Shown here: in pieces, positions 1 through 64,000 of the stretch | Position numbering within the stretch: position 1 is the first letter of the stretch | How the letters are laid out: each line of letters starts with the position of its first letter | Assembly (NCBI RefSeq): GCF_011100465.1 | Contig: NZ_CP049740.1 | Span: 1,790,001 to 1,854,000, forward strand | From: Jeotgalibaca arthritidis | GTDB lineage: Bacteria; Bacillota; Bacilli; Lactobacillales; Aerococcaceae | Direction: 5' to 3' | DNA length: 64,000 nucleotides | Position numbers and translations under genes: made by a program | The notes under the pieces: model-generated | Told to the model about the DNA's origin: nothing | The model's input: only the letters and a program-made list of their open reading frames with translations | Database searches by the model: none

Positions 1-74
1 GACTTAACGAGTGTTTTGATTTATTTTAATATCGCTAAGCATTTTTTAGTTATTTTAATGAAATGATGAAAAAG

Positions 75-102
75 GAAGTGGGACTAGTTCCACTTCTTTT
101 TT
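75..102. terminator. Bidirectional terminator hairpin
   Basis: Stem of about nine pairs (GAAGTGGGA with TTCCACTTC, loop CTAG) followed by T6 on the plus strand and preceded by A-rich sequence, so it can end transcription from both sides. It touches the stop codon of the minus-strand acetyltransferase gene. The first ~70 bases of the window hold no gene that I can see. Confidence 0.7.
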
Positions 103-536
103 CATAAGCTTTTTTCCATATCGTAGTGAGGAATTCCTGCTTCTAGGTACTCATCGCTGTTAATCACATAGCCTAATTTCTCATAAAATGGAATAGCATA
201 GCTTTGTGCACCAAGTATAAAGCGCTCACCACCAAGTTCTTTTCCAGCTTGCTCAAGGGCTAACAACAAATGGTTACCATAATGTTTCCCTCTCTCTTCA
301 GCTAAAACAGCTACACGCTGTACTTTAAAAGACTTGTCGTCTAATTGATAAAGTCTTGCAGTTGCAACTGCTTTATCATTTTGGTAAGCAACAACGTGTA
401 AACAGGCTGCCTCATTTTCATCTATTTCAATGTCTTCTGGAACGTTTTGCTCTTCTATAAAGACAAGTCGTCTAATCATAATTGAGTCTTGATAGGTTGA
501 CGATTGTGTATCTCGTGTTTGTTTGAAGGCTAGCAT
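102..536 (-). CDS. GNAT family N-acetyltransferase
   Basis: A 144-residue cytoplasmic acetyl-CoA-dependent acyltransferase of the small GNAT type (ElaA/YjcF-like). The N-terminal part carries the pattern R-x-VFIEEQxVPxxxExD, followed by the core strand ARLYQLDD and an acetyl-CoA-binding segment V-x-R-V-A-V-L-x-E-x-R-G-K-x-Y-G near residues 72-88; the end FYEKLGY is the usual C-terminal GNAT strand. The start is supported by AAAGGAGATT just before ATG. It stands alone on the minus strand. The substrate cannot be read from sequence; the family name is secure, the function is not. Confidence 0.85.
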   Translation of the reverse strand: MLAFKQTRDTQSSTYQDSIMIRRLVFIEEQNVPEDIEIDENEAACLHVVAYQNDKAVATARLYQLDDKSFKVQRVAVLAEERGKHYGNHLLLALEQAGKELGGERFILGAQSYAIPFYEKLGYVINSDEYLEAGIPHYDMEKSL

Positions 537-640
537 AGCAATCTCCTTTTCAAAAATCTGATGATTATTATGGTAACATTAATAAAAAATGAAAGGAAGA
601 ATCTTAATAAACTATTTTTTTATTTTTCAAGTCGTTTTAG

Positions 641-669
641 TTGCAAAAGTAAAAAAATAGAGTAGAATC
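641..669 (+). promoter_or_regulatory. nox promoter (TTGCAA-N17-TAGAAT)
   Basis: TTGCAA and TAGAAT are separated by exactly 17 bases and point at the NADH oxidase gene, giving a leader of about 120 nt. The rest of the 258-base gap between the divergent acetyltransferase and nox genes is AT-rich, apart from an inverted repeat at 752-769. Confidence 0.6.
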
Positions 670-751
670 TATACTTGCAGACAGGGATTATCCAAGTTTG
701 TTAAAAAAATCATATGTGAAAGATTCAAAGTGGTGAGCATTTTGGGGTCTT

Positions 752-769
752 TTGTTCGAAATAGAACAA
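752..769. promoter_or_regulatory. Candidate operator, 18-bp inverted repeat before nox
   Basis: TTGTTC-N6-GAACAA is a perfect inverted repeat of six-base arms lying in the nox leader. Its length and outer TTG/CAA resemble the operator of the NADH-sensing repressor Rex, but the inner bases differ from the Rex consensus TTGTGAA-N4-TTCACAA. It could instead be bound by another repressor or be chance. Confidence 0.3.
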
Positions 770-794
770 TTATAATTTAGGGGGACATACATAA

Positions 795-2177
795 TTGAAG
801 ATCGTAGTAGTGGGATGTACACATGCAGGTACATCAGCAGTCAAAACTATCTTGTCAGAAAATCCGGGGGCGGATGTAACAGTATACGAAAGAAACGATA
901 ATGTTTCGTTCTTATCCTGTGGGATTGCACTATATGTAGGTGGCGTTGTAAAGAAAGCTGAAGAGTTATTTTACTCAAACCCAGAAGAATTAAAAGCAAT
1001 GGGTGCAGATGTTCGCATGGAACACAATGTTACAAACATTGACATTAACAATAAGAGATTGGCTGTTGAAAATCTAAAAACAGGTGAGCAATTTGAAGAT
1101 TCATTTGATAAACTTGTTTTAACAACTGGTTCATGGCCAATTATCCCTCCAATTCCAGGAATTGAGAGCAAAAACGTTGTATTATGTAAAAACTATAATC
1201 AAGCACAAGAAATTATTGCGCGTAAAACAGACAAACAAAAAATCACTGTTGTCGGTGGTGGATACATCGGTATCGAGCTTGTAGAAGCTTTTGCTATGGA
1301 CAACAAAGATGTAACACTTGTTGATGGTTTAGACCGCATCTTAAACAAATACTTAGACCACGAATTCACATCAGTTCTTGAAGATGAATTAAGAAATCGT
1401 GGCGTTAAAATCCAACTAAACGAAATGGTTAAAGGATTTGAAGACAGCGAATCAGGAGATATGACAACTGTTGTAACAAGTGGTGGAGCTTACGAATCTG
1501 AACTTGTTATTCTATGTGTTGGTTTCCGTCCAAGCACTGAACTAGTTAAAGGTCAAATCGATATGTTACCAAATGGCGCAATCATCGTTGATGACTATAT
1601 GCGTACAAGCCACCCAGATGTATTTGCTGCTGGAGACAGTTGTGCAGTAAACTACAATCCAACTGGTGGACATGCTTATATTCCATTGGCAACTAATGCA
1701 GTTCGTATGGGACTTTTAGTTGGTAAAAACATTGCTGGTCCAAAAATGAAATACCGTGGTACACAATCTACTTCAGGTCTCCATTTATTTGGATTCAACA
1801 TCGGATCAACTGGTGTTAATGCTGCGAGTGCTGCAGCATTTGGTTTGGAAACAAATTCAGTATTATTCGAAGACAACTACCGTCCAGAATTTATGCCAAC
1901 AAACGAAAAAATCTTGCTAAAACTTGTTTATGAGAAAGATACATTACGTATTGTTGGTGGACAAGTAATGTCTAAATACGATGTTACACAATCTGCAAAC
2001 ACGCTATCATTAGCGATTCAAAACCGCATGACAGTAGAAGATTTGGCATTGGTAGACTTCTTCTTTCAACCACACTTCGACCGTCCTTGGAACTACTTGA
2101 ACCTAGTTGCTCAAAAAGCACTAGAACAAGAAAATACACTAAACGCAGTTGATGTCGAAAGTTTTGACAAAGCTTAA
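795..2177 (+). CDS. nox: NADH oxidase (water-forming), CoA-disulfide reductase family
   Basis: FAD-dependent pyridine-nucleotide disulfide reductase that oxidises NADH with O2, most likely to water, to regenerate NAD+ and remove oxygen in fermenting cells. Seen: N-terminal FAD-binding VVVGCTHAG, His10, the single redox cysteine Cys42 in SFLSCGIALYVGG, an NAD-binding VVGGGYIGIE near residue 152, FAAGD near residue 280, and the C-terminal dimerisation domain. The 460-residue length is usual. The same fold includes NADH peroxidase and CoA-disulfide reductase; the DFFFQPHFDRPWN end favours oxidase. Start is TTG after AGGGGGAC. Single gene between its own promoter and a terminator. Confidence 0.88.
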   Translation: MKIVVVGCTHAGTSAVKTILSENPGADVTVYERNDNVSFLSCGIALYVGGVVKKAEELFYSNPEELKAMGADVRMEHNVTNIDINNKRLAVENLKTGEQFEDSFDKLVLTTGSWPIIPPIPGIESKNVVLCKNYNQAQEIIARKTDKQKITVVGGGYIGIELVEAFAMDNKDVTLVDGLDRILNKYLDHEFTSVLEDELRNRGVKIQLNEMVKGFEDSESGDMTTVVTSGGAYESELVILCVGFRPSTELVKGQIDMLPNGAIIVDDYMRTSHPDVFAAGDSCAVNYNPTGGHAYIPLATNAVRMGLLVGKNIAGPKMKYRGTQSTSGLHLFGFNIGSTGVNAASAAAFGLETNSVLFEDNYRPEFMPTNEKILLKLVYEKDTLRIVGGQVMSKYDVTQSANTLSLAIQNRMTVEDLALVDFFFQPHFDRPWNYLNLVAQKALEQENTLNAVDVESFDKA

Positions 2178-2199
2178 TCTATAAAATTTCAATAAACAG

Positions 2200-2240
2200 C
2201 AAGGACGATTCAGACTTTTACTGATTCGTCCTTGTTTTTT
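2200..2240 (+). terminator. Terminator after nox
   Basis: Stem of 14 pairs with one mismatch (CAAGGACGATTCAG with CTGATTCGTCCTTG) followed by TTTTTT. Confidence 0.85.
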
Positions 2241-2299
2241 TGATAAAATGACGGCATAATACGATTAACACATTCTATTTTAAAGGGGAAAAAAGATCT

Positions 2300-3667
2300 A
2301 TGAATGCTGATCCTGATAGTCAGACGTTATTATGGCAAATTTTATTAATAATCGTGCTGACATTAATCAATGCTTTTTTTGCTTCGTCAGAAATTGCATT
2401 TGTGTCATTGAATAAAAATAAGATTGCCAATGAGGCAATAAAAGGTAGCGAAAAAGCTCGTAAAATATTAGCCTTACTCGATAACTCTGATGACTTTTTA
2501 GCCACAATTCAAGTTGCCATTACCTTTGCCGGATTCCTATCCAGTGCGGCTGCTGCCAATACTTTTGCCAGCAAACTTGAACCATTATTGGCCAATATTC
2601 CAGGTGGTAAACAAGCATCTATCCTGATTGTAACCTTGTTATTATCTTATATCACGCTTGTGTTTGGAGAGTTGTTGCCCAAACAAATTGGTATGCAAAT
2701 ACCTGAAAAGATTGCCTATGCCGGAGCAGGTTTTATTACAACCATTCAAAAAGTATTAAAACCATTTATTCGTTTGCTTTCTTTTTCAACCAGTCTGTTA
2801 CAAAAGATAACACCAATTAAGTTTGATGATAACCGTGATGTCTACACACGTTCAGAAGTGAGCGGTTTATTAGAGAGAAGTAGTACTGAAGGAGCCATTG
2901 AAGCAGCTGAATTTAATATGCTAAAAGGTGTTCTTGAAATGGATAATAAAATGGCGAGAGAAGTTATGGTTCCAAGAACAGATACTTTCATGCTAGACCT
3001 TCAAGAAGATACTTATGAGAATATTCAAAAGACTTTGAATTCGCCGTATACGCGTATTCCTGTCTATGATGACGATAAGGATGATATTGTCGGTGTCCTT
3101 CATTTGAAAAACCTATTAAAAGAATCACGTCACACCCCATTAGAAAAAATTGATTTAAGAAAGATTTTAAATCCGCCACTATTTGTTCCAGAAACCATCT
3201 CAACCGATGAATTGATGGCTTTCTTGAAGAAGAGCCATAACCAATTAGCCATCCTTTATGATGAGTATGGTGGGGTTGTCGGTATCGCAACTTTAGAAGA
3301 TATTCTAGAAGAAATTGTCGGTGACATTGCTGATGAGTACGATGAAAAGTACATTTTAATTGAAAAGATTCGTGATGGTTACTATGAGGTTGATGGTGCG
3401 ACACCACTTTACCGCTTCAACAATTTCTTTAAAACAACCATCGAGACAGCCTTTGTAGATACCATTGCTGGCTTTGTTCTGACTGAATTAGGTGACTTTC
3501 CAGATGGTGATGAAATAAAGAGTATTGAAGTTGAGGGCTTACGCCTGTCTGCTTTAGAATTTGATAACAGACGTCTAGCTAAAATTGGAGTCGAGTACTT
3601 AGAAACGCAACCGATTAAATTAGAAGACCGCTTAGTTGTCGAAGAAATTCCTAAACAAAAATCATAA
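2300..3667 (+). CDS. CNNM/CBS-domain membrane protein (HlyC/CorC family)
   Basis: A 455-residue integral membrane protein. Order of domains: N-terminal CNNM transmembrane region (DUF21, several hydrophobic segments between residues 8 and 150, with the conserved FFASSEIAFVSL), a linker with EGAIEAAEFNMLKGVLEMD, two CBS domains about residues 205-325 (VMVPRTD, DEYGGVVGIATLEDILEEIVGDI), and a C-terminal CorC/HlyC transporter-associated domain. Relatives include B. subtilis YhdP/YugS, linked to magnesium homeostasis; the old name haemolysin is misleading. AGGGGAA precedes ATG. Transcribed alone. Confidence 0.88.
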   Translation: MNADPDSQTLLWQILLIIVLTLINAFFASSEIAFVSLNKNKIANEAIKGSEKARKILALLDNSDDFLATIQVAITFAGFLSSAAAANTFASKLEPLLANIPGGKQASILIVTLLLSYITLVFGELLPKQIGMQIPEKIAYAGAGFITTIQKVLKPFIRLLSFSTSLLQKITPIKFDDNRDVYTRSEVSGLLERSSTEGAIEAAEFNMLKGVLEMDNKMAREVMVPRTDTFMLDLQEDTYENIQKTLNSPYTRIPVYDDDKDDIVGVLHLKNLLKESRHTPLEKIDLRKILNPPLFVPETISTDELMAFLKKSHNQLAILYDEYGGVVGIATLEDILEEIVGDIADEYDEKYILIEKIRDGYYEVDGATPLYRFNNFFKTTIETAFVDTIAGFVLTELGDFPDGDEIKSIEVEGLRLSALEFDNRRLAKIGVEYLETQPIKLEDRLVVEEIPKQKS

Positions 3668-3676
3668 TGATTAAGC

Positions 3677-3706
3677 ACCAGTTTCCGACTAGGAGATTGG
3701 TGTTTT
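3677..3706 (+). terminator. Terminator after the CBS-domain gene
   Basis: CACCAGTTTCC pairs with GGAGATTGGTG (two G-U pairs) and is followed by TTTTT. Confidence 0.7.
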
Positions 3707-3721
3707 TATACTTTCATTTAC

Positions 3722-3750
3722 TTGTTAGAAGATGTACTTTCATATATAAT
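3722..3750 (+). promoter_or_regulatory. prfC promoter (TTGTTA-N17-TATAAT)
   Basis: TTGTTA and a consensus TATAAT with a 17-base spacer, placed about 75 bases before the prfC start. Confidence 0.65.
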
Positions 3751-3827
3751 GACAAAGGCATGTTTAAAGTGAACAATATGTGATAAGAACTCATATCCAA
3801 GACAATGAAAGACAGAAAGGACATATC

Positions 3828-5405
3828 ATGACACAAACATTATTAGATAAAGTGAAAACAAGAAAAACTTTTGCAATCATTTCTCACCCGGATGCTGGTA
3901 AAACAACAATAACTGAACAATTATTACTTTTTGGTGGTGCAATCCGTCAAGCCGGTACAGTAAAAGGTAAAAAAACAGGGAAATTTGCAAAATCTGACTG
4001 GATGGAAATTGAAAAACAACGTGGGATTTCAGTAACCAGTTCCGTTATGCAAGTTGATTATGATGGATTCCAAGTTAATATTTTAGATACACCTGGTCAT
4101 GAGGACTTCTCAGAAGATACTTATCGTACCTTGATGGCAGTTGATAGTGCAGTCATGGTTATTGATAGTGGTAAAGGGATTGAGCCGCAAACGAAGAAAT
4201 TATTTAAAGTTTGTCGGATGCGTGGTATTCCTATTTTTACGTTTATCAATAAATTGGACCGCGATGGTAGAGAGCCGTTGGATTTAATTGCTGAATTGGA
4301 AGAAGTGCTAGAAATTGATGCTTATCCAATGAATTGGCCAATGGGGATGGGGAAACAATTCTTAGGTTTGTATGATATTTACAACAAACGTGTTGAATTA
4401 ACGCATCCTGAGCAAAACGGCGGCAATGATTTCTTACCACTCAATGAAGATGGTGAAATTGATGGTGATTTCCCAATCAAAGAATCAACGATTTACACTC
4501 AAGCGATTGAAGATGCAATGCTATTGAATGAAGCTGGAAATGCTTTTTCAGAAGAAGCGATTGCTAAAGGAGAGCTAACACCTGTCTTCTTTGGATCAGC
4601 TTTAACTGGTTTTGGCGTTCATACTTTCCTAGATGCTTATATTGATTTTGCGCCAAGTCCAAGTGCACATAAGACAGAAGAAGGCGACTATGTTGATACA
4701 GCTAAGGAAGAATTAACTGGTTTTGTTTTCAAAATCCAAGCTAATATGAACCCAGCCCACCGTGATCGTATTGCTTTTGTGAGAATTTGTTCGGGTGAAT
4801 TTGAGCCTGGTATGGATGTTATCGTTAACCGTACAAGTAAGAAAATGAAGCTAGCGCATACAACACAATTTATGGCTGACTCAAGAGAAAGCGTGAAGAG
4901 TGCAGTTGCTGGTGATATTATCGGATTATACGATACAGGTAATTTACAAATTGGTGATACCATCTATGAAGGGAAAGAAGCTCTTCAATATGAGGCGCTA
5001 CCGCAATTTACACCTGAATTATTTATGAAGGTAACACCTAAAAACGTGATGAAACAAAAATCATTCTACAAAGGTATTCAGCAGTTGGTTCAAGAAGGAG
5101 CCATTCAACTTTATAAAACTTACCATACCGAAGAATTTATCCTAGGTGCGGTTGGACAATTACAGTTTGAAGTTTTTGAGTACCGTTTGAAGAATGAATA
5201 TAATGCAGAAGTCGATATGACACCGATGGGCTCTAAGATTGCCCGTTGGATTGATGAGGATGTCTTAGATGTGAATATGTCTTCAAGTCGTAACCTACTT
5301 TGTAAAGACCGCTTTGATAACCCAGTGTTCCTATTTGAAAACCAATTTGCAATGCGTTGGTTTGCAGATAAGTATCCAGATATCGAACTAAAAGCATTAC
5401 TATAA
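3828..5405 (+). CDS. prfC: Peptide chain release factor 3
   Basis: GTPase that removes RF1/RF2 from the ribosome after termination. Seen: G1 SHPDAGKTT, switch region with [24 protein letters not shown]3 DTPGHEDF, G4 NKLD, then domain II and the C-terminal domain with [17 protein letters not shown] typical of RF3. I place the start at ATG because AGAAAGGA lies six bases upstream and the protein then begins [20 protein letters not shown]; an in-frame GTG 48 bases upstream lacks a ribosome site. The resulting 525 residues match the family. Own promoter and terminator; converges with the DUF1827 gene. Confidence 0.95.
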
Positions 5406-5419
5406 AATGACGATAAAAA

Positions 5420-5450
5420 AAGGAGTGGGAATTTTCCCACTCCTTTTTCT
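5420..5450. terminator. Bidirectional terminator between prfC and the DUF1827 gene
   Basis: AAGGAGTGGGAA and TTCCCACTCCTT form a perfect 12-pair stem with a two-base loop, flanked by A6 on the left and TTTTT on the right, so it serves both convergent genes. Confidence 0.85.
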
Positions 5451-5459
5451 CTTATCATG

Positions 5460-5735
5460 TTACTTAATATATGAAAGCTCTACAAAGTTGTGTCCAGGCA
5501 TCACTTCAACATCATCTACTGTCATTTGTAATAACTTATTTAAAACAAAATCAATCTCATTTTGTTTTACACGTCGATTACGATTTAGTAATATAATGTC
5601 TTCGTGTGTCGGGGCGCCAGTATAAATGACTGTCGTTTGACCAAGTGAGAATACCTTCACCATTGAAGCGTCAGTATTCGCTAATTGTTCACGAACCAAG
5701 TCAAAATGGCTGTTTGTTACATCGATTAATTTCAT
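5460..5735 (-). CDS. DUF1827 family protein
   Basis: A 91-residue protein recognised from memory as the Lactobacillales family DUF1827 (MKLIDVTNS at the start, KVFSLGQTTVIYTGAPTHEDI in the middle, RRxKxxEIxFVLNKLL near residue 60). No function is known. I use the ATG preceded by GAGGGG at eight bases; a GTG three codons upstream sits inside that ribosome site. It lies directly downstream of clpE on the same strand, an arrangement I also recall from streptococci, but a clpE terminator separates the two, so they are probably not one transcript. Confidence 0.8.
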   Translation of the reverse strand: MKLIDVTNSHFDLVREQLANTDASMVKVFSLGQTTVIYTGAPTHEDIILLNRNRRVKQNEIDFVLNKLLQMTVDDVEVMPGHNFVELSYIK

Positions 5736-5902
5736 GTGACACACCCCTCGCTAAGTTAAATTGTATTGTTAAAACTATTATAAACCTTTTAATGAAATTA
5801 TAAAAGTATCAAGATTGCTAAACTGTCAATTGTTTTTTGAAAAAGAGATGAAAACGTGACGCAACGAATAAATTTTAGTGATCAAAAAAGTTTATTGATA
5901 TT

Positions 5903-5935
5903 AAAAAGCACCCAAGTTCAACTTGAGTGCTTTTT
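5903..5935 (-). terminator. Terminator after clpE
   Basis: AAAAAGCACCCAAG pairs with CTTGAGTGCTTTTT; read on the minus strand it ends in a T-run just past the clpE stop codon. Confidence 0.85.
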
Positions 5936-5939
5936 AGCT

Positions 5940-8141
5940 TTAATCATCTATCTGGCTGTCATTCTCCTTAATAACAATGTCATTATCTTCATTGACATCA
6001 AATAGAATCGTTTTAACGTGCGGGTTATCTAAATAATAGTCAGCTACTCGGTCTTCAATATGTTCTTGAATCACACGGCGAAGGGGACGAGCACCCATTG
6101 CAGGATTGTAGCCGACATCTATTAGTTTCTCCTTAGCCTTGTCACTAATAGTAATAGTGATATCTTTATCTTGAAGAATACGATTAACGTCCTCCAACAT
6201 CAACGACAGAATCTCGGATAGATTTTCCTTAGATAGAGAGTTAAATTCGACAATCGCATCGAAGCGGTTGATGAACTCTGGCTTAAAGTAATCACTTAAA
6301 CGATTCAAAATCGATTTTGTTTGACCAGATAGAGCAGCGCCAAAGCCGACATTGGCTTCTTGACTTCCTGTGCCAGCGTTAGAGGTCATAATAATAATGG
6401 TATCTTTGAAGCTAATAGAACGACCTTGAGAATCAGTCAAACGACCATCATCAAGAATTTGTAGGAAGAGGTGCATCACGTCTGGATGAGCTTTTTCTAC
6501 TTCATCAAGTAAGACAATACTGTATGGGTTTCTTCTGACACGTTCGGTTAATTGTCCAGCCTCTTCATAACCAACATAACCAGGAGGCGATCCAATGAGT
6601 TTTGAGACAGCGTGTTTTTCCATATATTCACTCATATCAAAACGAATAATCGCATCTTCTGTGCCAAACATTTCAATTGATAATTGTTTGGCTAATTCTG
6701 TCTTACCAACACCTGTTGGTCCAACAAATAAGAAGGAGCCAATTGGACGATTTTTACGAGCGAAGCCAATGCGGTTACGGCGGATTGCTTTAGCAACTTT
6801 ATCAACGGCTTCATCTTGACCGATAACATGTGTCTTCAAGTCTTTATCCAAGTTTCGTAATTGCTCTTGTTCTTTTTCAAGCAAATCACCAACTGGAATA
6901 TTGGTCTTGATTTCGATAATAGTCTGAATGTCTTTTTCAGTAACGGTATTATCTTCACCACTTGCTTGTGGATTTTCTTTCATATTTTTTAAGTGAGTAA
7001 TTTGATCACGATAGTAGGCTGCTTTTTCATAGTCTTCAGCGTGAAGAGCAGCTTGTTTTTCTTGCTCAGCTGTTTCCATACGGTCATCAATTTCTTTGGG
7101 ATCAACTAATTTTAGTGATAGGTTCTTTTTAGAACCTGATTCATCGAGTAGATCAATTGCTTTATCCGGTAAAAAACGGTCTTGGATATAGCGGTGTGAT
7201 AAATGAACCGCAGCCTCTAGAGCTTTATCTGAATAGCTTACCTTGTGATAGTCTTCGTACTTGCTGCGTAAACCTTGTAGAATAATCAAGGTTTGCTCCG
7301 GTGTAGGTTCATTAACACGAACGGGTTGGAAACGACGTTCAAGGGCAGGGTCTTTTTCAATTTTACGGTATTCATTTAAGGTTGTGGCACCGATTAATTG
7401 TAGTTCACCTCTAGCCAAGGCTGGTTTTAGAATATTACCTGCGTCCATACTGCCTTCAGCGCTTCCTGCTCCAACGATTTCATGAATTTCATCGATAAAT
7501 AAAATGATTTTCTTGTTTTCTCTTACTTCATTCATCAGTTGTTGCATCCGTTCCTCGAATTGTCCGCGAATGCCTGTTCCTTGAACAAGCGAAACAACAT
7601 CTAATCGGATGACTTCTTTATCGAGTAGCTTTTGAGGCACATCGCCATCGACAATGTTTTGAGCAAGTCCTTCTACAACAGATGTTTTACCAACACCTGC
7701 TTCACCAATTAAGACAGGATTGTTTTTATTGCGTCGATTTAGAATTTCAATGACACGAGCAATTTCACTGTCACGGCCAATAACGGGATCGATGGCACCT
7801 TGTCTAGCTAGCTCCGTTAAATTAACACCAAATTGGTCTAGCAAGCCGCTACCACCTTGAGCACCTTGTCCTTTACTAGCACGATTAGCAGGGTCTGGTG
7901 ATGGTTGTTGACGATTTTGATTAGGTAGCTGACGGAAGAACTGTTCCAAATCACCCATATTAAAAGGGTTACCGTTATTAGCAGACGAACCAAAGAATCC
8001 CATACCGCCGCGGTTTCTATTTTGTGAAGCTTGCCACTGTTGATAACAATTTTGACAAAGGTCTAATTTTTGAGTTTGACCATTGAGGGTTGCATACAAA
8101 TGAATGGATGCTTCATTTTTTTCACAATTCATACATTTCAT
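5940..8141 (-). CDS. clpE: ATP-dependent Clp protease ATPase subunit ClpE
   Basis: Hsp100 unfoldase that feeds misfolded proteins to ClpP. Seen in order: an N-terminal zinc finger (Cys3, Cys6, Cys29, Cys32) diagnostic of ClpE; a Gly/Asn-rich linker; first AAA+ module with GEAGVGKT and [10 protein letters not shown]; a UVR-like coiled region around residues 360-390; second AAA+ module with GPTGVGKT and [13 protein letters not shown]; and the C-terminal sensor/ClpP-docking region. At 733 residues it has normal length. AAAGGAAG precedes ATG by eight bases. The promoter carries a CtsR box, so heat and protein-damage control is expected. Confidence 0.95.
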
Positions 8142-8196
8142 GGGCTTAACTTCCTTTCTGATGAGTATTATTATTTAATTACTTTTTTTATCAATT

Positions 8197-8214
8197 CAAG
8201 GTCATTTAACCTTG
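8197..8214. repeat. 18-bp inverted repeat in the clpE leader
   Basis: CAAGGT-N6-ACCTTG is a perfect inverted repeat between the clpE promoter and its ribosome site. Its inner bases share AGGT(C/T)A with CtsR half sites but in inverted rather than direct order, so it may be a leader hairpin or a second operator. Confidence 0.4.
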
Positions 8215-8221
8215 TGCTCTT

Positions 8222-8250
8222 ATTATACATTGACCAATTTTGACTTTCAA
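8222..8250 (-). promoter_or_regulatory. clpE promoter with CtsR operator in the spacer
   Basis: On the minus strand TTGAAA and TATAAT are 17 bases apart. Between and overlapping them (8229-8245) lies AGTCAAA-ATT-GGTCAAT, matching the CtsR direct repeat RGTCAAA-NAN-RGTCAAA in all but one base of the second heptad and one spacer base. Binding there would block RNA polymerase directly. CtsR itself is not encoded in the window. Confidence 0.85.
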
Positions 8251-8377
8251 GTTTTTTAACTTAGATGTCTTACAAGCAAGATGAGAAAGGCTTAAGGATA
8301 ACCGTCATCAATAAATCATCGATTTATAATAATTGATGAGATTTTCTCATCAAAAATGAGATTTAGTTTGAAAATAG

Positions 8378-8406
8378 TTGTTCTTATTGAGAAAAAATGG
8401 TAATCT
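8378..8406 (+). promoter_or_regulatory. Candidate ptsHI promoter (TTGTTC-N17-TAATCT)
   Basis: Best-spaced promoter-like pair before ptsH, giving a leader of about 110 nt. Just upstream (8333-8353) a perfect hairpin TTGATGAGA / TCTCATCAA stands without a T-run. The remainder of the 8142-8522 gap holds the clpE promoter and no gene. Confidence 0.45.
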
Positions 8407-8522
8407 TATTCTATGAAAGGGTTATATTTCCTGTTTTTTATTTTGCTTATTTTTAAAAAATTTGTGGAGTAAAAGGAGAGGTCTTTTAACCTATAAATTC
8501 ATAAAAAAAGGGGATTAGCACA

Positions 8523-8789
8523 ATGGAGAAAAAAGATTTTCATATTACTGCTGAAACAGGGATTCACGCAAGACCTGCAACATTACTTGTACAAACTGCA
8601 AGTAAATTCAACTCTGATATTAACCTTGAATATAAAGGTAAATCAGTAAACTTGAAATCAATCATGGGAGTTATGTCACTTGGTGTTGGCCAAGGCGCAG
8701 ATGTAACAATTACAATTGAAGGTCAAGACGAAGCTGAAGCTATGGCTGGTATCGTTGAAACACTTAAAAAAGAAGGGTTAGCTGAATAA
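8523..8789 (+). CDS. ptsH: Phosphocarrier protein HPr
   Basis: Small cytoplasmic phosphocarrier of the sugar phosphotransferase system: accepts phosphate from enzyme I on His15 and passes it to sugar-specific EIIA domains. His15 is seen in TGIHARPAT and Ser46, the target of HPr kinase that turns HPr into the CcpA co-repressor, in [11 protein letters not shown]. The 88-residue length is standard. AAAGGGGA precedes ATG. One base separates it from ptsI, so the two are co-transcribed. Confidence 0.98.
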
Positions 8790-8790
8790 T

Positions 8791-10521
8791 ATGGAAAACC
8801 GTTTAATGGGTATTGCTGCTAGCGATGGTATCGCAATCGGTAAAGCCTATCTATTAACGGAACCTGATTTAACCTTTGCTAAAAAAACAATAGATAATCC
8901 AGAAGGCGAAATTACTCGACTTCTGGATTCTTTTGAGAATGCGAAGAGTGAAGTTCAGGCAATCCGTGATCATGTTGCTATTGCAGTAGGTGAAGAAGAA
9001 GCACAAGTGTTTGATGCACATGTGATGGTTCTTTCGGATCCAGAAATGTTAGATACAATCAAATCAAATATTACTGATAACAAAGTAAATGCTGAACAAG
9101 CATTAGCAGATGTATCAGGACTGTTTATTGCTATGTTCGAAGGTATGGTTGATAACCCATATATGCAAGAACGCGCAGCTGATATTCGCGACGTAACTGA
9201 ACGTGTTATGGGGCATTTGTTAGGGGTTAAAATTCCTAGCCCAGCAACAATTAAAGAAGAAGTTGTTATTGTTGCAAAAGACTTAACACCAAGTGATACA
9301 GCACAATTAAACCGTCGATATGTCAAAGGTTTTGTAACCGATATTGGTGGACGTACATCTCACTCAGCTATCATGGCTCGTTCGTTGGAAATACCAGCTG
9401 TCGTTGGAACAAAAACGATTACAGAGTTAGCTGCTGATGGCGTAATGGTAATCATCGATGGATTAGAGGGGAATATTATTGTTAATCCAGATGAAGCAAC
9501 ATTAGCAGAATACAAAGAAAAACAAACAGCGTTTGAAACGCAAAAAGAAGAATGGGCTAAACTAAAAGATGCTGAAACTGTCACAAAAGATGGCAAGCAT
9601 GTTGAGCTAGCTGCAAACATCGGTACACCTAAAGATTTACAAGGTGTGAATGATAACGGTGCAGAAGCAATTGGTTTATACCGTACTGAATTCCTATACA
9701 TGGATTCAGAGCAATTTCCAACTGAACAAGAACAATTCGAAGCTTACAAAGCAGTTCTCGAAGGTATGAATGGCAAAGCTGTTGTTGTTCGTACAATGGA
9801 TATCGGTGGTGACAAGGAATTACCATATCTTCAATTACCTGAAGAGATGAACCCATTCCTAGGTTACCGTGCAATCCGTATCTGTTTAGCAGAACCTGAT
9901 ATGTTCCGTACACAATTACGTGCGTTATTACGTGCTTCTGTATATGGTAAACTTCGTATTATGTTCCCAATGATTGCAACTTTAAATGAATTTAGAGAAG
10001 CAAAACAAATGTTGGAAGAAGAAAAAGCTAAATTAGTTGCTGAAGGTCAATCAGTATCTGATGAAATCGAAGTAGGGATTATGATTGAAATTCCAGCTGC
10101 TGCTGTATTGGCGCACCAATTCGCTAAGGAAGTTGACTTCTTCAGTGTTGGTACTAACGATTTAATTCAATACACAATGGCTGCAGACCGTATGAACGAA
10201 CGCGTATCATACTTATATCAACCATATAACCCAGCTATCTTAACACTGTTGAAACACGTTATCGATTCAGCTCATGCTGAAGGTAAGTGGGTTGGTATGT
10301 GTGGCGAGATGGCCGGAGACCAAACAGCAGTACCATTGTTATTAGGACTAGGCTTAGATGAATTCTCAATGAGTGCATCAAGTATCCTAAAAACAAGAAG
10401 CTTACTAGCTAAACTAGATTCAAAAGAAATGGAAGCTCTTGCTCACAAAGCAATTAATGAGTGTTCAACTGTTGAAGAAGTTATTGCGCTAGTTGAAGAA
10501 CTAACAGAATCATTAAGTTAA
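8791..10521 (+). CDS. ptsI: PTS enzyme I (phosphoenolpyruvate-protein phosphotransferase)
   Basis: First enzyme of the PTS: autophosphorylates from phosphoenolpyruvate and phosphorylates HPr. Seen: N-terminal HPr-binding helical part, active histidine His191 in [12 protein letters not shown], and the C-terminal PEP-binding barrel with [37 protein letters not shown]-type signature ([11 protein letters not shown]), [14 protein letters not shown] and GMCGEMAGD. Length of 576 residues is usual. Second gene of the ptsHI operon, followed by a terminator. Confidence 0.98.
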
Positions 10522-10524
10522 AAA

Positions 10525-10562
10525 GGGTGGAGGCTGGACTTAATTGTCTAGCTCCTTTTTTT
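10525..10562 (+). terminator. Terminator after ptsI
   Basis: GGAGGCTGGAC pairs imperfectly with GTCTAGCTCC and is followed by a T7 run. The string TGTCTAGCTCC recurs at 15630 in a structured intergenic repeat. Confidence 0.65.
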
Positions 10563-10653
10563 GTTTATTGGACTAAAGCCCAGTGCTTTTTTGAATGGTT
10601 TCCTATATACTTAATTTATAAAAAAACTCACTGGAGTGATAGAGGGTGAAAAC

Positions 10654-11859
10654 ATGCGAGTAGGAATGTTTACGGACTCATATTTTCCACAAATTAGTGG
10701 TGTATCGACTTCCATCAAAGTTCTGAAAGATGAACTTGAAGCACAGGGGCACGATGTGATTATCTTTACAACAACAGATCCCAACGCTCCTGATAGCGAA
10801 GACGGTATTGTTCGACTGAAAAGTATTCCATTTTTCTCATTTAAGGACCGAAGAATTGCCATAAAAGGATTTTCTAAGGCTTTAAAAGAAGCTAAAAAAC
10901 AACGGATTGATATTGTGCATACTCATACAGAATTTAGTTTAGGACTGACTGGGAAATTTGTTGCCTATATGTTAAAAATACCGACTATTCACACTTACCA
11001 TACGATGTATGAAAAATACTTGCATTACATTGCCAATGGTAAAATTATTAAGGTAAGAGATGTTAAAATGGTCTCGCGTGCGTTCTGTAACCGAACAAAG
11101 GGCGTGATTGTTCCTAGCCAACTCATGAAGGATACGTTACTTTCGTATCATGTCTCTAAAGAAATAAGAGTAATTCCAACTGGCGTGACACGAGCAGAAA
11201 AAAATCCTTCTATAAAGAAAGAATTAAGACAAAAGCTAAGCTTAAATGAAGAGGATATTGTTTTATTATCCTTATCACGGTTAGCTTTTGAAAAAGACCT
11301 TGATAAAATGATTATCGCTTTCCCAAGTATTTTAGAACGCCAATCAAATGCCAAATTAGTATTTGTTGGCGATGGTCCTGCGCGACAATCACTAGAAGAA
11401 TTAGTGGCAGAAAAAGGGTTAGAGGAAGTTGTGATATTTGTAGGAGAAGTGAACAACGAATCTGTTTATGAATACTATCAAATGGCAGATGTTTATGTGA
11501 GTGCGTCTGCAAGTGAAACACAGGGACTCACTTATTTAGAGAGCATTATGAACGATTGTCCAGTCGTAGCGAAGGAGAATGATTACCTAAAGGGTATTAT
11601 TAAAAATCCGATGCTTGGTTTGCTTTACAAGGATGATCATGAACTGGCAGCTGCTGTTAGCCATGTAATCGAACAAAAACAGGCTGAAATAAATCAAGAG
11701 TGGGTAGACCAGCGACAAGAATTGATCAAAGAATTATCTTCAGAAACCTTCGGAAAAAAAGTCATTAGCTATTATAAACACGTCATTGAAAATTATTATT
11801 TTGAAACCGAAGACGAGCCAATGTCCTTATTGAAGTATTACTCAAGACTAAAATCATAA
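10654..11859 (+). CDS. Glycosyltransferase family 4, likely 1,2-diacylglycerol 3-alpha-glucosyltransferase
   Basis: A GT4 enzyme of GT-B fold resembling the streptococcal and enterococcal alpha-monoglucosyl-diacylglycerol synthases: begins MRVGMFTDSYFPQISGVSTSI, has DIVHTHTEFSLG near residue 90, IPTIHTYHTMYE near residue 112, and the donor-binding part DVYVSASASETQGLTYLESI with the E-x7-E pattern. It would make the monoglucosyl lipid used in membrane and lipoteichoic-acid anchor synthesis at the inner leaflet. I use ATG after AGAGGGTG; a GTG six codons earlier overlaps no ribosome site. The usual partner glycosyltransferase appears as a pseudogene near 23 kb. Confidence 0.8.
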   Translation: MRVGMFTDSYFPQISGVSTSIKVLKDELEAQGHDVIIFTTTDPNAPDSEDGIVRLKSIPFFSFKDRRIAIKGFSKALKEAKKQRIDIVHTHTEFSLGLTGKFVAYMLKIPTIHTYHTMYEKYLHYIANGKIIKVRDVKMVSRAFCNRTKGVIVPSQLMKDTLLSYHVSKEIRVIPTGVTRAEKNPSIKKELRQKLSLNEEDIVLLSLSRLAFEKDLDKMIIAFPSILERQSNAKLVFVGDGPARQSLEELVAEKGLEEVVIFVGEVNNESVYEYYQMADVYVSASASETQGLTYLESIMNDCPVVAKENDYLKGIIKNPMLGLLYKDDHELAAAVSHVIEQKQAEINQEWVDQRQELIKELSSETFGKKVISYYKHVIENYYFETEDEPMSLLKYYSRLKS

Positions 11860-11871
11860 TAAAAGATTGGT

Positions 11872-11912
11872 AAAAAGCCGTGTAGATGTTACATACATTT
11901 ACACGGCTTTTT
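11872..11912 (+). terminator. Terminator after the glycosyltransferase
   Basis: AAAAAGCCGTGTA and TACACGGCTTTTT form a perfect 13-pair outer stem ending in T-run; a short inner ATGT/ACAT pairing extends it. Confidence 0.88.
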
Positions 11913-11965
11913 GGCTACATCAATCGCAATTCGAACTTATTTAAATCGACTGTTTTACATGACAG

Positions 11966-11995
11966 TTAACTTTTTAGGGGGTTCAATGCTATACT
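11966..11995 (+). promoter_or_regulatory. Candidate promoter with extended -10 (TTAACT-N18-TGCTATACT)
   Basis: TATACT preceded by TGC (extended -10) with TTAACT 18 bases upstream, about 35 bases before the dehydrogenase gene. Confidence 0.5.
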
Positions 11996-12028
11996 AATTG
12001 ATAAGAACTGATTATTGGAGGAATGGAT

Positions 12029-12898
12029 ATGACAAAGACAATTGGATTTATTGGAACGGGTGTAATGGGCTCTTCGATGGTGAGACACCTTTTAAAAGCA
12101 GGCTATCACGTGAATGTCCATAACCGTACAAAAAATAAAGCAGATGCCTTAGTTGAAGAAGGTGCTATTTGGCAAGATACACCGGCAGAAGTAACAAAAC
12201 AGTCTGATGTCATTATTACAATTGTGGGTTACCCAACCGATGTGGAAGAAACTTATTTTGGTGAAACTGGTATTCTGAATGCTGCTAAAGCAGGCGATAT
12301 TGTGATTGATATGACAACAAGTACGCCATCATTAGCGGTTAAAATTTATGAAGCTGCTAAAGAAAAAGGCGTACTAGCGCTTGATGCACCTGTTTCAGGT
12401 GGAGACATGGGTGCTAAAAATGGAACATTAACAACCATGGTCGGTGGCGATCAAGCAACATTTGATGCAGCAGAAGCAATTTTAAATACCTTCTCAAGTA
12501 AAGTCATGTTGCAAGGAGTAGCCGGAAGTGGCCAACATACGAAAATGGCTAACCAAATTATGATTGCTGGAACAATGACAGGAATGACTGAATTAATGGT
12601 TTATGCTAAAGCAGCAGGCTTGGATATTGAAAAAGTAATCGAACAAGTTGGGGCTGGTAGTGCGGGAAACTGGTCGTTGAGTAACTATTCACCACGTATC
12701 TTAAAAAAAGATTTTACGCCAGGGTTCTTTGTTAAACACTTTATTAAAGATTTGAAGATTGCCTTGGATGAAGCAGATAAAATGGGGATTGATTTACCAA
12801 GCACAACTTTAGCTAAAGATCTCTATGAAAAATTAGCAGATAAGGGCATTGAAAATGATGGCACGCAAGCTTTGATTAAACTTTGGTGGGGAGAGTAA
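12029..12898 (+). CDS. NAD(P)-dependent beta-hydroxyacid dehydrogenase (3-hydroxyisobutyrate dehydrogenase family)
   Basis: A 289-residue cytoplasmic oxidoreductase. Seen: Rossmann GFIGTGVMGSSM at the N-terminus, HNRTKNKA cofactor-specificity loop (the Arg after Asn favours NADP), the substrate-binding DAPVSGGDMGAKNGTLTTMVGG near residue 120, and the catalytic lysine in GQHTKMANQIM. The C-terminal helical dimer domain is complete. True substrate is unknown; close relatives (YkwC type) are annotated only by family. The start is ATG seven bases after GGAGG; another ATG six bases upstream abuts that ribosome site. Confidence 0.85.
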   Translation: MTKTIGFIGTGVMGSSMVRHLLKAGYHVNVHNRTKNKADALVEEGAIWQDTPAEVTKQSDVIITIVGYPTDVEETYFGETGILNAAKAGDIVIDMTTSTPSLAVKIYEAAKEKGVLALDAPVSGGDMGAKNGTLTTMVGGDQATFDAAEAILNTFSSKVMLQGVAGSGQHTKMANQIMIAGTMTGMTELMVYAKAAGLDIEKVIEQVGAGSAGNWSLSNYSPRILKKDFTPGFFVKHFIKDLKIALDEADKMGIDLPSTTLAKDLYEKLADKGIENDGTQALIKLWWGE

Positions 12899-12966
12899 AG
12901 GAAATCCTCAGACTGATAATAAAATTCTAAAATTACGCATAATTTGATGCGATGAAAACGAAATAA

Positions 12967-12975
12967 TGCTAGAAT
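12967..12975 (+). promoter_or_regulatory. Extended -10 element before the YkuJ-like gene
   Basis: TGCTAGAAT matches the extended -10 form TGnTATAAT; no good -35 is seen at normal distance. The copies CAGACTGA (12909) and TCAGTCTG (12986) flank it as a long-range inverted repeat. Confidence 0.4.
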
Positions 12976-13008
12976 AGATAAGAAGTCAGTCTGGAAAGGG
13001 GAAAAACT

Positions 13009-13239
13009 ATGAAACCTTCACAATTATCTGCAATCATCCGACGACTAGAAGTGATGATGGAAGACAACGGAGAAATCGAAGTTCGCCGTTTTGAAAAAGA
13101 TGGAAACGAGCGATGCGTTGTTAAATATAACCGAGATGCTGAAACATTTGAGTTAGAAGAGCACGCAAGTAATCAAACTTATCAATTTGATGATTTAGAT
13201 TTAGTAGCAATTGAAATCTTTGAGTTACTACAAGACTAA
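13009..13239 (+). CDS. YkuJ family protein (DUF1797)
   Basis: A 76-residue acidic protein matching the YkuJ/DUF1797 family: KPSQLSAIIRRLEVM at the start, RRFEKDGNERCVVKYN in the middle and the conserved end YxFDDLDLVAIEIFELLQ. The family is widespread in Bacilli; a structure exists but I know no firm function. AAAGGGGAA precedes ATG. Single gene ending in a terminator. Confidence 0.82.
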   Translation: MKPSQLSAIIRRLEVMMEDNGEIEVRRFEKDGNERCVVKYNRDAETFELEEHASNQTYQFDDLDLVAIEIFELLQD

Positions 13240-13257
13240 AATAAAATGATGTCTACT

Positions 13258-13298
13258 AAAAATCCCGCTGAGTCATTCTGACTTTTGCGGGATTTTTT
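13258..13298 (+). terminator. Terminator after the YkuJ-like gene
   Basis: AAATCCCGC and GCGGGATTT form the outer stem, GAGTCA/TGACTT the inner one, followed by T7. Confidence 0.88.
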
Positions 13299-13421
13299 TC
13301 TTTTATTATAATGTATGCGTTATCATTGGTGGTTTCTAATTTATTTTTAACTTTTGGGTAGAGAAATTTAAAAATATTAAGTATACTGGGGAATAATAGA
13401 TAAGGGATAGGGGAGACGACA

Positions 13422-14663
13422 GTGAAGGAAACAGTGAAAATAGGGTTATTAGGATTTGGAACAGTTGGTTACGGTGTCTATGATATTTTGAAAAACAATC
13501 AAGAGAAATATGCATCGCTAACGCAAACAAATATTGAAGTTAGTAAAATTCTTGTTCATGATACGGCAGCTTTTCCTGAAGCGCTAGCAGCTGGGATTCC
13601 CTTGACGGACCAATTTGAGGAGATTGCTCAAGATGACAGCATTTCAATTGTTGTTGAAGTAATGGGAACAGTTGATGTTGCAAGAAACTTTATTACTAAA
13701 GCTCTTAATAGTGGAAAAAACGTTGTAACAGCAAATAAAGATTTATTGGCTGTTCATGGTGAAGAACTTTATGCGCTAGCTGAAAAAGTGGGTAAAGACC
13801 TTTACTTCGAAGCGAGTGTGGCAGGTGGTATTCCGATCTTACGGGCCCTTAACGAGAGTTACATTGGTGATAATTTGCAAGAAGTGCTGGGTATTGTTAA
13901 TGGAACAACCAACTTTATGCTGACAAAAATGCAAGAAGAGCATTATAGCTACGCAGATGCATTGGCTTTGGCTCAACAATTAGGTTTTGCAGAGAGCGAT
14001 CCAACAGGAGACGTTGAAGGATTGGATGCAGCACGTAAGGTAGTTATTTTGACTAAGTTAGCATTCGGCAAAACCATTACAATGGAGCAGCTGCCAACAA
14101 CGGGTATTTCTGCTCTTGACCTAGCTGATTTTGAGCGTGCAAAAGCACTCGGATATACCATTAAATTAATCGGTAGCTCAAAAGTCGTTGACGGCCATCT
14201 TAATGTTGAAGTAGCACCGATGTTAGTTCCGAGTGATCATCCACTAGCGCATGTTAAAAATGAAAATAATGCCGTTTATGTGACGGGAGAAGCTGTCGGT
14301 GAAACGATGATGTATGGACCGGGAGCAGGTCGTATGCCAACTGCAAATAGTGTGGTCGCTGATATCTTACAAGTTGCAAAAAATATTAAAGAAAATCGTA
14401 CAGGTAAAGGTTTGCCAATAATTACATCAGATGTGGTCTTAGGACAAGCTAATCCGACTTATACAGATGTACTATTGCGTTTTAAACAAGTTGAGAATCA
14501 AGGTTTAACTTTTGCTCATCCACAACTCACACAATTAGATAGCGCAGATGGTAAAGGTTATATCCATGCTTCGCAAGTAAGCAAACAAGAATTGGAAGCA
14601 ATAAAAGACCAACTTGAAAAAAACCATCAGCTTGTATTTGAAGCTGTTTATCAATCTATTTAA
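13422..14663 (+). CDS. hom: Homoserine dehydrogenase
   Basis: Reduces aspartate semialdehyde to homoserine, the branch step to threonine and methionine. Seen: NAD(P)-binding GFGTVGYGVYDIL, catalytic-domain signature VNGTTNFMLTKM and the family motif GFAESDPTGDVEGLDAARKVVIL near residue 187-210. The 413-residue form has a short C-terminal region after residue 345 with only a weak ACT-like pattern, slightly shorter than the ~430 residues I expect in streptococci, so feedback control may differ. Start is GTG six bases after AGGGGAG. Twenty bases before thrB, so an operon. Confidence 0.93.
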   Translation: MKETVKIGLLGFGTVGYGVYDILKNNQEKYASLTQTNIEVSKILVHDTAAFPEALAAGIPLTDQFEEIAQDDSISIVVEVMGTVDVARNFITKALNSGKNVVTANKDLLAVHGEELYALAEKVGKDLYFEASVAGGIPILRALNESYIGDNLQEVLGIVNGTTNFMLTKMQEEHYSYADALALAQQLGFAESDPTGDVEGLDAARKVVILTKLAFGKTITMEQLPTTGISALDLADFERAKALGYTIKLIGSSKVVDGHLNVEVAPMLVPSDHPLAHVKNENNAVYVTGEAVGETMMYGPGAGRMPTANSVVADILQVAKNIKENRTGKGLPIITSDVVLGQANPTYTDVLLRFKQVENQGLTFAHPQLTQLDSADGKGYIHASQVSKQELEAIKDQLEKNHQLVFEAVYQSI

Positions 14664-14683
14664 TTATACAAAGGAGTTTCTTT

Positions 14684-15553
14684 ATGACTGTCATAAAAGT
14701 GCCCGCTACATCAGCGAATTTAGGACCGGGATTTGATTCGATTGGAATGGCTGTAGCTGTTTATTTGGAGTTGGAAATTTTAGGACCTTCTGAAGAATGG
14801 TTCATTGATCACGATATGGGGGAAGATATTCCGTCCGATGATCAAAACCTTATCATTCAAACTGCTCTACAAACATCAGCTGAACCATTAACACCGCAGC
14901 GGTTGAAGATGACATCAGCTATTCCACCAGCAAGAGGATTGGGTAGCAGTTCGGCAGCGATTGTAGCCGGAATCGAATTAGCAAATCATTTGGCAGACTT
15001 ACAATTGACAACTGATGAGAAAATTCAAATAGCTAGTCGCATTGAAGGCCATCCAGATAATGTTATGCCAGCTATTACAGGTGATTTAGCGATTGGAACG
15101 ATGATTAATCAAGAAGTCATCTGGAAAACAACTGACTTTCCCGACTGTGCATTGATTGTCACTGTACCAGAACGAGAGCTCTTGACATCGGCTAGTCGAG
15201 CAGTGATGCCAGAAAGTCTCTCTTTAAAAGATGCCGTTGAAGGTAGTGCCGTTGCCAATGTTATGGTAGCTGCACTTCACCAAGGGGACATTGAAACAGC
15301 TGCTCGCTTGATGGAGAAGGATGTCTTTCACGAACCTTACCGCCAAACTTTGATTCCCGAGCTCAATCAGATTCGCCAGCTAGCAAATCAAGAAGGGGCA
15401 TACGGTGTTTACTTAAGTGGTGCTGGCACAACGATTATGACGCTGGCCAAGCCAGAACTTGCCGAAATAATTCAAGAACGCATTAAAGATGAATTTCCTG
15501 ATTGCCACGTTTTCTTGACGGAAATAGACAAAGAAGGATCTCGAATCGAATAG
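14684..15553 (+). CDS. thrB: Homoserine kinase
   Basis: GHMP-family kinase that phosphorylates homoserine on the way to threonine. Seen: N-terminal VPATSANLGPGFDSIGMA, the ATP loop PPARGLGSSSAAIVAGIELAN near residues 80-100, EGHPDNVMPA, and C-terminal GAYGVYLSGAGTTIM. The 289-residue length is normal. AAGGAG precedes ATG. Second gene of the hom-thrB pair; threonine synthase is not in the window. Confidence 0.95.
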   Translation: MTVIKVPATSANLGPGFDSIGMAVAVYLELEILGPSEEWFIDHDMGEDIPSDDQNLIIQTALQTSAEPLTPQRLKMTSAIPPARGLGSSSAAIVAGIELANHLADLQLTTDEKIQIASRIEGHPDNVMPAITGDLAIGTMINQEVIWKTTDFPDCALIVTVPERELLTSASRAVMPESLSLKDAVEGSAVANVMVAALHQGDIETAARLMEKDVFHEPYRQTLIPELNQIRQLANQEGAYGVYLSGAGTTIMTLAKPELAEIIQERIKDEFPDCHVFLTEIDKEGSRIE

Positions 15554-15562
15554 TTAGGCTAG

Positions 15563-15596
15563 AAAGAGATTAAGCTGTGTGCTTAATCTCTTTTTT
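15563..15596 (+). terminator. Terminator after thrB
   Basis: AAAGAGATTAAG and CTTAATCTCTTT form a perfect 12-pair stem with a seven-base loop, followed by a T-run. Confidence 0.9.
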
Positions 15597-15628
15597 ATAG
15601 ACTAGGGGATTATAAGTTCAGCCATCAA

Positions 15629-15800
15629 TGTCTAGCTCCCAAGTCCTGACCTAGTGAAAAAAAGATAAATTTGCCCCATTGCGCGCTTCGCTGCTCGCTA
15701 ACGCATATCATTCGACTAACCCGCTGAAGCGTGAAGTCTCCTGACAATTCAGGGTCAAATTTCCTATTTTTTCATAGGCCAAGGCGGACTTGTCCGCTTT
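15629..15800. repeat. Structured intergenic repeat-like element
   Basis: A non-coding block of about 170 bases. Two long imperfect inverted arms (15641-15673 and 15756-15791) enclose two smaller stems: CGCGCTTC (15682) with GAAGCGTG (15726, one G-U pair), and CCTGA/TCAGG (15740-15753). At the right end GCGGAC-TT-GTCCGC plus TTTT looks like a terminator. It is more GC-rich in its middle than neighbouring spacers. No open frame with a ribosome site is seen. The pattern suits a small mobile or REP/RUP-like intergenic repeat. Confidence 0.5.
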
Positions 15801-15852
15801 TCTTATTATTATGAGCGACTACTCAGAAGAAACAGGCTTTTCTTGTATTTCT

Positions 15853-15881
15853 TTGCTATTCTTATATAATTAAGGTAAAAT
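15853..15881 (+). promoter_or_regulatory. Promoter of the yqeG operon (TTGCTA-N17-TAAAAT)
   Basis: TTGCTA and TAAAAT are 17 bases apart, giving a leader of about 115 nt before yqeG. Confidence 0.55.
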
Positions 15882-15911
15882 AATGTGTTCATAATCATTA
15901 AAAAAAATAGA

Positions 15912-15990
15912 GCGTGAGGTTGGATTGGCACTAAAAGAATGCGTTATTATAACGCTGTGTTTATTTCTTATCCTAGCCTCTTCTTTTTGT
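15912..15990 (+). ncRNA. Structured leader of the yqeG operon, possible attenuator
   Basis: Downstream of the promoter, GAGGTTGG pairs with CCTAGCCTC (with G-U pairs) to close a structure that contains the perfect hairpin GCGTT-ATTAT-AACGC (15941-15955). The outer stem is followed by TTCTTTTT, as in an intrinsic terminator, only ~20 bases before the yqeG start. No known riboswitch class was recognised. Confidence 0.4.
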
Positions 15991-16004
15991 GAGAAGGAGT
16001 CAAT

Positions 16005-16532
16005 ATGTTTAATAAATTTAAGCCTGTGTGGATGGTAGAAAGTGTCTATCAAATTTCAGCTGAGCAATTAGAAAAACACAATATCAAGGCAGTCTTTTGT
16101 GATTTAGACAACACACTGATTGCGTGGAATAATCCAAATGGTACAGAAGAGTTACTAGCATGGATTGAAGAAATGAAAGAAAATAATATTCACGTTACGA
16201 TTGTTTCAAACAACAAGGGAGACCGTGTTCAAAAGGTAGCAGAGCATTTAAAGCTTCACTATATTCCGCGAGCACTTAAGCCTTTAAAGAAAGGTTATCG
16301 TCAAGCAATAGAACAAGCTGGTGTGCCAATGGACCAATGTGTGATGGTTGGAGACCAATTGATTACCGATATTTTCGGTGCTAATCGTTTAGGACTGAAA
16401 ACGATTTTGGTGATACCGATTTTGAATTCGGATGCTTGGAATACACGTATTAATCGCTTCTTCGAACGGATTATTATGAAAAAATTACTAAAAGACGACC
16501 CAGATATGAAATGGAGGAAACGACTTGACTAG
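16005..16532 (+). CDS. yqeG: YqeG family HAD phosphatase
   Basis: A 175-residue HAD-superfamily (IIIA) phosphatase. The nucleophile motif is FCDLDNTLIAW with Asp-x-Asp near residue 32, motif II VSNN near residue 65, the lysine in LKPLKKGYR, and motif IV GDQLITDIFGANRLGLKTILV. The substrate in Bacilli is not established; the plant and cyanobacterial relatives include phosphatidylglycerophosphate phosphatases, so that role is possible. First gene of the ribosome-assembly/NAD operon; GAGAAGGAG precedes ATG. Confidence 0.88.
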   Translation: MFNKFKPVWMVESVYQISAEQLEKHNIKAVFCDLDNTLIAWNNPNGTEELLAWIEEMKENNIHVTIVSNNKGDRVQKVAEHLKLHYIPRALKPLKKGYRQAIEQAGVPMDQCVMVGDQLITDIFGANRLGLKTILVIPILNSDAWNTRINRFFERIIMKKLLKDDPDMKWRKRLD

Positions 16533-17664
16533 GGAAGAAATAGAAGAATTAGAACAAGAAGAACTGTTTTGTATTGGCTGTGGTTCACAGATTCAAACAG
16601 ACCATAAAACAGAACGCGGTTATACACCGATGAGTGCCTTGAAAAAAGGACTTGAGAGTGGCGAATTATATTGCCAACGCTGTTTCCGTTTGCGTCATTA
16701 TAACCAATTGGAAAAGGTTTCTGCTACGGACGATGAGTTCTTAGAAATGTTAAACCAAATTGGAGAGAAAAATGCCTTAGTTGTGAACGTAGTTGATATT
16801 TTTGATATGTACGGCAGTATGATTCCAGGCTTACACCGTTTTGTAGGATCTAATCCTGTCTTGATGGTTGGTAACAAGGTAGATGTTTTACCAAAATCAG
16901 TGAAGCATTCTCGTGTGAAACATTGGATGTTACAACAAGCGCACCAAGTTGGGCTTCGTCCATTTGATGTGGCACTTGTGAGTGGTAAGACGGCTACTCA
17001 AATTGATCGTTTGTTGGAAATTATTGAAGAAAACCGCCAAGGTCGTGACGTTTATGTGGTTGGTGTGACGAACGTAGGTAAGTCAACTATTATGAATCAA
17101 ATTATTAAAGCTGCTACCGGAAGTAAAGAAGATGTGATTACAACATCACGCTTCCCTGGGACAACGCTTGATTTAATTAAGATTCCTTTAGACGATGGTG
17201 CATCATTAATCGATACACCGGGAATCATTCACCGCCACCAAATGGCTCATGTGTTAACGGCAGAAGATTTAACGATTGTGTCTCCACAAAAGGAAATGAA
17301 ACCTGTCACTTTCCAATTGAATCCAGCACAAACACTCTTTATGGGTGCGGTGGCACGATTTGATTTTGTTGAGGGCGAACGCTCTTCATTTACCTGTTAT
17401 TTTGCTAATGATTTGAAGATTCATCGGACTAAGCTTGAAAAAGCCACTGACTTCTATGATAAGCATAAGGGTGGGTTGTTACAGCCGCCTAATGAAGCTA
17501 ACATTGGTGACTTTCCGAAGTTGGTTCGTAAAGAATTCCAAGTTAAAGAACCGTCAGATATTGTCTTTTCTGGTTTGGGCTGGGTAGCCGTTCAAAAACC
17601 GGGTAAAGTGGCAGCTTGGGTGCCAGAAGGCGTAGACGTTGTTATTAGAGAGCAGATTATTTAA
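16525..17664 (+). CDS. yqeH: Ribosome biogenesis GTPase YqeH
   Basis: Circularly permuted GTPase required for 30S subunit assembly. Seen: N-terminal treble-clef zinc finger (CIGCGSQIQ...CQRCFRLRHY), then the permuted order G4 NKVD (near residue 118), G5, G1 GVTNVGKST (near residue 182) and G3 DTPG, followed by a C-terminal RNA-binding part. 379 residues is usual. Start is TTG seven bases after GGAGG, overlapping the end of yqeG by eight bases, which suggests translational coupling. Confidence 0.95.
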   Translation: MTREEIEELEQEELFCIGCGSQIQTDHKTERGYTPMSALKKGLESGELYCQRCFRLRHYNQLEKVSATDDEFLEMLNQIGEKNALVVNVVDIFDMYGSMIPGLHRFVGSNPVLMVGNKVDVLPKSVKHSRVKHWMLQQAHQVGLRPFDVALVSGKTATQIDRLLEIIEENRQGRDVYVVGVTNVGKSTIMNQIIKAATGSKEDVITTSRFPGTTLDLIKIPLDDGASLIDTPGIIHRHQMAHVLTAEDLTIVSPQKEMKPVTFQLNPAQTLFMGAVARFDFVEGERSSFTCYFANDLKIHRTKLEKATDFYDKHKGGLLQPPNEANIGDFPKLVRKEFQVKEPSDIVFSGLGWVAVQKPGKVAAWVPEGVDVVIREQII

Positions 17665-17678
17665 GGAAGAGGTTTATT

Positions 17679-17990
17679 ATGGAATTAAGAGGAAAACAAA
17701 AACAATTTTTAAAGAAAGAGGCGCATCACTTACAAGCGATTTTCCAAATCGGTAAGGGTGGTTTGTCTGATGAAATTGTTAGACAGATTGATGAAGCCTT
17801 AGAAAAAAGAGAATTAATTAAAGTGAGCTTGCTTCAAAATACTGATGAGGTAGCTGCTGATGTCGCAGTTGAAGTAGCAGAACGTGTTGGCGCAGTTGTC
17901 GTTCAACAAATTGGTAAAACAATTATCTTTTTCCGTGAGTCATCAAAAGAGAAGAACCAACGTTTGTCTCTTTTAGTTAAGAAAATATAA
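17679..17990 (+). CDS. yhbY: Ribosome assembly RNA-binding protein YhbY
   Basis: A 103-residue CRM-domain protein that binds pre-50S particles. Seen: LRGKQKQFLKKEAHHLQAIFQIGKGGL with the GxxG loop, DEALEKRELIKVSLLQN, and the final GKTIIFFRES. Follows yqeH by 14 bases with AAGGAAGAGG before ATG. Its place between yqeH and nadD is the usual order in Bacilli. Confidence 0.93.
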   Translation: MELRGKQKQFLKKEAHHLQAIFQIGKGGLSDEIVRQIDEALEKRELIKVSLLQNTDEVAADVAVEVAERVGAVVVQQIGKTIIFFRESSKEKNQRLSLLVKKI

Positions 17991-18025
17991 GCGAATCGCA
18001 TTCTAGAAAGGTGGAATTTTCAGTC

Positions 18026-18682
18026 ATGGTCAAGTTGTTTGATGTTCAGATACCAGAATTTATTGTAGTGGAAAAGACGAGTGTTGAGCCACAAGAGGTG
18101 ACTACAGAGCGCAAGCGTGTAGGCATTATTGGTGGGACATTTAATCCGCCACATTTAGGTCATTTGATCATTGCTCAGCAAGTTGGGCAGCAGTTGGCTT
18201 TGGATAAGGTTTACTTTATGCCAGATGCGGAACCGCCTCACATTGACGAGAAGCCTTTTATTGACGGCAAGCATAGAGAAGAAATGGTTAAGCGTGCAAT
18301 TGCAGATAATGATTTGTTTGCCTTAGAAGATGTAGAATTAAAGCGCGGCGGTAAAAGCTACACCATTGATACGATGAAGGAACTAATTGAGAAAAATCCT
18401 GATACAGACTACTATTTTATTATTGGTGGCGATATGGTTGCCTATTTACCAAAGTGGGAACGAATTGATGAGCTTATGACGCTCGTTCATTTTGTTGGAG
18501 TTGTTCGACCTGGTTATCCAGATACGAGCCCTTATCCAATTATTTGGGTGGATTCTCCTTTAGTGGATATTAGTTCCACTAAGATTAGAACGATGGTTAA
18601 CTGTGGCCGTCCGCTACGGTATATTGTTCCTGAGGGTGTAGAGCGTTATATTAAGGAAGAGGGGCTGTATGTAAATGACTAA
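18026..18682 (+). CDS. nadD: Nicotinate-nucleotide adenylyltransferase
   Basis: Transfers AMP from ATP to nicotinate mononucleotide, giving deamido-NAD. Seen: the nucleotidyltransferase loop GIIGGTFNPPHLGHL with the HxGH motif near residue 47, PPH near residue 72, and ISSTKIR near residue 188. An N-terminal stretch of ~30 residues precedes the catalytic core; related Lactobacillales enzymes also carry one. I use ATG after AAAGGTGGA, although the spacing is a little long; GTG at 18011 is the alternative. Overlaps yqeK by eight bases. Confidence 0.92.
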   Translation: MVKLFDVQIPEFIVVEKTSVEPQEVTTERKRVGIIGGTFNPPHLGHLIIAQQVGQQLALDKVYFMPDAEPPHIDEKPFIDGKHREEMVKRAIADNDLFALEDVELKRGGKSYTIDTMKELIEKNPDTDYYFIIGGDMVAYLPKWERIDELMTLVHFVGVVRPGYPDTSPYPIIWVDSPLVDISSTKIRTMVNCGRPLRYIVPEGVERYIKEEGLYVND

Positions 18683-19268
18683 GCCACTGTATTCAAACCG
18701 TTATACGACTTGGACACGCGATGCCATTTTAGAGGCTGTTAATCGTAATGTTACTGAAGCACGTTACGAGCATATTTTAAGAGTAGAAGAAACAGCTATC
18801 AGATTAGCTGATCACTATGGTGCGGAAACTGAAGCGGCTAGTCTTGCGAGCATTTTACATGATTACGCCAAAGATATTCCGAGAGCAGATATTGAAGTCT
18901 TAGTTGATCAAGGTGATTTGCCTCGCGAGCTATTAGACTTCGGAAGTCAAATTTGGCATGGACCTGCAGCAGCTTATTATGCTCAAACGATATTTGGTAT
19001 TCACGACCAATCGATTTTGGATGCTATAGCTCAACATACTATTGGCGGCCAAATGATGCCATTAGTGAGTCAGATTGTTTTTATAGCAGATTATATTGAA
19101 CCAGGTCGCCAGTTTCCAGGTGTAGAGGAAGCAAGACGACTGGCTGATCAAACGTTAGAATCAGCAGTTGTTTATAAAATTAAACAAACATTGCTGTATT
19201 TGATACAAAAAGAAATTGTGATTTACCCAGAAACGTTCCATGTCTATAATAAATGGATGGGAAAATAG
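18675..19268 (+). CDS. yqeK: Ap4A hydrolase YqeK (HD domain)
   Basis: HD-domain enzyme that splits diadenosine tetraphosphate symmetrically to two ADP. Seen: RYEHILRVEETAIRLADHYG (first metal histidine), SILHDYAKDI (HD pair, near residue 63), HGPAAAYYAQ and QHTIGGQMM (later histidines), and FIADYIEPGR. 197 residues is normal. Starts inside the end of nadD; the pairing nadD-yqeK is standard. Confidence 0.92.
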   Translation: MTKPLYSNRYTTWTRDAILEAVNRNVTEARYEHILRVEETAIRLADHYGAETEAASLASILHDYAKDIPRADIEVLVDQGDLPRELLDFGSQIWHGPAAAYYAQTIFGIHDQSILDAIAQHTIGGQMMPLVSQIVFIADYIEPGRQFPGVEEARRLADQTLESAVVYKIKQTLLYLIQKEIVIYPETFHVYNKWMGK

Positions 19269-19278
19269 GAGGAAACAT

Positions 19279-19638
19279 ATGTTGAACAGTGAACAAATCT
19301 TAGAAGTCGTTGTGAAAGCAGCAGATGATAAACTAGCAGAAGATATTACCGTTTTAGATGTACGTGGATTAACGACTTTAGGCGACTACTTTGTGATTAT
19401 GAACGGTCGTAACGAGCGCCAAATGGGTGCGATTATTGGTGGCGTTGTCGATGAAGCCCACAAAAATAACATCGAGATTAAAAACCAAGAAGGAAAAGAC
19501 TCAGGAAACTGGGTATTATTAGATTTGGCAGATGTGGTTGTCCATGTCTTTAGTTCCGGTGAGCGTTCATACTACAATTTGGAAAAATTATGGAGTGATG
19601 CGCCGATTGTTGATATCAGCGCTATGATTAGTAAATAA
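19279..19638 (+). CDS. rsfS: Ribosomal silencing factor RsfS
   Basis: Binds uL14 and blocks joining of 30S and 50S subunits in starvation. Seen: the family core VVVKAADDKLAEDITVLDVRGLTTLGDYFVI, GRNERQMGAI, and DSGNWVLLDLADVVVHVFSSGERSYYNLEKLW. I choose the ATG six bases after a perfect AGGAGG, giving 119 residues; an upstream in-frame ATG lies within yqeK and lacks a ribosome site. Its stop codon overlaps the next start (TAATG). Confidence 0.95.
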   Translation: MLNSEQILEVVVKAADDKLAEDITVLDVRGLTTLGDYFVIMNGRNERQMGAIIGGVVDEAHKNNIEIKNQEGKDSGNWVLLDLADVVVHVFSSGERSYYNLEKLWSDAPIVDISAMISK

Positions 19639-20384
19639 TGAGCTATAACATTTTTTCACATTTTTATGATATGGTAATGGATCAAACCGTCTATGATCAA
19701 TGGTTGTCGTTTGTGGAAGGTTACCGTCAACGCCACCATCAATCTAAAGAACAGCTAGCCATTTTAGAGTTAGCTTGTGGAACAGGTATTATTGCGCTTA
19801 AATTGGCTGAGGCGGGTCATGATGTGACGGGCTATGATTTGTCAGCTGATATGTTGTCACTTGCTCAAGAACGGATAGAAGAAGCTGGCCAAGAGATACA
19901 ACTCATAGAAGGTGACATGAGGGAATTACCAGACATTCAAGCTTTTGATATGGTGACTTGTTTTTCTGATTCGTTATGCTATTTGCATCAAGAATCAGAC
20001 CTCTTGCAAGTTTTTGAAGGGGTTCATCGTAACTTGAGTGAAGGTGGGACATTTTTATTTGATGTCCATTCGCTTTTTCAAATGGACCACGTTTTTCCAG
20101 GGTATCAGTATATCTATCAGGAAGAGTCAGAGGTCTTTTTGTGGGAGAGTTTCATCGGTGATTATGATCATTCGGTCGAGCATGTTTTGACTTTCTTTGT
20201 GGAGAATGAAGATGGTCGTTTCGATCGACTGCAGGAAATTCATCAAGAGCGTTCATTCCCACTTGAAACCTATCAACGACTATTAAAAGAAGCTGGATTT
20301 TCTTCAGTAGAACTAACAGCTGAGTTTGGTGAATCACCTGTTGATGAAACAACAACGCGCTGGTTCTTCGCAGCGAAAAAATAG
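19638..20384 (+). CDS. Class I SAM-dependent methyltransferase
   Basis: A 248-residue Rossmann methyltransferase. Motif I ILELACGTGIIALKLAEAG near residue 41, the acidic end of strand 2 (VTGYDLSADML), IEGDMRELP, and VTCFSDSLCYL as motif IV region. The substrate is unknown. In many Lactobacillales a gene of this type sits exactly here between rsfS and tmcAL, which suggests a role in ribosome or tRNA methylation (inference). It starts on the last base of the rsfS stop. Confidence 0.85.
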   Translation: MSYNIFSHFYDMVMDQTVYDQWLSFVEGYRQRHHQSKEQLAILELACGTGIIALKLAEAGHDVTGYDLSADMLSLAQERIEEAGQEIQLIEGDMRELPDIQAFDMVTCFSDSLCYLHQESDLLQVFEGVHRNLSEGGTFLFDVHSLFQMDHVFPGYQYIYQEESEVFLWESFIGDYDHSVEHVLTFFVENEDGRFDRLQEIHQERSFPLETYQRLLKEAGFSSVELTAEFGESPVDETTTRWFFAAKK

Positions 20385-20406
20385 CAAATGCGTTAGGATG
20401 AATGAA

Positions 20407-21594
20407 ATGAAAAGTTGTGGCATTATAGCGGAATATAATCCTTTTCATCATGGGCATGCTTATCAGATCGAACAGGCGCGCAAGCAATCTCAAGCGGATG
20501 TGATGATTATTGCGATGAGTGGTAATTTCACTCAAAGAGGTGAACCAGCCATTTTTGATAAGTGGGAGCGGGCTAAGGCAGCACTAGAAAATGGTGCCGA
20601 CTTAGTGGTTGAACAGTCGGTTTTAGGAAGTGTTCAATCATCAGATTTATTTGCTGAGGCGGGCATTCATCTGCTTGATGCGCTTGGTTGTGACAGCTTT
20701 TCATTTGGAGCAGAGACGGCCGATGGTGAACGATTAATTCAGTTAGCTGACCAGTTGATTCAACAAGAAGCCGCTATTAACCATGTTTTTCAAAGTGTTC
20801 GAAACGATGGACGGACATATGCGAGCCAAATGACTGATGCGATTCAAGCTGTCTTAGGCTCTAGTAGCCTACCAGAGACGTTTTGGAAAGCAAACAGCCA
20901 ATTAGGTTTAGCCTACTTGAAAGCAAATCTGAGGGCAACTAGACCCATGGAAGCCTATCTTGTGGAACGCATGGGTGCTGGTCATCAAGGGGAGCTTGAT
21001 CGAGAACAACAATTTGCTAGCGGAACAGCTATTCGACAATTAATTCATAGCAGAAAGTTTGCTGAAGCCAAACAGTGGATGCCGCTAAAGGATGAGAGCT
21101 CTATTGCTCATAGTCCAGCTGCCAGTTGGACTCATTTCTGGCCATTATTACGCTATCGTTTGTTGCTTCTTAGTCCAGAAGAGTTACGTTTGATTTATCA
21201 AATGGAAGAGGGAATTGAGCATCGCTTAAAAAAATATGCCGCACAAGCAGATTCTTTTGATTTGTTTATCAATCTAGTAAAAAATAAACGTTGGACTTGG
21301 GTTAGACTACAACGGCTAGCGGTGTATGTTTTACTCGATATTCGAAAAGAAATGGTTGCGAGTTATTTTTCACAACCACCACTTATCCGTGTACTAGGTT
21401 TTACTGAAAAAGGGCGTCGCCATTTAAAAGCGATAAAAAAAACAACCAATAGTCTGATTTTGACAAATGTGTCTCAAAAAAATCATAGCTATTATGAAAA
21501 AGAGATTCAAGCTGATCAAATTTATCAATTTGGCTTGGAGTTAAAACAATCTGAACAAAATTATACGCGTGCACCAATTGTTATTAAGAGTTAA
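20407..21594 (+). CDS. tmcAL: tRNA(Met) cytidine acetate ligase TmcAL
   Basis: Makes N4-acetylcytidine at position 34 of elongator tRNA(Met) from acetate and ATP (YlbM family). Seen: nucleotidyltransferase-like N-terminus CGIIAEYNPFHHGHAYQI with HxGH, MSGNFTQRGEPA near residue 43, and RTYASQM. The protein is 395 residues, close to the family. I choose the ATG that gives MKSCGIIAEYNPFHHGH and lies eight bases after AGGA; longer in-frame starts run back into the methyltransferase gene. Last gene of the yqeG operon. Confidence 0.93.
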   Translation: MKSCGIIAEYNPFHHGHAYQIEQARKQSQADVMIIAMSGNFTQRGEPAIFDKWERAKAALENGADLVVEQSVLGSVQSSDLFAEAGIHLLDALGCDSFSFGAETADGERLIQLADQLIQQEAAINHVFQSVRNDGRTYASQMTDAIQAVLGSSSLPETFWKANSQLGLAYLKANLRATRPMEAYLVERMGAGHQGELDREQQFASGTAIRQLIHSRKFAEAKQWMPLKDESSIAHSPAASWTHFWPLLRYRLLLLSPEELRLIYQMEEGIEHRLKKYAAQADSFDLFINLVKNKRWTWVRLQRLAVYVLLDIRKEMVASYFSQPPLIRVLGFTEKGRRHLKAIKKTTNSLILTNVSQKNHSYYEKEIQADQIYQFGLELKQSEQNYTRAPIVIKS

Positions 21595-21631
21595 ATGAGA
21601 AACTTTTCTATAGCTTGTAAAGTAAAAGCCA

Positions 21632-21660
21632 TTGACAAACAATTTTTTCACTAGTATAAT
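21632..21660 (+). promoter_or_regulatory. Consensus promoter of yceD-rpmF (TTGACA-N17-TATAAT)
   Basis: Both hexamers match the sigma-A consensus exactly with the ideal 17-base spacer, the best promoter in the window, as expected for a ribosomal protein transcript. Confidence 0.92.
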
Positions 21661-21688
21661 TCAATTTGTTATTTTAGGGGTGAAGGAA

Positions 21689-22246
21689 ATGAAGTGGACC
21701 TTAAAAGAAATCCAAGAACATCGTGGTGAACCACTACAATTTGACGAAACAGTCAATTGTGAAGCGTCACTGATGAAAAGGGATAGAGAAATCCTGGCAG
21801 TTTCAGATATTAAAGCAACTGGTTTTCTATTATATGAAAACCGATCAGTACTTGCCAATTTCCAGATCGATTATACGATCACCCTACCTTCGTCACGTTC
21901 ATTGGAGCCGGTAGAATTGAAGGTAACTGTACCAATTTTTGAGACTTACGTGGAAGATGAATCGTCATTTGACGCTTCAGAAGAGTCAGTCGATGTGATT
22001 ATTCCAATTGAGAATAATGAAGTTGATTTGACACCAGCAATAGAAGATATGATTCTATTGAATATTCCTGTTCAAGTTTTCACTGAAGAAGAGCTCAGCT
22101 CTGAAGAGATGCCGAAAGGCGCTAATTGGTCAGTTGTGTCTGAAGATGATTACCAGCAAAAACGGGCGCAAGAAAAAGAAGGTCAAGTCGATCCGCGTTT
22201 AGCAGATCTAAAGGCTCTTCTGGAAGACGAAGAAAACGAAAGATAA
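21689..22246 (+). CDS. yceD: YceD family protein (DUF177)
   Basis: A 185-residue member of the YceD/DUF177 family, found upstream of rpmF across bacteria and linked in plants and E. coli to 23S rRNA maturation. Seen: KWTLKEIQEHRGEPLQFDETVN at the start, the central CxxxLxxxxxVxxxxDITVxxPSSRSLEP-like strand region, and the acidic end DPRLADLKALLEDEE typical of the family. The start ATG follows AGGGGTG by six bases. An upstream in-frame TTG is part of the -35 hexamer and cannot be the start. Confidence 0.88.
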   Translation: MKWTLKEIQEHRGEPLQFDETVNCEASLMKRDREILAVSDIKATGFLLYENRSVLANFQIDYTITLPSSRSLEPVELKVTVPIFETYVEDESSFDASEESVDVIIPIENNEVDLTPAIEDMILLNIPVQVFTEEELSSEEMPKGANWSVVSEDDYQQKRAQEKEGQVDPRLADLKALLEDEENER

Positions 22247-22255
22247 AGTTCTACC

Positions 22256-22271
22256 TGCTGCTAAAGCAGCA
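22256..22271 (+). repeat. Small hairpin between yceD and rpmF
   Basis: TGCTGC-TAAA-GCAGCA, a perfect six-pair stem just upstream of the rpmF ribosome site with no T-run; likely an mRNA processing or stability element. Confidence 0.45.
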
Positions 22272-22294
22272 ACATTATGGGGAGGTGTAAGGAA

Positions 22295-22474
22295 ATGGCA
22301 GTACCTAAAAGAAGAACATCAAAAGCACGTAAAGCTAGAAGACGTACTCATTTTAAATTAGAAGTACCAGGATTGAATGCTTGTCCAAATTGTGGTGAAC
22401 TTAAAAAGAGCCACCACGTTTGTGCTTCATGCGGTCACTATGACGGCAAAGAAGTTGTATCAAACGAAGCATAA
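22295..22474 (+). CDS. rpmF: 50S ribosomal protein L32, zinc-binding form
   Basis: A 59-residue ribosomal protein beginning [19 protein letters not shown]. Cys30, Cys33, Cys43 and Cys46 form the zinc ribbon (CPNCG, CASCG), so this is the zinc-containing paralogue type. GGGGAGGTG precedes ATG; an ATG six codons earlier overlaps the ribosome site and is not used. Co-transcribed with yceD. Confidence 0.96.
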
Positions 22475-22488
22475 TTCCAAAACGATTC

Positions 22489-22519
22489 AACCGAGTGATA
22501 TTATATCCTCGGTTTTTTT
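22489..22519 (+). terminator. Terminator after rpmF
   Basis: AACCGAG pairs with CTCGGTT, followed by T-run. Confidence 0.8.
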
Positions 22520-22622
22520 GTTACCAAAAATTGCTGCTACTTCATTTCATTAAGCTTTCAGCTTATACTTAGCTTATAATAATAGTATCGGTTAGAATAA
22601 ATGAACGAAAGGACGTGATGGC

Positions 22623-22997
22623 TTGCAAACTATTGATTTATTTGAAGTATTTTTATATCTTTTCCCGCTTTTAGAAATTATCATCATCTCCCTGTTTTGC
22701 AAACCTTTTTTACACTATAAAACATTTAAATTATCTGTGACAGATGTAACTATGCCGATACTCTTATTAGGGATTCACCTACTGAGTGTACGCTTGCTAA
22801 CATACAGTCTCTTACCAAATTATATCCTTCTTGTTTTTGCTTTAGGATTATTGGTCACACTCTATTTTGATTTTTCTAAAAAAACAGTTAAAGCAAATAA
22901 AGTATTTTCAGTGTGGTTAAAAATTGCCTTTATAATTGGTTTTATCATGTATTATGCTATTGTTGCTGCAAGACTTGTTCAACGGATAAGAGGCTAG
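22623..22997 (+). CDS. DUF3397 family membrane protein
   Basis: A 124-residue protein with four hydrophobic segments (about residues 8-26, 42-62, 66-84 and 99-117) and basic loops, matching the Lactobacillales family DUF3397. The family often precedes the mraZ-led division cluster, as it nearly does here. Function unknown. Start is TTG after AAAGGACGTG. A decayed glycosyltransferase follows after 27 bases, presumably in the same transcript. Confidence 0.75.
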   Translation: MQTIDLFEVFLYLFPLLEIIIISLFCKPFLHYKTFKLSVTDVTMPILLLGIHLLSVRLLTYSLLPNYILLVFALGLLVTLYFDFSKKTVKANKVFSVWLKIAFIIGFIMYYAIVAARLVQRIRG

Positions 22998-23024
22998 GTT
23001 AACAACGAAGCAGAGGTGGTTAAG

Positions 23025-23707
23025 GTGAAGATACTGTTATATTCAGAAGCAATGAAATGGATTGAAAAGTCAGGCCTAGGAAGAGCAATCAGCCATCAGA
23101 AAAAGCACTAGCAATTAATCAAGTAGCTTATACGACTGATCCTAAAGATTCTTTTGATTGTGTTCATATTAATACTTATTTTTTCAAATCACTCTAACTT
23201 GCCAAGCGAATGAATAAAAAAGGGATAGCAGTTGTTTACCATGCACATTCAACAGAAGAAGATTTTAGAAATTCTTTTTTATTTTCTAATGTATTGTCGC
23301 CGTTATTTAGGAAATAGAGTATCAGGTGTTATAACTTGGGTGACATTGTCATAACACCAACACCTTATGCCGGGACCGATTTATTTTTCTTTCCTACTTA
23401 TGAGGAGACAGAAGGCATTGTCCTTTTAGAGGCGATGGCGATGGGGAAGACCTGTCTCATTAGAGACATTCCTATTTACGCAGACTATCAAGATGCTAGT
23501 CACCTTTATAAAGCGAGTGATCAAGAGAGTTTTTATACGGCAATTAACCATATTTTAGAAGGAGACTGGCCGTCCTTGCAACAAACTAGTTTACAAGCCG
23601 TGCAACAACGCGATATCAAAGAAATTGGAAAACAATTAAAAGAAGCTTATCAAGATGCGATAAAGATAAAACAAGACAAATCCTGCAAAGATGGATCGGA
23701 AAGTTGA
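23025..23707 (+). pseudogene. Decayed GT4 glycosyltransferase (CpoA/LafB-like)
   Basis: Starts normally with GTG after AGAGGTGG and reads MKILLYSEAMKWIEKSGLGRAI, the opening of the second lipid glycosyltransferase of streptococci and enterococci. It then breaks: a frameshift near 23100 (stop at 23109), another near 23193, stops ending at 23199 and 23317, and an internal deletion that joins the sequence ITPTPY (early in the enzyme) to AGTDLFFFPTYEETEGIVLLEAM (its donor-binding end). Matching pieces in other frames (DCVHINTY, VVYHAHSTEEDFRNSF) confirm identity. The final 123 codons remain open but cannot form an enzyme. Confidence 0.85.
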
Positions 23708-23743
23708 AAAATAAATCTTTTTTCACTTTTTAATAGAAATCAA

Positions 23744-23772
23744 TTGAAATATAAGTGAGAATATTCTAAAAT
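23744..23772 (+). promoter_or_regulatory. carAB promoter (TTGAAA-N17-TAAAAT)
   Basis: Well-spaced promoter placed about 50 bases before the PyrR-binding leader. Confidence 0.7.
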
Positions 23773-23814
23773 TAAACTCAGCTATCTCTCATACGAGATA
23801 TGAAGATAGCGAAA

Positions 23815-23907
23815 GTCTTTAACTTAGCACAGAGAGGCTAACAAGGCATGCTAAACGATTGATGTTAGACGACCGTTAAAACGCGCCTGGAATAGGTGCG
23901 TTTTTCT
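23815..23907 (+). promoter_or_regulatory. PyrR attenuator of carAB
   Basis: The anti-antiterminator hairpin holds CAGAGAGGCT (23829-23839), the PyrR recognition core, framed by TTAGC / GCTAA arms (23824-23854). It is followed by an intrinsic terminator: AAAACGCGCCT (23878-23888) with AGGTGCGTTTT (23894-23904). By analogy with Bacillus, UMP-bound PyrR stabilises the first hairpin, letting the terminator form, so carbamoyl phosphate synthesis falls when pyrimidines are plentiful. Confidence 0.88.
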
Positions 23908-23972
23908 TACATTCAAATGTTTCATGCGAGGCTGAAAGTTGGACTGTTACTATTAAAGTCGGGAGGAACAAT

Positions 23973-25073
23973 ATGAAGCAACGCAGATATTTAGTTTTAG
24001 AGGATGGTAGTTATTACCCAGGTTACGCATTCGGATCCGGGGGGGAGACGTTTGGGGAACTTGTTTTCAACACAGGTATGACTGGCTATCAAGAAACATT
24101 GTCAGATCCATCGTATGCAGGACAGATTATTACATTTACTTATCCAATGATTGGTAATTATGGTGTCAATGAGGACGATTATGAGGGCGTTCATCCTGGT
24201 TTAAAAGGGATGGTTGTTCACGAAGTCGCAGATCACCCTAGTAATTTCCGATCAACCAAAACATTAGATGAAGCATTAAAAGATTTTGGTATTCCAGGGA
24301 TTCAAGGTGTCGATACGAGAAGTATTACTAAGCGAATTCGTCGTGCTGGCGTCATGCGGGGGGCATTAGTTAACACGATTGATCATTTAGAAGAGACCAT
24401 TGCATCCTTAACAAGCTATCAATTACCGAAAGATGAGATTGAAAAACGATCAATAACTGAGGCGAAAACCTATGACGGTAACGGCAAACATGTCGTTTTA
24501 ATTGATTTCGGATCAAAAGAAAACATTTTATCTGAACTGTTAAAACGTGACTGTCGCGTAACCGTTGTTCCTTGGAACACAACAGTAGAAGCTATTCTTG
24601 CTTACCAGCCAGATGGTGTTATGTTAAGTAATGGACCTGGGGACCCTACAGCTGTTCCAGAAGCGGTTCAAACCGTTAAGGGGCTGATTACAGAAGACCA
24701 TTTGCCACTATTTGGTATTTGTTTGGGACATCAGTTAATCGCCTTAGCAGCGGGAGCTAAAACCTACAAATTAAAATTTGGTCATCGTGGCGGCAATCAT
24801 CCTGTTAAAAATCTAGAAAAAAACAACATTATTTTAACAAGCCAGAACCATGGCTACGCGGTAGATGAATCAAGTTTAGAAGCGACTGATTTTATCGCCA
24901 CGTATACAGCTTTAAATGACGGTACAAATGAAGGTATAAAACATAAGAGCAAGACAATTTTCTCGGTTCAGTTCCATCCAGAAGCGGCACCAGGTCCGCA
25001 CGATGCAAACTATCTGTTTGATGAATTTATAGCTGCTTTACAGCCAGCTCAAGGAGGAACTGTTCATGCCTAA
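23973..25073 (+). CDS. carA: Carbamoyl-phosphate synthase small (glutaminase) subunit
   Basis: Releases ammonia from glutamine and channels it to CarB. Seen: N-terminal CarA domain with [27 protein letters not shown] and [20 protein letters not shown]; class I glutamine amidotransferase domain with the nucleophile cysteine in [11 protein letters not shown] near residue 250 and the His/Glu pair in [13 protein letters not shown]. 366 residues is usual. GGGAGGAAC precedes ATG. Overlaps carB by eight bases. Confidence 0.97.
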
Positions 25074-28000
25074 ACGTACTGATATTAAAACCATTCTAGT
25101 AATAGGGTCTGGCCCAATTATTATTGGACAAGCCGCAGAATTTGATTATGCTGGTACGCAAGCTTGTCTGGCATTAAGAGAAGAAGGTTACCGTGTTATC
25201 TTAGTGAATTCAAACCCAGCGACCATTATGACGGACGTTGAGATTGCAGACAAAGTTTACATGGAGCCGCTAACGTTAGAATTTATTAGCAATATTATTC
25301 GTAAAGAAAGACCAGATGCCTTATTACCAACGCTTGGCGGTCAAACAGGCTTAAATATGGCTGTTGAACTTGATCGCGCTGGTGTCTTAGAGCAATTTCA
25401 AGTGGAACTATTAGGAACGAAGTTGAGTTCTATTGAACAGGCTGAAGACCGTGATTTATTCCGTCAATTAATGATGACGTTAAATCAGCCAGTTCCAGAA
25501 AGTGATATTGTTCATACGGTTGAGGAAGCAGTGGCTTTCTCTGAAACGGTGGGCTATCCGCTGATTGTGCGTCCTGCCTTTACTATGGGGGGTTCTGGTG
25601 GCGGTATTTGTAACGATGAAGAAGAATTACGTGACATTGTAGCAAATGGTTTACGCTATTCACCTGTAACCCAATGTTTGCTTGAAAAATCAATTGCAGG
25701 CTTCAAGGAGATTGAATACGAAGTCATGCGCGATAGCAATGACAACGCGATTGTGGTCTGTAACATGGAGAACGTTGATCCTGTTGGCGTTCATACGGGA
25801 GATTCTATTGTTGTTGCACCAGCGCAAACCATGTCAGATAAAGAGCATCAAATGCTACGTGATGTGTCATTGCAAATTATTAGAGCGCTAAAAATTGAAG
25901 GTGGCTGTAATGTGCAGCTCGCACTCGATCCACATTCCTTTGATTATTATGTTATTGAAGTGAACCCGCGTGTCAGCCGTTCGTCAGCATTAGCTAGCAA
26001 GGCAACCGGTTATCCGATTGCTAAAATGGCAGCAAAAATTGCTGTTGGCTTAACCCTTGATGAAATGAAAAATCCGGTAACAGGGACTTCATACGCTGCT
26101 TTTGAGCCAACACTAGACTATATTGTTTCAAAAATTCCGCGTTTTCCATTTGATAAATTTGAAAAGGGCGACCGTAGTTTAGGAACACAAATGAAGGCAA
26201 CTGGTGAAGTAATGGCAATGGGCCATACCTTTGAAGAGTCAATGTTAAAAGCTGTTCGCTCGTTAGAATACGGTGTGCACCATTTAGGATTGCCACAAGC
26301 CCAAGCTGAATCAGTAACCATGGAAGAGATTGAATCTCATATTCGTCTTGCTTGTGATGAACGTTTATTCTATATAGGAGAGGCAATGCGTCGTGGTGTA
26401 ACCGTTGAGACTATTCACGAGTGGAGTACCATTGATTTCTTCTTCCTTTATAAATTTAAACATATTATTGATCTTGAAAAGGAATTAGTTGAGCATCCAA
26501 ATGATTTAGAGCTATTGGCTGACGTTAAAAAATATGGCTTTAGCGATCAAATTATTTCTGAACTATGGGATATGCCAACTGAAGCCGTTTATAACTTGCG
26601 TAAAGCAAATGGCATCGTGCCTGTTTTTAAAATGGTTGACACCTGTGCGGGTGAATTTGAATCTTCAACGCCTTATTTCTACAGTACTTATGAAACTGAA
26701 CAGGAATCAATTCCAAGTGAACGTGAAAAAATCATTGTTTTGGGTTCGGGACCAATCCGTATTGGGCAAGGTGTGGAGTTTGATTATGCGACCGTTCATG
26801 CTGTTTGGGCGATTCAAGAAGCGGGTTATGAAGCGATTGTTATTAACAATAACCCAGAGACTGTTTCAACAGACTTCTCGGTATCGGATAAGCTTTACTT
26901 TGAGCCGTTAACGGAAGAAGATGTCATGACCATTATTGATTTGGAGCAACCTAAAGGGGTTGTTGTTCAGTTCGGTGGTCAAACAGCTATTAATCTAGCT
27001 GACAAACTGGTTAAATATGGTGTTAATATCTTAGGAACAAGTCTCGAAGACTTGGACCGAGCAGAAGACCGTAAGTTATTCGAACAGTTATTGCGTGATT
27101 TAGAGATTCCTCAGGCACCTGGTAAAACAGCCGTTACTGTTGAAGAAGCAGTAGCAGTTGCTGATGAGATTGGCTATCCTGTTTTGGTTAGACCGTCTTA
27201 TGTACTTGGTGGACGTGCGATGCAGATTGTCTACAATCAAGCTGACCTTGAGCGTTACATGAAGGAAGCTGTTATTGCTAGTCCTGACAGACCAGTTCTA
27301 GTTGACCACTACTTAGTAGGGCAAGAGTTAGAAGTGGACGCCATCTGTGATGGCGAAACAGTCGTGATTCCAGGTATTATGGAACATATTGAACGTGCTG
27401 GCGTTCACTCTGGTGACTCGATTGCTGTTTATCCACCGCAACGACTAAGTGAAGAGCTACGGAAAACGATTGAAGACTATACGATTCGAGTGGCGCAAGG
27501 ACTCAATACGGTAGGCTTAGTGAATATTCAATTTGTTATTAGTGATGGACGTGTTTATATTATTGAAGTAAATCCGCGCTCTAGCCGGACCATTCCGTTT
27601 TTAAGTAAGGTAACTGCTATCCCGATGGCGAAATTAGCTATGAAGGGTATTTTGGGGCTAAGTTTAAAAGAGGCTGGCTATACAACAGGCCTTGTAGACG
27701 ATCAAGATGGCGTCTATGTCAAAATGCCAGTGTTTAGTTTTAACAAGCTGAAACAGGTTGATACCGTATTAGGGCCAGAAATGAAATCCACAGGGGAAGC
27801 AATTGGGAAGGATATCAACTTACCAAAGGCTTTATACAAAGGGTTCGTTGCGTCAGGCGTTCGTGTGCCGGCTTATGGGGCAGTTTTAATGACTGTAGCT
27901 GATAAAGATAAAGAAGAAGCGACAGCGATTGCCAAGCGCTTTGCTCGTGCTGGCTACCGCTTAATTGCAACAAAAGGTACTGCGAAAACTTTAGAAGCAG

Positions 28001-28257
28001 CTGGACTTGAGGTAGAAACGATTGATAAAATCAACGCTAATAATAATGCTATTTTAGATGCGATTCACAATGGAAGAATCAACTTAGTGGTGAATACGAT
28101 GACAACAGGGCAAACAAGTGAAACAGCTGGGTTCCTTATTCGTCGAGAAACTGTGGAAAATAATATTCCGTGTTTGACGTCCTTGGATACTGCAGAAGCA
28201 TTATTGCAGGCTGTTGAAACCACCCATTTCCAATTGGAAGACATGTCTAAAGCATAA
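25066..28257 (+). CDS. carB: Carbamoyl-phosphate synthase large subunit
   Basis: Forms carbamoyl phosphate from bicarbonate, ammonia and two ATP. Two homologous ATP-grasp halves are visible, each opening with VLGSGPIxIGQxxEFDYA (residues ~10 and ~560) and each with a [21 protein letters not shown] loop and EVNPRxSRSS(A/T) metal site. The C-terminal ~130 residues form the MGS-like allosteric domain ([13 protein letters not shown]). 1063 residues is normal. No other pyr genes lie nearby. Confidence 0.97.
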
Positions 28258-28285
28258 AACAATCAAAAAGTGGGAAAATTCCCCA

Positions 28286-28358
28286 CCAACTTAAAAGTTG
28301 GTAAATCTTTTAAAATCAATCCTTTTTCTGAATTTAATCAGAAAAAGGATTTTTTTTT
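28286..28358 (+). terminator. Terminator region after carB
   Basis: A hairpin ACCAACTT/AAGTTGGT is followed by a strong intrinsic terminator, AATCCTTTTTCTGA with TCAGAAAAAGGATT and a T8 run. It isolates carAB from the division cluster. Confidence 0.9.
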
Positions 28359-28376
28359 GCATTTTTGTGAAATAGG

Positions 28377-28400
28377 GTGGTGGGAAGTGGGGGAATGTGG
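28377..28400 (+). promoter_or_regulatory. MraZ boxes ahead of the dcw cluster
   Basis: GTGG occurs at 28377, 28387 and 28397, exactly ten bases apart within a G-rich stretch (TGGGA between them). This is the periodic repeat bound by the MraZ ring, which represses its own operon. A weak -10-like TAGACT follows at 28401. Confidence 0.8.
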
Positions 28401-28437
28401 TAGACTGAATTCATATTGTAGAGTGGGGTGATTTCTC

Positions 28438-28869
28438 ATGCTGATTGGCGAATATAAACACAATATGGACGCAAAAGGTCGTATTATTATGCCAGCTAAG
28501 TTCCGTGAAGAACTTGGTCAGTCGTTCATCCTAACAAGAGGTTTGGATGGGTGTTTATTTGGTTATCCAATGGAACAGTGGGAAATCCTTCAAGAAAAGC
28601 TAAAACAACTGCCCCTAGCAAAAAAAGATGCTCGGGCATTCGTCCGTTTCTTTTATTCTGCTGCAACTAAAGCAGAAATTGATAAACAGGGAAGAATTAA
28701 TGTACCAGCCAATTTAGCTGAGTATGCAAAAATTGAAAAAGAATGTCGTGTTGTCGGCGTGTCAGATCGTATTGAGATTTGGAGTGATACGAAGTGGGAA
28801 GATTTTGCTGATATGGCAGCAGACTCGTTTGAAGACATTGCTGAGAGTATGATTGATTTTGGATTGTAG
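28438..28869 (+). CDS. mraZ: Transcriptional regulator MraZ
   Basis: DNA-binding protein with two AbrB-like SpoVT halves, each with the D-x-K-G-R motif: [16 protein letters not shown] near residue 10 and [17 protein letters not shown] near residue 80. It forms ring oligomers and represses the division and cell-wall cluster by binding repeats upstream of itself, which are visible here. 143 residues is usual. GGGGTG lies seven bases before ATG. Confidence 0.96.
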
Positions 28870-28877
28870 GTGAAAAT

Positions 28878-29825
28878 ATGACTGAATTTGAACATTACAG
28901 TGTCCTTCTTGATGAATCAATTGAAGGTTTAGCAATTAAGCCAGATGGTATTTATGTTGATTGCACACTTGGTGGCGCAGGCCACAGTCGTAAAATATTA
29001 GAAAAATTAAACGAAAACGGTCACTTATATGCCTTTGACCAAGATCGTATCGCTATTGAGAACGCAGAACGCGAACTAGCTCCTTACATTGAAAAAGGGC
29101 AAGTCACGTTAATTAAAGAAAATTTCCGTTATTTAAAAGAAGAATTAGAAACAAGAGGTGTTGAAAAAGTTGATGGTATTCTTTATGACCTAGGTGTGTC
29201 ATCACCGCAACTTGATCAAGCAGAACGTGGCTTTAGCTACCGTTTTGACGCGCCGCTCGATATGAGAATGAATCAAGACCAAGAATTAACTGCTATGACA
29301 ATTGTGAATGAATGGCCCTATGAAGCTTTAGTAAAAATCTTTTTCCGTTACGGAGAAGAGAAGTTTTCGAAGCAAATTGCCAGACGTATTGAACGTGAGA
29401 GAGAAGACCATCAGATTGTAACGACTGGAGAACTTGTTGATATTATTCGTGAGAGTATTCCAGCTCCTGCTAGACGTAAAGGAGGACATCCGGGTAAGCG
29501 TATTTTCCAAGCGTTGCGTATCGCTGTAAATGATGAGCTATCTGCTATTTCAGATTCATTAGAAGATGCATTAGAGATGGTAGGCATCGGGGGACGTGTG
29601 AGCGTTATTACCTTCCAATCATTGGAAGACCGAATTGTTAAAGTTATGTTTAAGGAAGCATCATCTGTTATGGATGTACCAGCTAATCTACCTGTTTTAC
29701 CAAAAGATATTGAAGCTGACTTCCGCTTGGTAAACCGTAAACCTATTTTACCGTCAGACTTTGAATTGTCTGAGAATAGACGCTCACAAAGTTCGAAACT
29801 ACGTATTATTGAGCGAGTGAAATAG
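28878..29825 (+). CDS. rsmH: 16S rRNA (cytosine1402-N4)-methyltransferase RsmH
   Basis: SAM-dependent methyltransferase (MraW) acting on C1402 in the ribosomal P-site. Seen: [13 protein letters not shown] at the start, [14 protein letters not shown] as the SAM loop, [44 protein letters not shown], and C-terminal RPPMP-like [10 protein letters not shown]. 315 residues is normal. Follows mraZ by eight bases. Confidence 0.96.
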
Positions 29826-29859
29826 GACTTAAACGCATGAAATAGAAGGAGTGGGATAT

Positions 29860-30246
29860 TTGGCAACACCAGAATATGCAGAGTCTACTTATAACCAAAC
29901 GCTACCGAACTATAGTCCGCAGCCAAGCCAAGAGCCAAAGTCTCCTGAGATAGTTAGACCTAGTAAAAAACCAAGCATCATTACAAAAAAAGAAATCATG
30001 ACGATGACAGTGGTTGGGGTTACAGCAATTATATTGTTATTTAGCAGTTTGATTACACAAGTCACACTGTCAAATCAGAATCGTAGCTATCAAGATTTAC
30101 AACAAACAAATGTCATGATTACAACTGAAAATAATAATTTAAGTCAAGAAGTTCAAGAATTATCACGCTACAACCGAGTTATGGAGATTGCAGAAAAACT
30201 CGGTTTAAAAATGAATGAAACTAACATAAGGAATGTAAACGAATGA
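29860..30246 (+). CDS. ftsL: Cell division protein FtsL
   Basis: Bitopic divisome protein: a proline-rich cytoplasmic tail, one membrane segment (about residues 47-68, VVGVTAIILLFSSLITQV), then an extracellular leucine-zipper-like coiled coil (YQDLQQTNVMITTENNNL and on). 128 residues is usual. Start TTG follows GAAGGAG by several bases; the GTG three codons earlier lies in the ribosome site. Overlaps the PBP gene by four bases. FtsL, DivIB and DivIC control septal synthesis together. Confidence 0.88.
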   Translation: MATPEYAESTYNQTLPNYSPQPSQEPKSPEIVRPSKKPSIITKKEIMTMTVVGVTAIILLFSSLITQVTLSNQNRSYQDLQQTNVMITTENNNLSQEVQELSRYNRVMEIAEKLGLKMNETNIRNVNE

Positions 30247-32384
30247 AGGATAAGAATAACCCCCAAAAGAACCGTCGTATAATGACTAAAATTATGATGC
30301 TGCTGACGGGATTGATGTTCCTGATCTTTGTTGTTCGCTTCTCAACCATTATGTTAACTAAAAAGGTAGACGGTGTAGATTTAAGTGAACAAATTGATAA
30401 CTTGTATTCAAGAAGTAGCATCCTGCCTGCAAAAAGAGGAACCATCTATGATATTGGTGGCAATCCTATTGCTATGGATGCTACTTCTTATTCGTTAGTT
30501 GGCGTTTTAACAGATAAATGGAGCCAAGACGAAAAAAATCCACAGCACATCATTGACAAAGAACAAACAGCTGAAGCATTAGCGAAGCATATTGATATGT
30601 CAAACAGTGAGATTCTATCTCTATTAAATCAAGAAAATGTCGACCAAGTTGAATTTGGTTTGGCAGGTACTAATTTAAGTTATGGTATAAAAGCAGCTAT
30701 TGAAGAAGAGGAGTTAAATGGTATTTTCTTTGAAGAAACGCCATCTCGTCTCTATCCAAATGGTGTCTTTGCATCTCATCTTGTCGGCTATGCTGCTGTT
30801 GATTCTGAATCAGAAGATAGCGTTTTGGTAGGGATGATGGGAATTGAGCAAGCCTTTGATGATTTATTAAATGGTCAAGATGGTAAAGTGACCGATCAAA
30901 AAGATTCGCAAGGTTATGGTATCCCAGGGACAGAAGTGGTTCTTGAAGAACCGATTGATGGGAAAGAGATTTATCTAACCTTAGACATGAGGCTACAAAC
31001 CTATTTGGAAACATTGATGACAAAGGTTTATGAAGAGGCGGAGCCAGAAGAAATGGTTGCCATGCTAGTGAATCCTAAAACAGGAGCCGTTATGGCAGCG
31101 ACACAACGTCCGACTTTCAATGCGACTACAATGGAAGGCATCGATGAGAGATGGCAAAACCTTTTAGTGGAAGAAGCGTTTGAGCCGGGCTCAACCTTTA
31201 AAATATTGACGATTGCTGCTGCAATCAATGAAGGTATTTTTCGTCCGTATGATACCTATCAATCAGGTTCGATTGAGGTAGAAGGCGGCAAGATTAGCGA
31301 CTACAACTTAGTTGGTTGGGGACCAATTTCATACTTAGAAGGTTTTGGACGTTCAAGTAACGTCATGGTTGTGAAACTCGTTCAAGAAATGGGTTATGAT
31401 GTTTGGGAAGAATACATGCAAGCATTTGGTATGACAACACCAACAGAATCCAAGCTAGCAAATGAAGCGACAGGTCATTATAACTATGACTACCCATTGG
31501 AAAAGGCAAATACCTCATTTGGACAAGGGGTAACCGTAACACCATTCCAGCTTATCCAAGCTTTTACTTCCGTTGCTAATGGTGGAGACATGATGAAGCT
31601 AAACTATATTCATAAAATTGTTGATCCTGAAACAGGAGAAGAAACGATCATTGAGCCTGAAAAACTATCCTCTCCAATTACAGCTGAGACAGCTAGTGTC
31701 GTATTAGATTATTTGACTACTGTTGTTTATGAAGACTATGGAACAGCCTCTGCTTATGCGATTGATAATGCCACAGTCGGTGTTAAAACTGGGACAGCAG
31801 AATTAGTTAATCCGGAGACAGGATTATATTATACAGGACAATATGAATATCTGTATTCAGCAGTTGGTTTTGCACCAGCTGAAGATCCTGATTACATTCT
31901 ATATGTCACTTTAAAAATGCCAAAAAATAATACAGATAAAAATTTTGTCAACTATTTAACAGATGTCTTTAATCCGATGATGACCCGAGCAGTTTCTTAC
32001 AGCGAATTAGGAATTGAAACGGATGGTACAACTAAAAAAGGTATGATACCAAAAGTAACAGGTCAATCAAAAGAGGAAGCTATTTCAACTTTAGAAGCAG
32101 CAGGCTTTTCATCTGTTAGTCTAATCGGTAGTGGAAGTAGAATTGTCCAACAGTTTCCTTATAATGAGACTGAAGCGCTCTTCAACCAAAAAGTTGTGTT
32201 AATGACTGAAGGCGCAATGACTATGCCAGATGTACGTGGTTGGTCCAAAGACGATGTTTTAAAAATTGCCGAATTAACAGGTGTGAGCTTCGAATTTGAG
32301 GGAGACGGTTATGTCGTTTACCAACAACTAAATGCTGGTTCATTAATTAATGTTGAAGAATCAATCAAAATTATTTTAGAATAG
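30243..32384 (+). CDS. pbp2x: Class B penicillin-binding protein with PASTA domains (PBP2X type)
   Basis: Septal peptidoglycan transpeptidase (FtsI-like), membrane-anchored by one N-terminal segment (residues ~16-36). Seen: dimerisation domain with RGTIYDIGGNPIA, transpeptidase motifs S317-TFK, SSN (371-373) and KTGTAE, then two C-terminal PASTA repeats beginning GMIPKVTGQSKEEAI and TMPDVRGWSKDDV. 713 residues fits PBP2X/PbpB. A long hairpin without T-run separates it from mraY. Confidence 0.95.
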   Translation: MKDKNNPQKNRRIMTKIMMLLTGLMFLIFVVRFSTIMLTKKVDGVDLSEQIDNLYSRSSILPAKRGTIYDIGGNPIAMDATSYSLVGVLTDKWSQDEKNPQHIIDKEQTAEALAKHIDMSNSEILSLLNQENVDQVEFGLAGTNLSYGIKAAIEEEELNGIFFEETPSRLYPNGVFASHLVGYAAVDSESEDSVLVGMMGIEQAFDDLLNGQDGKVTDQKDSQGYGIPGTEVVLEEPIDGKEIYLTLDMRLQTYLETLMTKVYEEAEPEEMVAMLVNPKTGAVMAATQRPTFNATTMEGIDERWQNLLVEEAFEPGSTFKILTIAAAINEGIFRPYDTYQSGSIEVEGGKISDYNLVGWGPISYLEGFGRSSNVMVVKLVQEMGYDVWEEYMQAFGMTTPTESKLANEATGHYNYDYPLEKANTSFGQGVTVTPFQLIQAFTSVANGGDMMKLNYIHKIVDPETGEETIIEPEKLSSPITAETASVVLDYLTTVVYEDYGTASAYAIDNATVGVKTGTAELVNPETGLYYTGQYEYLYSAVGFAPAEDPDYILYVTLKMPKNNTDKNFVNYLTDVFNPMMTRAVSYSELGIETDGTTKKGMIPKVTGQSKEEAISTLEAAGFSSVSLIGSGSRIVQQFPYNETEALFNQKVVLMTEGAMTMPDVRGWSKDDVLKIAELTGVSFEFEGDGYVVYQQLNAGSLINVEESIKIILE

Positions 32385-32407
32385 GAAATGTTAGGCTATA
32401 ATGTCAT

Positions 32408-32442
32408 ACGAAACAGGAAGCAACTAGTGCTTCCTGTTTCGT
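32408..32442. repeat. 15-bp perfect hairpin between pbp2x and mraY
   Basis: ACGAAACAGGAAGCA and TGCTTCCTGTTTCGT are perfect complements around the loop ACTAG. No T-run follows on either strand, so it is not a normal terminator. Confidence 0.75.
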
Positions 32443-32464
32443 GAACATTTCGAGGAGGAATATT

Positions 32465-33430
32465 ATGGAGTGGACAGAAATGCTGATACCGTTTGTCTTT
32501 AGCTTTGCACTGACAATCAGCATCATGCCGATTTATATTGGCTATTTAAAGATTAGACAGTTTGGTCAAACGACAAGAGAAGAAGGACCTTTATGGCATG
32601 AAGCTAAAAGTGGAACACCAACTATGGGTGGTGTTGTTTTTGTTATTGCTGCCATTTTAATTATGATTGCGACAGCAGTATGGAAAACTGTTTTTAACTA
32701 TTCAATGATCATGCTGATTGTTGTTCTTTTATTTTTTGCACTTATTGGTTTCTGGGATGATTTTATTAGTATCTTTAAAAAACAGAATGAAGGCTTAACA
32801 TCTAAACAAAAATTCTTGGCCCAAATCGTGGGTTCCATTCTTTTTGTTGGTTTGTTTTATTTAAGCGGCGCTGCACCAACCATTGCATTGCCATTTATTG
32901 GGCGTGTAGAAAGTTGGGTGCTTTTTGCTGTCTTTACTATTATCTGGATTACTGGTTTTTCAAATGCGGTTAACTTAACAGATGGATTAGATGGATTAGT
33001 AGCTGGAACAGCTAGTGTTGCTTACGCTGCGTATGCTTATATTGCTTATCTACAAAATCAAGTAGAAGTATTGATTTTCTGTCTAGCTGTTATTGGTGGG
33101 TTAGTAGGCTTCTTTGTTTTCAATAAAAAGCCAGCCAAAATATTTATGGGAGATGTCGGTTCTCTAGCACTAGGAGCGGGATTAGCGGTTGTTTCTATAT
33201 CGTTACATCAAGAATGGAGCCTCTTATTAATTGGCTTAATTTTTGTTATCGAAACTGCTAGCGTGATGATGCAAGTGACATCGTTCAAACTGACTGGCAA
33301 GAGAATCTTTAAAATGAGCCCGATTCATCATCATTTTGAAATGAGTGGATGGAGTGAGTGGCGTGTCGTTACAACCTTTTGGATTGTGGGACTTATTGCA
33401 GCCGTTTTAGGCCTATTACTAATCGTATAA
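32465..33430 (+). CDS. mraY: Phospho-N-acetylmuramoyl-pentapeptide transferase
   Basis: Integral membrane enzyme making lipid I from UDP-MurNAc-pentapeptide and undecaprenyl phosphate. About ten hydrophobic segments. Motifs: GTPTMGGVVF near residue 45, GFWDDFI with the catalytic aspartate pair near residue 98, NAVNLTDGLDGL near residue 170, FMGDVGSLALG near residue 226 and MSPIHHHFEMSGWSE. The start ATG follows GAGGAGGAA; an upstream in-frame GTG overlaps the hairpin and lacks a site. Confidence 0.96.
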   Translation: MEWTEMLIPFVFSFALTISIMPIYIGYLKIRQFGQTTREEGPLWHEAKSGTPTMGGVVFVIAAILIMIATAVWKTVFNYSMIMLIVVLLFFALIGFWDDFISIFKKQNEGLTSKQKFLAQIVGSILFVGLFYLSGAAPTIALPFIGRVESWVLFAVFTIIWITGFSNAVNLTDGLDGLVAGTASVAYAAYAYIAYLQNQVEVLIFCLAVIGGLVGFFVFNKKPAKIFMGDVGSLALGAGLAVVSISLHQEWSLLLIGLIFVIETASVMMQVTSFKLTGKRIFKMSPIHHHFEMSGWSEWRVVTTFWIVGLIAAVLGLLLIV

Positions 33431-33445
33431 TGGAGGAAGCATAGG

Positions 33446-34804
33446 ATGAAAGATACAGTGTTTAAAAATAAGAAAGTACTGGTTCTAGGACTTGCCCTAA
33501 GTGGTTTTCATGCTGCAAAATTATTACTAAAATTAGGCGCACTCGTAACCGTCAATGATGCTAAAGAACTTGAAAATAATCCTGATGCTCAAGAATTAGT
33601 CGCATCAGGTATTCGAGTGATTGCAGGTCACCATCCAGTAGAATTACTAGATGAGAATTTTTCTTATATCATTAAAAATCCAGGCATACCTTACAGTAAT
33701 CCTATGTTAGAACGTGCTTCCGAACTAGAGATTCCTATTTTAACGGAAGTTGAACTAGCAGCTGCTATTATGGAAGCAGAATTAATTGCTATTACAGGAA
33801 CAAATGGGAAAACAACAACAACGACAATGATTCAGGAATTATTAGACTATAAACGCTCAAGCGGGAAGGCATATAAAGCAGGGAATATTGGTATTCCAGC
33901 TTCTGCTGTAGCCCAAGAAGCTAAAGCGGGTGATGATATTGTTATGGAATTATCGAGTTTCCAATTAATGGGAATTGACCAACTTCATCCAAAAATTGCT
34001 GTCATTACGAATATTACAGAAGCACACCTTGACTACCATGGCACGCGACAAGAGTACGTAAAGGCAAAATTACGAATCACTGAAAATCAAACTGAAGCAG
34101 ATTACTTAATCTTAAATTGGGACCAAGAGGAATTAAGAGAACTATCTAAGCAATCTAAAGCCCAGATTATTCCATTTTCGCGTCAAACTGAAGTCGAGAA
34201 CGGTGTCTACATAAAAGATGACATGATTTATTTCAAAGACGAAGCAGTCTGTCCACTCTCAGCACTTCGTGTGCCTGGTAGCCATAATGTTGAAAATGCA
34301 TTGGCAGCAGTAGCCGTTGCTAAATTGAAAGAAATGAACAACGCTTATATTGCAGAAGCCTTGTCACAGTTTGGCGGCGTTAAACACCGCATTCAGTTTG
34401 TCAAAAACGTGAATGGTCGTTCGTTCTATAATGATTCAAAATCAACAAATATCATCGCAGCTCAAACAGCATTAACTAGTTTCCCCGATAAAGACGTTAT
34501 CCTACTAGCAGGTGGACTTGATCGTGGCAATGGCTTTGATGAACTGTTACCTCATTTAACAGCTGTTAAAGCAATGGTTCTGTTTGGTGAAACAAAAGAT
34601 AAATTAAAAGCAACTGGTGAAAAAGCCGGCATTTCAACGATTATATTAACTGACAATGTGACAACTGCTGTAGCAGAAGCTTATCAGATTAGTCAAGAAG
34701 ATGATATCATCCTCCTATCACCAGCTTGTGCGAGTTGGGATCAATATAAAAACTTTGAAATTCGAGGAGACCAATTTATTGAAGCAGTTGAAGGCTTAGA
34801 ATAA
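33446..34804 (+). CDS. murD: UDP-N-acetylmuramoylalanine--D-glutamate ligase
   Basis: Cytoplasmic Mur ligase adding D-glutamate to UDP-MurNAc-L-alanine. Seen: N-terminal UDP-binding VLVLGLALSGFHAAKLL, ATP loop AITGTNGKTTTTTM near residue 117, the central EAHLDYHGTRQEYVKAK with carbamylated-lysine region, and the C-terminal NDSKSTNIIAAQTAL and SPACASWDQYKNFEIRGDQF. 452 residues is usual. Between mraY and murG as expected. Confidence 0.97.
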   Translation: MKDTVFKNKKVLVLGLALSGFHAAKLLLKLGALVTVNDAKELENNPDAQELVASGIRVIAGHHPVELLDENFSYIIKNPGIPYSNPMLERASELEIPILTEVELAAAIMEAELIAITGTNGKTTTTTMIQELLDYKRSSGKAYKAGNIGIPASAVAQEAKAGDDIVMELSSFQLMGIDQLHPKIAVITNITEAHLDYHGTRQEYVKAKLRITENQTEADYLILNWDQEELRELSKQSKAQIIPFSRQTEVENGVYIKDDMIYFKDEAVCPLSALRVPGSHNVENALAAVAVAKLKEMNNAYIAEALSQFGGVKHRIQFVKNVNGRSFYNDSKSTNIIAAQTALTSFPDKDVILLAGGLDRGNGFDELLPHLTAVKAMVLFGETKDKLKATGEKAGISTIILTDNVTTAVAEAYQISQEDDIILLSPACASWDQYKNFEIRGDQFIEAVEGLE

Positions 34805-34812
34805 ATTTAACT

Positions 34813-34850
34813 ATGAAAAGAGGTGACGAGCTAATTTAGCTCTCATACTT
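34813..34850 (+). promoter_or_regulatory. Translation start region of murG with a hairpin after the Shine-Dalgarno
   Basis: The only good ribosome site is AGAGGTGA at about 34819-34826, 24 bases from the murG ATG. Between them GAGCTA-ATT-TAGCTC (34828-34842) forms a perfect six-pair hairpin. If folded it shortens the effective spacing to nine bases. An eight-codon reading frame (ATG at 34813 to TAG at 34837) also spans the site but has no ribosome site of its own. Confidence 0.55.
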
Positions 34851-35954
34851 ATGAAACTATTACTATCAGGTGGCGGAACAGGTGGTCACATCTATCCAGC
34901 GTTAGCATTAGCAAAACGGATTAAAGAACAGCACCCAGATGCTGAATTTTTATATGTCGGTACAGACAAAGGGTTAGAAAGTACAATAGTCCCTAAAGCA
35001 GGGATTGCCTTTAAGTCTGTTGAGATTCAAGGTTTAAAACGTTCCTTATCATTAGATAACCTCAAAACAGTTTATTTAATGTTAACGAGTGTTTCTAAAT
35101 CAAAAAAAATCATTAAAGATTTTCAACCCGACGTGGTGATTGGAACAGGTGGATACGTTTGTGCACCCGTTCTATACGCAGCTGCCAAACTTAATATCCC
35201 AACGATTATTCACGAGCAAAACTCAGTTGCCGGTGTGACAAATAAATTTTTAGCTCGCTATGTTAATAAAATTGCGCTTTGTTTTGAAGATGCTAAAGAT
35301 GACTTTCAAAAATACGCCGACAAACTAATTGTCACAGGAAATCCACGTGCCCAAGAAGTTGCTCAAATAAGTGAAACAACACCGCTTTCTGAATTTGGCT
35401 TAGATGATACGCGTCCTACCGTACTTGTCTTTGGGGGCAGTCGGGGAGCAGAAAAAATCAATCAGTCAATGATTGAAGCTGCTAAGCATTTCCAAGATAA
35501 AGATTATCAAGCGTTGTTAGTGACAGGAGAGCGTCATTTTGATGCTATTCAAGCTCAAATTGAGATGATTCAGCCAACCATTACGAATGTAAAGGTTGTT
35601 CCTTATATTGAGAATATGCCTGCTTTGTTTAAGAGCATTGATTTAGTTGCTTGCCGAAGTGGTGCAACCACACTAACTGAATTAACAGCTCTAGGAGTAG
35701 CAAGTATTTTAATTCCGAGTCCTTATGTCACCAATAACCATCAGTTGAAAAATGCAGAGAGTTTGTCTCATAACCAAGCTGCTGAAATTTTAGAAGAAAA
35801 AGACTTAAACGGCAGTAGCCTGTTTACTTTGATTGATGATTTGTTGTCGGATGATGAAAAGAGAGCAGCTATGGCAGATCGTGCTAAAGCATTAGGTGTT
35901 CCTGATGCGGCCGACCGTCTGTACCAGCTAGTAGATGAACTGATGACACAATAA
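34851..35954 (+). CDS. murG: Lipid II synthase MurG (GlcNAc transferase)
   Basis: Peripheral membrane GT-B enzyme that adds GlcNAc to lipid I. Seen: LLSGGGTGGHIYPALALA glycine-rich acceptor loop at the N-terminus, IGTGGYVCAPV, IHEQNSVAGVTNKFLA, and the C-terminal donor site VFGGSRGAEKINQ and CRSGATTLTELTALG. 367 residues. The start is fixed by the conserved MKLLLSGGGTGG, although the Shine-Dalgarno lies unusually far upstream. Confidence 0.96.
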   Translation: MKLLLSGGGTGGHIYPALALAKRIKEQHPDAEFLYVGTDKGLESTIVPKAGIAFKSVEIQGLKRSLSLDNLKTVYLMLTSVSKSKKIIKDFQPDVVIGTGGYVCAPVLYAAAKLNIPTIIHEQNSVAGVTNKFLARYVNKIALCFEDAKDDFQKYADKLIVTGNPRAQEVAQISETTPLSEFGLDDTRPTVLVFGGSRGAEKINQSMIEAAKHFQDKDYQALLVTGERHFDAIQAQIEMIQPTITNVKVVPYIENMPALFKSIDLVACRSGATTLTELTALGVASILIPSPYVTNNHQLKNAESLSHNQAAEILEEKDLNGSSLFTLIDDLLSDDEKRAAMADRAKALGVPDAADRLYQLVDELMTQ

Positions 35955-35990
35955 TGTAAAATGAACGAAACAATACTAACAACAAAAAGG

Positions 35991-36031
35991 GCCTATCTTA
36001 GGATAGAATAGATAATGATACTAAGATAGGC
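35991..36031. repeat. 11-bp perfect hairpin between murG and divIB
   Basis: GCCTATCTTAG and CTAAGATAGGC are perfect complements around a 19-base loop containing GATAGAATAGATAATGAT. No T-run follows. Second such element in the cluster. Confidence 0.7.
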
Positions 36032-36055
36032 TGATGATTGAGGAGGTGTAGGAAG

Positions 36056-36913
36056 GTGTTTCAACGAAATAAGCAAGCTAAGCAGAAAAAAAGGAAACCA
36101 ATAGATAGTAAGCCGGTATACAGTTCTTCTATAAGAGAGGTAGCTGATCATAACGATTCATCGACATCTAAAAAGCCTCATTACTTATGGCTTTATGCTT
36201 TTTTTGTGCTTGGCTTATCAACAAGCGGATATTTGCTTTCTCCTTATGGAAGAGTTAACCAACTCTATGTTGAAGGGGAAACCATTGTTCCAGAGCAACT
36301 AATTATGGAAGCGAGCCAGATTACATCCAAACAAACTGTAATCGGAACACTGTCTAATCGCGTTGCTATTGAAGCACAAATTCAAGCTGCTTTACCTCAA
36401 ATCAGAATGGCAGATGTTGGTATCCAAGGCATAAATGATATTGTTGTTCACGTAGCTGATTATCAAACGGTCGCTTACATTGACAATGGCAATCGCTATC
36501 AGAGTGTTTTAGAAAATGGTGTCATTTTATTAGATGACTTAACGGTTCCACTAGGAAATCGCCCGTTAATTAAAGGCTTCGAGTCCGGATCTACACTAAA
36601 TAAGTTTATTACAGAATTTAGTAAGGCCTCTAGTGATATTCAAGATAGTATATCTGAAATCACCTATAAAGGAAGCGAGGAAAATCCGTATTCTATTACA
36701 ATCCATATGAATGATGGCAATCAAGTGAAAGCTAACCTCAATGAGTTCATTAGCAAAATGAACTATTATCCTGTTATACTTGAGGAGTTGGGTGGCCAAA
36801 AAGGCATTATTGACATGGAAGTAGGGGTGTTTTTCACACCTTTTGTATCTGAAGAAAGAGCTCAGGAAGACAGTCATGAAACTGTTGATAATGAAGATTT
36901 AAACGAAGAATAA
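36056..36913 (+). CDS. divIB: Cell division protein DivIB/FtsQ
   Basis: Bitopic divisome protein, 285 residues. A lysine-rich cytoplasmic tail, one membrane segment (about residues 45-65, LWLYAFFVLGLSTSGYLL), then an extracytoplasmic POTRA domain (VNQLYVEGETIVPEQLIMEAS) and a beta domain, with an acidic unstructured tail. Start is GTG seven bases after AGGAGGTG; an upstream in-frame TTG lies before the ribosome site. It stabilises FtsL and DivIC during septation. Confidence 0.9.
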   Translation: MFQRNKQAKQKKRKPIDSKPVYSSSIREVADHNDSSTSKKPHYLWLYAFFVLGLSTSGYLLSPYGRVNQLYVEGETIVPEQLIMEASQITSKQTVIGTLSNRVAIEAQIQAALPQIRMADVGIQGINDIVVHVADYQTVAYIDNGNRYQSVLENGVILLDDLTVPLGNRPLIKGFESGSTLNKFITEFSKASSDIQDSISEITYKGSEENPYSITIHMNDGNQVKANLNEFISKMNYYPVILEELGGQKGIIDMEVGVFFTPFVSEERAQEDSHETVDNEDLNEE

Positions 36914-36976
36914 AAGAGTTTTAAACTTAATAAAAGTTTTAATGGATTAATCTTTAAAAACCTTAAAAATAAAAGG

Positions 36977-37005
36977 TTGTTGTGCTAAAATAGGTAAGGT
37001 ATAAG
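36977..37005 (+). promoter_or_regulatory. Candidate ftsAZ promoter (TTGTTG-N17-TATAAG)
   Basis: Promoter-like pair with 17-base spacer in the 209-base gap before ftsA. A leader hairpin, CATACTGAA (37043) with TTCAGTATG (37079), follows. It would give ftsAZ their own transcription inside the cluster. Confidence 0.5.
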
Positions 37006-37122
37006 TAATTTTAAAAAAGACAAAGAAATGACGAACAGAAGTCATACTGAACAGTCATAAAAAATCGTAAGTCGTTCCTTCAGTATGTGAATGCAATAGG
37101 AAATCGGAGGTTTCAATAAGAT

Positions 37123-38457
37123 ATGAAAAATCAAGGTTTGTTTGTCAGCCTAGACATTGGAACCACTTCAATAAAAGTCGTTGTAGCAGAATATGTAAAC
37201 AATCAATTAAACATTATTGGAGTAGGTAATGAAGTATCGAAAGGCCTCAATCGTGGTATTATCGTCGATATTGATGAAACGGTCAATTCAATTAAACGTG
37301 CGGTTGAGCAAGCAGAAAGAAAAGCAAATATTAAAATAAGAGACGTTATTGTTGGTATTCCAGGAAATCAAATCAGCATCGAACCTTGCCACGGCATGTA
37401 CGGTGTTGCAAGTGAGAATAAAGAAATAACTAATGAAGACGTTCAAAATGTCTTCAATGCAGCAAGAGTGCGCGCATTACCGCCAGAACGCGAAATCATT
37501 TCTGTTATTCCAGAAGAATTCATTGTAGATGGCTTTGATGGCATTAGAGACCCAATTGGTATGATTGGGGTTCGTTTAGAACTTTATGCTAGCATGATAA
37601 CAGGACCAAAGACGATTGTTCATAATATCAAACGTTGCGTTGAACGTGCAGGTCTTATTATTCAAGATATGGTTGTTCAACCACTTGCTGTTTCAAGTAT
37701 CGCAATGAACAAAGGTGAACGCGATTTTGGAACAATCTTAGTAGATATGGGTGGCGGACAAACGACCGCATCTGTTATGCATGATGATCAATTGAAATTT
37801 GTTTATGTTGATCAAGAAGGCGGAAGCTTAATTACAAAAGATATTTCAATCATTTTGAATACCACTTTAGAAAACGCTGAAAAAATTAAACGTGAATACG
37901 GTTATGCGATTCCTGCAGATACATCTGATGTAGAATATTTCCCAGTAGATGTAATTGGTAAAGAAGAGCCCGTTCGTGTTGATGAAAAATACCTTTCAGA
38001 AATTATCGAGGCTCGCGTGATCCAAATTCTTGATAACGTTAAACGAGCACTGGATCAAGTTGAAGCTTTTGACTTGCCAGGTGGTGTTATTTTAACAGGT
38101 GGTGGTGCTGCTCTTCCGGGTGTGATGGAATTAGCAGAAGAGATGTTTGGATGCAGCGTGAAAATGTATATCCCAGAACAAATGGGTATGCGAAATCCTA
38201 TTTTTGCAACGAGTCTTGGTTTAATCAAGTATGTTGGCGAGCAAGATGCTATTTACCAAGTTGCTAAGAATAGAGTCGTTCAACGACCAGCAGCTCAACC
38301 ACAGCAAGTCAAACAAAATGTTGTGTCTATGCAACAAAAAGAAGCACCAGTTTATTCGGAACCTCCTGTAGAAGAAGAATACAACTACGAAGAAGAAAGC
38401 AAGAAAGATTCAATTGTTAATCAATTTAAACAATTTATTCATTCAATCTTTGAATAA
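37123..38457 (+). CDS. ftsA: Cell division protein FtsA
   Basis: Actin-like ATPase that tethers FtsZ to the membrane. Seen: phosphate-1 loop SLDIGTTSIKVVVAE, the 1C subdomain region near residues 85-165, phosphate-2 loop ILVDMGGGQTTASVM, adenosine motif GVILTGGGAALPGV, and the C-terminal amphipathic membrane-targeting helix SIVNQFKQFIHSIFE. 444 residues. GGAGG precedes ATG. Followed by ftsZ after 29 bases. Confidence 0.96.
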   Translation: MKNQGLFVSLDIGTTSIKVVVAEYVNNQLNIIGVGNEVSKGLNRGIIVDIDETVNSIKRAVEQAERKANIKIRDVIVGIPGNQISIEPCHGMYGVASENKEITNEDVQNVFNAARVRALPPEREIISVIPEEFIVDGFDGIRDPIGMIGVRLELYASMITGPKTIVHNIKRCVERAGLIIQDMVVQPLAVSSIAMNKGERDFGTILVDMGGGQTTASVMHDDQLKFVYVDQEGGSLITKDISIILNTTLENAEKIKREYGYAIPADTSDVEYFPVDVIGKEEPVRVDEKYLSEIIEARVIQILDNVKRALDQVEAFDLPGGVILTGGGAALPGVMELAEEMFGCSVKMYIPEQMGMRNPIFATSLGLIKYVGEQDAIYQVAKNRVVQRPAAQPQQVKQNVVSMQQKEAPVYSEPPVEEEYNYEEESKKDSIVNQFKQFIHSIFE

Positions 38458-38486
38458 GAAACGATAGATAAGTAGGAGGAAATATA

Positions 38487-39749
38487 ATGGAACTTGAATT
38501 TGATTCAATCATGAGCGGCGGCGCTAAAGTAAAAGTAATCGGTGTAGGTGGAGCAGGTGGAAACGCCGTAAATCGTATGATCGCTGACGATGTTAAAGGT
38601 GTAGAATTTATCGTAGCAAATACAGATACACAAGCATTAAATGCTTCACAAGCAGAAACAAAAATCCAACTTGGACCTAAATTAACAAAAGGGTTGGGAG
38701 CAGGTTCTATTCCTGATGTAGGCCGTAAAGCAGCTGAAGAGAGTGAAGCACAATTAGCAGAAGCACTATCTGGTGCGGATATGATTTTTGTAACATGTGG
38801 AATGGGTGGCGGTACTGGTACTGGTGCAGCACCAATCGTTGCAAAAATTGCTAAAGACCAAGGGGCATTGACTGTTGGTGTTGTAACACGTCCGTTTAGC
38901 TTTGAAGGACCAAAAAGAGGACGTTACGCTGCAGAAGGTATTGCAGAATTAAAAGCTAACGTTGATACATTAGTAATTATTTCAAACAACCGCTTATTAG
39001 AAATTGTTGATAAAAAGACACCAATGTTGGAAGCATTTAATGAAGCTGACAATGTATTGCGTCAAGGTGTTCAAGGTATTTCAGACTTAATTACATCACC
39101 AGGTTACGTAAACTTAGACTTTGCCGATGTGAATACAGTTATGAAGGACCAAGGTTCAGCATTGATGGGTATCGGTGTGGCATCTGGTGAAAACCGTACG
39201 GCAGAAGCAACGAAAAAAGCTATTTCTTCACCATTACTAGAAGTTTCAATCGATGGCGCAGAACAAATCCTATTGAATATTACAGGTGGTGCGGACTTAA
39301 CATTGTTCGAAGCACAAGATGCGAGCGACATTGTTGCACAAGCATCAACATCTGAAGTTAATATTATCTTCGGTACGTCAATTAACGAAGCATTGGGCGA
39401 TGAAGTTGTTGTTACAGTTATCGCTACTGGTATTGATTCGGAGAAACGTAAAGAAGAAAAAAAGTCCAACGCGCGTGGAGGGAGCCCTTTTAAAGGACGT
39501 AAAGATGTTACATCAACCCCTGCACCAACATTTCAAGAACCAGCTGTAACTGAAACAGAAAAAGAAAAAGACTTGTTTGGAGATTGGGATATCCGTAGAG
39601 ATAACAGTCCGAGAGAAACAACTTCAAGAGAAGTAAGCCCAGAACCAACTCAAGAAAACTACTCACGCTACCAACAACATGAAGATGTATCAGATTCAGA
39701 TGACGATCAATTAGAAACACCACCATTTTTCCGTAAGAGACGTAGATAA
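38487..39749 (+). CDS. ftsZ: Cell division protein FtsZ
   Basis: Tubulin-like GTPase that forms the Z ring. Seen: N-terminal [15 protein letters not shown], tubulin signature GGGTGTG at residues 107-113, the T7 loop [11 protein letters not shown], a variable acidic/proline linker, and the C-terminal binding peptide [11 protein letters not shown] for FtsA and SepF. 420 residues. AGGAGGAAA precedes ATG. Two bases separate it from ylmE. Confidence 0.98.
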
Positions 39750-39751
39750 AA

Positions 39752-40423
39752 ATGACTATTATTTCTAATTGTCAAAGAATTGAATCTCGTATTCAAGACT
39801 CGGTTGCAACAGTAAATCGCCATGCTGACGAAGTGACTTGTGTGGCAGTAACGAAACAACGACCTGTTGCAGATTTACAAGCCCTTTACGAAGTCGGTTA
39901 TCGTCATTTTGGAGAAAATCGCCCAGAAGGTCTTCTTGAAAAGCAGTCTGCTTGCCAGCAAGAAGATATTAAGTGGCATTTTATAGGGTCATTGCAAACG
40001 AGAAAAGTGAAGCAGATTATCAATCAAATCGATTATCTTCATTCTTTGGATAGAGAATCGTTGGCTAAAGAAATAAATAAACGAGCAGAACGTCCAGTGG
40101 CATGTTTTGTGCAAGTTAACGTATCAGGAGAGACTTCTAAAAGTGGAGTTTCTCCTGAACGTTTAGAATCGTTTATTGATGAGCTGGCTATCTATCCCAA
40201 TGTTTTGGTAGTAGGATTAATGACAATGGCTCCTATTGAAGCTAATGCAAATGAGTTGAGTGTTTACTTTAAACGCTTAAAGAGTTTGCAGGAAGAAATA
40301 GCAGCTAAAAAGTTATCTTTTGCACCTTGTACGCAAACAAGTATGGGCATGAGTGGGGATTATCAAATCGCTATTCAAGAAGGTGCATCATTTGTTCGCA
40401 TTGGATCTGCTTTTTTTGATTAA
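39752..40423 (+). CDS. ylmE: PLP homeostasis protein YggS/YlmE
   Basis: A 223-residue pyridoxal-phosphate-binding barrel protein (PLPBP family) involved in vitamin B6 and amino-acid balance; no catalytic activity is established. Seen: VAVTKQRPVADLQALYEVGYRHFGENRPEGLLEK with the PLP lysine, WHFIGSLQTRKVK, VQVNVSGETSKSG, and MGMSGDYQIAIQEGASFVRIGSAFF at the end. Sits in the usual ylm block after ftsZ. No clear Shine-Dalgarno beyond the FtsZ C-terminal codons, which suggests coupling to ftsZ. Confidence 0.93.
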   Translation: MTIISNCQRIESRIQDSVATVNRHADEVTCVAVTKQRPVADLQALYEVGYRHFGENRPEGLLEKQSACQQEDIKWHFIGSLQTRKVKQIINQIDYLHSLDRESLAKEINKRAERPVACFVQVNVSGETSKSGVSPERLESFIDELAIYPNVLVVGLMTMAPIEANANELSVYFKRLKSLQEEIAAKKLSFAPCTQTSMGMSGDYQIAIQEGASFVRIGSAFFD

Positions 40424-40457
40424 AAGCAGATAATCACGAAAGAATAGAGGGAATAGC

Positions 40458-40910
40458 TTGAGCCTAAAAGATATGATCAGGAACTTTTTTGGTTTAGATG
40501 AAGAAACTCCGGAATGGGAAGAACAATCAGAACACTATGACACTGTTCATTTTCAACAGGAACAACCGACTAGACACGCTGTTCCATCACAAAAAATGAA
40601 GTCAAAAGTTATTCCAATGAACCAGAGAAGTCAATCTCAAAAAGCAAGTATTCATGTAATCGAGCCGAGAGTCTTTACAGAAGCAGAGCAAATTGCAGAT
40701 TACTTATTAAATAATGATTCAGTCCTTTTAAATTTTAAACGAATGGAAAAGGATCAAGCATCTAAAGTCATTGATTTTATTGCAGGGGCTGTTTATGCCG
40801 TAAATGGTGATATTCAGCAAGTTGGCGAAGGTATTTTCTTATGTACACCAGCTAATTTTGAAATTGCCAACAGAGAAGTAGGAGAAAGTCAGACAGAATA
40901 CTACTTCTAG
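40458..40910 (+). CDS. sepF: Cell division protein SepF
   Basis: Membrane-associated ring-forming protein that bundles and anchors FtsZ. Seen: N-terminal amphipathic helix LKDMIRNFFGL, a flexible acidic/Gln linker, and the conserved C-terminal domain from residue ~70 (PRVFTEAEQIADYLLNNDSVLLNFKRM, VIDFIAGAVYAVNGDIQQVGEGIFLCTP). 150 residues. Start is TTG after GAGGGAAT. Confidence 0.93.
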   Translation: MSLKDMIRNFFGLDEETPEWEEQSEHYDTVHFQQEQPTRHAVPSQKMKSKVIPMNQRSQSQKASIHVIEPRVFTEAEQIADYLLNNDSVLLNFKRMEKDQASKVIDFIAGAVYAVNGDIQQVGEGIFLCTPANFEIANREVGESQTEYYF

Positions 40911-40955
40911 TTGAGAATAATAACTGTACTTCCAAGGAAGAGAAAGGAGGATGGA

Positions 40956-41243
40956 ATGGTAAGGATTATTTTATTTTTAATGTACCTCGTTCCACGAGTC
41001 ATTAATATTTATTCAGGAATTTTAGCTATATATGCTCTAATGACATGGTTGCCAAATGCCTTATCTTCAAAATTCGGCCAGCTGATTACACGGATTGTTG
41101 AACCTTATCTCAGCATCTTCTATCGATTGATTCCTTCAGTCGGCATGGTAAGTTTCAGTGTGTTATTTGCTATTTTATTTTTACGCCTAGTCAATTATGG
41201 CGCATATGTTGTCTTATTATTCCTTCTTCAATTATTTAGTTAA
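40956..41243 (+). CDS. ylmG: YggT family membrane protein YlmG
   Basis: A 95-residue membrane protein with two hydrophobic hairpins (about residues 2-30 and 60-92) and the family motif between them, with RIVEPYLSIFYRLIPSVGMVSFS. In Bacilli it lies with sepF and is linked to division or membrane protein distribution; mechanism unknown. The start ATG lies five bases after AAGGAGG; longer in-frame starts are unsupported. Confidence 0.88.
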   Translation: MVRIILFLMYLVPRVINIYSGILAIYALMTWLPNALSSKFGQLITRIVEPYLSIFYRLIPSVGMVSFSVLFAILFLRLVNYGAYVVLLFLLQLFS

Positions 41244-41262
41244 TCGAAAAGGAGGCGGGTAA

Positions 41263-42042
41263 ATGGAGCAGCTGTATCAACATTTTCGTAAAGAAGAACA
41301 GAGCTTTATTGATTTAGTTGAATCTTGGATTATTCAAGTTCAGGAGCAGTATTCACCTTACCTAACTGATTTTTTAGATCCAAGACAACAATATATTATT
41401 GAAATGCTTATTGGAAAAAAAGGAGAAGTTCGTGTTTCTTTTTTTGGCGGCTATGAGGCAGCAGAACGGAAACGAGCGATTCTCTATCCGGAATATTTCG
41501 AGCCGCAACAGGAAGATTATGAGCTTCAATTAGTAGAGATTAACTACCCTGTTAAATTTACACAGTTAACTCATGGTAAAATTCTGGGCACCTTAGTTGG
41601 CGCAGGTGTTAAACGTGAAGTATTTGGTGACATCATGTCTGACGGTGAAAGATGGCAATTTTTTACTGTAGAGTCAGTCTTTCAGTTTGTGAAGCTTCAA
41701 GTCACTAAAATGGGGAATATCACTGTTCGTTTAGAGGAACGTGATTATACTGACCTTATCCAACCCATTGATGATTGGACCATTGAACAAGACACCGTTA
41801 GTTCGTTGAGAATTGATACCGTCATATCATCGGTCTATAATATCTCACGACAGCGTGCTAAGGAATTAGTAGGGTCTGGCAAGGTCAAATTAAATTGGAC
41901 CCAACACGATCGACCAGATTTTGAACTGGGTATTTTTGATATTATTTCTATTCGTGGCTACGGCCGTATACAAATACGAGCCATTCAAGGAAAGTCTAAA
42001 AAAGACAAGTGGCGAATTGAGATAGGCGTTCTACGCAAGTAA
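41263..42042 (+). CDS. ylmH: RNA-binding S4 domain protein YlmH
   Basis: A 259-residue protein: N-terminal ~180 residues of YlmH type (FLDPRQQYIIEMLIGKKGEVRVSFFGGYEAAERKRAILYPEYF), then an S4 RNA-binding domain from residue ~180 (LRIDTVISSVYNISRQRAKELVGSGKVKLNW). Recent work on B. subtilis links YlmH to rescue of stalled large ribosomal subunits, as an alternative to RqcP (established-knowledge memory, moderate certainty). AAAGGAGGCGG precedes ATG. Confidence 0.9.
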   Translation: MEQLYQHFRKEEQSFIDLVESWIIQVQEQYSPYLTDFLDPRQQYIIEMLIGKKGEVRVSFFGGYEAAERKRAILYPEYFEPQQEDYELQLVEINYPVKFTQLTHGKILGTLVGAGVKREVFGDIMSDGERWQFFTVESVFQFVKLQVTKMGNITVRLEERDYTDLIQPIDDWTIEQDTVSSLRIDTVISSVYNISRQRAKELVGSGKVKLNWTQHDRPDFELGIFDIISIRGYGRIQIRAIQGKSKKDKWRIEIGVLRK

Positions 42043-42067
42043 TTTAAGTTGAAAGGGATGATTAAGA

Positions 42068-42706
42068 ATGTCATTAACACCATTAGATATTCAACATAAA
42101 GAATTCGAGTCAAAATTTAAGGGATACAGCAAAGATGAGGTAGATGATTTTCTAGACCTTATCAAAAAAAATTATGAGCAAGTTCTAAAAGAAAACAAAG
42201 ATTTAGAGAAACAAGTGAAATTTGCAGAAGAAAAAATTGAACATTTCCAAAATCTTCAAGATGCTCTTAATAAGTCAATTGTTGTCGCACAAGATGCAGC
42301 GGATCGCTTAAAAGAAAACGCTCGTAAAGAAGCAGAAATTATCCTATTTGAAGCAGAAAAAAGTGCAGACCGTTTATTAAAAGAAGCTGCTGAAAAAGCA
42401 ACTCAAATTAATCACGAAACAGATAATGTTCGTCGTGAGAGCCGTAACTTTAAACAAAAACTGCAAGTATTGGTAGAATCACAGTTAAACTTAATTAAGA
42501 ATGAAGAGTGGGAATTAGTATTAAATACAGTTCCTGAAAAGTATGTCCCAACACCGACACTGGATGATGTCTTGAATAATCGTACGCGTAAGGTGGATGA
42601 TTTAATGGCAGAAACTGGTTTTGAAACGACAGAATCATCAGAAAAAGATGAGCAATCAGAAGAAGGTCAAGTAGAAGCTATTGATATTTCAGTAGAAAAC
42701 AAGTAA
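42068..42706 (+). CDS. divIVA: Cell division initiation protein DivIVA
   Basis: Curvature-sensing scaffold at septum and poles. Seen: N-terminal lipid-binding domain SLTPLDIQHKEFESKFKGYSKDEVDDFLDLI, a long coiled coil between residues ~35 and 150, and an acidic C-terminal tail rich in Glu and Ser. 212 residues. GAAAGGGATG region precedes ATG. Last gene of the ylm block before the ileS leader. Confidence 0.94.
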   Translation: MSLTPLDIQHKEFESKFKGYSKDEVDDFLDLIKKNYEQVLKENKDLEKQVKFAEEKIEHFQNLQDALNKSIVVAQDAADRLKENARKEAEIILFEAEKSADRLLKEAAEKATQINHETDNVRRESRNFKQKLQVLVESQLNLIKNEEWELVLNTVPEKYVPTPTLDDVLNNRTRKVDDLMAETGFETTESSEKDEQSEEGQVEAIDISVENK

Positions 42707-42719
42707 AATCAAACTAATT

Positions 42720-42962
42720 GATGATTGGAACACCCAATGATTAGATACTTTTAAGCGAATTGGCAGCTGGTGAAAGGCCAATAGTCCCTGTAATCAACGG
42801 ATCATCCATGAAATATGAGCTGAACATCCAATGATTGGATTAGTAGGTTAATCGCCTGAACAGCGTTAACGGTTCCTAAAGAAAGCAGTATTATGAATTT
42901 TTTGCTTTGAATTTGGGTGGTACCACGAAGACTTCGTCCCTTTTGAGGACGGAGTCTTTTTA
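42720..42962 (+). ncRNA. T-box riboswitch ahead of ileS
   Basis: A tRNA-sensing leader. The T-box TGGGTGGTACCACG (42914-42927) is intact and is followed by a terminator: AAGACTTCGTCC with GGACGGAGTCTT and T5 (42928-42961). Upstream, GGTGAAAG near 42770 resembles the stem I distal loop. The specifier should be isoleucine ATC; ATC occurs at 42801 and 42812 but I cannot fix which is in the loop. Uncharged tRNA-Ile would favour antitermination. Confidence 0.92.
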
Positions 42963-43016
42963 TTTTGCTGTAAAAAGAAGGCTAAACAATAATAATAAAA
43001 TGGAGGAATATAGTTC

Positions 43017-45782
43017 ATGAAAATGAAAGATACTTTGCTATTGGGAAAAACTGCTTTTCCAATGAAAGCAAATTTACCGGTTCGCGAACAAGAACGTGAA
43101 AAAGAGTGGGAAGAACAACAGGTTTACGACAAACGTCAAGAAAAGAATGCTGGGAAACCAACATTTGTCTTACATGATGGCCCGCCATATGCCAATGGTG
43201 CTGTTCATATGGGACATGCCTTAAACAAAATCAGTAAAGATTTTATTGTTCGTTCAAAATCAATGTCTGGTTTCCGTTCACCTTATGTGCCAGGATGGGA
43301 CACACATGGTTTACCGATTGAACAAGCCCTAACCAATACAGGTGTTAACCGTAAACAAATGAGTTTAGCAGAATTCCGAAAACTGTGTGAAGATTATGCA
43401 TGGAAACAAATTGACGGTCAACGTACTGTTTTCAAACGTTTAGGTGTGACCGGTGAATGGGATAACCCATATGTGACTTTAACACCAGAATACGAAGAAG
43501 GCGAAATCCGTGTGTTTGGTAAAATGGCTGAGAAAGGCTACATCTACAAAGGTCTAAAGCCAATTTATTGGTCACCATCAAGTGAATCATCACTTGCAGA
43601 AGCTGAAATTGAATACAAAGATATTAAATCAGCTTCAATCTATGTGTCATTCCCAGTAAAAGACGGTAAAGGCTTTTTAGATACAGATACCTCATTTATT
43701 ATCTGGACAACAACACCATGGACATTACCAGCAAACCTAGGTATCTCTGTTCATGCTGATTTCAATTATTCTGAAATTGAAGCTGATGGCCGTAAATTTA
43801 TTGTAGCAACTGACCTGCTAGAAACCGTTAAAAACGAAATCGGTTGGGAATCAGTAACAACATTGAGAGAATTCAAAGGGGCAGAAATGGAATACATGAC
43901 TGCTCAACACCCATTTTATGACCGTGAATCACTTGTCATGGTAGGAGACCACGTCACACTTGAAGCAGGTACTGGTTTAGTTCATACTGCGCCAGGACAT
44001 GGTGATGATGACTACATTATCGGTAAAAAATATGGCTTAGATGTTCTATCACCAGTAGATGACCGTGGTTGCTATACTGATGAAGCGCCTGGTTTTGAAG
44101 GTATTTTTTACGATAAAGCAAACAAAATGATTACAGAATTATTGGAAGAAAAAGGACAGCTATTGAAACTAGATTTCTTTGAACATAGCTACCCACATGA
44201 CTGGCGTACGAAGAAACCAGTTATTTTCCGTGCTACACCACAATGGTTTGCATCAATCAGTAAATTCCGTCAAGATATTCTTGATGAAATTGAAAAAGTA
44301 GACTGGATCCACCCATCAGGAAAAGTACGTATCCATAATATGATTCGTGACCGTGGCGACTGGGTAATCTCTCGTCAACGTGTTTGGGGTGTACCGCTAC
44401 CTATTTTCTACGCAGAAAATGGTGAAGCTATTATTACACCAGAAACAATCGATCATGTCGCAACATTGATTGGTCAAGAAGGATCAAATGTGTGGTTTGA
44501 GCGTGAAGCGAAAGACTTATTGCCAGCAGGCTTTACACATCCAGGTAGCCCAAATGGTCTCTTTACTAAAGAAACAGATATTATGGACGTATGGTTTGAT
44601 TCAGGTTCTTCTCATGAGTCAGTTTTACGTAACAGAGAGAACTTAACCTTCCCAGCAGATATGTATTTAGAAGGTTCTGACCAATACCGCGGATGGTTTA
44701 ACTCTAGTTTAACAACGAGTGTTGCCATTAACGGTGAAGCACCTTATAAGAGTGTCTTATCACAAGGATTTGTTCTAGATGGTGAAGGCCGTAAAATGAG
44801 TAAATCACTTGGAAATACGATTTTACCTGAAAAAGTTGTTAAAAATATGGGAGCAGATATTATTCGTCTATGGGTTTCAAGTGTGGACTACGAATCAGAC
44901 GTACGTGTCAGCGATGATATTTTAAAACAAGTATCAGAAACATACCGTAAAATCCGAAACACTATGCGTTTCTTGATCGGAAATACAGAAGACTTTAATC
45001 CAGCAGAACACCGTGTCGCTTATGAAGACTTACGTTCAGTTGATAAGTTTATGTCAATCCGTCTAAATCAAATTATTGAAACATGTCTAAAGGCTTATGA
45101 AGATTACCGTTTCTCAACAATCTATCAAACGATTATGAACTTCTGTACTGTTGAGTTATCATCATTCTACTTAGACTTTGCTAAAGATGTGGTCTATATT
45201 GAACGTGAAAACGATGCAGTGAGACGTTCTATGCAAACTGTTTTCTATGATGCTTTAGTAGCAATCACAAAACTGTTGACACCAATTATTACGCATACAA
45301 CAGAGGAAATTTGGACATACTTGAAAGAAGAAGAAGAGTATGCACAATTAGCAGAATTACCTGAAGCTGTATTTGCAGCTGATAAAGATGAGATTCTTGA
45401 ACAATGGAATAGCTTTATGTCATTACGTCAAAGCATCTTAAAATCACTAGAAGAAGCACGTAGCGAAAAAGTAATCGGTAAATCGTTTGAAGCTCATTTA
45501 AATCTATTTGTTTCACAAGAAGTAAAAGACTTATTTGAATCGATTGATACTGACTTAGCTCAACTATTTATCGTGTCTCAAGTGACTCTTCATGATGAAG
45601 CAGATGCTGAAAATGGTATGCGCGTTGTCGTTGAGCACGCTCATGGCGAAACTTGCGACCGTTGCCGTATCATTAAAGAAGAAGTAGGGACGATTGAAGC
45701 AGCGCCAACATTATGTAGCCGTTGTGCGGACATTGTTATTAATGATTTTCCAGAAGCATTAACAACTGAAGAAGAGCAATAA
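43017..45782 (+). CDS. ileS: Isoleucyl-tRNA synthetase
   Basis: Class I aminoacyl-tRNA synthetase. Seen: the HIGH-type motif [17 protein letters not shown] near residue 60, editing (CP1) domain in the middle with [26 protein letters not shown], the KMSKS motif [10 protein letters not shown] near residue 596, anticodon-binding domain, and a C-terminal zinc site (CDRCRII...CSRCADIV). 921 residues is usual. TGGAGGA precedes ATG. Regulated by the T-box leader; ends in its own terminator. Confidence 0.98.
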
Positions 45783-45787
45783 GATTA

Positions 45788-45819
45788 GAGCGTGTAGGGA
45801 AATTCCTACACGCTCTTTT
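45788..45819 (+). terminator. Terminator after ileS
   Basis: GAGCGTGTAGG and CCTACACGCTC form a perfect 11-pair stem followed by TTTT. Confidence 0.88.
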
Positions 45820-45877
45820 AATTATGAACAAAATGTTAACTATTATCCTGCTTATGAAACCGTTTTACGAAAGAAAC

Positions 45878-45906
45878 TTGCATTTTATAGTGAACTTTAT
45901 TATACT
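45878..45906 (+). promoter_or_regulatory. Promoter of the cold-shock gene (TTGCAT-N17-TATACT)
   Basis: Good match with 17-base spacer, giving an AT-rich leader of about 70 nt, which is shorter than the long thermosensing leader of E. coli cspA. Confidence 0.7.
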
Positions 45907-45984
45907 TAAATATGTAATTTGAAATATAAACATAAAGATTATGGTTCAAGTTATTAGAAAAATTTTTGGAGGTTTTGTTTTATT

Positions 45985-46185
45985 ATGGAACAAGGTAAAG
46001 TAAAATGGTTTAACGGTGAAAAAGGATTCGGATTTATCGAAGTTGAAGGCGGAGACGACGTATTCGTTCACTTCTCAGCAATTCAAGGCGACGGCTTCAA
46101 AACACTTGAAGAAGGCCAAGATGTTGAATTTGACATTGTTGAAGGAAACCGCGGAGCTCAAGCAGCTAACGTTGTAAAATTATAA
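45985..46185 (+). CDS. Cold-shock protein, CspA family
   Basis: A 66-residue OB-fold single-stranded nucleic-acid chaperone. RNP1 is KGFGFIEV and RNP2 VFVHFSAI, with the conserved start [11 protein letters not shown]. It unwinds mRNA structure at low temperature or in growth-phase changes. TTTGGAGGTTT precedes ATG. Own promoter and terminator. Confidence 0.97.
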
Positions 46186-46224
46186 TCTTCAAAAATTATA
46201 ACTTACTTCATAAACTTATAATCC

Positions 46225-46257
46225 AAAGCACACTAATCATTGATTAGTGTGCTTTTT
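46225..46257 (+). terminator. Terminator after the cold-shock gene
   Basis: AAAGCACACTAATCA and TGATTAGTGTGCTTT form a perfect 15-pair stem followed by TT and T-rich sequence. Confidence 0.88.
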
Positions 46258-46260
46258 AAA

Positions 46261-46302
46261 TATAGTAAAGGCATCAGGTCAATCCCTGATGCCTTTACTA
46301 TA
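46261..46302. terminator. 18-bp perfect inverted repeat between convergent genes
   Basis: TATAGTAAAGGCATCAGG and its exact complement enclose TCAATC. It lies seven bases beyond the glsB-like stop codon, so it probably ends that minus-strand transcript, although the T-run is poor. Confidence 0.6.
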
Positions 46303-46308
46303 ACTATT

Positions 46309-46560
46309 CTAATTTCGTTTTGATCGTCCTAGAATGAATGATACTAGGAAGATTAAAATGACAGCCCCAAGCAAAGCAGGTACAATGAAGAATCCACCAA
46401 TTTCTGGTCCCCATTCGCCTAATAACATCGTACCTAGCCATGAACCAAGGAAACCAGCAATGATATTTCCAATAATGCCTCCAGGTATATCTCTACCCAT
46501 GATTGCTCCAGCGATTGCACCTAGTACACCACCGACAATTAACGTCCAAATTAATCCCAT
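46309..46560 (-). CDS. GlsB/YeaQ/YmgE family stress membrane protein
   Basis: An 83-residue hydrophobic protein with three glycine-rich membrane segments (GGVLGAIAGAIMG, GIIGNIIAGFLGSWLG, LLGAVILIFLVSFILG), the transglycosylase-associated protein family. In enterococci GlsB accompanies the Gls24 stress protein. Function is not known. AAAGGAGGAAAC precedes ATG on the minus strand. It is transcribed toward the cold-shock gene and separated from telA by a terminator. Confidence 0.88.
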   Translation of the reverse strand: MGLIWTLIVGGVLGAIAGAIMGRDIPGGIIGNIIAGFLGSWLGTMLLGEWGPEIGGFFIVPALLGAVILIFLVSFILGRSKRN

Positions 46561-46670
46561 CTTTGTTTCCTCCTTTAAAAAAATATATAAAGTAATGATT
46601 GATTACTTTAACTATCATTATTATAAATGAATATCAGTTGTTTTCAAAATGATATGATTTTTAAACAACA

Positions 46671-46704
46671 AAAAAGCCTAGAACGTCTAAATTCTAGGCT
46701 TTTT
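46671..46704. terminator. Terminator after telA
   Basis: AAAAAGCCTAGAA and TTCTAGGCTTTTT form a 13-pair stem; on the minus strand it ends in a T-run just past telA. Confidence 0.88.
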
Positions 46705-46706
46705 GC

Positions 46707-47903
46707 TTATTGATTTAAGCGATTTTCTTCTTTTTGAAGACTGAGTAGGTGGTCACGCAGTTCATTTTCCATGTGTGACAATTCTGTTTCAGCTTCGCGA
46801 CGCTTAATGCGACCTTCTTGTTGGATTTTCAAAGTCTCTTGAAGGGTTTCAACTAAGTCTTTTTGGGTTTGTTCCAAGGTTTCGATATCAATCACACCTC
46901 GTTCATTTTCTTTAGCTGTTTCAATAGCTGATATTTTCAACATTTCTGAATTTTTCAGCATTAAATCATTGGTTGTTTGCGACACTTGTCGTTGCGCAGT
47001 TACGGCATCTTTTTGACGAAGCAAGGTCATGGCAATAGCTACTTGGTTTTTCCATAACGGAATAGCGGTATGGATTGACGCTTGTATTTTCTCAGCTAAA
47101 GCTTGATTAGTGTTTTGAATCAAACGGATTTGTGGTGCTTGTTGGATGGTCATTTGTCGTGCTAGTCTTAAGTCATGTGTTCGTTTTTCTAAACGGTCTA
47201 AAAACTGATTTAAGTCATTAACAATTTGGACATCCATCTGGCTTTTTGACTGTTCGGCTAGCTCAATCGCAGCCGGAATCGTCTGACTTGATAGTTCTTG
47301 AAGTTTTACTTCGCCGGCAGCAATATAAATATTAAGGGCATGAAAGTAATCTTCATTCTTTTTGTAAAGTTGTTCAAGCATAATATTATCATTTAACAAG
47401 CCATTCTTTTCTCGATCTAGCTTCACGGCAATTTTATCGATTTGAGCGCCGATCTGTTGGTATTTAGCGGTCATTTCATAAACGCTTTGTTTTACTTTAC
47501 TAAACATCTTACGGAAAATATTGTTATCTTCTGCTCTTAAATCAGAAGGGCTTGTCTCATTTAGTTTAAACATCAACTCATTTAATGAATCGCCAATCTC
47601 ACCAGTATCTTGGTTTTGGACATGAGAGAGCATAGAATGTGAGAATTCACCTAATTGTTTTTGAGCAGCAGCGCCATAACTAATGATCGCTTGCATATTT
47701 TTTTCATCAATTTGACCAGCCAGAGCAACAGCTTGTTTTTGTCGTTCTTCTGGTAAACGATCGATTAGCTTGTCAGCTACGACGGTTTCTTTTAGTTCTT
47801 GTTTACCATCTACTTGGGCAGCTGGATTAGCATACGGATCAGCAAATGGATTAGCTAGTAAATCTTCTAGTTCTTTATTAACAGTTTGATCTTTATTTTC
47901 CAT
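46707..47903 (-). CDS. telA: TelA-like toxic anion resistance protein
   Basis: A 398-residue, mostly helical protein of the TelA/KlaA/YaaN family. Seen: N-terminal [10 protein letters not shown] repeat-like region, long coiled-coil stretches with [36 protein letters not shown] and [32 protein letters not shown], the latter highly typical. Linked to tellurite or cell-envelope antibiotic tolerance in other bacteria; mechanism unclear. The start ATG lies five bases after AGGAGGG; an upstream in-frame start is inside the xpaC end. Ten bases downstream of xpaC, so one operon. Confidence 0.88.
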
Positions 47904-47913
47904 ATAATCCCTC

Positions 47914-48606
47914 CTAATAGTCATCACTTAATGGTTCATTTTCTTTATTATCTCTGTTCAGAACATGATTAGCAAGTTCCACTTCCATATCTAAGTCGTC
48001 AATATCATTTGACATGAAAGATAGATAATCTTTAGTAATCAATTGGCAAAGATCTTCCATAGTCTTCGAGCTAGTCTCTAATGACTGATAGGTTTCTTTT
48101 GTTTTTGCTAGATGACCATCAATCTCAATATAAGATTCGGTCATTTCCTTTAAATTAGGTAAATAGGTATAGAGGAAGTGGTTAACCTCGTGGAGACGGT
48201 TAGGCTGTTCCACAATATGTTTAAAAAAGTCTTTTATAATCGCAATCGTATTATGACGTATAGCAATCGCCTTTACTTTATTACTCTTATTGGTAGACTT
48301 TTCAATAGCATAAATATGCTCTCTAGCTGTATGCATCGTTTTTCGGAATAGCTGTATTTCATCTTTTGTTAGGCCTTTAGAATGATAGAATTCCTCTTTT
48401 TGGCTAGATACCTTAGCAAGTGGCTGCTTGTTCTTCTTAGTGGTTGTTTTTGACCGATAATGAAATAAAATAGCTCCCATCACAAGCGTAAGAACCAATG
48501 ATGTGATGATATCAAATTCAAAAACGAAGAAAAAAACAGCTAAAGCGATTAAGCATCCGACATTTGAAAATGTATAAATAAAGCTTTTTTTGATTGTTTG
48601 AAACAT
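47914..48606 (-). CDS. xpaC: XpaC-like protein (5-bromo-4-chloroindolyl phosphate hydrolysis family)
   Basis: A 230-residue protein with two N-terminal membrane segments (about residues 9-28 and 32-48), a basic linker and a helical cytoplasmic domain ([49 protein letters not shown]). Despite the family name, enzymatic phosphatase activity is not established. AAGGAGGGTGA precedes ATG. Paired with telA, as in Bacillus; together they look like an envelope-stress module. Confidence 0.85.
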
Positions 48607-48715
48607 AAGTCACCCTCCTTAAGTAGTGAAATCTTACTTTGATTTTATTTTATCATAACAGCTTGAGACAACTATCGGTCAAAAGGATGATTTTTCATTA
48701 AAATTGAATGGAATC

Positions 48716-48745
48716 TTGTCATCAAGAAAAGAATTAGGGTATGAT
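48716..48745 (+). promoter_or_regulatory. Promoter of the nudF operon (TTGTCA-N18-TATGAT)
   Basis: Promoter-like pair with 18-base spacer about 35 bases before nudF, in the gap between divergent xpaC and nudF. Confidence 0.55.
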
Positions 48746-48781
48746 AGACTTAAATGAATGATAAAAAGCGAGGCTAAACAA

Positions 48782-49336
48782 ATGGAGTTTGAAGAAAAAA
48801 CCCTTACGAAAGAAATAATTTTTGATGGCGTACTTGTTCATTTAGAGAGAGAAGAAGTCCTGCTTCCTAATGGAAAAACATCTATTAGAGAAATTATCCG
48901 TCATCCTGGTGCTGTAGCAGTGATGCCTTTTACGGCCGATGGAAAGATGGTTTTGGTCCGTCAATATCGCAAACCGTTAGAACGGACAGTCGTAGAAATT
49001 CCAGCAGGTAAGCTAGAAAAAGATGATACTCATCCATTAGAGGCAGCCAAAAGGGAACTAGAAGAAGAAACCCATTATTCAGCAAGTCGTTGGGAAGAGA
49101 TTGAGACTATGTATCCAACTCCTGCTTACTTAGATGAAAAATTTACAATCTATCTCGCAGAAGGGTTGGAAATTGTAGAAAATCCACTACCTCAGGATGA
49201 GGATGAATTTGTTGAAGTTGTCCTATGTAGCTACCAAGAAGCATTAGCGCTTAGAGAAAGTGGAGAAATTTGTGATGCTAAGACGCTATATGCGCTGCTC
49301 TATTGGAAACTTCGCTTATTAGAAAAGGAAGCTTAA
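48782..49336 (+). CDS. nudF: ADP-ribose pyrophosphatase (Nudix hydrolase)
   Basis: Hydrolyses ADP-ribose to AMP and ribose 5-phosphate. Seen: Nudix box in IPAGKLEKDDTHPLEAAKRELEEET near residues 70-95 with REL-x-EE intact; the Gly that usually follows EET is His here. VLVRQYRKPLERTVVEIPAG and YPTPAYLDEKFTIYLA are typical of the ADPRase branch. 184 residues. Start chosen at ATG eight bases after AGCGAGG. One base before the MacP-like gene. Confidence 0.92.
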   Translation: MEFEEKTLTKEIIFDGVLVHLEREEVLLPNGKTSIREIIRHPGAVAVMPFTADGKMVLVRQYRKPLERTVVEIPAGKLEKDDTHPLEAAKRELEEETHYSASRWEEIETMYPTPAYLDEKFTIYLAEGLEIVENPLPQDEDEFVEVVLCSYQEALALRESGEICDAKTLYALLYWKLRLLEKEA

Positions 49337-49337
49337 T

Positions 49338-49583
49338 ATGGCTAAAAAAGAAAAAAAACAATTGATTACTCGAAAAAATTACCAAGAGTATATACAGAAA
49401 GAAACTGATAATGGTAATGAAAAGGGAAAATCACTCAAGAAAAAAACAAAATCAGCCGAGGAAACAAAAACACGACTAACGGTTAAAGAAAAAGGAAGAA
49501 GATTAGACCGTTTTTATAATATCGCTATTATTAGTGTCATTATCGCGATTGTTTTAGTTTTTGTATTGGCATTTGTCATTTAA
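49338..49583 (+). CDS. Small membrane protein, MacP-like (putative PBP cofactor)
   Basis: An 81-residue protein: a very lysine-rich cytoplasmic part (residues 1-58) with several Thr and one membrane segment at the C-terminus (IAIISVIIAIVLVFVLAFVI). In Streptococcus pneumoniae the phosphoprotein MacP, which activates a class A PBP, has the same topology and sits between a nudix gene and the pfs/mtnN gene, exactly as here. Identity is inferred from synteny and architecture, since sequence similarity is low. Confidence 0.55.
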   Translation: MAKKEKKQLITRKNYQEYIQKETDNGNEKGKSLKKKTKSAEETKTRLTVKEKGRRLDRFYNIAIISVIIAIVLVFVLAFVI

Positions 49584-49609
49584 ATAAACGTTAAGGAATG
49601 TGAATAACT

Positions 49610-50302
49610 ATGATCGGTATTATTGGCGCAATGGAAGAAGAAACACGTGTATTACTTGGTGTAATGTCGGATAAAAAAACAGAAAAAATTCATCATTTAG
49701 AATATACCTCTGGGAAAATTGGCGAAACAGATGTTGTCATTACCCAATCAGGAATAGGAAAAGTAAACTCAGCATTGGCAACAGCGTTTTTAATTGATCG
49801 TTATCAAGCTGATTTGGTTATTAATACGGGATCAGCAGGAGCGATTAAGTCAGGATTAGCTGTGGGAGATGTCGTTGTAGCTGAGCAATTGGCTTACCAT
49901 GATGTTGATGCGATGGCATTTGGCTATGAAAAAGGACAAGTTCCTCAGATGCCTGCCCGTTACATGAGCGATGTGAAAAGTGTAGAGGCTATTATGGCTG
50001 CTGCTCAAGTGGTAGGGTTGAATCCATCTAGAGGCTTTATTGTATCCAGTGATTCGTTTATCGCTAGTAAAGAAGAAATTAACCGTATTAAGGCAGAATT
50101 TCCAGAAGCAGCAGCAACGGAAATGGAAGGAGCGTCAATCGCCCAAACGTGTTTTAATATGTCTGTTCCGTTTGTTGTAGTACGAGCGATGTCTGATAGT
50201 GCAGATGAAGAAGCATCTATGTCTTTTGATGACTTTATTATCGAAGCTGGAAAAAAATCAGCTGAAATGGTTATTGAATATGTGAAGCGTTATTCTCATT
50301 GA
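49610..50302 (+). CDS. mtnN: 5'-methylthioadenosine/S-adenosylhomocysteine nucleosidase
   Basis: Cleaves MTA and SAH to adenine plus the thio-ribose, feeding methionine salvage and AI-2 precursor formation. Seen: IGIIGAMEEET with the catalytic Glu12-type acid, VVITQSGIGKVNSALATA, INTGSAGAI, EMEGASIAQTC and VRAMSDSADEEA with the catalytic aspartate. 230 residues. AAGGAATG precedes ATG. Last of the nudF operon, ended by a terminator. Confidence 0.96.
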   Translation: MIGIIGAMEEETRVLLGVMSDKKTEKIHHLEYTSGKIGETDVVITQSGIGKVNSALATAFLIDRYQADLVINTGSAGAIKSGLAVGDVVVAEQLAYHDVDAMAFGYEKGQVPQMPARYMSDVKSVEAIMAAAQVVGLNPSRGFIVSSDSFIASKEEINRIKAEFPEAAATEMEGASIAQTCFNMSVPFVVVRAMSDSADEEASMSFDDFIIEAGKKSAEMVIEYVKRYSH

Positions 50303-50307
50303 GAATG

Positions 50308-50333
50308 AAAGAGGCGAAAAGCCTCTTTTTTTT
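50308..50333 (+). terminator. Terminator after mtnN
   Basis: AAAGAGGC and GCCTCTTT around GAAAA, followed by a T8 run. Confidence 0.9.
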
Positions 50334-50390
50334 GGTTAAAAAAGAATGTGAATTTCATAATTAACAGACTAATTTAATATTGTTTTAATG

Positions 50391-50404
50391 AGAAAGCGCT
50401 TTAA
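50391..50404. promoter_or_regulatory. Candidate cre (CcpA) site
   Basis: AGAAAGCGCTTTAA has the perfect core AAAGCGCTTT and differs from TGAAAGCGCTTTCA at two outer positions. It lies 14 bases before the transporter promoter's -35. Confidence 0.4.
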
Positions 50405-50417
50405 ATCAATATTTTTG

Positions 50418-50446
50418 TTGTTTTTTGTATAAACATACAGTAGAAT
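50418..50446 (+). promoter_or_regulatory. Promoter of the iron-siderophore operon (TTGTTT-N17-TAGAAT)
   Basis: Promoter-like pair with 17-base spacer; the predicted transcript begins a few bases before the Fur-like boxes and has a leader of about 140 nt. Confidence 0.55.
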
Positions 50447-50461
50447 AAGCCTTAAGTTAAT

Positions 50462-50492
50462 TGAGAATGATTCTCAATTAGAATCATTCTCA
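50462..50492. promoter_or_regulatory. Tandem Fur-type boxes
   Basis: TGAGAATGATTCTCA (50462-50476) is a perfect 7-1-7 inverted repeat of the Fur class; TTAGAATCATTCTCA (50478-50492) is a second copy with one arm mismatch, one base further on. Placed just after the predicted transcription start, they would give iron-dependent repression of the transporter. Confidence 0.85.
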
Positions 50493-50592
50493 TTAAGAGT
50501 TATCAGAAAAGGTATTGTGGGAAAAAGGTAAGCCATTCTAATAGGGCTTAAAAAATAAATCATTTGAGTTATAGAGATAGGGAGAGAGACAG

Positions 50593-51636
50593 ATGGGAAA
50601 AAATAAATTGGTTAAATTGACATATAGTATGGCTGTAGCTGCCTTATTGTTGGGAGCGTGTTCAACAGCGAATGAGGCAACAGAATCAGAAGCAGTAGAA
50701 TCAGCTACAACGGAATCCATTGTTGAGTCATCAGTTGAAGAAGTTGCAACAACAGTGGCTATTACAGATGCACATGGTACTGTAACAGTTCCAATCAACC
50801 CTAAAAATGTAGTTGTGTTAGATAACCGTACCTTTGAAACATTAGCTGATTGGAGTATTGAATTAGCTGCTGTACCTAAAGGTGTCATGCCAGCAGACTC
50901 TCCTTATGTGAGTGACGAAAATGTGAAGGATATTGGTAACCACCGCGAACCTAATCTTGAAATTATTGCAGCAGTTGAACCAGAGTTGGTTATTGTTGGA
51001 CAACGTTTTGCTAGTTATTACGAGGAAATAAAAGAACTTGTACCGAATGCAGCTGTTATTGATTTGAATATTGATGTTTCTGAAGACTCAGAAACACCTG
51101 GTGAAAATCTTGTTAATGGACTAAAAGATTCTACTGTAGCCCTAGGACAAATCTTTGAAAAAGAAGCCGAAGCAGAACAACTAATTGCAGACTTTGATGC
51201 AGCAATTGAGGCTGCTAAGTCAGTATACAATGGAGCAGACACAGTGATGAGTTTAGTTGTTTCAGGCGGGGATATTGGATTCTCTGCACCACATTCTGGA
51301 CGTGTTTGGGGACCAATGTATGAGATCTTTGGTTGGGTACCTGCACTAGAAGTTGAGAAATTTTCTTCTGATCATGAGGGGGATGAAGTTTCTGTTGAGG
51401 CAATTGCTCAAAGTAATCCAGATTGGATTTTTGTTCTTGACCGTGATGCAGCAGTATCATCCAACGAAGATGCTGTCCCTGCGCAAGACGTGATTGATAA
51501 TGCACCTGCTTTGCAAAATGTAATAGCTATTACTGAAGGACAAATTGTCTACGCACCAAATGATACTTACACCAATGAATCAATTCAAACTTACCTCGAA
51601 CTGTTTAACAACTTAGCTGAAACATTAGCGAAATAG
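50593..51636 (+). CDS. Siderophore-binding lipoprotein of an iron ABC transporter
   Basis: Extracytoplasmic solute-binding protein (FatB/YclQ/CeuE type, class III helical fold). Signal peptide with lipobox LLGAC (Cys23) followed by an acidic Ser/Thr/Glu linker, then VAITDAHGTVTVPINPKNVVVLDNRTFETLADW, LEIIAAVEPELVIVG, and SNPDWIFVLDRD. 347 residues. The ligand is probably a catechol or mixed siderophore such as petrobactin, by family only. First gene of the four-gene operon under Fur-like boxes. Confidence 0.9.
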   Translation: MGKNKLVKLTYSMAVAALLLGACSTANEATESEAVESATTESIVESSVEEVATTVAITDAHGTVTVPINPKNVVVLDNRTFETLADWSIELAAVPKGVMPADSPYVSDENVKDIGNHREPNLEIIAAVEPELVIVGQRFASYYEEIKELVPNAAVIDLNIDVSEDSETPGENLVNGLKDSTVALGQIFEKEAEAEQLIADFDAAIEAAKSVYNGADTVMSLVVSGGDIGFSAPHSGRVWGPMYEIFGWVPALEVEKFSSDHEGDEVSVEAIAQSNPDWIFVLDRDAAVSSNEDAVPAQDVIDNAPALQNVIAITEGQIVYAPNDTYTNESIQTYLELFNNLAETLAK

Positions 51637-51645
51637 TGATTGCTT

Positions 51646-52656
51646 ATGGATAAGCAATCAATTAAAGACATGACAAGTACTGAGCTTGCTCAGTCCTTGC
51701 GTCATGGTCGAAAAAAAGTATTTACGAAAGCATTTGTTCTGACTTGTATTCTGGTTCTGTTGCTAGCGCTTCTATCCTTAATGACTGGTGCTTATGATAT
51801 TAGGGGAAATGATGATGGTTGGACTATGTTTTTTATTACCCGAGTTCCTCGTACCATATCCTTAATGTTAACAGGAGCAGCTATGTCAATGACTGGTTTA
51901 GTCATGCAGATGATTACACAAAATAGGCTCGTTGAATCATCAACAACAGGAACGGTTGAGTGGGCTGGTTTAGGATTAGTATTTGTTTATTTATTTTTTC
52001 CCGCACCATCTCTTGTCTTAAGGATGACTGGCGCTATTATTTTTTCGTTTGTTGGGACATTAATCTTTTTCTTTTTTTTACGAAAGGTAAAACTTAAATC
52101 TTCTTTAATTGTACCTATTATCGGTATTATGCTGGGAGCCATTGTTTCCGCCGTATCTACCTTTATTGGCTTAGCCTTTAATATGAGTCAGAATGTGGAA
52201 AGTTGGTTTGTCGGTTCATTTGCCTCTGTTCAACTTGGACGATATGAGTATTTATGGCTGATTGTTCTAGTGACAGTCATTATTTTTATCTATGCTGATC
52301 GATTGACATTAGCTGGGTTGGGTGAAGAGGTTACGACCTCTGTTGGTGTTAACTATAACCAGATTATTTTAGTAGCAACCTTATTAATTTCAATTGCAGT
52401 AGGGATTGTCTCGGCAGTTATTGGCAATTTACCTTTTATTGGCCTCATTGTGCCAAATATTGTATCCATGTATCGTGGAGATGATATTCGAAGTAATTTG
52501 CCATGGGTATGTTTATTGGGAATGGGAATTGTTATGATTTGTGATATCATCTCAAGAATAATTATTGCACCATTCGAAGTCCCTGTATCGCTTATTTTAG
52601 GAACGGCAGGCTCTGTTATCTTTATCATTATTTTACTTAGACAAAGGAGACGATAA
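51646..52656 (+). CDS. Iron-siderophore ABC permease, FecCD family (first)
   Basis: Integral membrane permease with about nine or ten hydrophobic segments. Seen: RVPRTISLMLTGAAMSMTGLVMQMITQN, the FecCD entry motif, and GNLPFIGLIVPNIVSMYRGDD, the cytoplasmic loop that contacts the ATPase. The start is uncertain: no strong ribosome site precedes either TTG at 51640 or ATG at 51646, both a few bases after the lipoprotein stop, so translation is probably coupled. Pairs with the following permease (YclN/YclO or FatD/FatC type). Confidence 0.88.
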   Translation: MDKQSIKDMTSTELAQSLRHGRKKVFTKAFVLTCILVLLLALLSLMTGAYDIRGNDDGWTMFFITRVPRTISLMLTGAAMSMTGLVMQMITQNRLVESSTTGTVEWAGLGLVFVYLFFPAPSLVLRMTGAIIFSFVGTLIFFFFLRKVKLKSSLIVPIIGIMLGAIVSAVSTFIGLAFNMSQNVESWFVGSFASVQLGRYEYLWLIVLVTVIIFIYADRLTLAGLGEEVTTSVGVNYNQIILVATLLISIAVGIVSAVIGNLPFIGLIVPNIVSMYRGDDIRSNLPWVCLLGMGIVMICDIISRIIIAPFEVPVSLILGTAGSVIFIIILLRQRRR

Positions 52657-52657
52657 G

Positions 52658-53707
52658 ATGCAAAAGTTATCGGCATATAGAAAGAATAACCAAATAGCAA
52701 CTAAAAGCCGATCGACTGGCGCTTTTCGTTCTGCTAAGGAAGAACAACGATACTGGCTATTGCTCATTATTTTACTTAGCTTAGCTATCTTAGCTTCCTA
52801 TGGTCTATTGGTTTATAAAAATCCGGTAGCAGTAACATCACCATCATTTTTGCCGATTGTAAAAAGGCGAACGACAGCACTAACGGCTATGGTGATTGTT
52901 GCACTTTGCCAAAGCTTATCAACGGTCGCTTTTCAATCTATTACAACGAATCGAGTGGTTACTCCCTCTTTGTTAGGGTTTGAAGCACTTTATGTTTCGA
53001 TTCATACAGCCACTATGTTTTTCTTCGGAGTGACAGCCTTTGTTGGCTTTACAGGTTTAGTGCCATTTATTATTCAAGTTGTCGCTATGGTGTCACTCTG
53101 CTTACTACTTTATGGTTGGCTATTATCAGGAAAATATGGTGATTTACAGCTGATGTTATTAGTTGGGGTCATTATCGGTAGCGGATTACGTTCGCTGTCA
53201 TCCTTTATGAAGCGGATTTTAACGCCTTCGGAATATGATCTGTTACAAGCGCGTTTACTGGGATCAGTTAATAATGCTGATGCTGATTATTTTCCTATTG
53301 CAATCCCAATTGTGGTGCTTGCAGTTATCCTGTTATTTGTTTATTCTAAGCGTTTAAATGTTGTAGCACTGGGGAAAGATGTGTGTCAAACACTCGGTGT
53401 TCGTTATCAAGCGAGTGTTATCTTTATACTCGTTATTGTTGCGGTGTTGATGTCTATTTCAACAGCACTAGTTGGTCAATTGACATTCTTTGGTTTTTTA
53501 GTTGCCACGCTCACTTATCAAGCAGCGCCGACTTACGACCATAAGTATGTTTTCCCAATGGCGTTTGTCATTGGTTATGTCATTATTACGGTTGCCTATT
53601 TCTTTATGTATCATGTATTTAATGCTCAAGGTGTCGTATCGGTCATTATTGAAATTTTTGGTGGCTTAACATTTTTAATTGTCGTACTAAGGAAGGGTTC
53701 ATTATGA
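52658..53707 (+). CDS. Iron-siderophore ABC permease, FecCD family (second)
   Basis: Second permease subunit, 349 residues. A polar, basic N-terminal tail of ~30 residues precedes the membrane part. Seen: RRTTALTAMVIVALCQSLSTVAFQSITTNRVVTPSLLGFEALYV and GQLTFFGFLVATLTYQ. AAAGGAGACGAT precedes ATG, and its start lies one base after the first permease gene. Overlaps the ATPase gene by four bases. Confidence 0.9.
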   Translation: MQKLSAYRKNNQIATKSRSTGAFRSAKEEQRYWLLLIILLSLAILASYGLLVYKNPVAVTSPSFLPIVKRRTTALTAMVIVALCQSLSTVAFQSITTNRVVTPSLLGFEALYVSIHTATMFFFGVTAFVGFTGLVPFIIQVVAMVSLCLLLYGWLLSGKYGDLQLMLLVGVIIGSGLRSLSSFMKRILTPSEYDLLQARLLGSVNNADADYFPIAIPIVVLAVILLFVYSKRLNVVALGKDVCQTLGVRYQASVIFILVIVAVLMSISTALVGQLTFFGFLVATLTYQAAPTYDHKYVFPMAFVIGYVIITVAYFFMYHVFNAQGVVSVIIEIFGGLTFLIVVLRKGSL

Positions 53708-54456
53708 TAGAAATAACAGATGTGAAAAAAGCATATTCTAAAGATGTCCAAATTGGACCCTTAACTGTCACCATTCCTAAAGCAGGTCTGACTTCTTTGA
53801 TTGGACCAAATGGAGCGGGAAAGTCAACGACTTTATTAATGATTGGTCGGCTACTAGAAATGGATGAAGGTCATATCAAAATTGCTAATATGGACGTGTG
53901 CCAAACAAAATCAGCAGATCTGGCTAAAATTTTAACCATACTGCGCCAAGAAAATCATTTTATTACTCGTTTAACGATTCGACAACTAGCAGGTTTTGGC
54001 CGTTTTCCTTATTCAAAAGGGCGATTAACAAAAGAAGATGAAGCTATTATTTCTAAGTACATTGATTTTTTAGGTTTAACAGAATTAGAAAACCGTTATC
54101 TAGATGAAGTTTCTGGTGGACAAAGACAACGTGCTTATGTGGCGATGGTTTTATGCCAAGAAACGGATTATATATTATTGGATGAACCTTTGAACAATCT
54201 CGATGTTGCTAGTTCAGTCCAAATGATGGAGCATTTGAGATATGCAGCTAAGGAGTTTGGCCGTACGATTGTAACGGTTATGCATGATATTAACTTTGCT
54301 GCTAAGTATTCTGAACACATTTGTGCAATGAAGAATGGACAAATTGTCAGATTTGGAACTGTTAATGAGGTTATGAAAGCAGAAGTTTTATCAGATATTT
54401 TTGGAACAGCGATAGATGTCATTGAAGGGCCACATGGTCCAGTAGCGATTTATTAA
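53704..54456 (+). CDS. Iron-siderophore ABC transporter ATP-binding protein
   Basis: Cytoplasmic ATPase of the uptake system, 250 residues. Walker A GPNGAGKST near residue 36, Q-loop LRQENH, signature VSGGQRQRAYVAMVLCQ, Walker B YILLDEPLNNLD, and H-loop VMHDINFA. The CeuD/YclP/FatE group fits its neighbours. ATGA overlap with the second permease. Followed by a strong terminator. Confidence 0.93.
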   Translation: MIEITDVKKAYSKDVQIGPLTVTIPKAGLTSLIGPNGAGKSTTLLMIGRLLEMDEGHIKIANMDVCQTKSADLAKILTILRQENHFITRLTIRQLAGFGRFPYSKGRLTKEDEAIISKYIDFLGLTELENRYLDEVSGGQRQRAYVAMVLCQETDYILLDEPLNNLDVASSVQMMEHLRYAAKEFGRTIVTVMHDINFAAKYSEHICAMKNGQIVRFGTVNEVMKAEVLSDIFGTAIDVIEGPHGPVAIY

Positions 54457-54466
54457 TATGGAATAA

Positions 54467-54501
54467 AAAACTGCCATGATGAGTCTCATCATGGCAGTTT
54501 T
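54467..54501 (+). terminator. Terminator after the iron transporter operon
   Basis: AAAACTGCCATGATGAG and CTCATCATGGCAGTTTT form a perfect 17-pair stem around a single T; T-run TTTT. Confidence 0.88.
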
Positions 54502-54502
54502 G

Positions 54503-54588
54503 TGTCGAGTGAAGAAGATTTTGAGCGCCAGTCGACATAATTTAGGCAAATCATGTCGACTGGCATTTTTTTTAGCTCTCACTCGACA
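54503..54588. repeat. Nested palindromic element
   Basis: Outer arms TGTCGAGTGA (54503) and TCACTCGACA (54579) enclose inner arms GCCAGTCGACAT (54527) and ATGTCGACTGGC (54553). All four are variants of TGTCGA(G/C)TG in alternating orientation. The inner stem is followed by T8, so it can also terminate transcription. No gene is seen within. Confidence 0.65.
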
Positions 54589-54657
54589 TATTTTATAATC
54601 ATCATCTGCGCTATAATAGATACATCATTCATTAGTAAAAGAGAGAAGGTAATGACT

Positions 54658-55068
54658 ATGCTGAAAAGGAAAGTAGGATGCATCATCATACTTATTGCTC
54701 TAATTGTCAGTGTTACATTAATCGACAAAAGTGAAGATGGTATTTTCATCGTATCTAAACAGGATATTCCTCAATCAATTGAAGTGATTAGGCATTATTT
54801 AGAAGGGGAAACAGTGCTTTACAAACATCCAACAATTATAATGGATTCTGAAAAGATAGCATCAGATACTAATAGTGGAGAAAGTAAAATTAGCTTAACG
54901 ATTGGTCAGCAAACAGAAGATATTATTTCTTATGTTGACTCAAATGTAAATAGATTTAATATAAAAATTAAGGTAATAGCATATGATGAATTAACAGGTG
55001 AAATCAGCATAAAATTATCTTACCGAGATGGTCTAGAAAAGATAAGTAAAACAATCACCTTCAAATAA
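54658..55068 (+). CDS. Hypothetical secreted or membrane-anchored protein
   Basis: Not recognised. 136 residues: a basic start MLKRK, one hydrophobic segment (about residues 7-21, VGCIIILIALIVSVT), then an extracytoplasmic part with predicted strands (IVSKQDIPQSIEVIRHYL, SKISLTIGQQTEDI, INIKIKV-type ends). Cys8 lies inside the hydrophobic part but without a lipobox. The start ATG follows GAGAAGG by eight bases; TATAAT at 54612 may be its -10. It stands alone between the iron operon and the prophage, flanked by hairpins on both sides. Confidence 0.65.
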   Translation: MLKRKVGCIIILIALIVSVTLIDKSEDGIFIVSKQDIPQSIEVIRHYLEGETVLYKHPTIIMDSEKIASDTNSGESKISLTIGQQTEDIISYVDSNVNRFNIKIKVIAYDELTGEISIKLSYRDGLEKISKTITFK

Positions 55069-55104
55069 AAAAATCCCGGCTTGGATATCCAAGTCGGGAT
55101 TTTT
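55067..55104 (+). terminator. Terminator after the hypothetical gene
   Basis: AAAAATCCCGGCTTGG pairs with CCAAGTCGGGATTTTT (one G-U pair). It marks the last clear chromosomal feature before the prophage. Confidence 0.88.
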
Positions 55105-55240
55105 AAAATTAAGATTAACCTAATTTGTTGTAAGGTTCAATCATTTCATAGGATAGTCTATAAACGTTGGTATGACTGGACTTTTAAGCCGTTCTCTCAA
55201 ATGCCTGGAAAAAATTAATGCCATAAAAAATGCCATTGGC
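55105..55240. other. Presumed chromosome-prophage junction (attL region)
   Basis: Non-coding stretch between the last host terminator and the integrase stop codon. The attachment core should lie here but cannot be identified without the right end of the prophage. Two direct copies of AATGCCAT (55217 and 55229), twelve bases apart next to int, could be integrase arm sites. No tRNA is seen. Confidence 0.4.
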
Positions 55241-56398
55241 TCAGTTTTCCATAAATTTGAGGAACTTATCAGCCGTTTCTTCCTTAGTCTTTTCGGTTAC
55301 GTGGGTATAAATATCCATCGTTGTTTTTATGTTCGCATGACCGAGCCGCTCTTTTACTTCCTGGAGCGATGCGCCCGCCTCGAACAGCAGGGAGGCATGT
55401 GTATGCCGGAACCCGTGAATTGTTATTTTCTTCAGGTCATTCTTTTGGAGAACATCCCTCAGCCAGTAGAACACAGCGGACGGGCGTATGTGCGTATTGT
55501 GATAGGTTGTAAAGATAGGCTGGTTAGGCTTGTTCGTATTGATGCCAAGCATGAGATATTTTTCCAGCTGATCCCTACGCCATCTTTTTAGCAGTGCCAG
55601 CGTCTCATCATCCAAACTGATAGAGCGAATGGATGCCTCTGTCTTTGGTGTGTTAACAATGACCTTTTTTAAGCCGATAGCGAGCGTTTTATTAATATGC
55701 AGCTGTTTACGTGTGAAATCAATATCGGACCAGTTCAGCGCCAGTATTTCACTCTTACGGGCACCAGTGAACGCTGCAAGGCGGAAAAATACCACTTTCT
55801 TCAGGTCTTTTACTTTAGAGGCGCACTCCATGAACGTCCGCAGTTCGTCCCGGGTGTAAAAGCCATCCTCCTGCTCATACTGGGCTTTGACTTTCTTTTT
55901 CTTCTTAGGCATGATGACTTTGTCGGCAGGGTTTATGCTACTGATCCCGCTATTGTTGGCGAAACGGTAAACCATGGAAACATAACTGTTCATGAGCTGA
56001 TACATGCCGACTTGACCGGCCCATTTGTTGACTGCTTTTTGAACCTGGGCGACCGTTATGTTGTTGATGCGGTACTTGCCCAACGATGGTAAAATGTAGT
56101 CATTGAAGTAGTATTTTGTCATGCGCAGCGTGTTCTCTTTGACGGTGTGCCGGTATTGATCCACCCACAGCTCATATACTTCCTTGAATGTGATGTTATC
56201 GTTATCCGTTTTACTGAGGCCGTTCTTGTCTACATCCAGCATTAACCTGGAGAGGGCAAGGTCGGCCTCTTTTTTTGTCTTAAAACCGGATCGCGTTGTC
56301 TTTTTAGGTTTCCCAGTTAGTGGGTCGATACCTAGATAGGTTTGGAACTTGTAGGCCGTAGAGCCGTCTTTTTTCGTGTATTTTGTAATGCTTGCCAT
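55241..56398 (-). CDS. int: Phage integrase, tyrosine recombinase
   Basis: Site-specific recombinase of 385 residues. N-terminal AP2-like arm-binding domain (ASITKYTKKDGSTAYKFQTYLG, YxxPxTGKxKxTTRSGFKTKKEA), a SAM-like core-binding domain (residues ~75-165), and the catalytic domain with the first Arg in TGARKSEIL, HxxR in HGFRHTHASLL, the second His in RLGHANIKTT and Tyr in MDIYTHVT. The start is the ATG eight bases after AGAGGA. Its base composition is richer in GC than the host genes to its left. Divergent from the early genes, as in temperate phages. Confidence 0.95.
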   Translation of the reverse strand: MASITKYTKKDGSTAYKFQTYLGIDPLTGKPKKTTRSGFKTKKEADLALSRLMLDVDKNGLSKTDNDNITFKEVYELWVDQYRHTVKENTLRMTKYYFNDYILPSLGKYRINNITVAQVQKAVNKWAGQVGMYQLMNSYVSMVYRFANNSGISSINPADKVIMPKKKKKVKAQYEQEDGFYTRDELRTFMECASKVKDLKKVVFFRLAAFTGARKSEILALNWSDIDFTRKQLHINKTLAIGLKKVIVNTPKTEASIRSISLDDETLALLKRWRRDQLEKYLMLGINTNKPNQPIFTTYHNTHIRPSAVFYWLRDVLQKNDLKKITIHGFRHTHASLLFEAGASLQEVKERLGHANIKTTMDIYTHVTEKTKEETADKFLKFMEN

Positions 56399-56484
56399 AG
56401 TCTTTTCCTCTTCTCTAGCACCGCAGGGCAACAGGCTTTTAAGAGGTGACCTTCTCCCGATTGGCTACGGGGTGGGCCGTTATA

Positions 56485-57147
56485 TTATTGATTATTTTTA
56501 ATATTATCTGTTTTGTTGATCGCCTCTGTCAAAATATCAGTGAGCTTATCATGCAGGGTTGCATCCATACCGTCTTTATATACTGTTACATCATGGCCAG
56601 CTTTTAAGTCCAAGAACATATTGTCAACAGTACTTAATAAGTCCTTTAAGGTGTTGTAAGTAATATTAATGGCGCCTTTATTTGAGTCGTCTTCTCCGCG
56701 TAGAAAGCGGAAAATCGTTTCATTGGCAAGCTTTTTCATTGCTTCAATCTCTGAGTGGCTGAGACCATGCTCTTTAACCAGGGTTATAAACTGAAATTTC
56801 AACTCTTTTAATTGAGATAGGTCTTTAAGTAGCAGGGTGACAAAGCTGTCAGGATCTTCATCTTTTATTAAATCCTCGATAAAAGTATCCAAGAATGTAG
56901 CGGCATACTCTCTGATATCCCCATATAAAAGCTCATCGACTGAAATTCCAGCAATACCGGAGATGATAGAAAGACGTTTATTATTAGGTAAATTTTTCCC
57001 AGTTTCCCAGTTGCTTATAGTTCCGCTCTGAATTTTACTTGTTTTTTCTACTTGACCGATTAAATTAGCGAATTCAGTCATGCTCATACCTTTGTTTCTT
57101 CTAATTTGTCTAATTCGATCCCCTACATCATTAGGATTGATATCCAT
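56485..57147 (-). CDS. Phage repressor, XRE-type HTH (CI-like)
   Basis: A 220-residue protein: N-terminal helix-turn-helix (VGDRIRQIRRNKGMSMTEFANLIG...SGTISNWETGKNLPNNKRL, residues ~8-60), followed by a helical C-terminal part. No LexA/CI autoproteolytic Ser-Lys domain and no metalloprotease motif is seen, so induction must work another way, perhaps via a partner protein. The start ATG follows AGGAGGT. Transcribed leftward with int from the switch region; its promoter overlaps a repeated operator. Confidence 0.85.
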   Translation of the reverse strand: MDINPNDVGDRIRQIRRNKGMSMTEFANLIGQVEKTSKIQSGTISNWETGKNLPNNKRLSIISGIAGISVDELLYGDIREYAATFLDTFIEDLIKDEDPDSFVTLLLKDLSQLKELKFQFITLVKEHGLSHSEIEAMKKLANETIFRFLRGEDDSNKGAINITYNTLKDLLSTVDNMFLDLKAGHDVTVYKDGMDATLHDKLTDILTEAINKTDNIKNNQ

Positions 57148-57167
57148 AAACACACCTCCTCTACTAA

Positions 57168-57196
57168 ATAATAAACTATCTCACAAAGAAACGCAA
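57168..57196 (-). promoter_or_regulatory. Leftward lysogeny promoter (TTGCGT-N17-TATTAT)
   Basis: Read on the minus strand; its -35 lies inside the first copy of the operator repeat, so the repressor can control its own gene. Confidence 0.7.
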
Positions 57197-57255
57197 AGTT
57201 TTTCTTGCGTTAAGTTAAAAAATGGTTTACACTATAATTACAAAGAAATGCAAAG
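57183..57255. promoter_or_regulatory. Phage switch operators and rightward promoter
   Basis: ACAAAGAAACGCAAAG (57183-57198) recurs as ACAAAGAAATGCAAAG (57240-57255). AACGCAA (57190) also pairs with TTGCGTT (57205) as an inverted repeat. The rightward promoter TTAAGT-N17-TATAAT (57210-57238) sits between the two direct copies, so occupancy of the second would block early transcription. Confidence 0.7.
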
Positions 57256-57273
57256 AAAAAAGGAGGAAGAGCT

Positions 57274-57498
57274 ATGACTAAGTTTGCAAAGCTTAGAAGA
57301 GGGAACGGACTCACTCAAAATGAAGTAGCCAAAGCTTTTAATATTACCAGACAAGCTTACTCAGCGAAAGAGCGAGGACTGTCTAGTTTTTCTGATAAAG
57401 AAAAGGTTATTTTCATTGAACTCGTCAAGCCAATGTTTCCACGTGAGACAATAGAAAGTATTTTTTTTACAACGGACGCAAAGAAAAGCAAAGATTAG
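57274..57498 (+). CDS. Cro-like HTH regulator
   Basis: A 74-residue XRE-family protein, almost only a helix-turn-helix (LRRGNGLTQNEVAKAFNITRQAYSAKERGLSSFSDKEKV). First gene rightward of the switch, directly after operator copies, with AAAGGAGGAAG before ATG. Likely antagonises the repressor to commit to lytic growth. Confidence 0.82.
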   Translation: MTKFAKLRRGNGLTQNEVAKAFNITRQAYSAKERGLSSFSDKEKVIFIELVKPMFPRETIESIFFTTDAKKSKD

Positions 57499-57516
57499 AA
57501 AGGAGGTGAGAGCAAA

Positions 57517-57792
57517 ATGGCAGAGCTGACGCTTAATGTATCTGATGACCTACAGCATCAAATAGAGGGCCTGCTAAGGCAAGCGGCTCTTAAAGTCATC
57601 GAAGAGGTATCAAGCAACGAGCTTCATAAGAAAGACTATTTCAATAAGAAAGAGGCTGCCGCATACCTGGGCATATCCTACAAAAGTCTCCAGAAACTCA
57701 TCCTCATGGGGTTACCGATGGTTCAGGTAGATAATATGACGCTCATCGCAAAAAACTCTATCAATGAATTCATGACGGACTTGGAAAGATAA
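57517..57792 (+). CDS. HTH / excisionase-like phage protein
   Basis: A 91-residue protein with a helical N-terminus and a MerR/excisionase-type winged helix (DYFNKKEAAAYLGISYKSLQKLILMGLPMVQVDN, residues ~44-78). It may act as excisionase for the integrase or as an early regulator; the sequence does not decide. AAAGGAGGTGAG precedes ATG by several bases. Follows the Cro-like gene by 18 bases. Confidence 0.7.
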   Translation: MAELTLNVSDDLQHQIEGLLRQAALKVIEEVSSNELHKKDYFNKKEAAAYLGISYKSLQKLILMGLPMVQVDNMTLIAKNSINEFMTDLER

Positions 57793-57857
57793 ACAAAAAA
57801 TAAGCATCCGCAGGGCAGCAGAGCTTAAACATGAGTATAAGTGAAAGGGTGTTAGTT

Positions 57858-57980
57858 ATGACAATTTTAGAAGAAACGTTTCTGGGTGGTTTGTTAGTGG
57901 GTATTACTGTGACGCTGGTAGCTCTTAAAATGTGGTTGATTGTGTTGGAAATGGTAGAAGAACAAAAAAATAGGGGGTAA
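57858..57980 (+). CDS. 40-residue phage membrane protein (paralogue A)
   Basis: A very small gene: MTILEETFLGGLLVGITV followed by TLVALKMWLIVLEMVEEQ. One membrane helix after a short acidic N-terminus. AAAGGGTG lies seven bases before ATG, and the stop overlaps the next start (TAATG), so it looks genuinely translated. Its first 20 residues match the protein encoded at 58909 at most positions (LGGLxVGxxxTLV), showing the two are paralogues. Function unknown. Confidence 0.6.
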   Translation: MTILEETFLGGLLVGITVTLVALKMWLIVLEMVEEQKNRG

Positions 57981-57985
57981 TGATG

Positions 57986-58351
57986 ATGGGAAACAGAGAA
58001 ACTGGTATGTGGTTACCGTTGGAAAAAGAAGCTATTAAAAAACAGGCCTGGTCTGCCCAGGATGATGTAGACGTCTTTCTTTCAGACTCAAAGAGAAGCA
58101 TCGAAAAAATGCGTGTGCTTGTTGATCAGATGACAGAAGACTGGTCGGAGTATGCAGATGAAATAGAGGAAGCGCCAGAGGATAGTGTAGGCGTTTATGT
58201 AAAGATGGCCATGATGAAGCTCTCACAACGCCATGGGGTTTATCTCGATCTGATGAACGAGATTTTAATGAATCAATCAAACGAACTGGAACAAGCAAAA
58301 CTTAATAACAGTAAGCTGCAGAAACTACAAAAAATGGATGCATCCCTTTGA
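57986..58351 (+). CDS. Hypothetical phage early protein
   Basis: Not recognised. About 121 residues, acidic, predicted mostly helical, with a likely coiled coil at the C-terminus (QSNELEQAKLNNSKLQKLQKM). Three ATG codons stand in tandem; the third is eight bases from TAGGGGGT. The last codons overlap the left arm of a hairpin (58335-58375). Confidence 0.65.
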   Translation: MGNRETGMWLPLEKEAIKKQAWSAQDDVDVFLSDSKRSIEKMRVLVDQMTEDWSEYADEIEEAPEDSVGVYVKMAMMKLSQRHGVYLDLMNEILMNQSNELEQAKLNNSKLQKLQKMDASL

Positions 58352-58375
58352 GCCGACGAAACTCAGATGCATCCA
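58335..58375. repeat. Hairpin with GATGCATCC arms
   Basis: TGGATGCATC and GATGCATCCA are perfect complements and enclose TGAG/CTCA around CCGACGAAA. A third GATGCATCC lies at 59116, before the structured element. Immediately downstream, GGGTAC/GTACC flanked by AGAAA/TTTTCT (58380-58412) forms a second, terminator-like hairpin with no long T-run. The 119-base gap up to 58470 holds no gene. Confidence 0.6.
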
Positions 58376-58470
58376 GACTAGAAAGTGGGTACCTTTTGTG
58401 TACCTATTTTCTGTCATTATAACATATTCAAAATGTAAAGTATAGAACCTTTACAGGAGGTGGGAAACTT

Positions 58471-58719
58471 TTGGAAGAAATAAAACTAACACACGATGGC
58501 CAGCTAGCCATTGCGACGGCCTACTCTCGTAAGGCCAGCAAGTGGAAGAACGGAGAAACAACCTGGTCACAGTTCTTGCAGCGCTTAAATAAACCAACTG
58601 AGACAAGCGAAACAGTTGCCGAGTATAAACAGATGAATGAAATTGATGATCGTATAAGTTGGGTGGCCAATATCATGGAAATTGAAAGAGGATATAACAG
58701 AAAATGGAGGAAAAAATAA
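58471..58719 (+). CDS. Short phage protein resembling a primase N-terminus
   Basis: An 82-residue protein. SRKASKWKNGETTWSQFLQRL...TETSETVAEYKQM resembles, from memory, the first ~50 residues of phage primase/VirE-like replication proteins, which continue with a DVGGFVGG-type motif; here the sequence changes to unrelated residues and stops. It may be a remnant or a recruited small protein. TTG start seven bases after AGGAGGTG. Stop overlaps the next start. Confidence 0.5.
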   Translation: MEEIKLTHDGQLAIATAYSRKASKWKNGETTWSQFLQRLNKPTETSETVAEYKQMNEIDDRISWVANIMEIERGYNRKWRKK

Positions 58720-58895
58720 TGGAACAATCAAAGGCTGAAACAGTGAAGGATCAAGTACAAAGTATTTATTCAATTACACAATCAGAAATTACAAATGAAG
58801 ATGGGACACCAATTTCAGTAGCAGACCTTCAAGACTTAGTTTATCAAGAAGTAGCTTACTTAGCTGAACTACTTGGTTTCGAATTAGAGGACTAA
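58719..58895 (+). CDS. Hypothetical phage protein
   Basis: Not recognised. 58 acidic residues (MEQSKAETVKDQVQSIYSIT at the start, VADLQDLVYQEVAYLAELLGFELED at the end), probably helical. ATG overlaps the preceding stop (TAATG) and lies eight bases after GGAGG. Confidence 0.6.
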   Translation: MEQSKAETVKDQVQSIYSITQSEITNEDGTPISVADLQDLVYQEVAYLAELLGFELED

Positions 58896-58908
58896 AGGGG
58901 TGGTGTAA

Positions 58909-59097
58909 ATGAATCTATTGCAAGAAGCATACTTAGGTGGTTTGGTTGTAGGGGTTATTGCAACGCTTGTAAGCCAATCTTCATGGAACCTGATTAAAGA
59001 TATTGTTACCGAATTTAGAATAATAAAAAAAAGCCTAAGAAATGCCAGTTTCTTAGGACAAGGAAAGTATTTTTTTGTAGAAATCTTTCTCTTATAG
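58909..59097 (+). CDS. 62-residue phage membrane protein (paralogue B)
   Basis: MNLLQEAYLGGLVVGVIATL shares its N-terminal membrane part with the 40-residue protein at 57858, then diverges into a basic tail (FRIIKKSLRNASFLGQGKYFF) and a second hydrophobic end. AAAGGGGTGG precedes ATG. Function unknown; holin-like size but in the early, not the lysis, region. Confidence 0.55.
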   Translation: MNLLQEAYLGGLVVGVIATLVSQSSWNLIKDIVTEFRIIKKSLRNASFLGQGKYFFVEIFLL

Positions 59098-59132
59098 TAA
59101 CGCAAATTAATTAATGATGCATCCATTTCTAC

Positions 59133-59237
59133 TATTGGTTGTTCACTAGAGGGTGGCTTCCCTTCCCGCCAACGCCATAAGTTAGCGATTTACGGCCGCT
59201 AAAGTGAGGGTAGCTACTTTCTATTGAACAACCAATA
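59133..59237 (+). ncRNA. Candidate structured phage RNA or DNA element
   Basis: TATTGGTTGTTCA and TGAACAACCAATA, perfect 13-base inverted arms, enclose ~79 bases that include TTAGCG/CGCTAA (around ATTTACGGC) and the palindrome GTAGCTAC. It fills the only sizeable gap (174 bases) in the early genes and is not followed by a T-run. No class was recognised. The strand is assigned from the gene direction only. Confidence 0.45.
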
Positions 59238-59271
59238 AAGACTAGGATAGCAAGGAAAAAGAGGGATTATA

Positions 59272-59544
59272 TTGGAAAAGAAAGCAGAAGAAATGATAGA
59301 AAATAACTCTATTGAATTCAATATAACATTGAGTCTAATTGAACAACTGATCGATAATCATGATTCACTAGTAAAAATAGCACAAAAAGTAGAGAAAAAA
59401 GAACTTACAGATTATACAGCTGCATATGAAGTTTTACGTTTATCAGGAAGAACAACTAATTCACTCACTTTAGCTCATCGTTTAGTTAGTGGTATGAACG
59501 ATTCTAACGAGGAGATATTAGCCGATACAACGGTGTTTGGTTAG
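59272..59544 (+). CDS. Hypothetical phage protein
   Basis: Not recognised. 90 residues, mostly helical and acidic (MEKKAEEMIENNSIEFNITL at the start, DYTAAYEVLRLSGRTTNSLTLAHRLV in the middle). TTG start with AAAGAGGGAT upstream. Lies between the structured element and the replication genes. Confidence 0.6.
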   Translation: MEKKAEEMIENNSIEFNITLSLIEQLIDNHDSLVKIAQKVEKKELTDYTAAYEVLRLSGRTTNSLTLAHRLVSGMNDSNEEILADTTVFG

Positions 59545-59572
59545 ATAACGCTTAAAGAAAGAGGGTGAGTAA

Positions 59573-60466
59573 ATGGCGATATATAGGCAAATTCAAATTA
59601 GCTTTTGGCAAGACGAATTAATTATTGAGTTAGAACCAGAAGAAAAATATTTTTACCTATATCTAATGACCAACGATAAAACAACTCAATGCGGTGTATA
59701 TCGCATTAATGAAAAAATCGTTGCTTTTGATACAGGTTATTCAATCGAAAAAGTTAGGGAATTGCTTCAAGTATTCGTTGCTAAAAAACGCATTATGTAT
59801 AACCAGGAACACAAAGAGTTATTTCTTCTTAACTGGCTAAAATTCAATAAAGCTAGTTCTCCTAAAGTAGCGGTGGTAGTTGACAGGGAACTGGCCAACA
59901 TAAAAACCATCGAATTTCATAATGAAGTGGTCAAACAGTGTTTACTATACGGCTACCCCATTAAAACTAAAGAGATACACTATCAATACCCTATCGATAC
60001 CGTATCTAAACAGGTTGGATATAGTATCGATACTGAAACGCAACCAGAACCAGAAGAAGAACCAAAACATAATAATAACCAGAAGCAGAATCAGAATAAC
60101 GCTCCTGCTACTAATGCCCACTTGTTCTATCAAAATAATTTTGGGGTAGCAAACCCGACTGTTATACAAACGATTGAACATTGGATCAATGACTTGAACG
60201 AAGCAATGGTTATTGAAGCAATGAGAAGGGCAGCCGTTGACCAAAAAGGTTTCAGATACGCTGAAGGCATCATGAAGAAATGGCTAAATAAAAATATAAC
60301 CACTATGCAGCAAGTACAGGCGGATGATGTTGCATTCTCCAATAAAAACGAGAAGCCTAACGGCATCTATAACCAAGAATTCAAGCGAACCGCAGAAGAT
60401 GAGGAGCGTTTGAGACGGTTAAATGATATTGATTTACCGCAAGGATTCTATGACAACCTTATATAG
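59573..60466 (+). CDS. Phage replication initiator, DnaD-like
   Basis: A 297-residue replisome organiser. N-terminal winged-helix part (IYRQIQISFWQDELIIELEPEEKYFYLYLMTN, CGVYRINEKIVAFDTGYSIEKVRELL), a polar Asn/Gln/Glu-rich linker (residues ~150-185), and a C-terminal DnaD_2-type domain (FYQNNFGVANPTVIQTIEHWINDLNEAMVIEAMRRA, FRYAEGIMKKWL). It should bind the phage origin and recruit the loader encoded next. Confidence 0.88.
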   Translation: MAIYRQIQISFWQDELIIELEPEEKYFYLYLMTNDKTTQCGVYRINEKIVAFDTGYSIEKVRELLQVFVAKKRIMYNQEHKELFLLNWLKFNKASSPKVAVVVDRELANIKTIEFHNEVVKQCLLYGYPIKTKEIHYQYPIDTVSKQVGYSIDTETQPEPEEEPKHNNNQKQNQNNAPATNAHLFYQNNFGVANPTVIQTIEHWINDLNEAMVIEAMRRAAVDQKGFRYAEGIMKKWLNKNITTMQQVQADDVAFSNKNEKPNGIYNQEFKRTAEDEERLRRLNDIDLPQGFYDNLI

Positions 60467-60480
60467 GAGGTAGAGCAGTA

Positions 60481-61341
60481 ATGATTAATACAAGCAAGTT
60501 AATGAGTAGCCGTTCAGCCTTTATTGATACGGCAATTAATAAAGGTGGCTTGCTGCCACTGGAAGAATACTCAACGTGTGAGAAACATATCAACGTGGAG
60601 TTATTCCAAAATCTCAAAACAAAAGAAATCATTTGTCCAGTGTGCTATTTGGAAAAACAATCCGATCAAACGGCTGCAACTGATTCCCAGGTACAAGATG
60701 GCGCATTTGGTGACAGAGCAAGAAAGTTCCGCTACTTAGCAAACCACTCATTATTTCAAAATAAAAATCTCATGAATAAAGGTTTCAAGGACTACAAGGC
60801 CACTACTAAAGAACAGAAAGAAAATCGAGATGCAGCATCTTCAACGGTTTCACGTATAGTAGGCGGCCAACCTTTGAATATCATCATTACAGGCAGCCAA
60901 GGCAGCGGGAAAACTCATTTGGCCACAGCCATCGGGAATAACGTGAACGCCATGAGCAACCGTGATGATATTCAAAAGACCGTTCTCTATTACAGCTTCA
61001 GTAGGTTGTTAAATGTAATCCGTGATAGCTACAGTAACCCAACGTTTAAGGGTGAAAAATATTATCTTGAACTCGCTGAAAAAGCTGACTTACTTATCTT
61101 AGATGATATAGGCGTAGAAATGGGTGGGACAGCAACAGGGAAGAAGTCCGAATTTAGTAACAAGATTCTATTCAGCTTGCTTGATACCAGAGAGGACAAA
61201 GCGACTATCATCACAAGTAATCTAAATTTAGAATCGCTTGAGAAGCAATATGATCCCCGTATCATCAGCCGTTTGAAAGCGAACATGGTGCCGATAACCT
61301 TCACTGAAACGGCTGATTACCGTGAAAAAATGATGATTTAA
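60481..61341 (+). CDS. Phage DnaC-like helicase loader ATPase
   Basis: A 286-residue AAA+ protein that loads the host replicative helicase. A Cys/His cluster near the N-terminus (CEKH...CPVC) may bind zinc. Walker A ITGSQGSGKTHLATAIGN near residue 140, Walker B LLILDDIGVE near residue 205, sensor-1 ATIITSNLNLE, and the arginine finger region DPRIISRLKANMVPI. AGGAGGTAGAG precedes ATG. Pairs with the DnaD-like gene. Confidence 0.93.
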   Translation: MINTSKLMSSRSAFIDTAINKGGLLPLEEYSTCEKHINVELFQNLKTKEIICPVCYLEKQSDQTAATDSQVQDGAFGDRARKFRYLANHSLFQNKNLMNKGFKDYKATTKEQKENRDAASSTVSRIVGGQPLNIIITGSQGSGKTHLATAIGNNVNAMSNRDDIQKTVLYYSFSRLLNVIRDSYSNPTFKGEKYYLELAEKADLLILDDIGVEMGGTATGKKSEFSNKILFSLLDTREDKATIITSNLNLESLEKQYDPRIISRLKANMVPITFTETADYREKMMI

Positions 61342-61401
61342 GAGGATGTGGCAGAGGGTGGCTGACAATAGGGTTCCCCAAAATTGAGGAGGCCCCAATT
61401 A

Positions 61402-61427
61402 AGGACTGTCCAATTTTGGACAGTCCT
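61402..61427. repeat. 12-bp perfect hairpin before the late regulator
   Basis: AGGACTGTCCAA and TTGGACAGTCCT are exact complements with a TT loop. It lies in the 129-base gap before the sigma-like regulator gene; no T-run follows. Operator or RNA hairpin cannot be told apart. Confidence 0.6.
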
Positions 61428-61470
61428 AATCAGCCGAAAACTAAGCCGATTAAAAAGAGGTGAAGCGAAC

Positions 61471-61866
61471 TTGTTTGAATGGTTGACTGAATATAGAAAG
61501 CTTGAAGAACGTATATCCTTCATTGAGTGGAATCTCAATAAAACTAAGTTAGAGCTGATTCGCTGGGAAGAAGGGGACTTAATGAATATTAAGTTAACCA
61601 ATGAATCAAGAGGGGCAAATGTTGAAAATGAAATTAAGCGATTGGAAGAAGAACTAGAGGAAACTGAAAGATTGAAAGAATCCTTATTAAACTTAATAGA
61701 TACCTTTGAAGGGTTAGATAACATAATAATTAAAAAGAAATATATTGAAGGCCTTTCTTTAGAAGATATTGCAGAAGTTGTCGGATATAGCACTTCTTAC
61801 GTCCGTAAACGTTATACCGAAATTAGAAAGACTTTAAAAATTATTGACCAATACACGGAAAAATAG
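61471..61866 (+). CDS. Phage late-gene transcription regulator (RinA/sigma-70 region 4-like)
   Basis: A 131-residue protein: long N-terminal coiled-coil (LEERISFIEWNLNKTKLELIR, VENEIKRLEEELEETERLKES) and a C-terminal helix-turn-helix like sigma region 4 (IIIKKKYIEGLSLEDIAEVVGYSTSYVRKRYTEI). Such proteins activate packaging and structural genes, which fits its place just before the terminase. TTG start eight bases after AAAGAGGTGA; an upstream ATG run lacks a site. Confidence 0.75.
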   Translation: MFEWLTEYRKLEERISFIEWNLNKTKLELIRWEEGDLMNIKLTNESRGANVENEIKRLEEELEETERLKESLLNLIDTFEGLDNIIIKKKYIEGLSLEDIAEVVGYSTSYVRKRYTEIRKTLKIIDQYTEK

Positions 61867-61901
61867 AAAGTTGCATCTTCACTAAATAGAGAGTTAGATT
61901 A

Positions 61902-62074
61902 ATGGCTATTTTTTAGCAGATGATTTCAAACATTTATTAAGTCAGATCCGTTATCTTGATGCTTTAACAGAATGGTTAGAAATAGATTTTGATGCTAAAG
62001 CAGTGGCCCGTGAAACTATTAAAGAATATGATGAGCTATTTTCAGCCATCGATTATGAGAATAAGGAACTTTGA
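61902..62074 (+). pseudogene. Small phage gene with a frameshift at T6
   Basis: ATG GCT ATT TTT TAG stops at once, but a -1 shift at the run TTTTTT (61909-61914) opens a frame reading MAIFLADDFKHLLSQIRYL to KEYDELFSAIDYENKEL, about 57 residues, whose stop lies a few bases before the next start. No other ATG, GTG or TTG starts that frame upstream. Either one T has been lost, the base call is wrong, or slippage is programmed. Function unknown. Confidence 0.5.
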
Positions 62075-62081
62075 GGAAAGG

Positions 62082-62204
62082 ATGAGCCTAATAGTTGCTG
62101 AAACGGAAAAACAAATAAAGGTGCAGGAAGCAGCAGATATAAATAACCTTGGAGATGATCCGAGCGCACACTTTGAGATGATGATGCAATTCCTGGAGAT
62201 ATAG
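62082..62204 (+). CDS. Hypothetical 40-residue phage protein
   Basis: Not recognised. Small acidic protein (MSLIVAETEKQIKVQEAADI at the start, FEMMMQFLEI at the end). GAGG lies five bases before ATG, eight bases after the end of the frameshifted frame. Confidence 0.5.
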   Translation: MSLIVAETEKQIKVQEAADINNLGDDPSAHFEMMMQFLEI

Positions 62205-62346
62205 CCGGCACTTTCGGCAGCCTAAAAAAGCATACTCACATTTCTCAGAGTGCAATAAGCCTTAAATTAGATCACGTATGCAACACGCAATAGGAGGGAG
62301 ACAATGGCTCTCCCTCATTTTATTAAAGAACAGAGGTGAAAAGTTA
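62205..62346. other. Gap before the small terminase gene
   Basis: No gene is seen. In tailed phages the packaging start (cos or pac) commonly lies in or near the small terminase gene, so this stretch is a candidate place, but no diagnostic motif was found. Confidence 0.25.
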
Positions 62347-63129
62347 TTGATTGAATGGGATCCAATACGTAAGGAATATGAGGAGACAGGCATTAACATG
62401 ACAGACCTGGCCAACAAGTACGGCATCAAGCCCGCTACACTCCGAAAAAGAAAGTCACGTGACAGCTGGGAAAAAGTCACACAGGACGTGACTAAGAAAG
62501 TGACGCGTGACCTGCAGCGGGAGACGAAGGAGGTTCTCAGTGAGTCCGATCTCTCAGACATAGAAGAAAGGTTCTGTCTTGAGTATATGGTGGACTTTAA
62601 CAAAACCCAGGCATACATGCGGGCACGACCTGGAACAGCTTATAACTCAGCAGCTACCAGCGCACAGCGGTTGTTCCAAAAAGATAAAGTCCAGGAACGC
62701 CTGGCCGAACTACGAGACGCAAAGGCTAACGAGCTCTTTTTGACAGCTTTGGACCTGGACGCGCAACTCCTGAAGCAGGCTATGGCCGATATGAGGCAGT
62801 TTGCTGAATGGGGTACTGAAGAAATAACGTCCGAGGAGTATACCGCCGAGGGTCTAAAGATTGAACACAAGAAAATAAAGCCGTTCCTGCGCTTCAAGAA
62901 TTCGGAGCAGGTAGATGGCCAACTCATCCAAGAGGTGAGCCTGGGCCGTGACGGCTTACGCGTGAAGCTTCCTGACAAGCAGCGTGCCATCGCCGAGCTA
63001 CTGAAACGCTTTGAGTTTGGGGATGACTATGATGCACACCAACAGATGGAAGATGATGGCTTCATTAAAGCTTTGGGGTTAACGGCCGCAGAATTGTGGC
63101 CAGAAGAAGAAGAGGAGGATAATACTTGA
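62347..63129 (+). CDS. terS: Phage terminase small subunit
   Basis: DNA-recognition subunit of the packaging motor, 260 residues. N-terminal HTH (MTDLANKYGIKPATLRKRKSRDSW), then the Terminase_2 core LSDIEERFCLEYMVDFNKTQAYMRARPGTAYNSAATSAQRLFQKDKVQERLAEL, and an acidic C-terminus (WPEEEEEDN) that would contact the large subunit. TTG start seven bases after AGAGGTGA. The gene and those after it are visibly richer in GC than the replication genes before. Confidence 0.9.
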   Translation: MIEWDPIRKEYEETGINMTDLANKYGIKPATLRKRKSRDSWEKVTQDVTKKVTRDLQRETKEVLSESDLSDIEERFCLEYMVDFNKTQAYMRARPGTAYNSAATSAQRLFQKDKVQERLAELRDAKANELFLTALDLDAQLLKQAMADMRQFAEWGTEEITSEEYTAEGLKIEHKKIKPFLRFKNSEQVDGQLIQEVSLGRDGLRVKLPDKQRAIAELLKRFEFGDDYDAHQQMEDDGFIKALGLTAAELWPEEEEEDNT

Positions 63130-63434
63130 AGAAATCAACAGAGATAGACGACATCAAAGAAAGCCTAGTTTTTGCGCTGGAAGAACTGGGGGGCTTGGCC
63201 GGATCCATGCAGTTGGCCACGATTGCAACCAACGCAATGAATCGAATGGCAGAAAATTCAGGGGCGGAAACCGCTACTAACCTGCAGCGTGCTGCGAAGA
63301 TTGGACTGCCTGAAATCATGGACGTCCAGCGGAATTGCTACCGACGCATTAAAATTGTGGAGGATCTCCTGCAGTCTGAAGTCGTGAACTTGATCCGTTT
63401 GACGAAGGAGGCAGCCGACGATGAAAGAGTCTAG
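63126..63434 (+). CDS. Hypothetical phage protein
   Basis: Not recognised. 102 residues, helical, with LVFALEELGGLAGSMQLATIATNAMNRM and a C-terminal helix. TTG start overlaps the terS stop, with GAAGAGGAGG just upstream. Position next to terS suggests a role in packaging, but that is only context. Confidence 0.6.
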   Translation: MKKSTEIDDIKESLVFALEELGGLAGSMQLATIATNAMNRMAENSGAETATNLQRAAKIGLPEIMDVQRNCYRRIKIVEDLLQSEVVNLIRLTKEAADDERV

Positions 63435-63738
63435 TTTCGGAGCAGTACGCCCCGTTGTGGCCGTTATCTTGAAAGAGTACCCAGAGATGGTCTTGCGCCC
63501 AGGAGCAAGCGGCGTGCGTGCCTTGATTGCAACCTATGAAGATGAAGACTGTAGAAAGCTTCAGTCTGTGACTGTCTCGATGCTGAAAGGGAAAAGCTTT
63601 ACTGTTCCTGCCAGCGATATTGACCATATAAATATGGGAACGAGCAGAGCCCACCGATCCGATGACGAGAATTGGCAAGAGTTAGAAGACGCTGCTTTCC
63701 ATTACCGAAACACCATAGCAGATATCTTTGAATTTTAA
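63421..63738 (+). CDS. Hypothetical phage protein
   Basis: Not recognised. 105 residues with mixed strands and helices (FGAVRPVVAVILKEYPEMVL at the start, ASDIDHINMGTSRAHRSDDENWQELEDAAFHY near the end). Starts 14 bases inside the preceding gene; AAGGAGG precedes ATG. Confidence 0.6.
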   Translation: MKESSFGAVRPVVAVILKEYPEMVLRPGASGVRALIATYEDEDCRKLQSVTVSMLKGKSFTVPASDIDHINMGTSRAHRSDDENWQELEDAAFHYRNTIADIFEF

Positions 63739-63759
63739 CCGCTGGGAGGAAAAGGATGC

Positions 63760-64000
63760 ATGAGTTATGAAGTGACGGAGGAGGACCTGGCCACTATCAG
63801 AAGGGCAGTAGCGGAGTTAGTGGCCGAAGATTATGACCCGCCTGCTGATATCAGAAAAGATGAAGAGGAAAATCAAGATAAGTTTTTCCGCAATACGAAA
63901 CTCCTGCTAAAGAATTATAGAAAGATGAAAGAGGATGCGAAGCATGTCCCACTAATTGAGGATCAATTACTATTTGATATTGAAACAGAGATTTTCGGAG
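63760..64000 (+). CDS. Hypothetical phage protein, cut by the window edge
   Basis: First 80 residues only. Acidic helical start (MSYEVTEEDLATIRRAVAEL), then FFRNTKLLLKNYRKMKEDAKHVPLIEDQL, a pattern I associate from memory with phage regulators of the ArpU/RinA type. GGGAGGAAAAGG precedes ATG; an overlapping ATG four bases upstream stops at once. The identity needs the missing C-terminus. Confidence 0.5.
   Translation, partial: MSYEVTEEDLATIRRAVAELVAEDYDPPADIRKDEEENQDKFFRNTKLLLKNYRKMKEDAKHVPLIEDQLLFDIETEIFG

What the first reader, a model, noticed from the sequence alone, without database searches (positions are those of the whole stretch)
59133..59237. A 105-nt element closed by a 13-bp stem in the phage early region
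Perfect 13-base arms enclose a partly self-paired, more GC-rich core, in the only long gap between early genes and directly before the gene preceding the replication module. It has no T-run and no ORF. It could be a non-coding RNA (antirepressor or sponge), or a replication origin structure.
Basis: inference. Interest (0 to 1): 0.6.

Follow-up and report, generated by a model that had tools for sequence, protein, structure and literature searches.

The report
Hairpin beside a phage antisense-RNA site
A real and very strong 105-letter hairpin lies in front of the replication genes of a small phage-like island, next to a spot where related islands appear to carry a tiny antisense RNA gene; the hairpin itself has no relatives that we could find, and its job is still a guess.

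Summary
The hairpin (here "B", window 59133-59237) is real and far beyond chance: 30 pairs, z -6.9 as + RNA, and a higher stem score than any other hairpin in about 1.7 Mb of related DNA scanned. It is an orphan: one copy in its genome, no relative in 394 other genomes, in phage or plasmid records, or in Rfam. The surrounding "phage" is a ~14.3-kb island at rpsD with terS and a tape-measure gene; no terL, portal or capsid gene was recognised.

B lies in a recurring slot. After a small membrane-peptide gene, the island's element A (58328-58424) and six slots from four related genomes hold a predicted short convergent minus-strand RNA gene, in layout like phage lambda OOP. A scan found such promoter-terminator pairs upstream of DnaD on the minus strand in 64 of 98 redundant loci, on the plus strand in 1 of 98. 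B's slot has the minus terminator, lacks a good minus promoter, and is longer than A's by exactly 105 nt (250 against 145).

Best reading: a stem-loop in the + leader of the replication operon, beside a diverged antisense-RNA site (0.4). Its function is inferred. Sponge and origin readings are not supported.

The parts
59133..59237 (.). Hairpin B, the finding: 13-bp perfect outer stem, 12-pair middle stem, 5-pair inner stem, 41-nt apical part that can pair with itself
59025..59057 (-). Intrinsic terminator of the minus strand (stem 59057-59034, T8 at 59032-59025), inside the 3' part of ORF 58909-59097
59094..59099 (-). Weak -10-like hexamer TACTAT of the minus strand, at about the distance from the terminator seen in L188 and L214 (by eye; poor match)
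   Evidence: read
59266..59271 (-). TATAAT of the minus strand, overlapping the start of ORF 59272 and without a good -35; alternative promoter if B is the 5' domain of a ~235-nt minus RNA
58909..59097 (+). 62-aa ORF, membrane-peptide family (second copy)
59272..59544 (+). 90-aa gene (TTG start, AGAGGG upstream) that precedes the DnaD-like gene; 33% identity over 52 aa to the 92-aa protein of L186 (E 5e-05 for the single comparison)
59573..60466 (+). DnaD-like replication initiation gene
59981..60044 (+). Iteron-like repeats (TATCGATACC type) inside the DnaD-like gene; better origin candidate than B
60481..61341 (+). DnaC-like helicase loader gene
58328..58424 (-). Element A: predicted antisense RNA gene. 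Extended -10 TGTTATAAT (58424-58416), RNA about 58410 to 58328, terminator stem 58374-58336 followed by T6 (58334-58329)
58376..58415 (.). Short hairpin of element A; motif ACTAGArrGTGG shared with hairpin B
57858..57980 (+). 40-aa membrane peptide gene (first copy)
58471..58719 (+). 82-aa ORF matching only the N-terminal part of the 829-aa primase/helicase-like proteins of L186 and L189
55113..55132 (+). Left copy of the 20-bp att core; the other copy overlaps the 3' end of rpsD 14.3 kb to the right (window-equivalent 69444), beyond the window

Best explanation
Hairpin B is a discrete 105-nt stem-loop added to the control slot between the island's first early genes and its replication operon. 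SHOWN by computation: the stem; its lack of relatives; the slot's usual predicted content in related elements, a convergent minus-strand RNA gene ending in an intrinsic terminator at the preceding gene's 3' end; a minus terminator of that kind left of B; the extra length. INFERRED: early + transcription runs through B, which folds in the leader about 20-25 nt ahead of the ribosome-binding site of gene 59272, in front of DnaD and DnaC. There it most likely acts as a double-stranded RNA landmark: an RNase III site or protective 5' structure that separates the replication mRNA from the upstream early mRNA and its antisense RNAs, setting how much replication protein is made on induction. A close functional picture is the cII-OOP-O junction of lambda, where convergent transcription and a small antisense RNA tune entry into replication.
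For: (1) Strength; top score in about 1.7 Mb. (2) Slot: seven other slots (A, L186, L187, L188, L189, L214, L217) hold a minus terminator, a short hairpin and a -10-like minus sequence between a membrane-peptide module and the next gene; the -10 is TATAAT in A, L187, L189 and L214 and poorer in L188, L217 and L186. (3) Length: slot B 250 nt against 145 for A and 110-131 for the six others; 250 minus 105 is 145. (4) Strand: all four non-Watson-Crick pairs inside the stems are G.U on the + strand and would be A.C on the minus strand; chance about 0.06 if random. (5) Parallel: 29 of 80 viral-contig loci found by DnaD carry a different long hairpin with an ORF of 60 aa or more to its right; 27 of the 29 have TGCTATAAT on the minus strand left of that hairpin, followed by a terminator-like hairpin with a T-rich tail. 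(6) General: minus-strand promoter-terminator pairs upstream of DnaD in 64 of 98 loci against 1 of 98 on the plus strand and 0-4 of 98 in shuffles; 9 of 21 against 1 of 21 in islands chosen by integrase.
Against: No relative of B was found, so there is no covariation and no proof of selection. B itself was not a hit of the promoter-terminator scan. The 98 loci are redundant: 13 clusters, 5 with a minus hit, 1 with a plus hit, and 31 of the 64 hits are one position (35 nt ahead of DnaD) in one phage group. The scan also finds minus pairs in 35 of 96 loci downstream of DnaD, so the signal is not confined to the slot. One of the 9 island hits (L189) came through a -10 variant that I added after seeing it. 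The parallel hairpins keep their sequence rather than their pairing (no pairing-preserving two-sided change among 10 variants), which fits DNA sites as well as RNA. There are no transcript data. The RNase III step is inference only.
Confidence: 0.4

Rival explanations
1. Hairpin B is the expanded 5' domain of a minus-strand antisense RNA (about 235-290 nt) that starts right of it and ends at the terminator 59057-59025; it would block translation or transcription of gene 59272 and the replication genes, as plasmid countertranscripts or OOP do.
For: Minus terminator; TATAAT 59271-59266 and TGTTATATT 59328-59320 on the minus strand (by eye); slot content in relatives; the minus RNA also folds strongly, z -5.85.
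Against: TATAAT overlaps the start codon of 59272, whereas in the seven other slots the minus -10 lies 25-52 nt ahead of the next start; no good -35; G.U pairs favour the + strand; predicted length more than twice that of A.
Confidence: 0.2
2. Hairpin B is an inserted palindromic mobile element (MITE-like): 13-bp inverted ends with TA at the tips, dropped into a normal slot, without a function for the island.
For: Discrete 105-nt excess length; perfect inverted ends; higher GC than the surroundings; TA at both ends.
Against: Single copy in its genome; the inverted ends with this spacing occur in 1 of 335 genomes, its own; none in viral or genome contigs by exact pattern, none in phages or plasmids; TA is part of the palindrome, so no independent target duplication; the motif shared with element A (itself only suggestive) would be unexpected.
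Confidence: 0.22
3. Hairpin B works as DNA: operator, looping site or cruciform for a regulator or recombinase between the minus antisense-RNA promoter and the replication operon.
For: Inverted 13-bp arms; in the 29 parallel loci the stem sequence, not the pairing, is conserved, and further dyads flank it in the six loci printed.
Against: The 12-pair stem has G.T mismatches as DNA; the repeat finder listed no second copy of the arms at 55000-64000 (largest families only); no such site family is known to me.
Confidence: 0.12
4. Hairpin B is the replication origin or a single-strand initiation site.
For: Position just ahead of the replication genes; its loop holds TAGCGAT, which resembles a recalled motif of single-strand origins of rolling-circle plasmids (recall, not tested).
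Against: Iteron-like repeats lie inside the DnaD-like gene; none were found in B; the initiator is DnaD/DnaC-like, not a rolling-circle nickase.
Confidence: 0.05

Closest known systems
OOP antisense RNA and promoter pO of phage lambda
   Same: For element A and the slot: short convergent RNA, own promoter near the replication genes, intrinsic terminator at the 3' end of the preceding early gene
   Different: No sequence relation tested; here one or more genes lie between it and the initiator gene; hairpin B is an extra without a counterpart in the passages read
Plasmid countertranscribed RNAs upstream of rep genes (pT181, pIP501 type; recalled)
   Same: Minus-strand short structured RNA ahead of a replication initiator gene
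   Different: No attenuator shown; island, not plasmid
Type I toxin-antitoxin loci (txpA/RatA, Fst; recalled)
   Same: Small one-helix peptide gene with a convergent RNA, overlapping its 3' end in several islands
   Different: The two window peptides match no toxin family in Pfam or NCBIfam; one to three genes lie between peptide and RNA in some islands; toxicity unknown
MITE or other palindromic mobile elements (recalled)
   Same: Perfect inverted ends, TA at the ends, palindromic, discrete length
   Different: Single copy, no relatives found
PICI-type phage satellites (recalled)
   Same: ~14.3-kb island with integrase, divergent repressor, replication genes and terS
   Different: Carries a 934-aa tape-measure gene; helper, excision and transfer unknown; could be a prophage remnant

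Membership tests
Lambda OOP-type antisense RNA (claim made for element A, not for hairpin B) | Promoter on the strand opposite to the early operon, near the replication genes | tested here: met
   Extended -10 TGTTATAAT at 58424-58416; similar stretches in 9 other genomes, some just ahead of a start codon by eye. For hairpin B: inconclusive, only weak candidates
Lambda OOP-type antisense RNA (claim made for element A, not for hairpin B) | Short RNA ended by an intrinsic terminator at the 3' end of the preceding early gene | tested here: met
   A: ~83 nt predicted, terminator 58374-58329 at the end of ORF 57980-58351. B: terminator 59057-59025 present, RNA start unknown
Lambda OOP-type antisense RNA (claim made for element A, not for hairpin B) | RNase III-dependent decay of the target mRNA | not testable with these tools
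   Needs RNA work
MITE | Terminal inverted repeats | tested here: met
   Perfect 13 bp
MITE | Several copies or relatives | tested here: not met
MITE | Target-site duplication | tested here: inconclusive
   TA at both ends is part of the palindrome
DnaD-type phage origin | Iterons in the element | tested here: not met
   Repeats are at 59981-60044, not in B
Intrinsic terminator | Stem followed at once by a run of T on one strand | tested here: not met
   none at either end of B
Rfam families | Score at or above the gathering threshold | tested here: not met
   none. Best sub-threshold matches: MIR5380 22.9 of 150 bits (B), rli26 24.5 of 100 (A, minus), SdsR_RyeB 24.0 of 38 (59092-59025, minus, around the terminator left of B), fstAT 19.1 of 72 (58376-58454, plus)
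Type I toxin-antitoxin | Toxicity of the peptide, neutralised by the RNA | not testable with these tools
   Layout only
PICI-type satellite | Integrase, divergent repressor, replication genes, att sites, no capsid genes | tested here: met
   absence of capsid genes rests on the proteins scanned
PICI-type satellite | Induction and packaging by a helper phage | not testable with these tools
   Needs phage work

The most novel reading that the evidence does not exclude
Phages and phage-like islands with DnaD-type replication genes commonly guard the entry to their replication operon with a fast-evolving OOP-like antisense RNA gene that keeps its layout but not its sequence, and hairpin B is an added structural domain of such a site that decouples or tunes the replication mRNA.
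Probability: 0.35. Interest if true: 0.65.

Novelty: new variant of a known kind. Interest (0 to 1): 0.45.

Why it matters
If the slot reading holds, antisense control at the door of replication, known in detail for lambda, would be a general layout in phages and islands with DnaD-type initiators, found by position and promoter-terminator signature rather than by sequence. That would make a set of unannotated RNA genes directly testable by stranded RNA-seq. For the hairpin alone the gain is small until a transcript or a relative is found.

Tried and rejected
Searches for B: own genome; 75 other genomes of the family (best others E 0.01-0.07, 20-29-nt pieces); 394 other genomes of the order at E <= 0.001; phages; plasmids; exact arm patterns in viral and genome contigs; an 18-nt core pattern in viral contigs (2 matches, judged chance after reading them); a one-sequence covariance model R1 in 30 sources, 76 genomes and 69 further loci; arm pattern with gap in 335 genomes. 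R1's only outside match, L056 3062-3165 (E 1.4e-05 on the minus strand, 0.0015 on the plus), is a hairpin with a different stem sequence beside an ssb gene. I treat it as a match of stem shape, since R1 rests on one sequence; it is the nearest thing to a relative found.

A-B homology: the local alignment score was reached by 22 of 2000 shuffles (affine gaps) and 2 of 2000 (free gaps); with free gaps 1 of 138 other windows reached it against A and 2 of 138 against B. Suggestive, not relied on.

Trans-pairing of A with B: rejected. tRNA or tmRNA: none. Defence families in 10 island proteins: one weak DndD hit for 57980-58348. Relatives of gene 59272 in genomes: three weak hits. Membrane-peptide search in viral contigs: none confirmed. 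A slot-core DNA pattern in viral contigs: 5 stretches, 2 of them the islands already seen, 3 judged chance. DnaD searches with the single protein in genome and viral contigs: none confirmed. The hairpins of L037 and L038 at first looked like relatives (same size, CACTAG in L038) but share a core with each other, not with B.

In the scan I dropped loci without a DnaD match that starts within its first 6 residues, or with less than 1500 nt upstream; 98 of 114 were kept.

Full report
OBSERVATION. Arms 59133-59145 and 59225-59237 pair perfectly, a 12-pair and a 5-pair stem follow inward, and the element folds at -52 kcal/mol as + RNA (z -6.88, 0 of 200 shuffles), less well as minus RNA (z -5.85) and as DNA (z -5.08). 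A simple stem score (ungapped arms, span up to 160) of 57 puts it first in the window (next 43) and above every hairpin listed for 136 further loci of related islands, prophages and phages, 55 kb of its own genome among them (next best 53). It is not a terminator, tRNA, tmRNA or known Rfam family.

UNIQUENESS. The element occurs once in its 2.35-Mb genome. A DNA search of 395 genomes of the order found only itself, phage and plasmid records gave nothing, and its arms with this spacing occur in 1 of 335 genomes, its own. A covariance model from the single sequence found nothing in 75 other genomes of the family or in 69 further loci, and one match in L056 (E 1.4e-05) that I read as shape only.

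THE ELEMENT AROUND IT. A 20-bp att core lies left of the integrase gene (55113-55132) and again at the 3' end of rpsD, 14.3 kb away (rpsD and the neighbour ezrA confirmed by Pfam). Between them lie integrase and repressor genes on the minus strand, small early genes, DnaD- and DnaC-like genes, a sigma-like regulator gene, terS, several unknown genes and a 934-aa tape-measure gene. No large terminase, portal or capsid gene was recognised among the proteins scanned. I read it as a satellite of PICI type or a prophage remnant; the tools do not decide.

ELEMENT A. The 119-nt gap 58352-58470 holds a minus-strand extended -10 (TGTTATAAT), a short hairpin and a strong minus-strand terminator (GGATGCATC ... 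GATGCATCC followed by T6), giving a predicted RNA of about 83 nt. A DNA search with this region hit short stretches in 10 other genomes. Nine of the ten matches overlap the -10 region, some just ahead of a start codon on the matching strand by eye; one (L075) matches the other end of the query. I take this as support that the region is a promoter.

THE SLOT. I aligned membrane peptides seen in the islands. A profile search of 76 genomes of the family found eight matches in five genomes, among them both copies in the window. Each peptide gene is followed, directly or after one to three small genes, by a gap before the next gene. The eight gaps (L186, L187, L188, L189, L214, L217, window A, window B) all have an A-run on the + strand beside a stem, hence a minus-strand terminator. 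Seven have a -10-like minus sequence at a comparable place and a short hairpin: TATAAT in A, L187, L189 and L214, TATTAT in L188, TAAAAT in L217, TAATAT in L186; window B has no good one. The stems differ in sequence while the layout stays: the terminator stem is CCTTGTAC/GTACAAGG in L186 and GGATGCATC/GATGCATCC in A around a common TGAG/CTCA core. Gap lengths from A-run to the end of the start codon are 110, 118, 120, 120, 122 and 131 in the others, 145 in A and 250 in B. Hence B looks like a standard slot plus 105 nt, exactly the size of the hairpin. The gene after B (59272) is weakly similar to the 92-aa protein of L186 (33% over 52 aa).

HOW GENERAL. I scanned 3 kb upstream of DnaD in 98 loci for an extended -10 followed by an intrinsic terminator. 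The minus strand has such a pair in 64 of 98, the plus strand in 1 of 98, shuffles in 0-4 of 98 over eight rounds. Downstream of DnaD the counts are 35 of 96 (minus) and 0 of 96 (plus), so the signal marks the strand opposite to the operon, with an excess upstream. With TGnTATAAT alone the counts upstream are 20 of 98 (minus) and 0 of 98 (plus), downstream 6 and 0 of 96. The loci are redundant: 13 clusters by DnaD DNA identity, 5 with a minus hit upstream, 2 downstream, 1 with a plus hit upstream; 31 of the 64 hits lie 35 nt ahead of DnaD in one phage group. In 21 islands chosen by integrase (the window in both sets), 9 have a minus pair, 1 a plus pair, against 0.6 in shuffles; L189 counts there only through a -10 variant added after seeing it, and the slots of L186, L187 and L188 fail the thresholds. 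Window B also fails them.

A PARALLEL. In 29 of the 80 viral-contig loci found with the DnaD alignment, a different hairpin with 15-nt arms lies upstream of DnaD, with an ORF of 60 aa or more in the 460 nt to its right in all 29; 27 of 29 have TGCTATAAT on the minus strand to its left, followed by a terminator-like hairpin and a T-rich tail; in the other two a plain TATAAT was found farther off (one search had counted both kinds together). Organisms are not given for these contigs. Among 10 stem variants there are 5 G.U on the + strand, 1 pair that would be G.U on the minus strand and 4 other mismatches; no pairing-preserving two-sided change was seen, so this stem may be conserved as DNA. I count it as a positional parallel, not as homology.

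MECHANISM. My best reading is a stem-loop in the + leader of the operon 59272-DnaD-DnaC, beside a diverged antisense-RNA site, acting through double-stranded RNA processing or protection. Shown: structure, slot, strand asymmetry of promoter and terminator signatures. Inferred: transcription, processing and effect on replication. In lambda, the convergent pO promoter lowers transcription from pR, and loss of functional pO impairs replication (PMC3985674, abstract read). OOP RNA lowers cII expression through RNase III (review PMC12197685, passages read). Prophage BTP1 has an OOP counterpart at the lambda position and an antisense RNA annotated as 786 nt that excludes superinfection (PMC7067206, passages read).

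LITERATURE. Nine searches of the held open-access library were answered. In their listings I saw no title or abstract start that reports OOP-like RNAs as a general feature of phages with DnaD-type initiators; the library lacks most subscription papers, and I read passages of two papers and the abstract of a third only. Statements on plasmid countertranscripts, type I toxins, MITEs, PICIs and single-strand origins are recalled.

VERDICT. The hairpin is real and remarkable in strength, an orphan by sequence, and best understood through its slot. The specific proposals of sponge and origin are not supported; a non-coding RNA role is plausible and unproven. The better-supported RNA gene nearby is element A.

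Noticed in passing
window 55113-64000 and ~5.5 kb beyond (L160 to 9464): A ~14.3-kb island at rpsD with terS and a 934-aa tape-measure gene but no recognised large terminase, portal or capsid gene: satellite or remnant.
   Followed up: partly
window 57858-57980 and 58909-59097; L186, L187, L188, L189, L214, L217: A family of 35-42-aa one-helix peptides (62 aa in the window's second copy), the two window copies unmatched to any family above cut-off in Pfam and NCBIfam, in all eight cases followed by the antisense-RNA slot; possibly type I toxin-like or regulatory peptides.
   Followed up: partly
window 58471-58719: ORF matching only the N-terminal part of an 829-aa primase/helicase-like protein of related islands; suggests the early region is a mosaic of two replication modules.
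   Followed up: partly
L037 1309-1414; L038 10224-10334 and 16283-16396: Three 106-114-nt elements in two genomes with perfect or near-perfect 17-19-bp outer stems of different sequence around a shared core (GGAGCCCG..GGGC).
   Followed up: no
L124, L146, L152, about 0.9-1.3 kb upstream of DnaD: A long imperfect hairpin (TTTCC..GGGAAAATCAA / TTGAA(T/C)TTTCCC) recurring in three phage contigs.
   Followed up: no
L058 8465-8988: A stretch with repeated ACTCTC..GAGAGT arms forming large inverted repeats in a prophage-bearing region.
   Followed up: no
window 58335-58346, 58366-58375, 59116-59125: GATGCATCCA, a near-palindrome, is enriched in the window with up to one mismatch (12 found, 3.7 expected); the three exact copies lie in the slots of A and B.
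   Followed up: partly
window 59025-59092, minus strand: Sub-threshold Rfam match to SdsR_RyeB (24.0 of 38 bits, E 0.18), around the terminator left of B; probably terminator shape.
   Followed up: no
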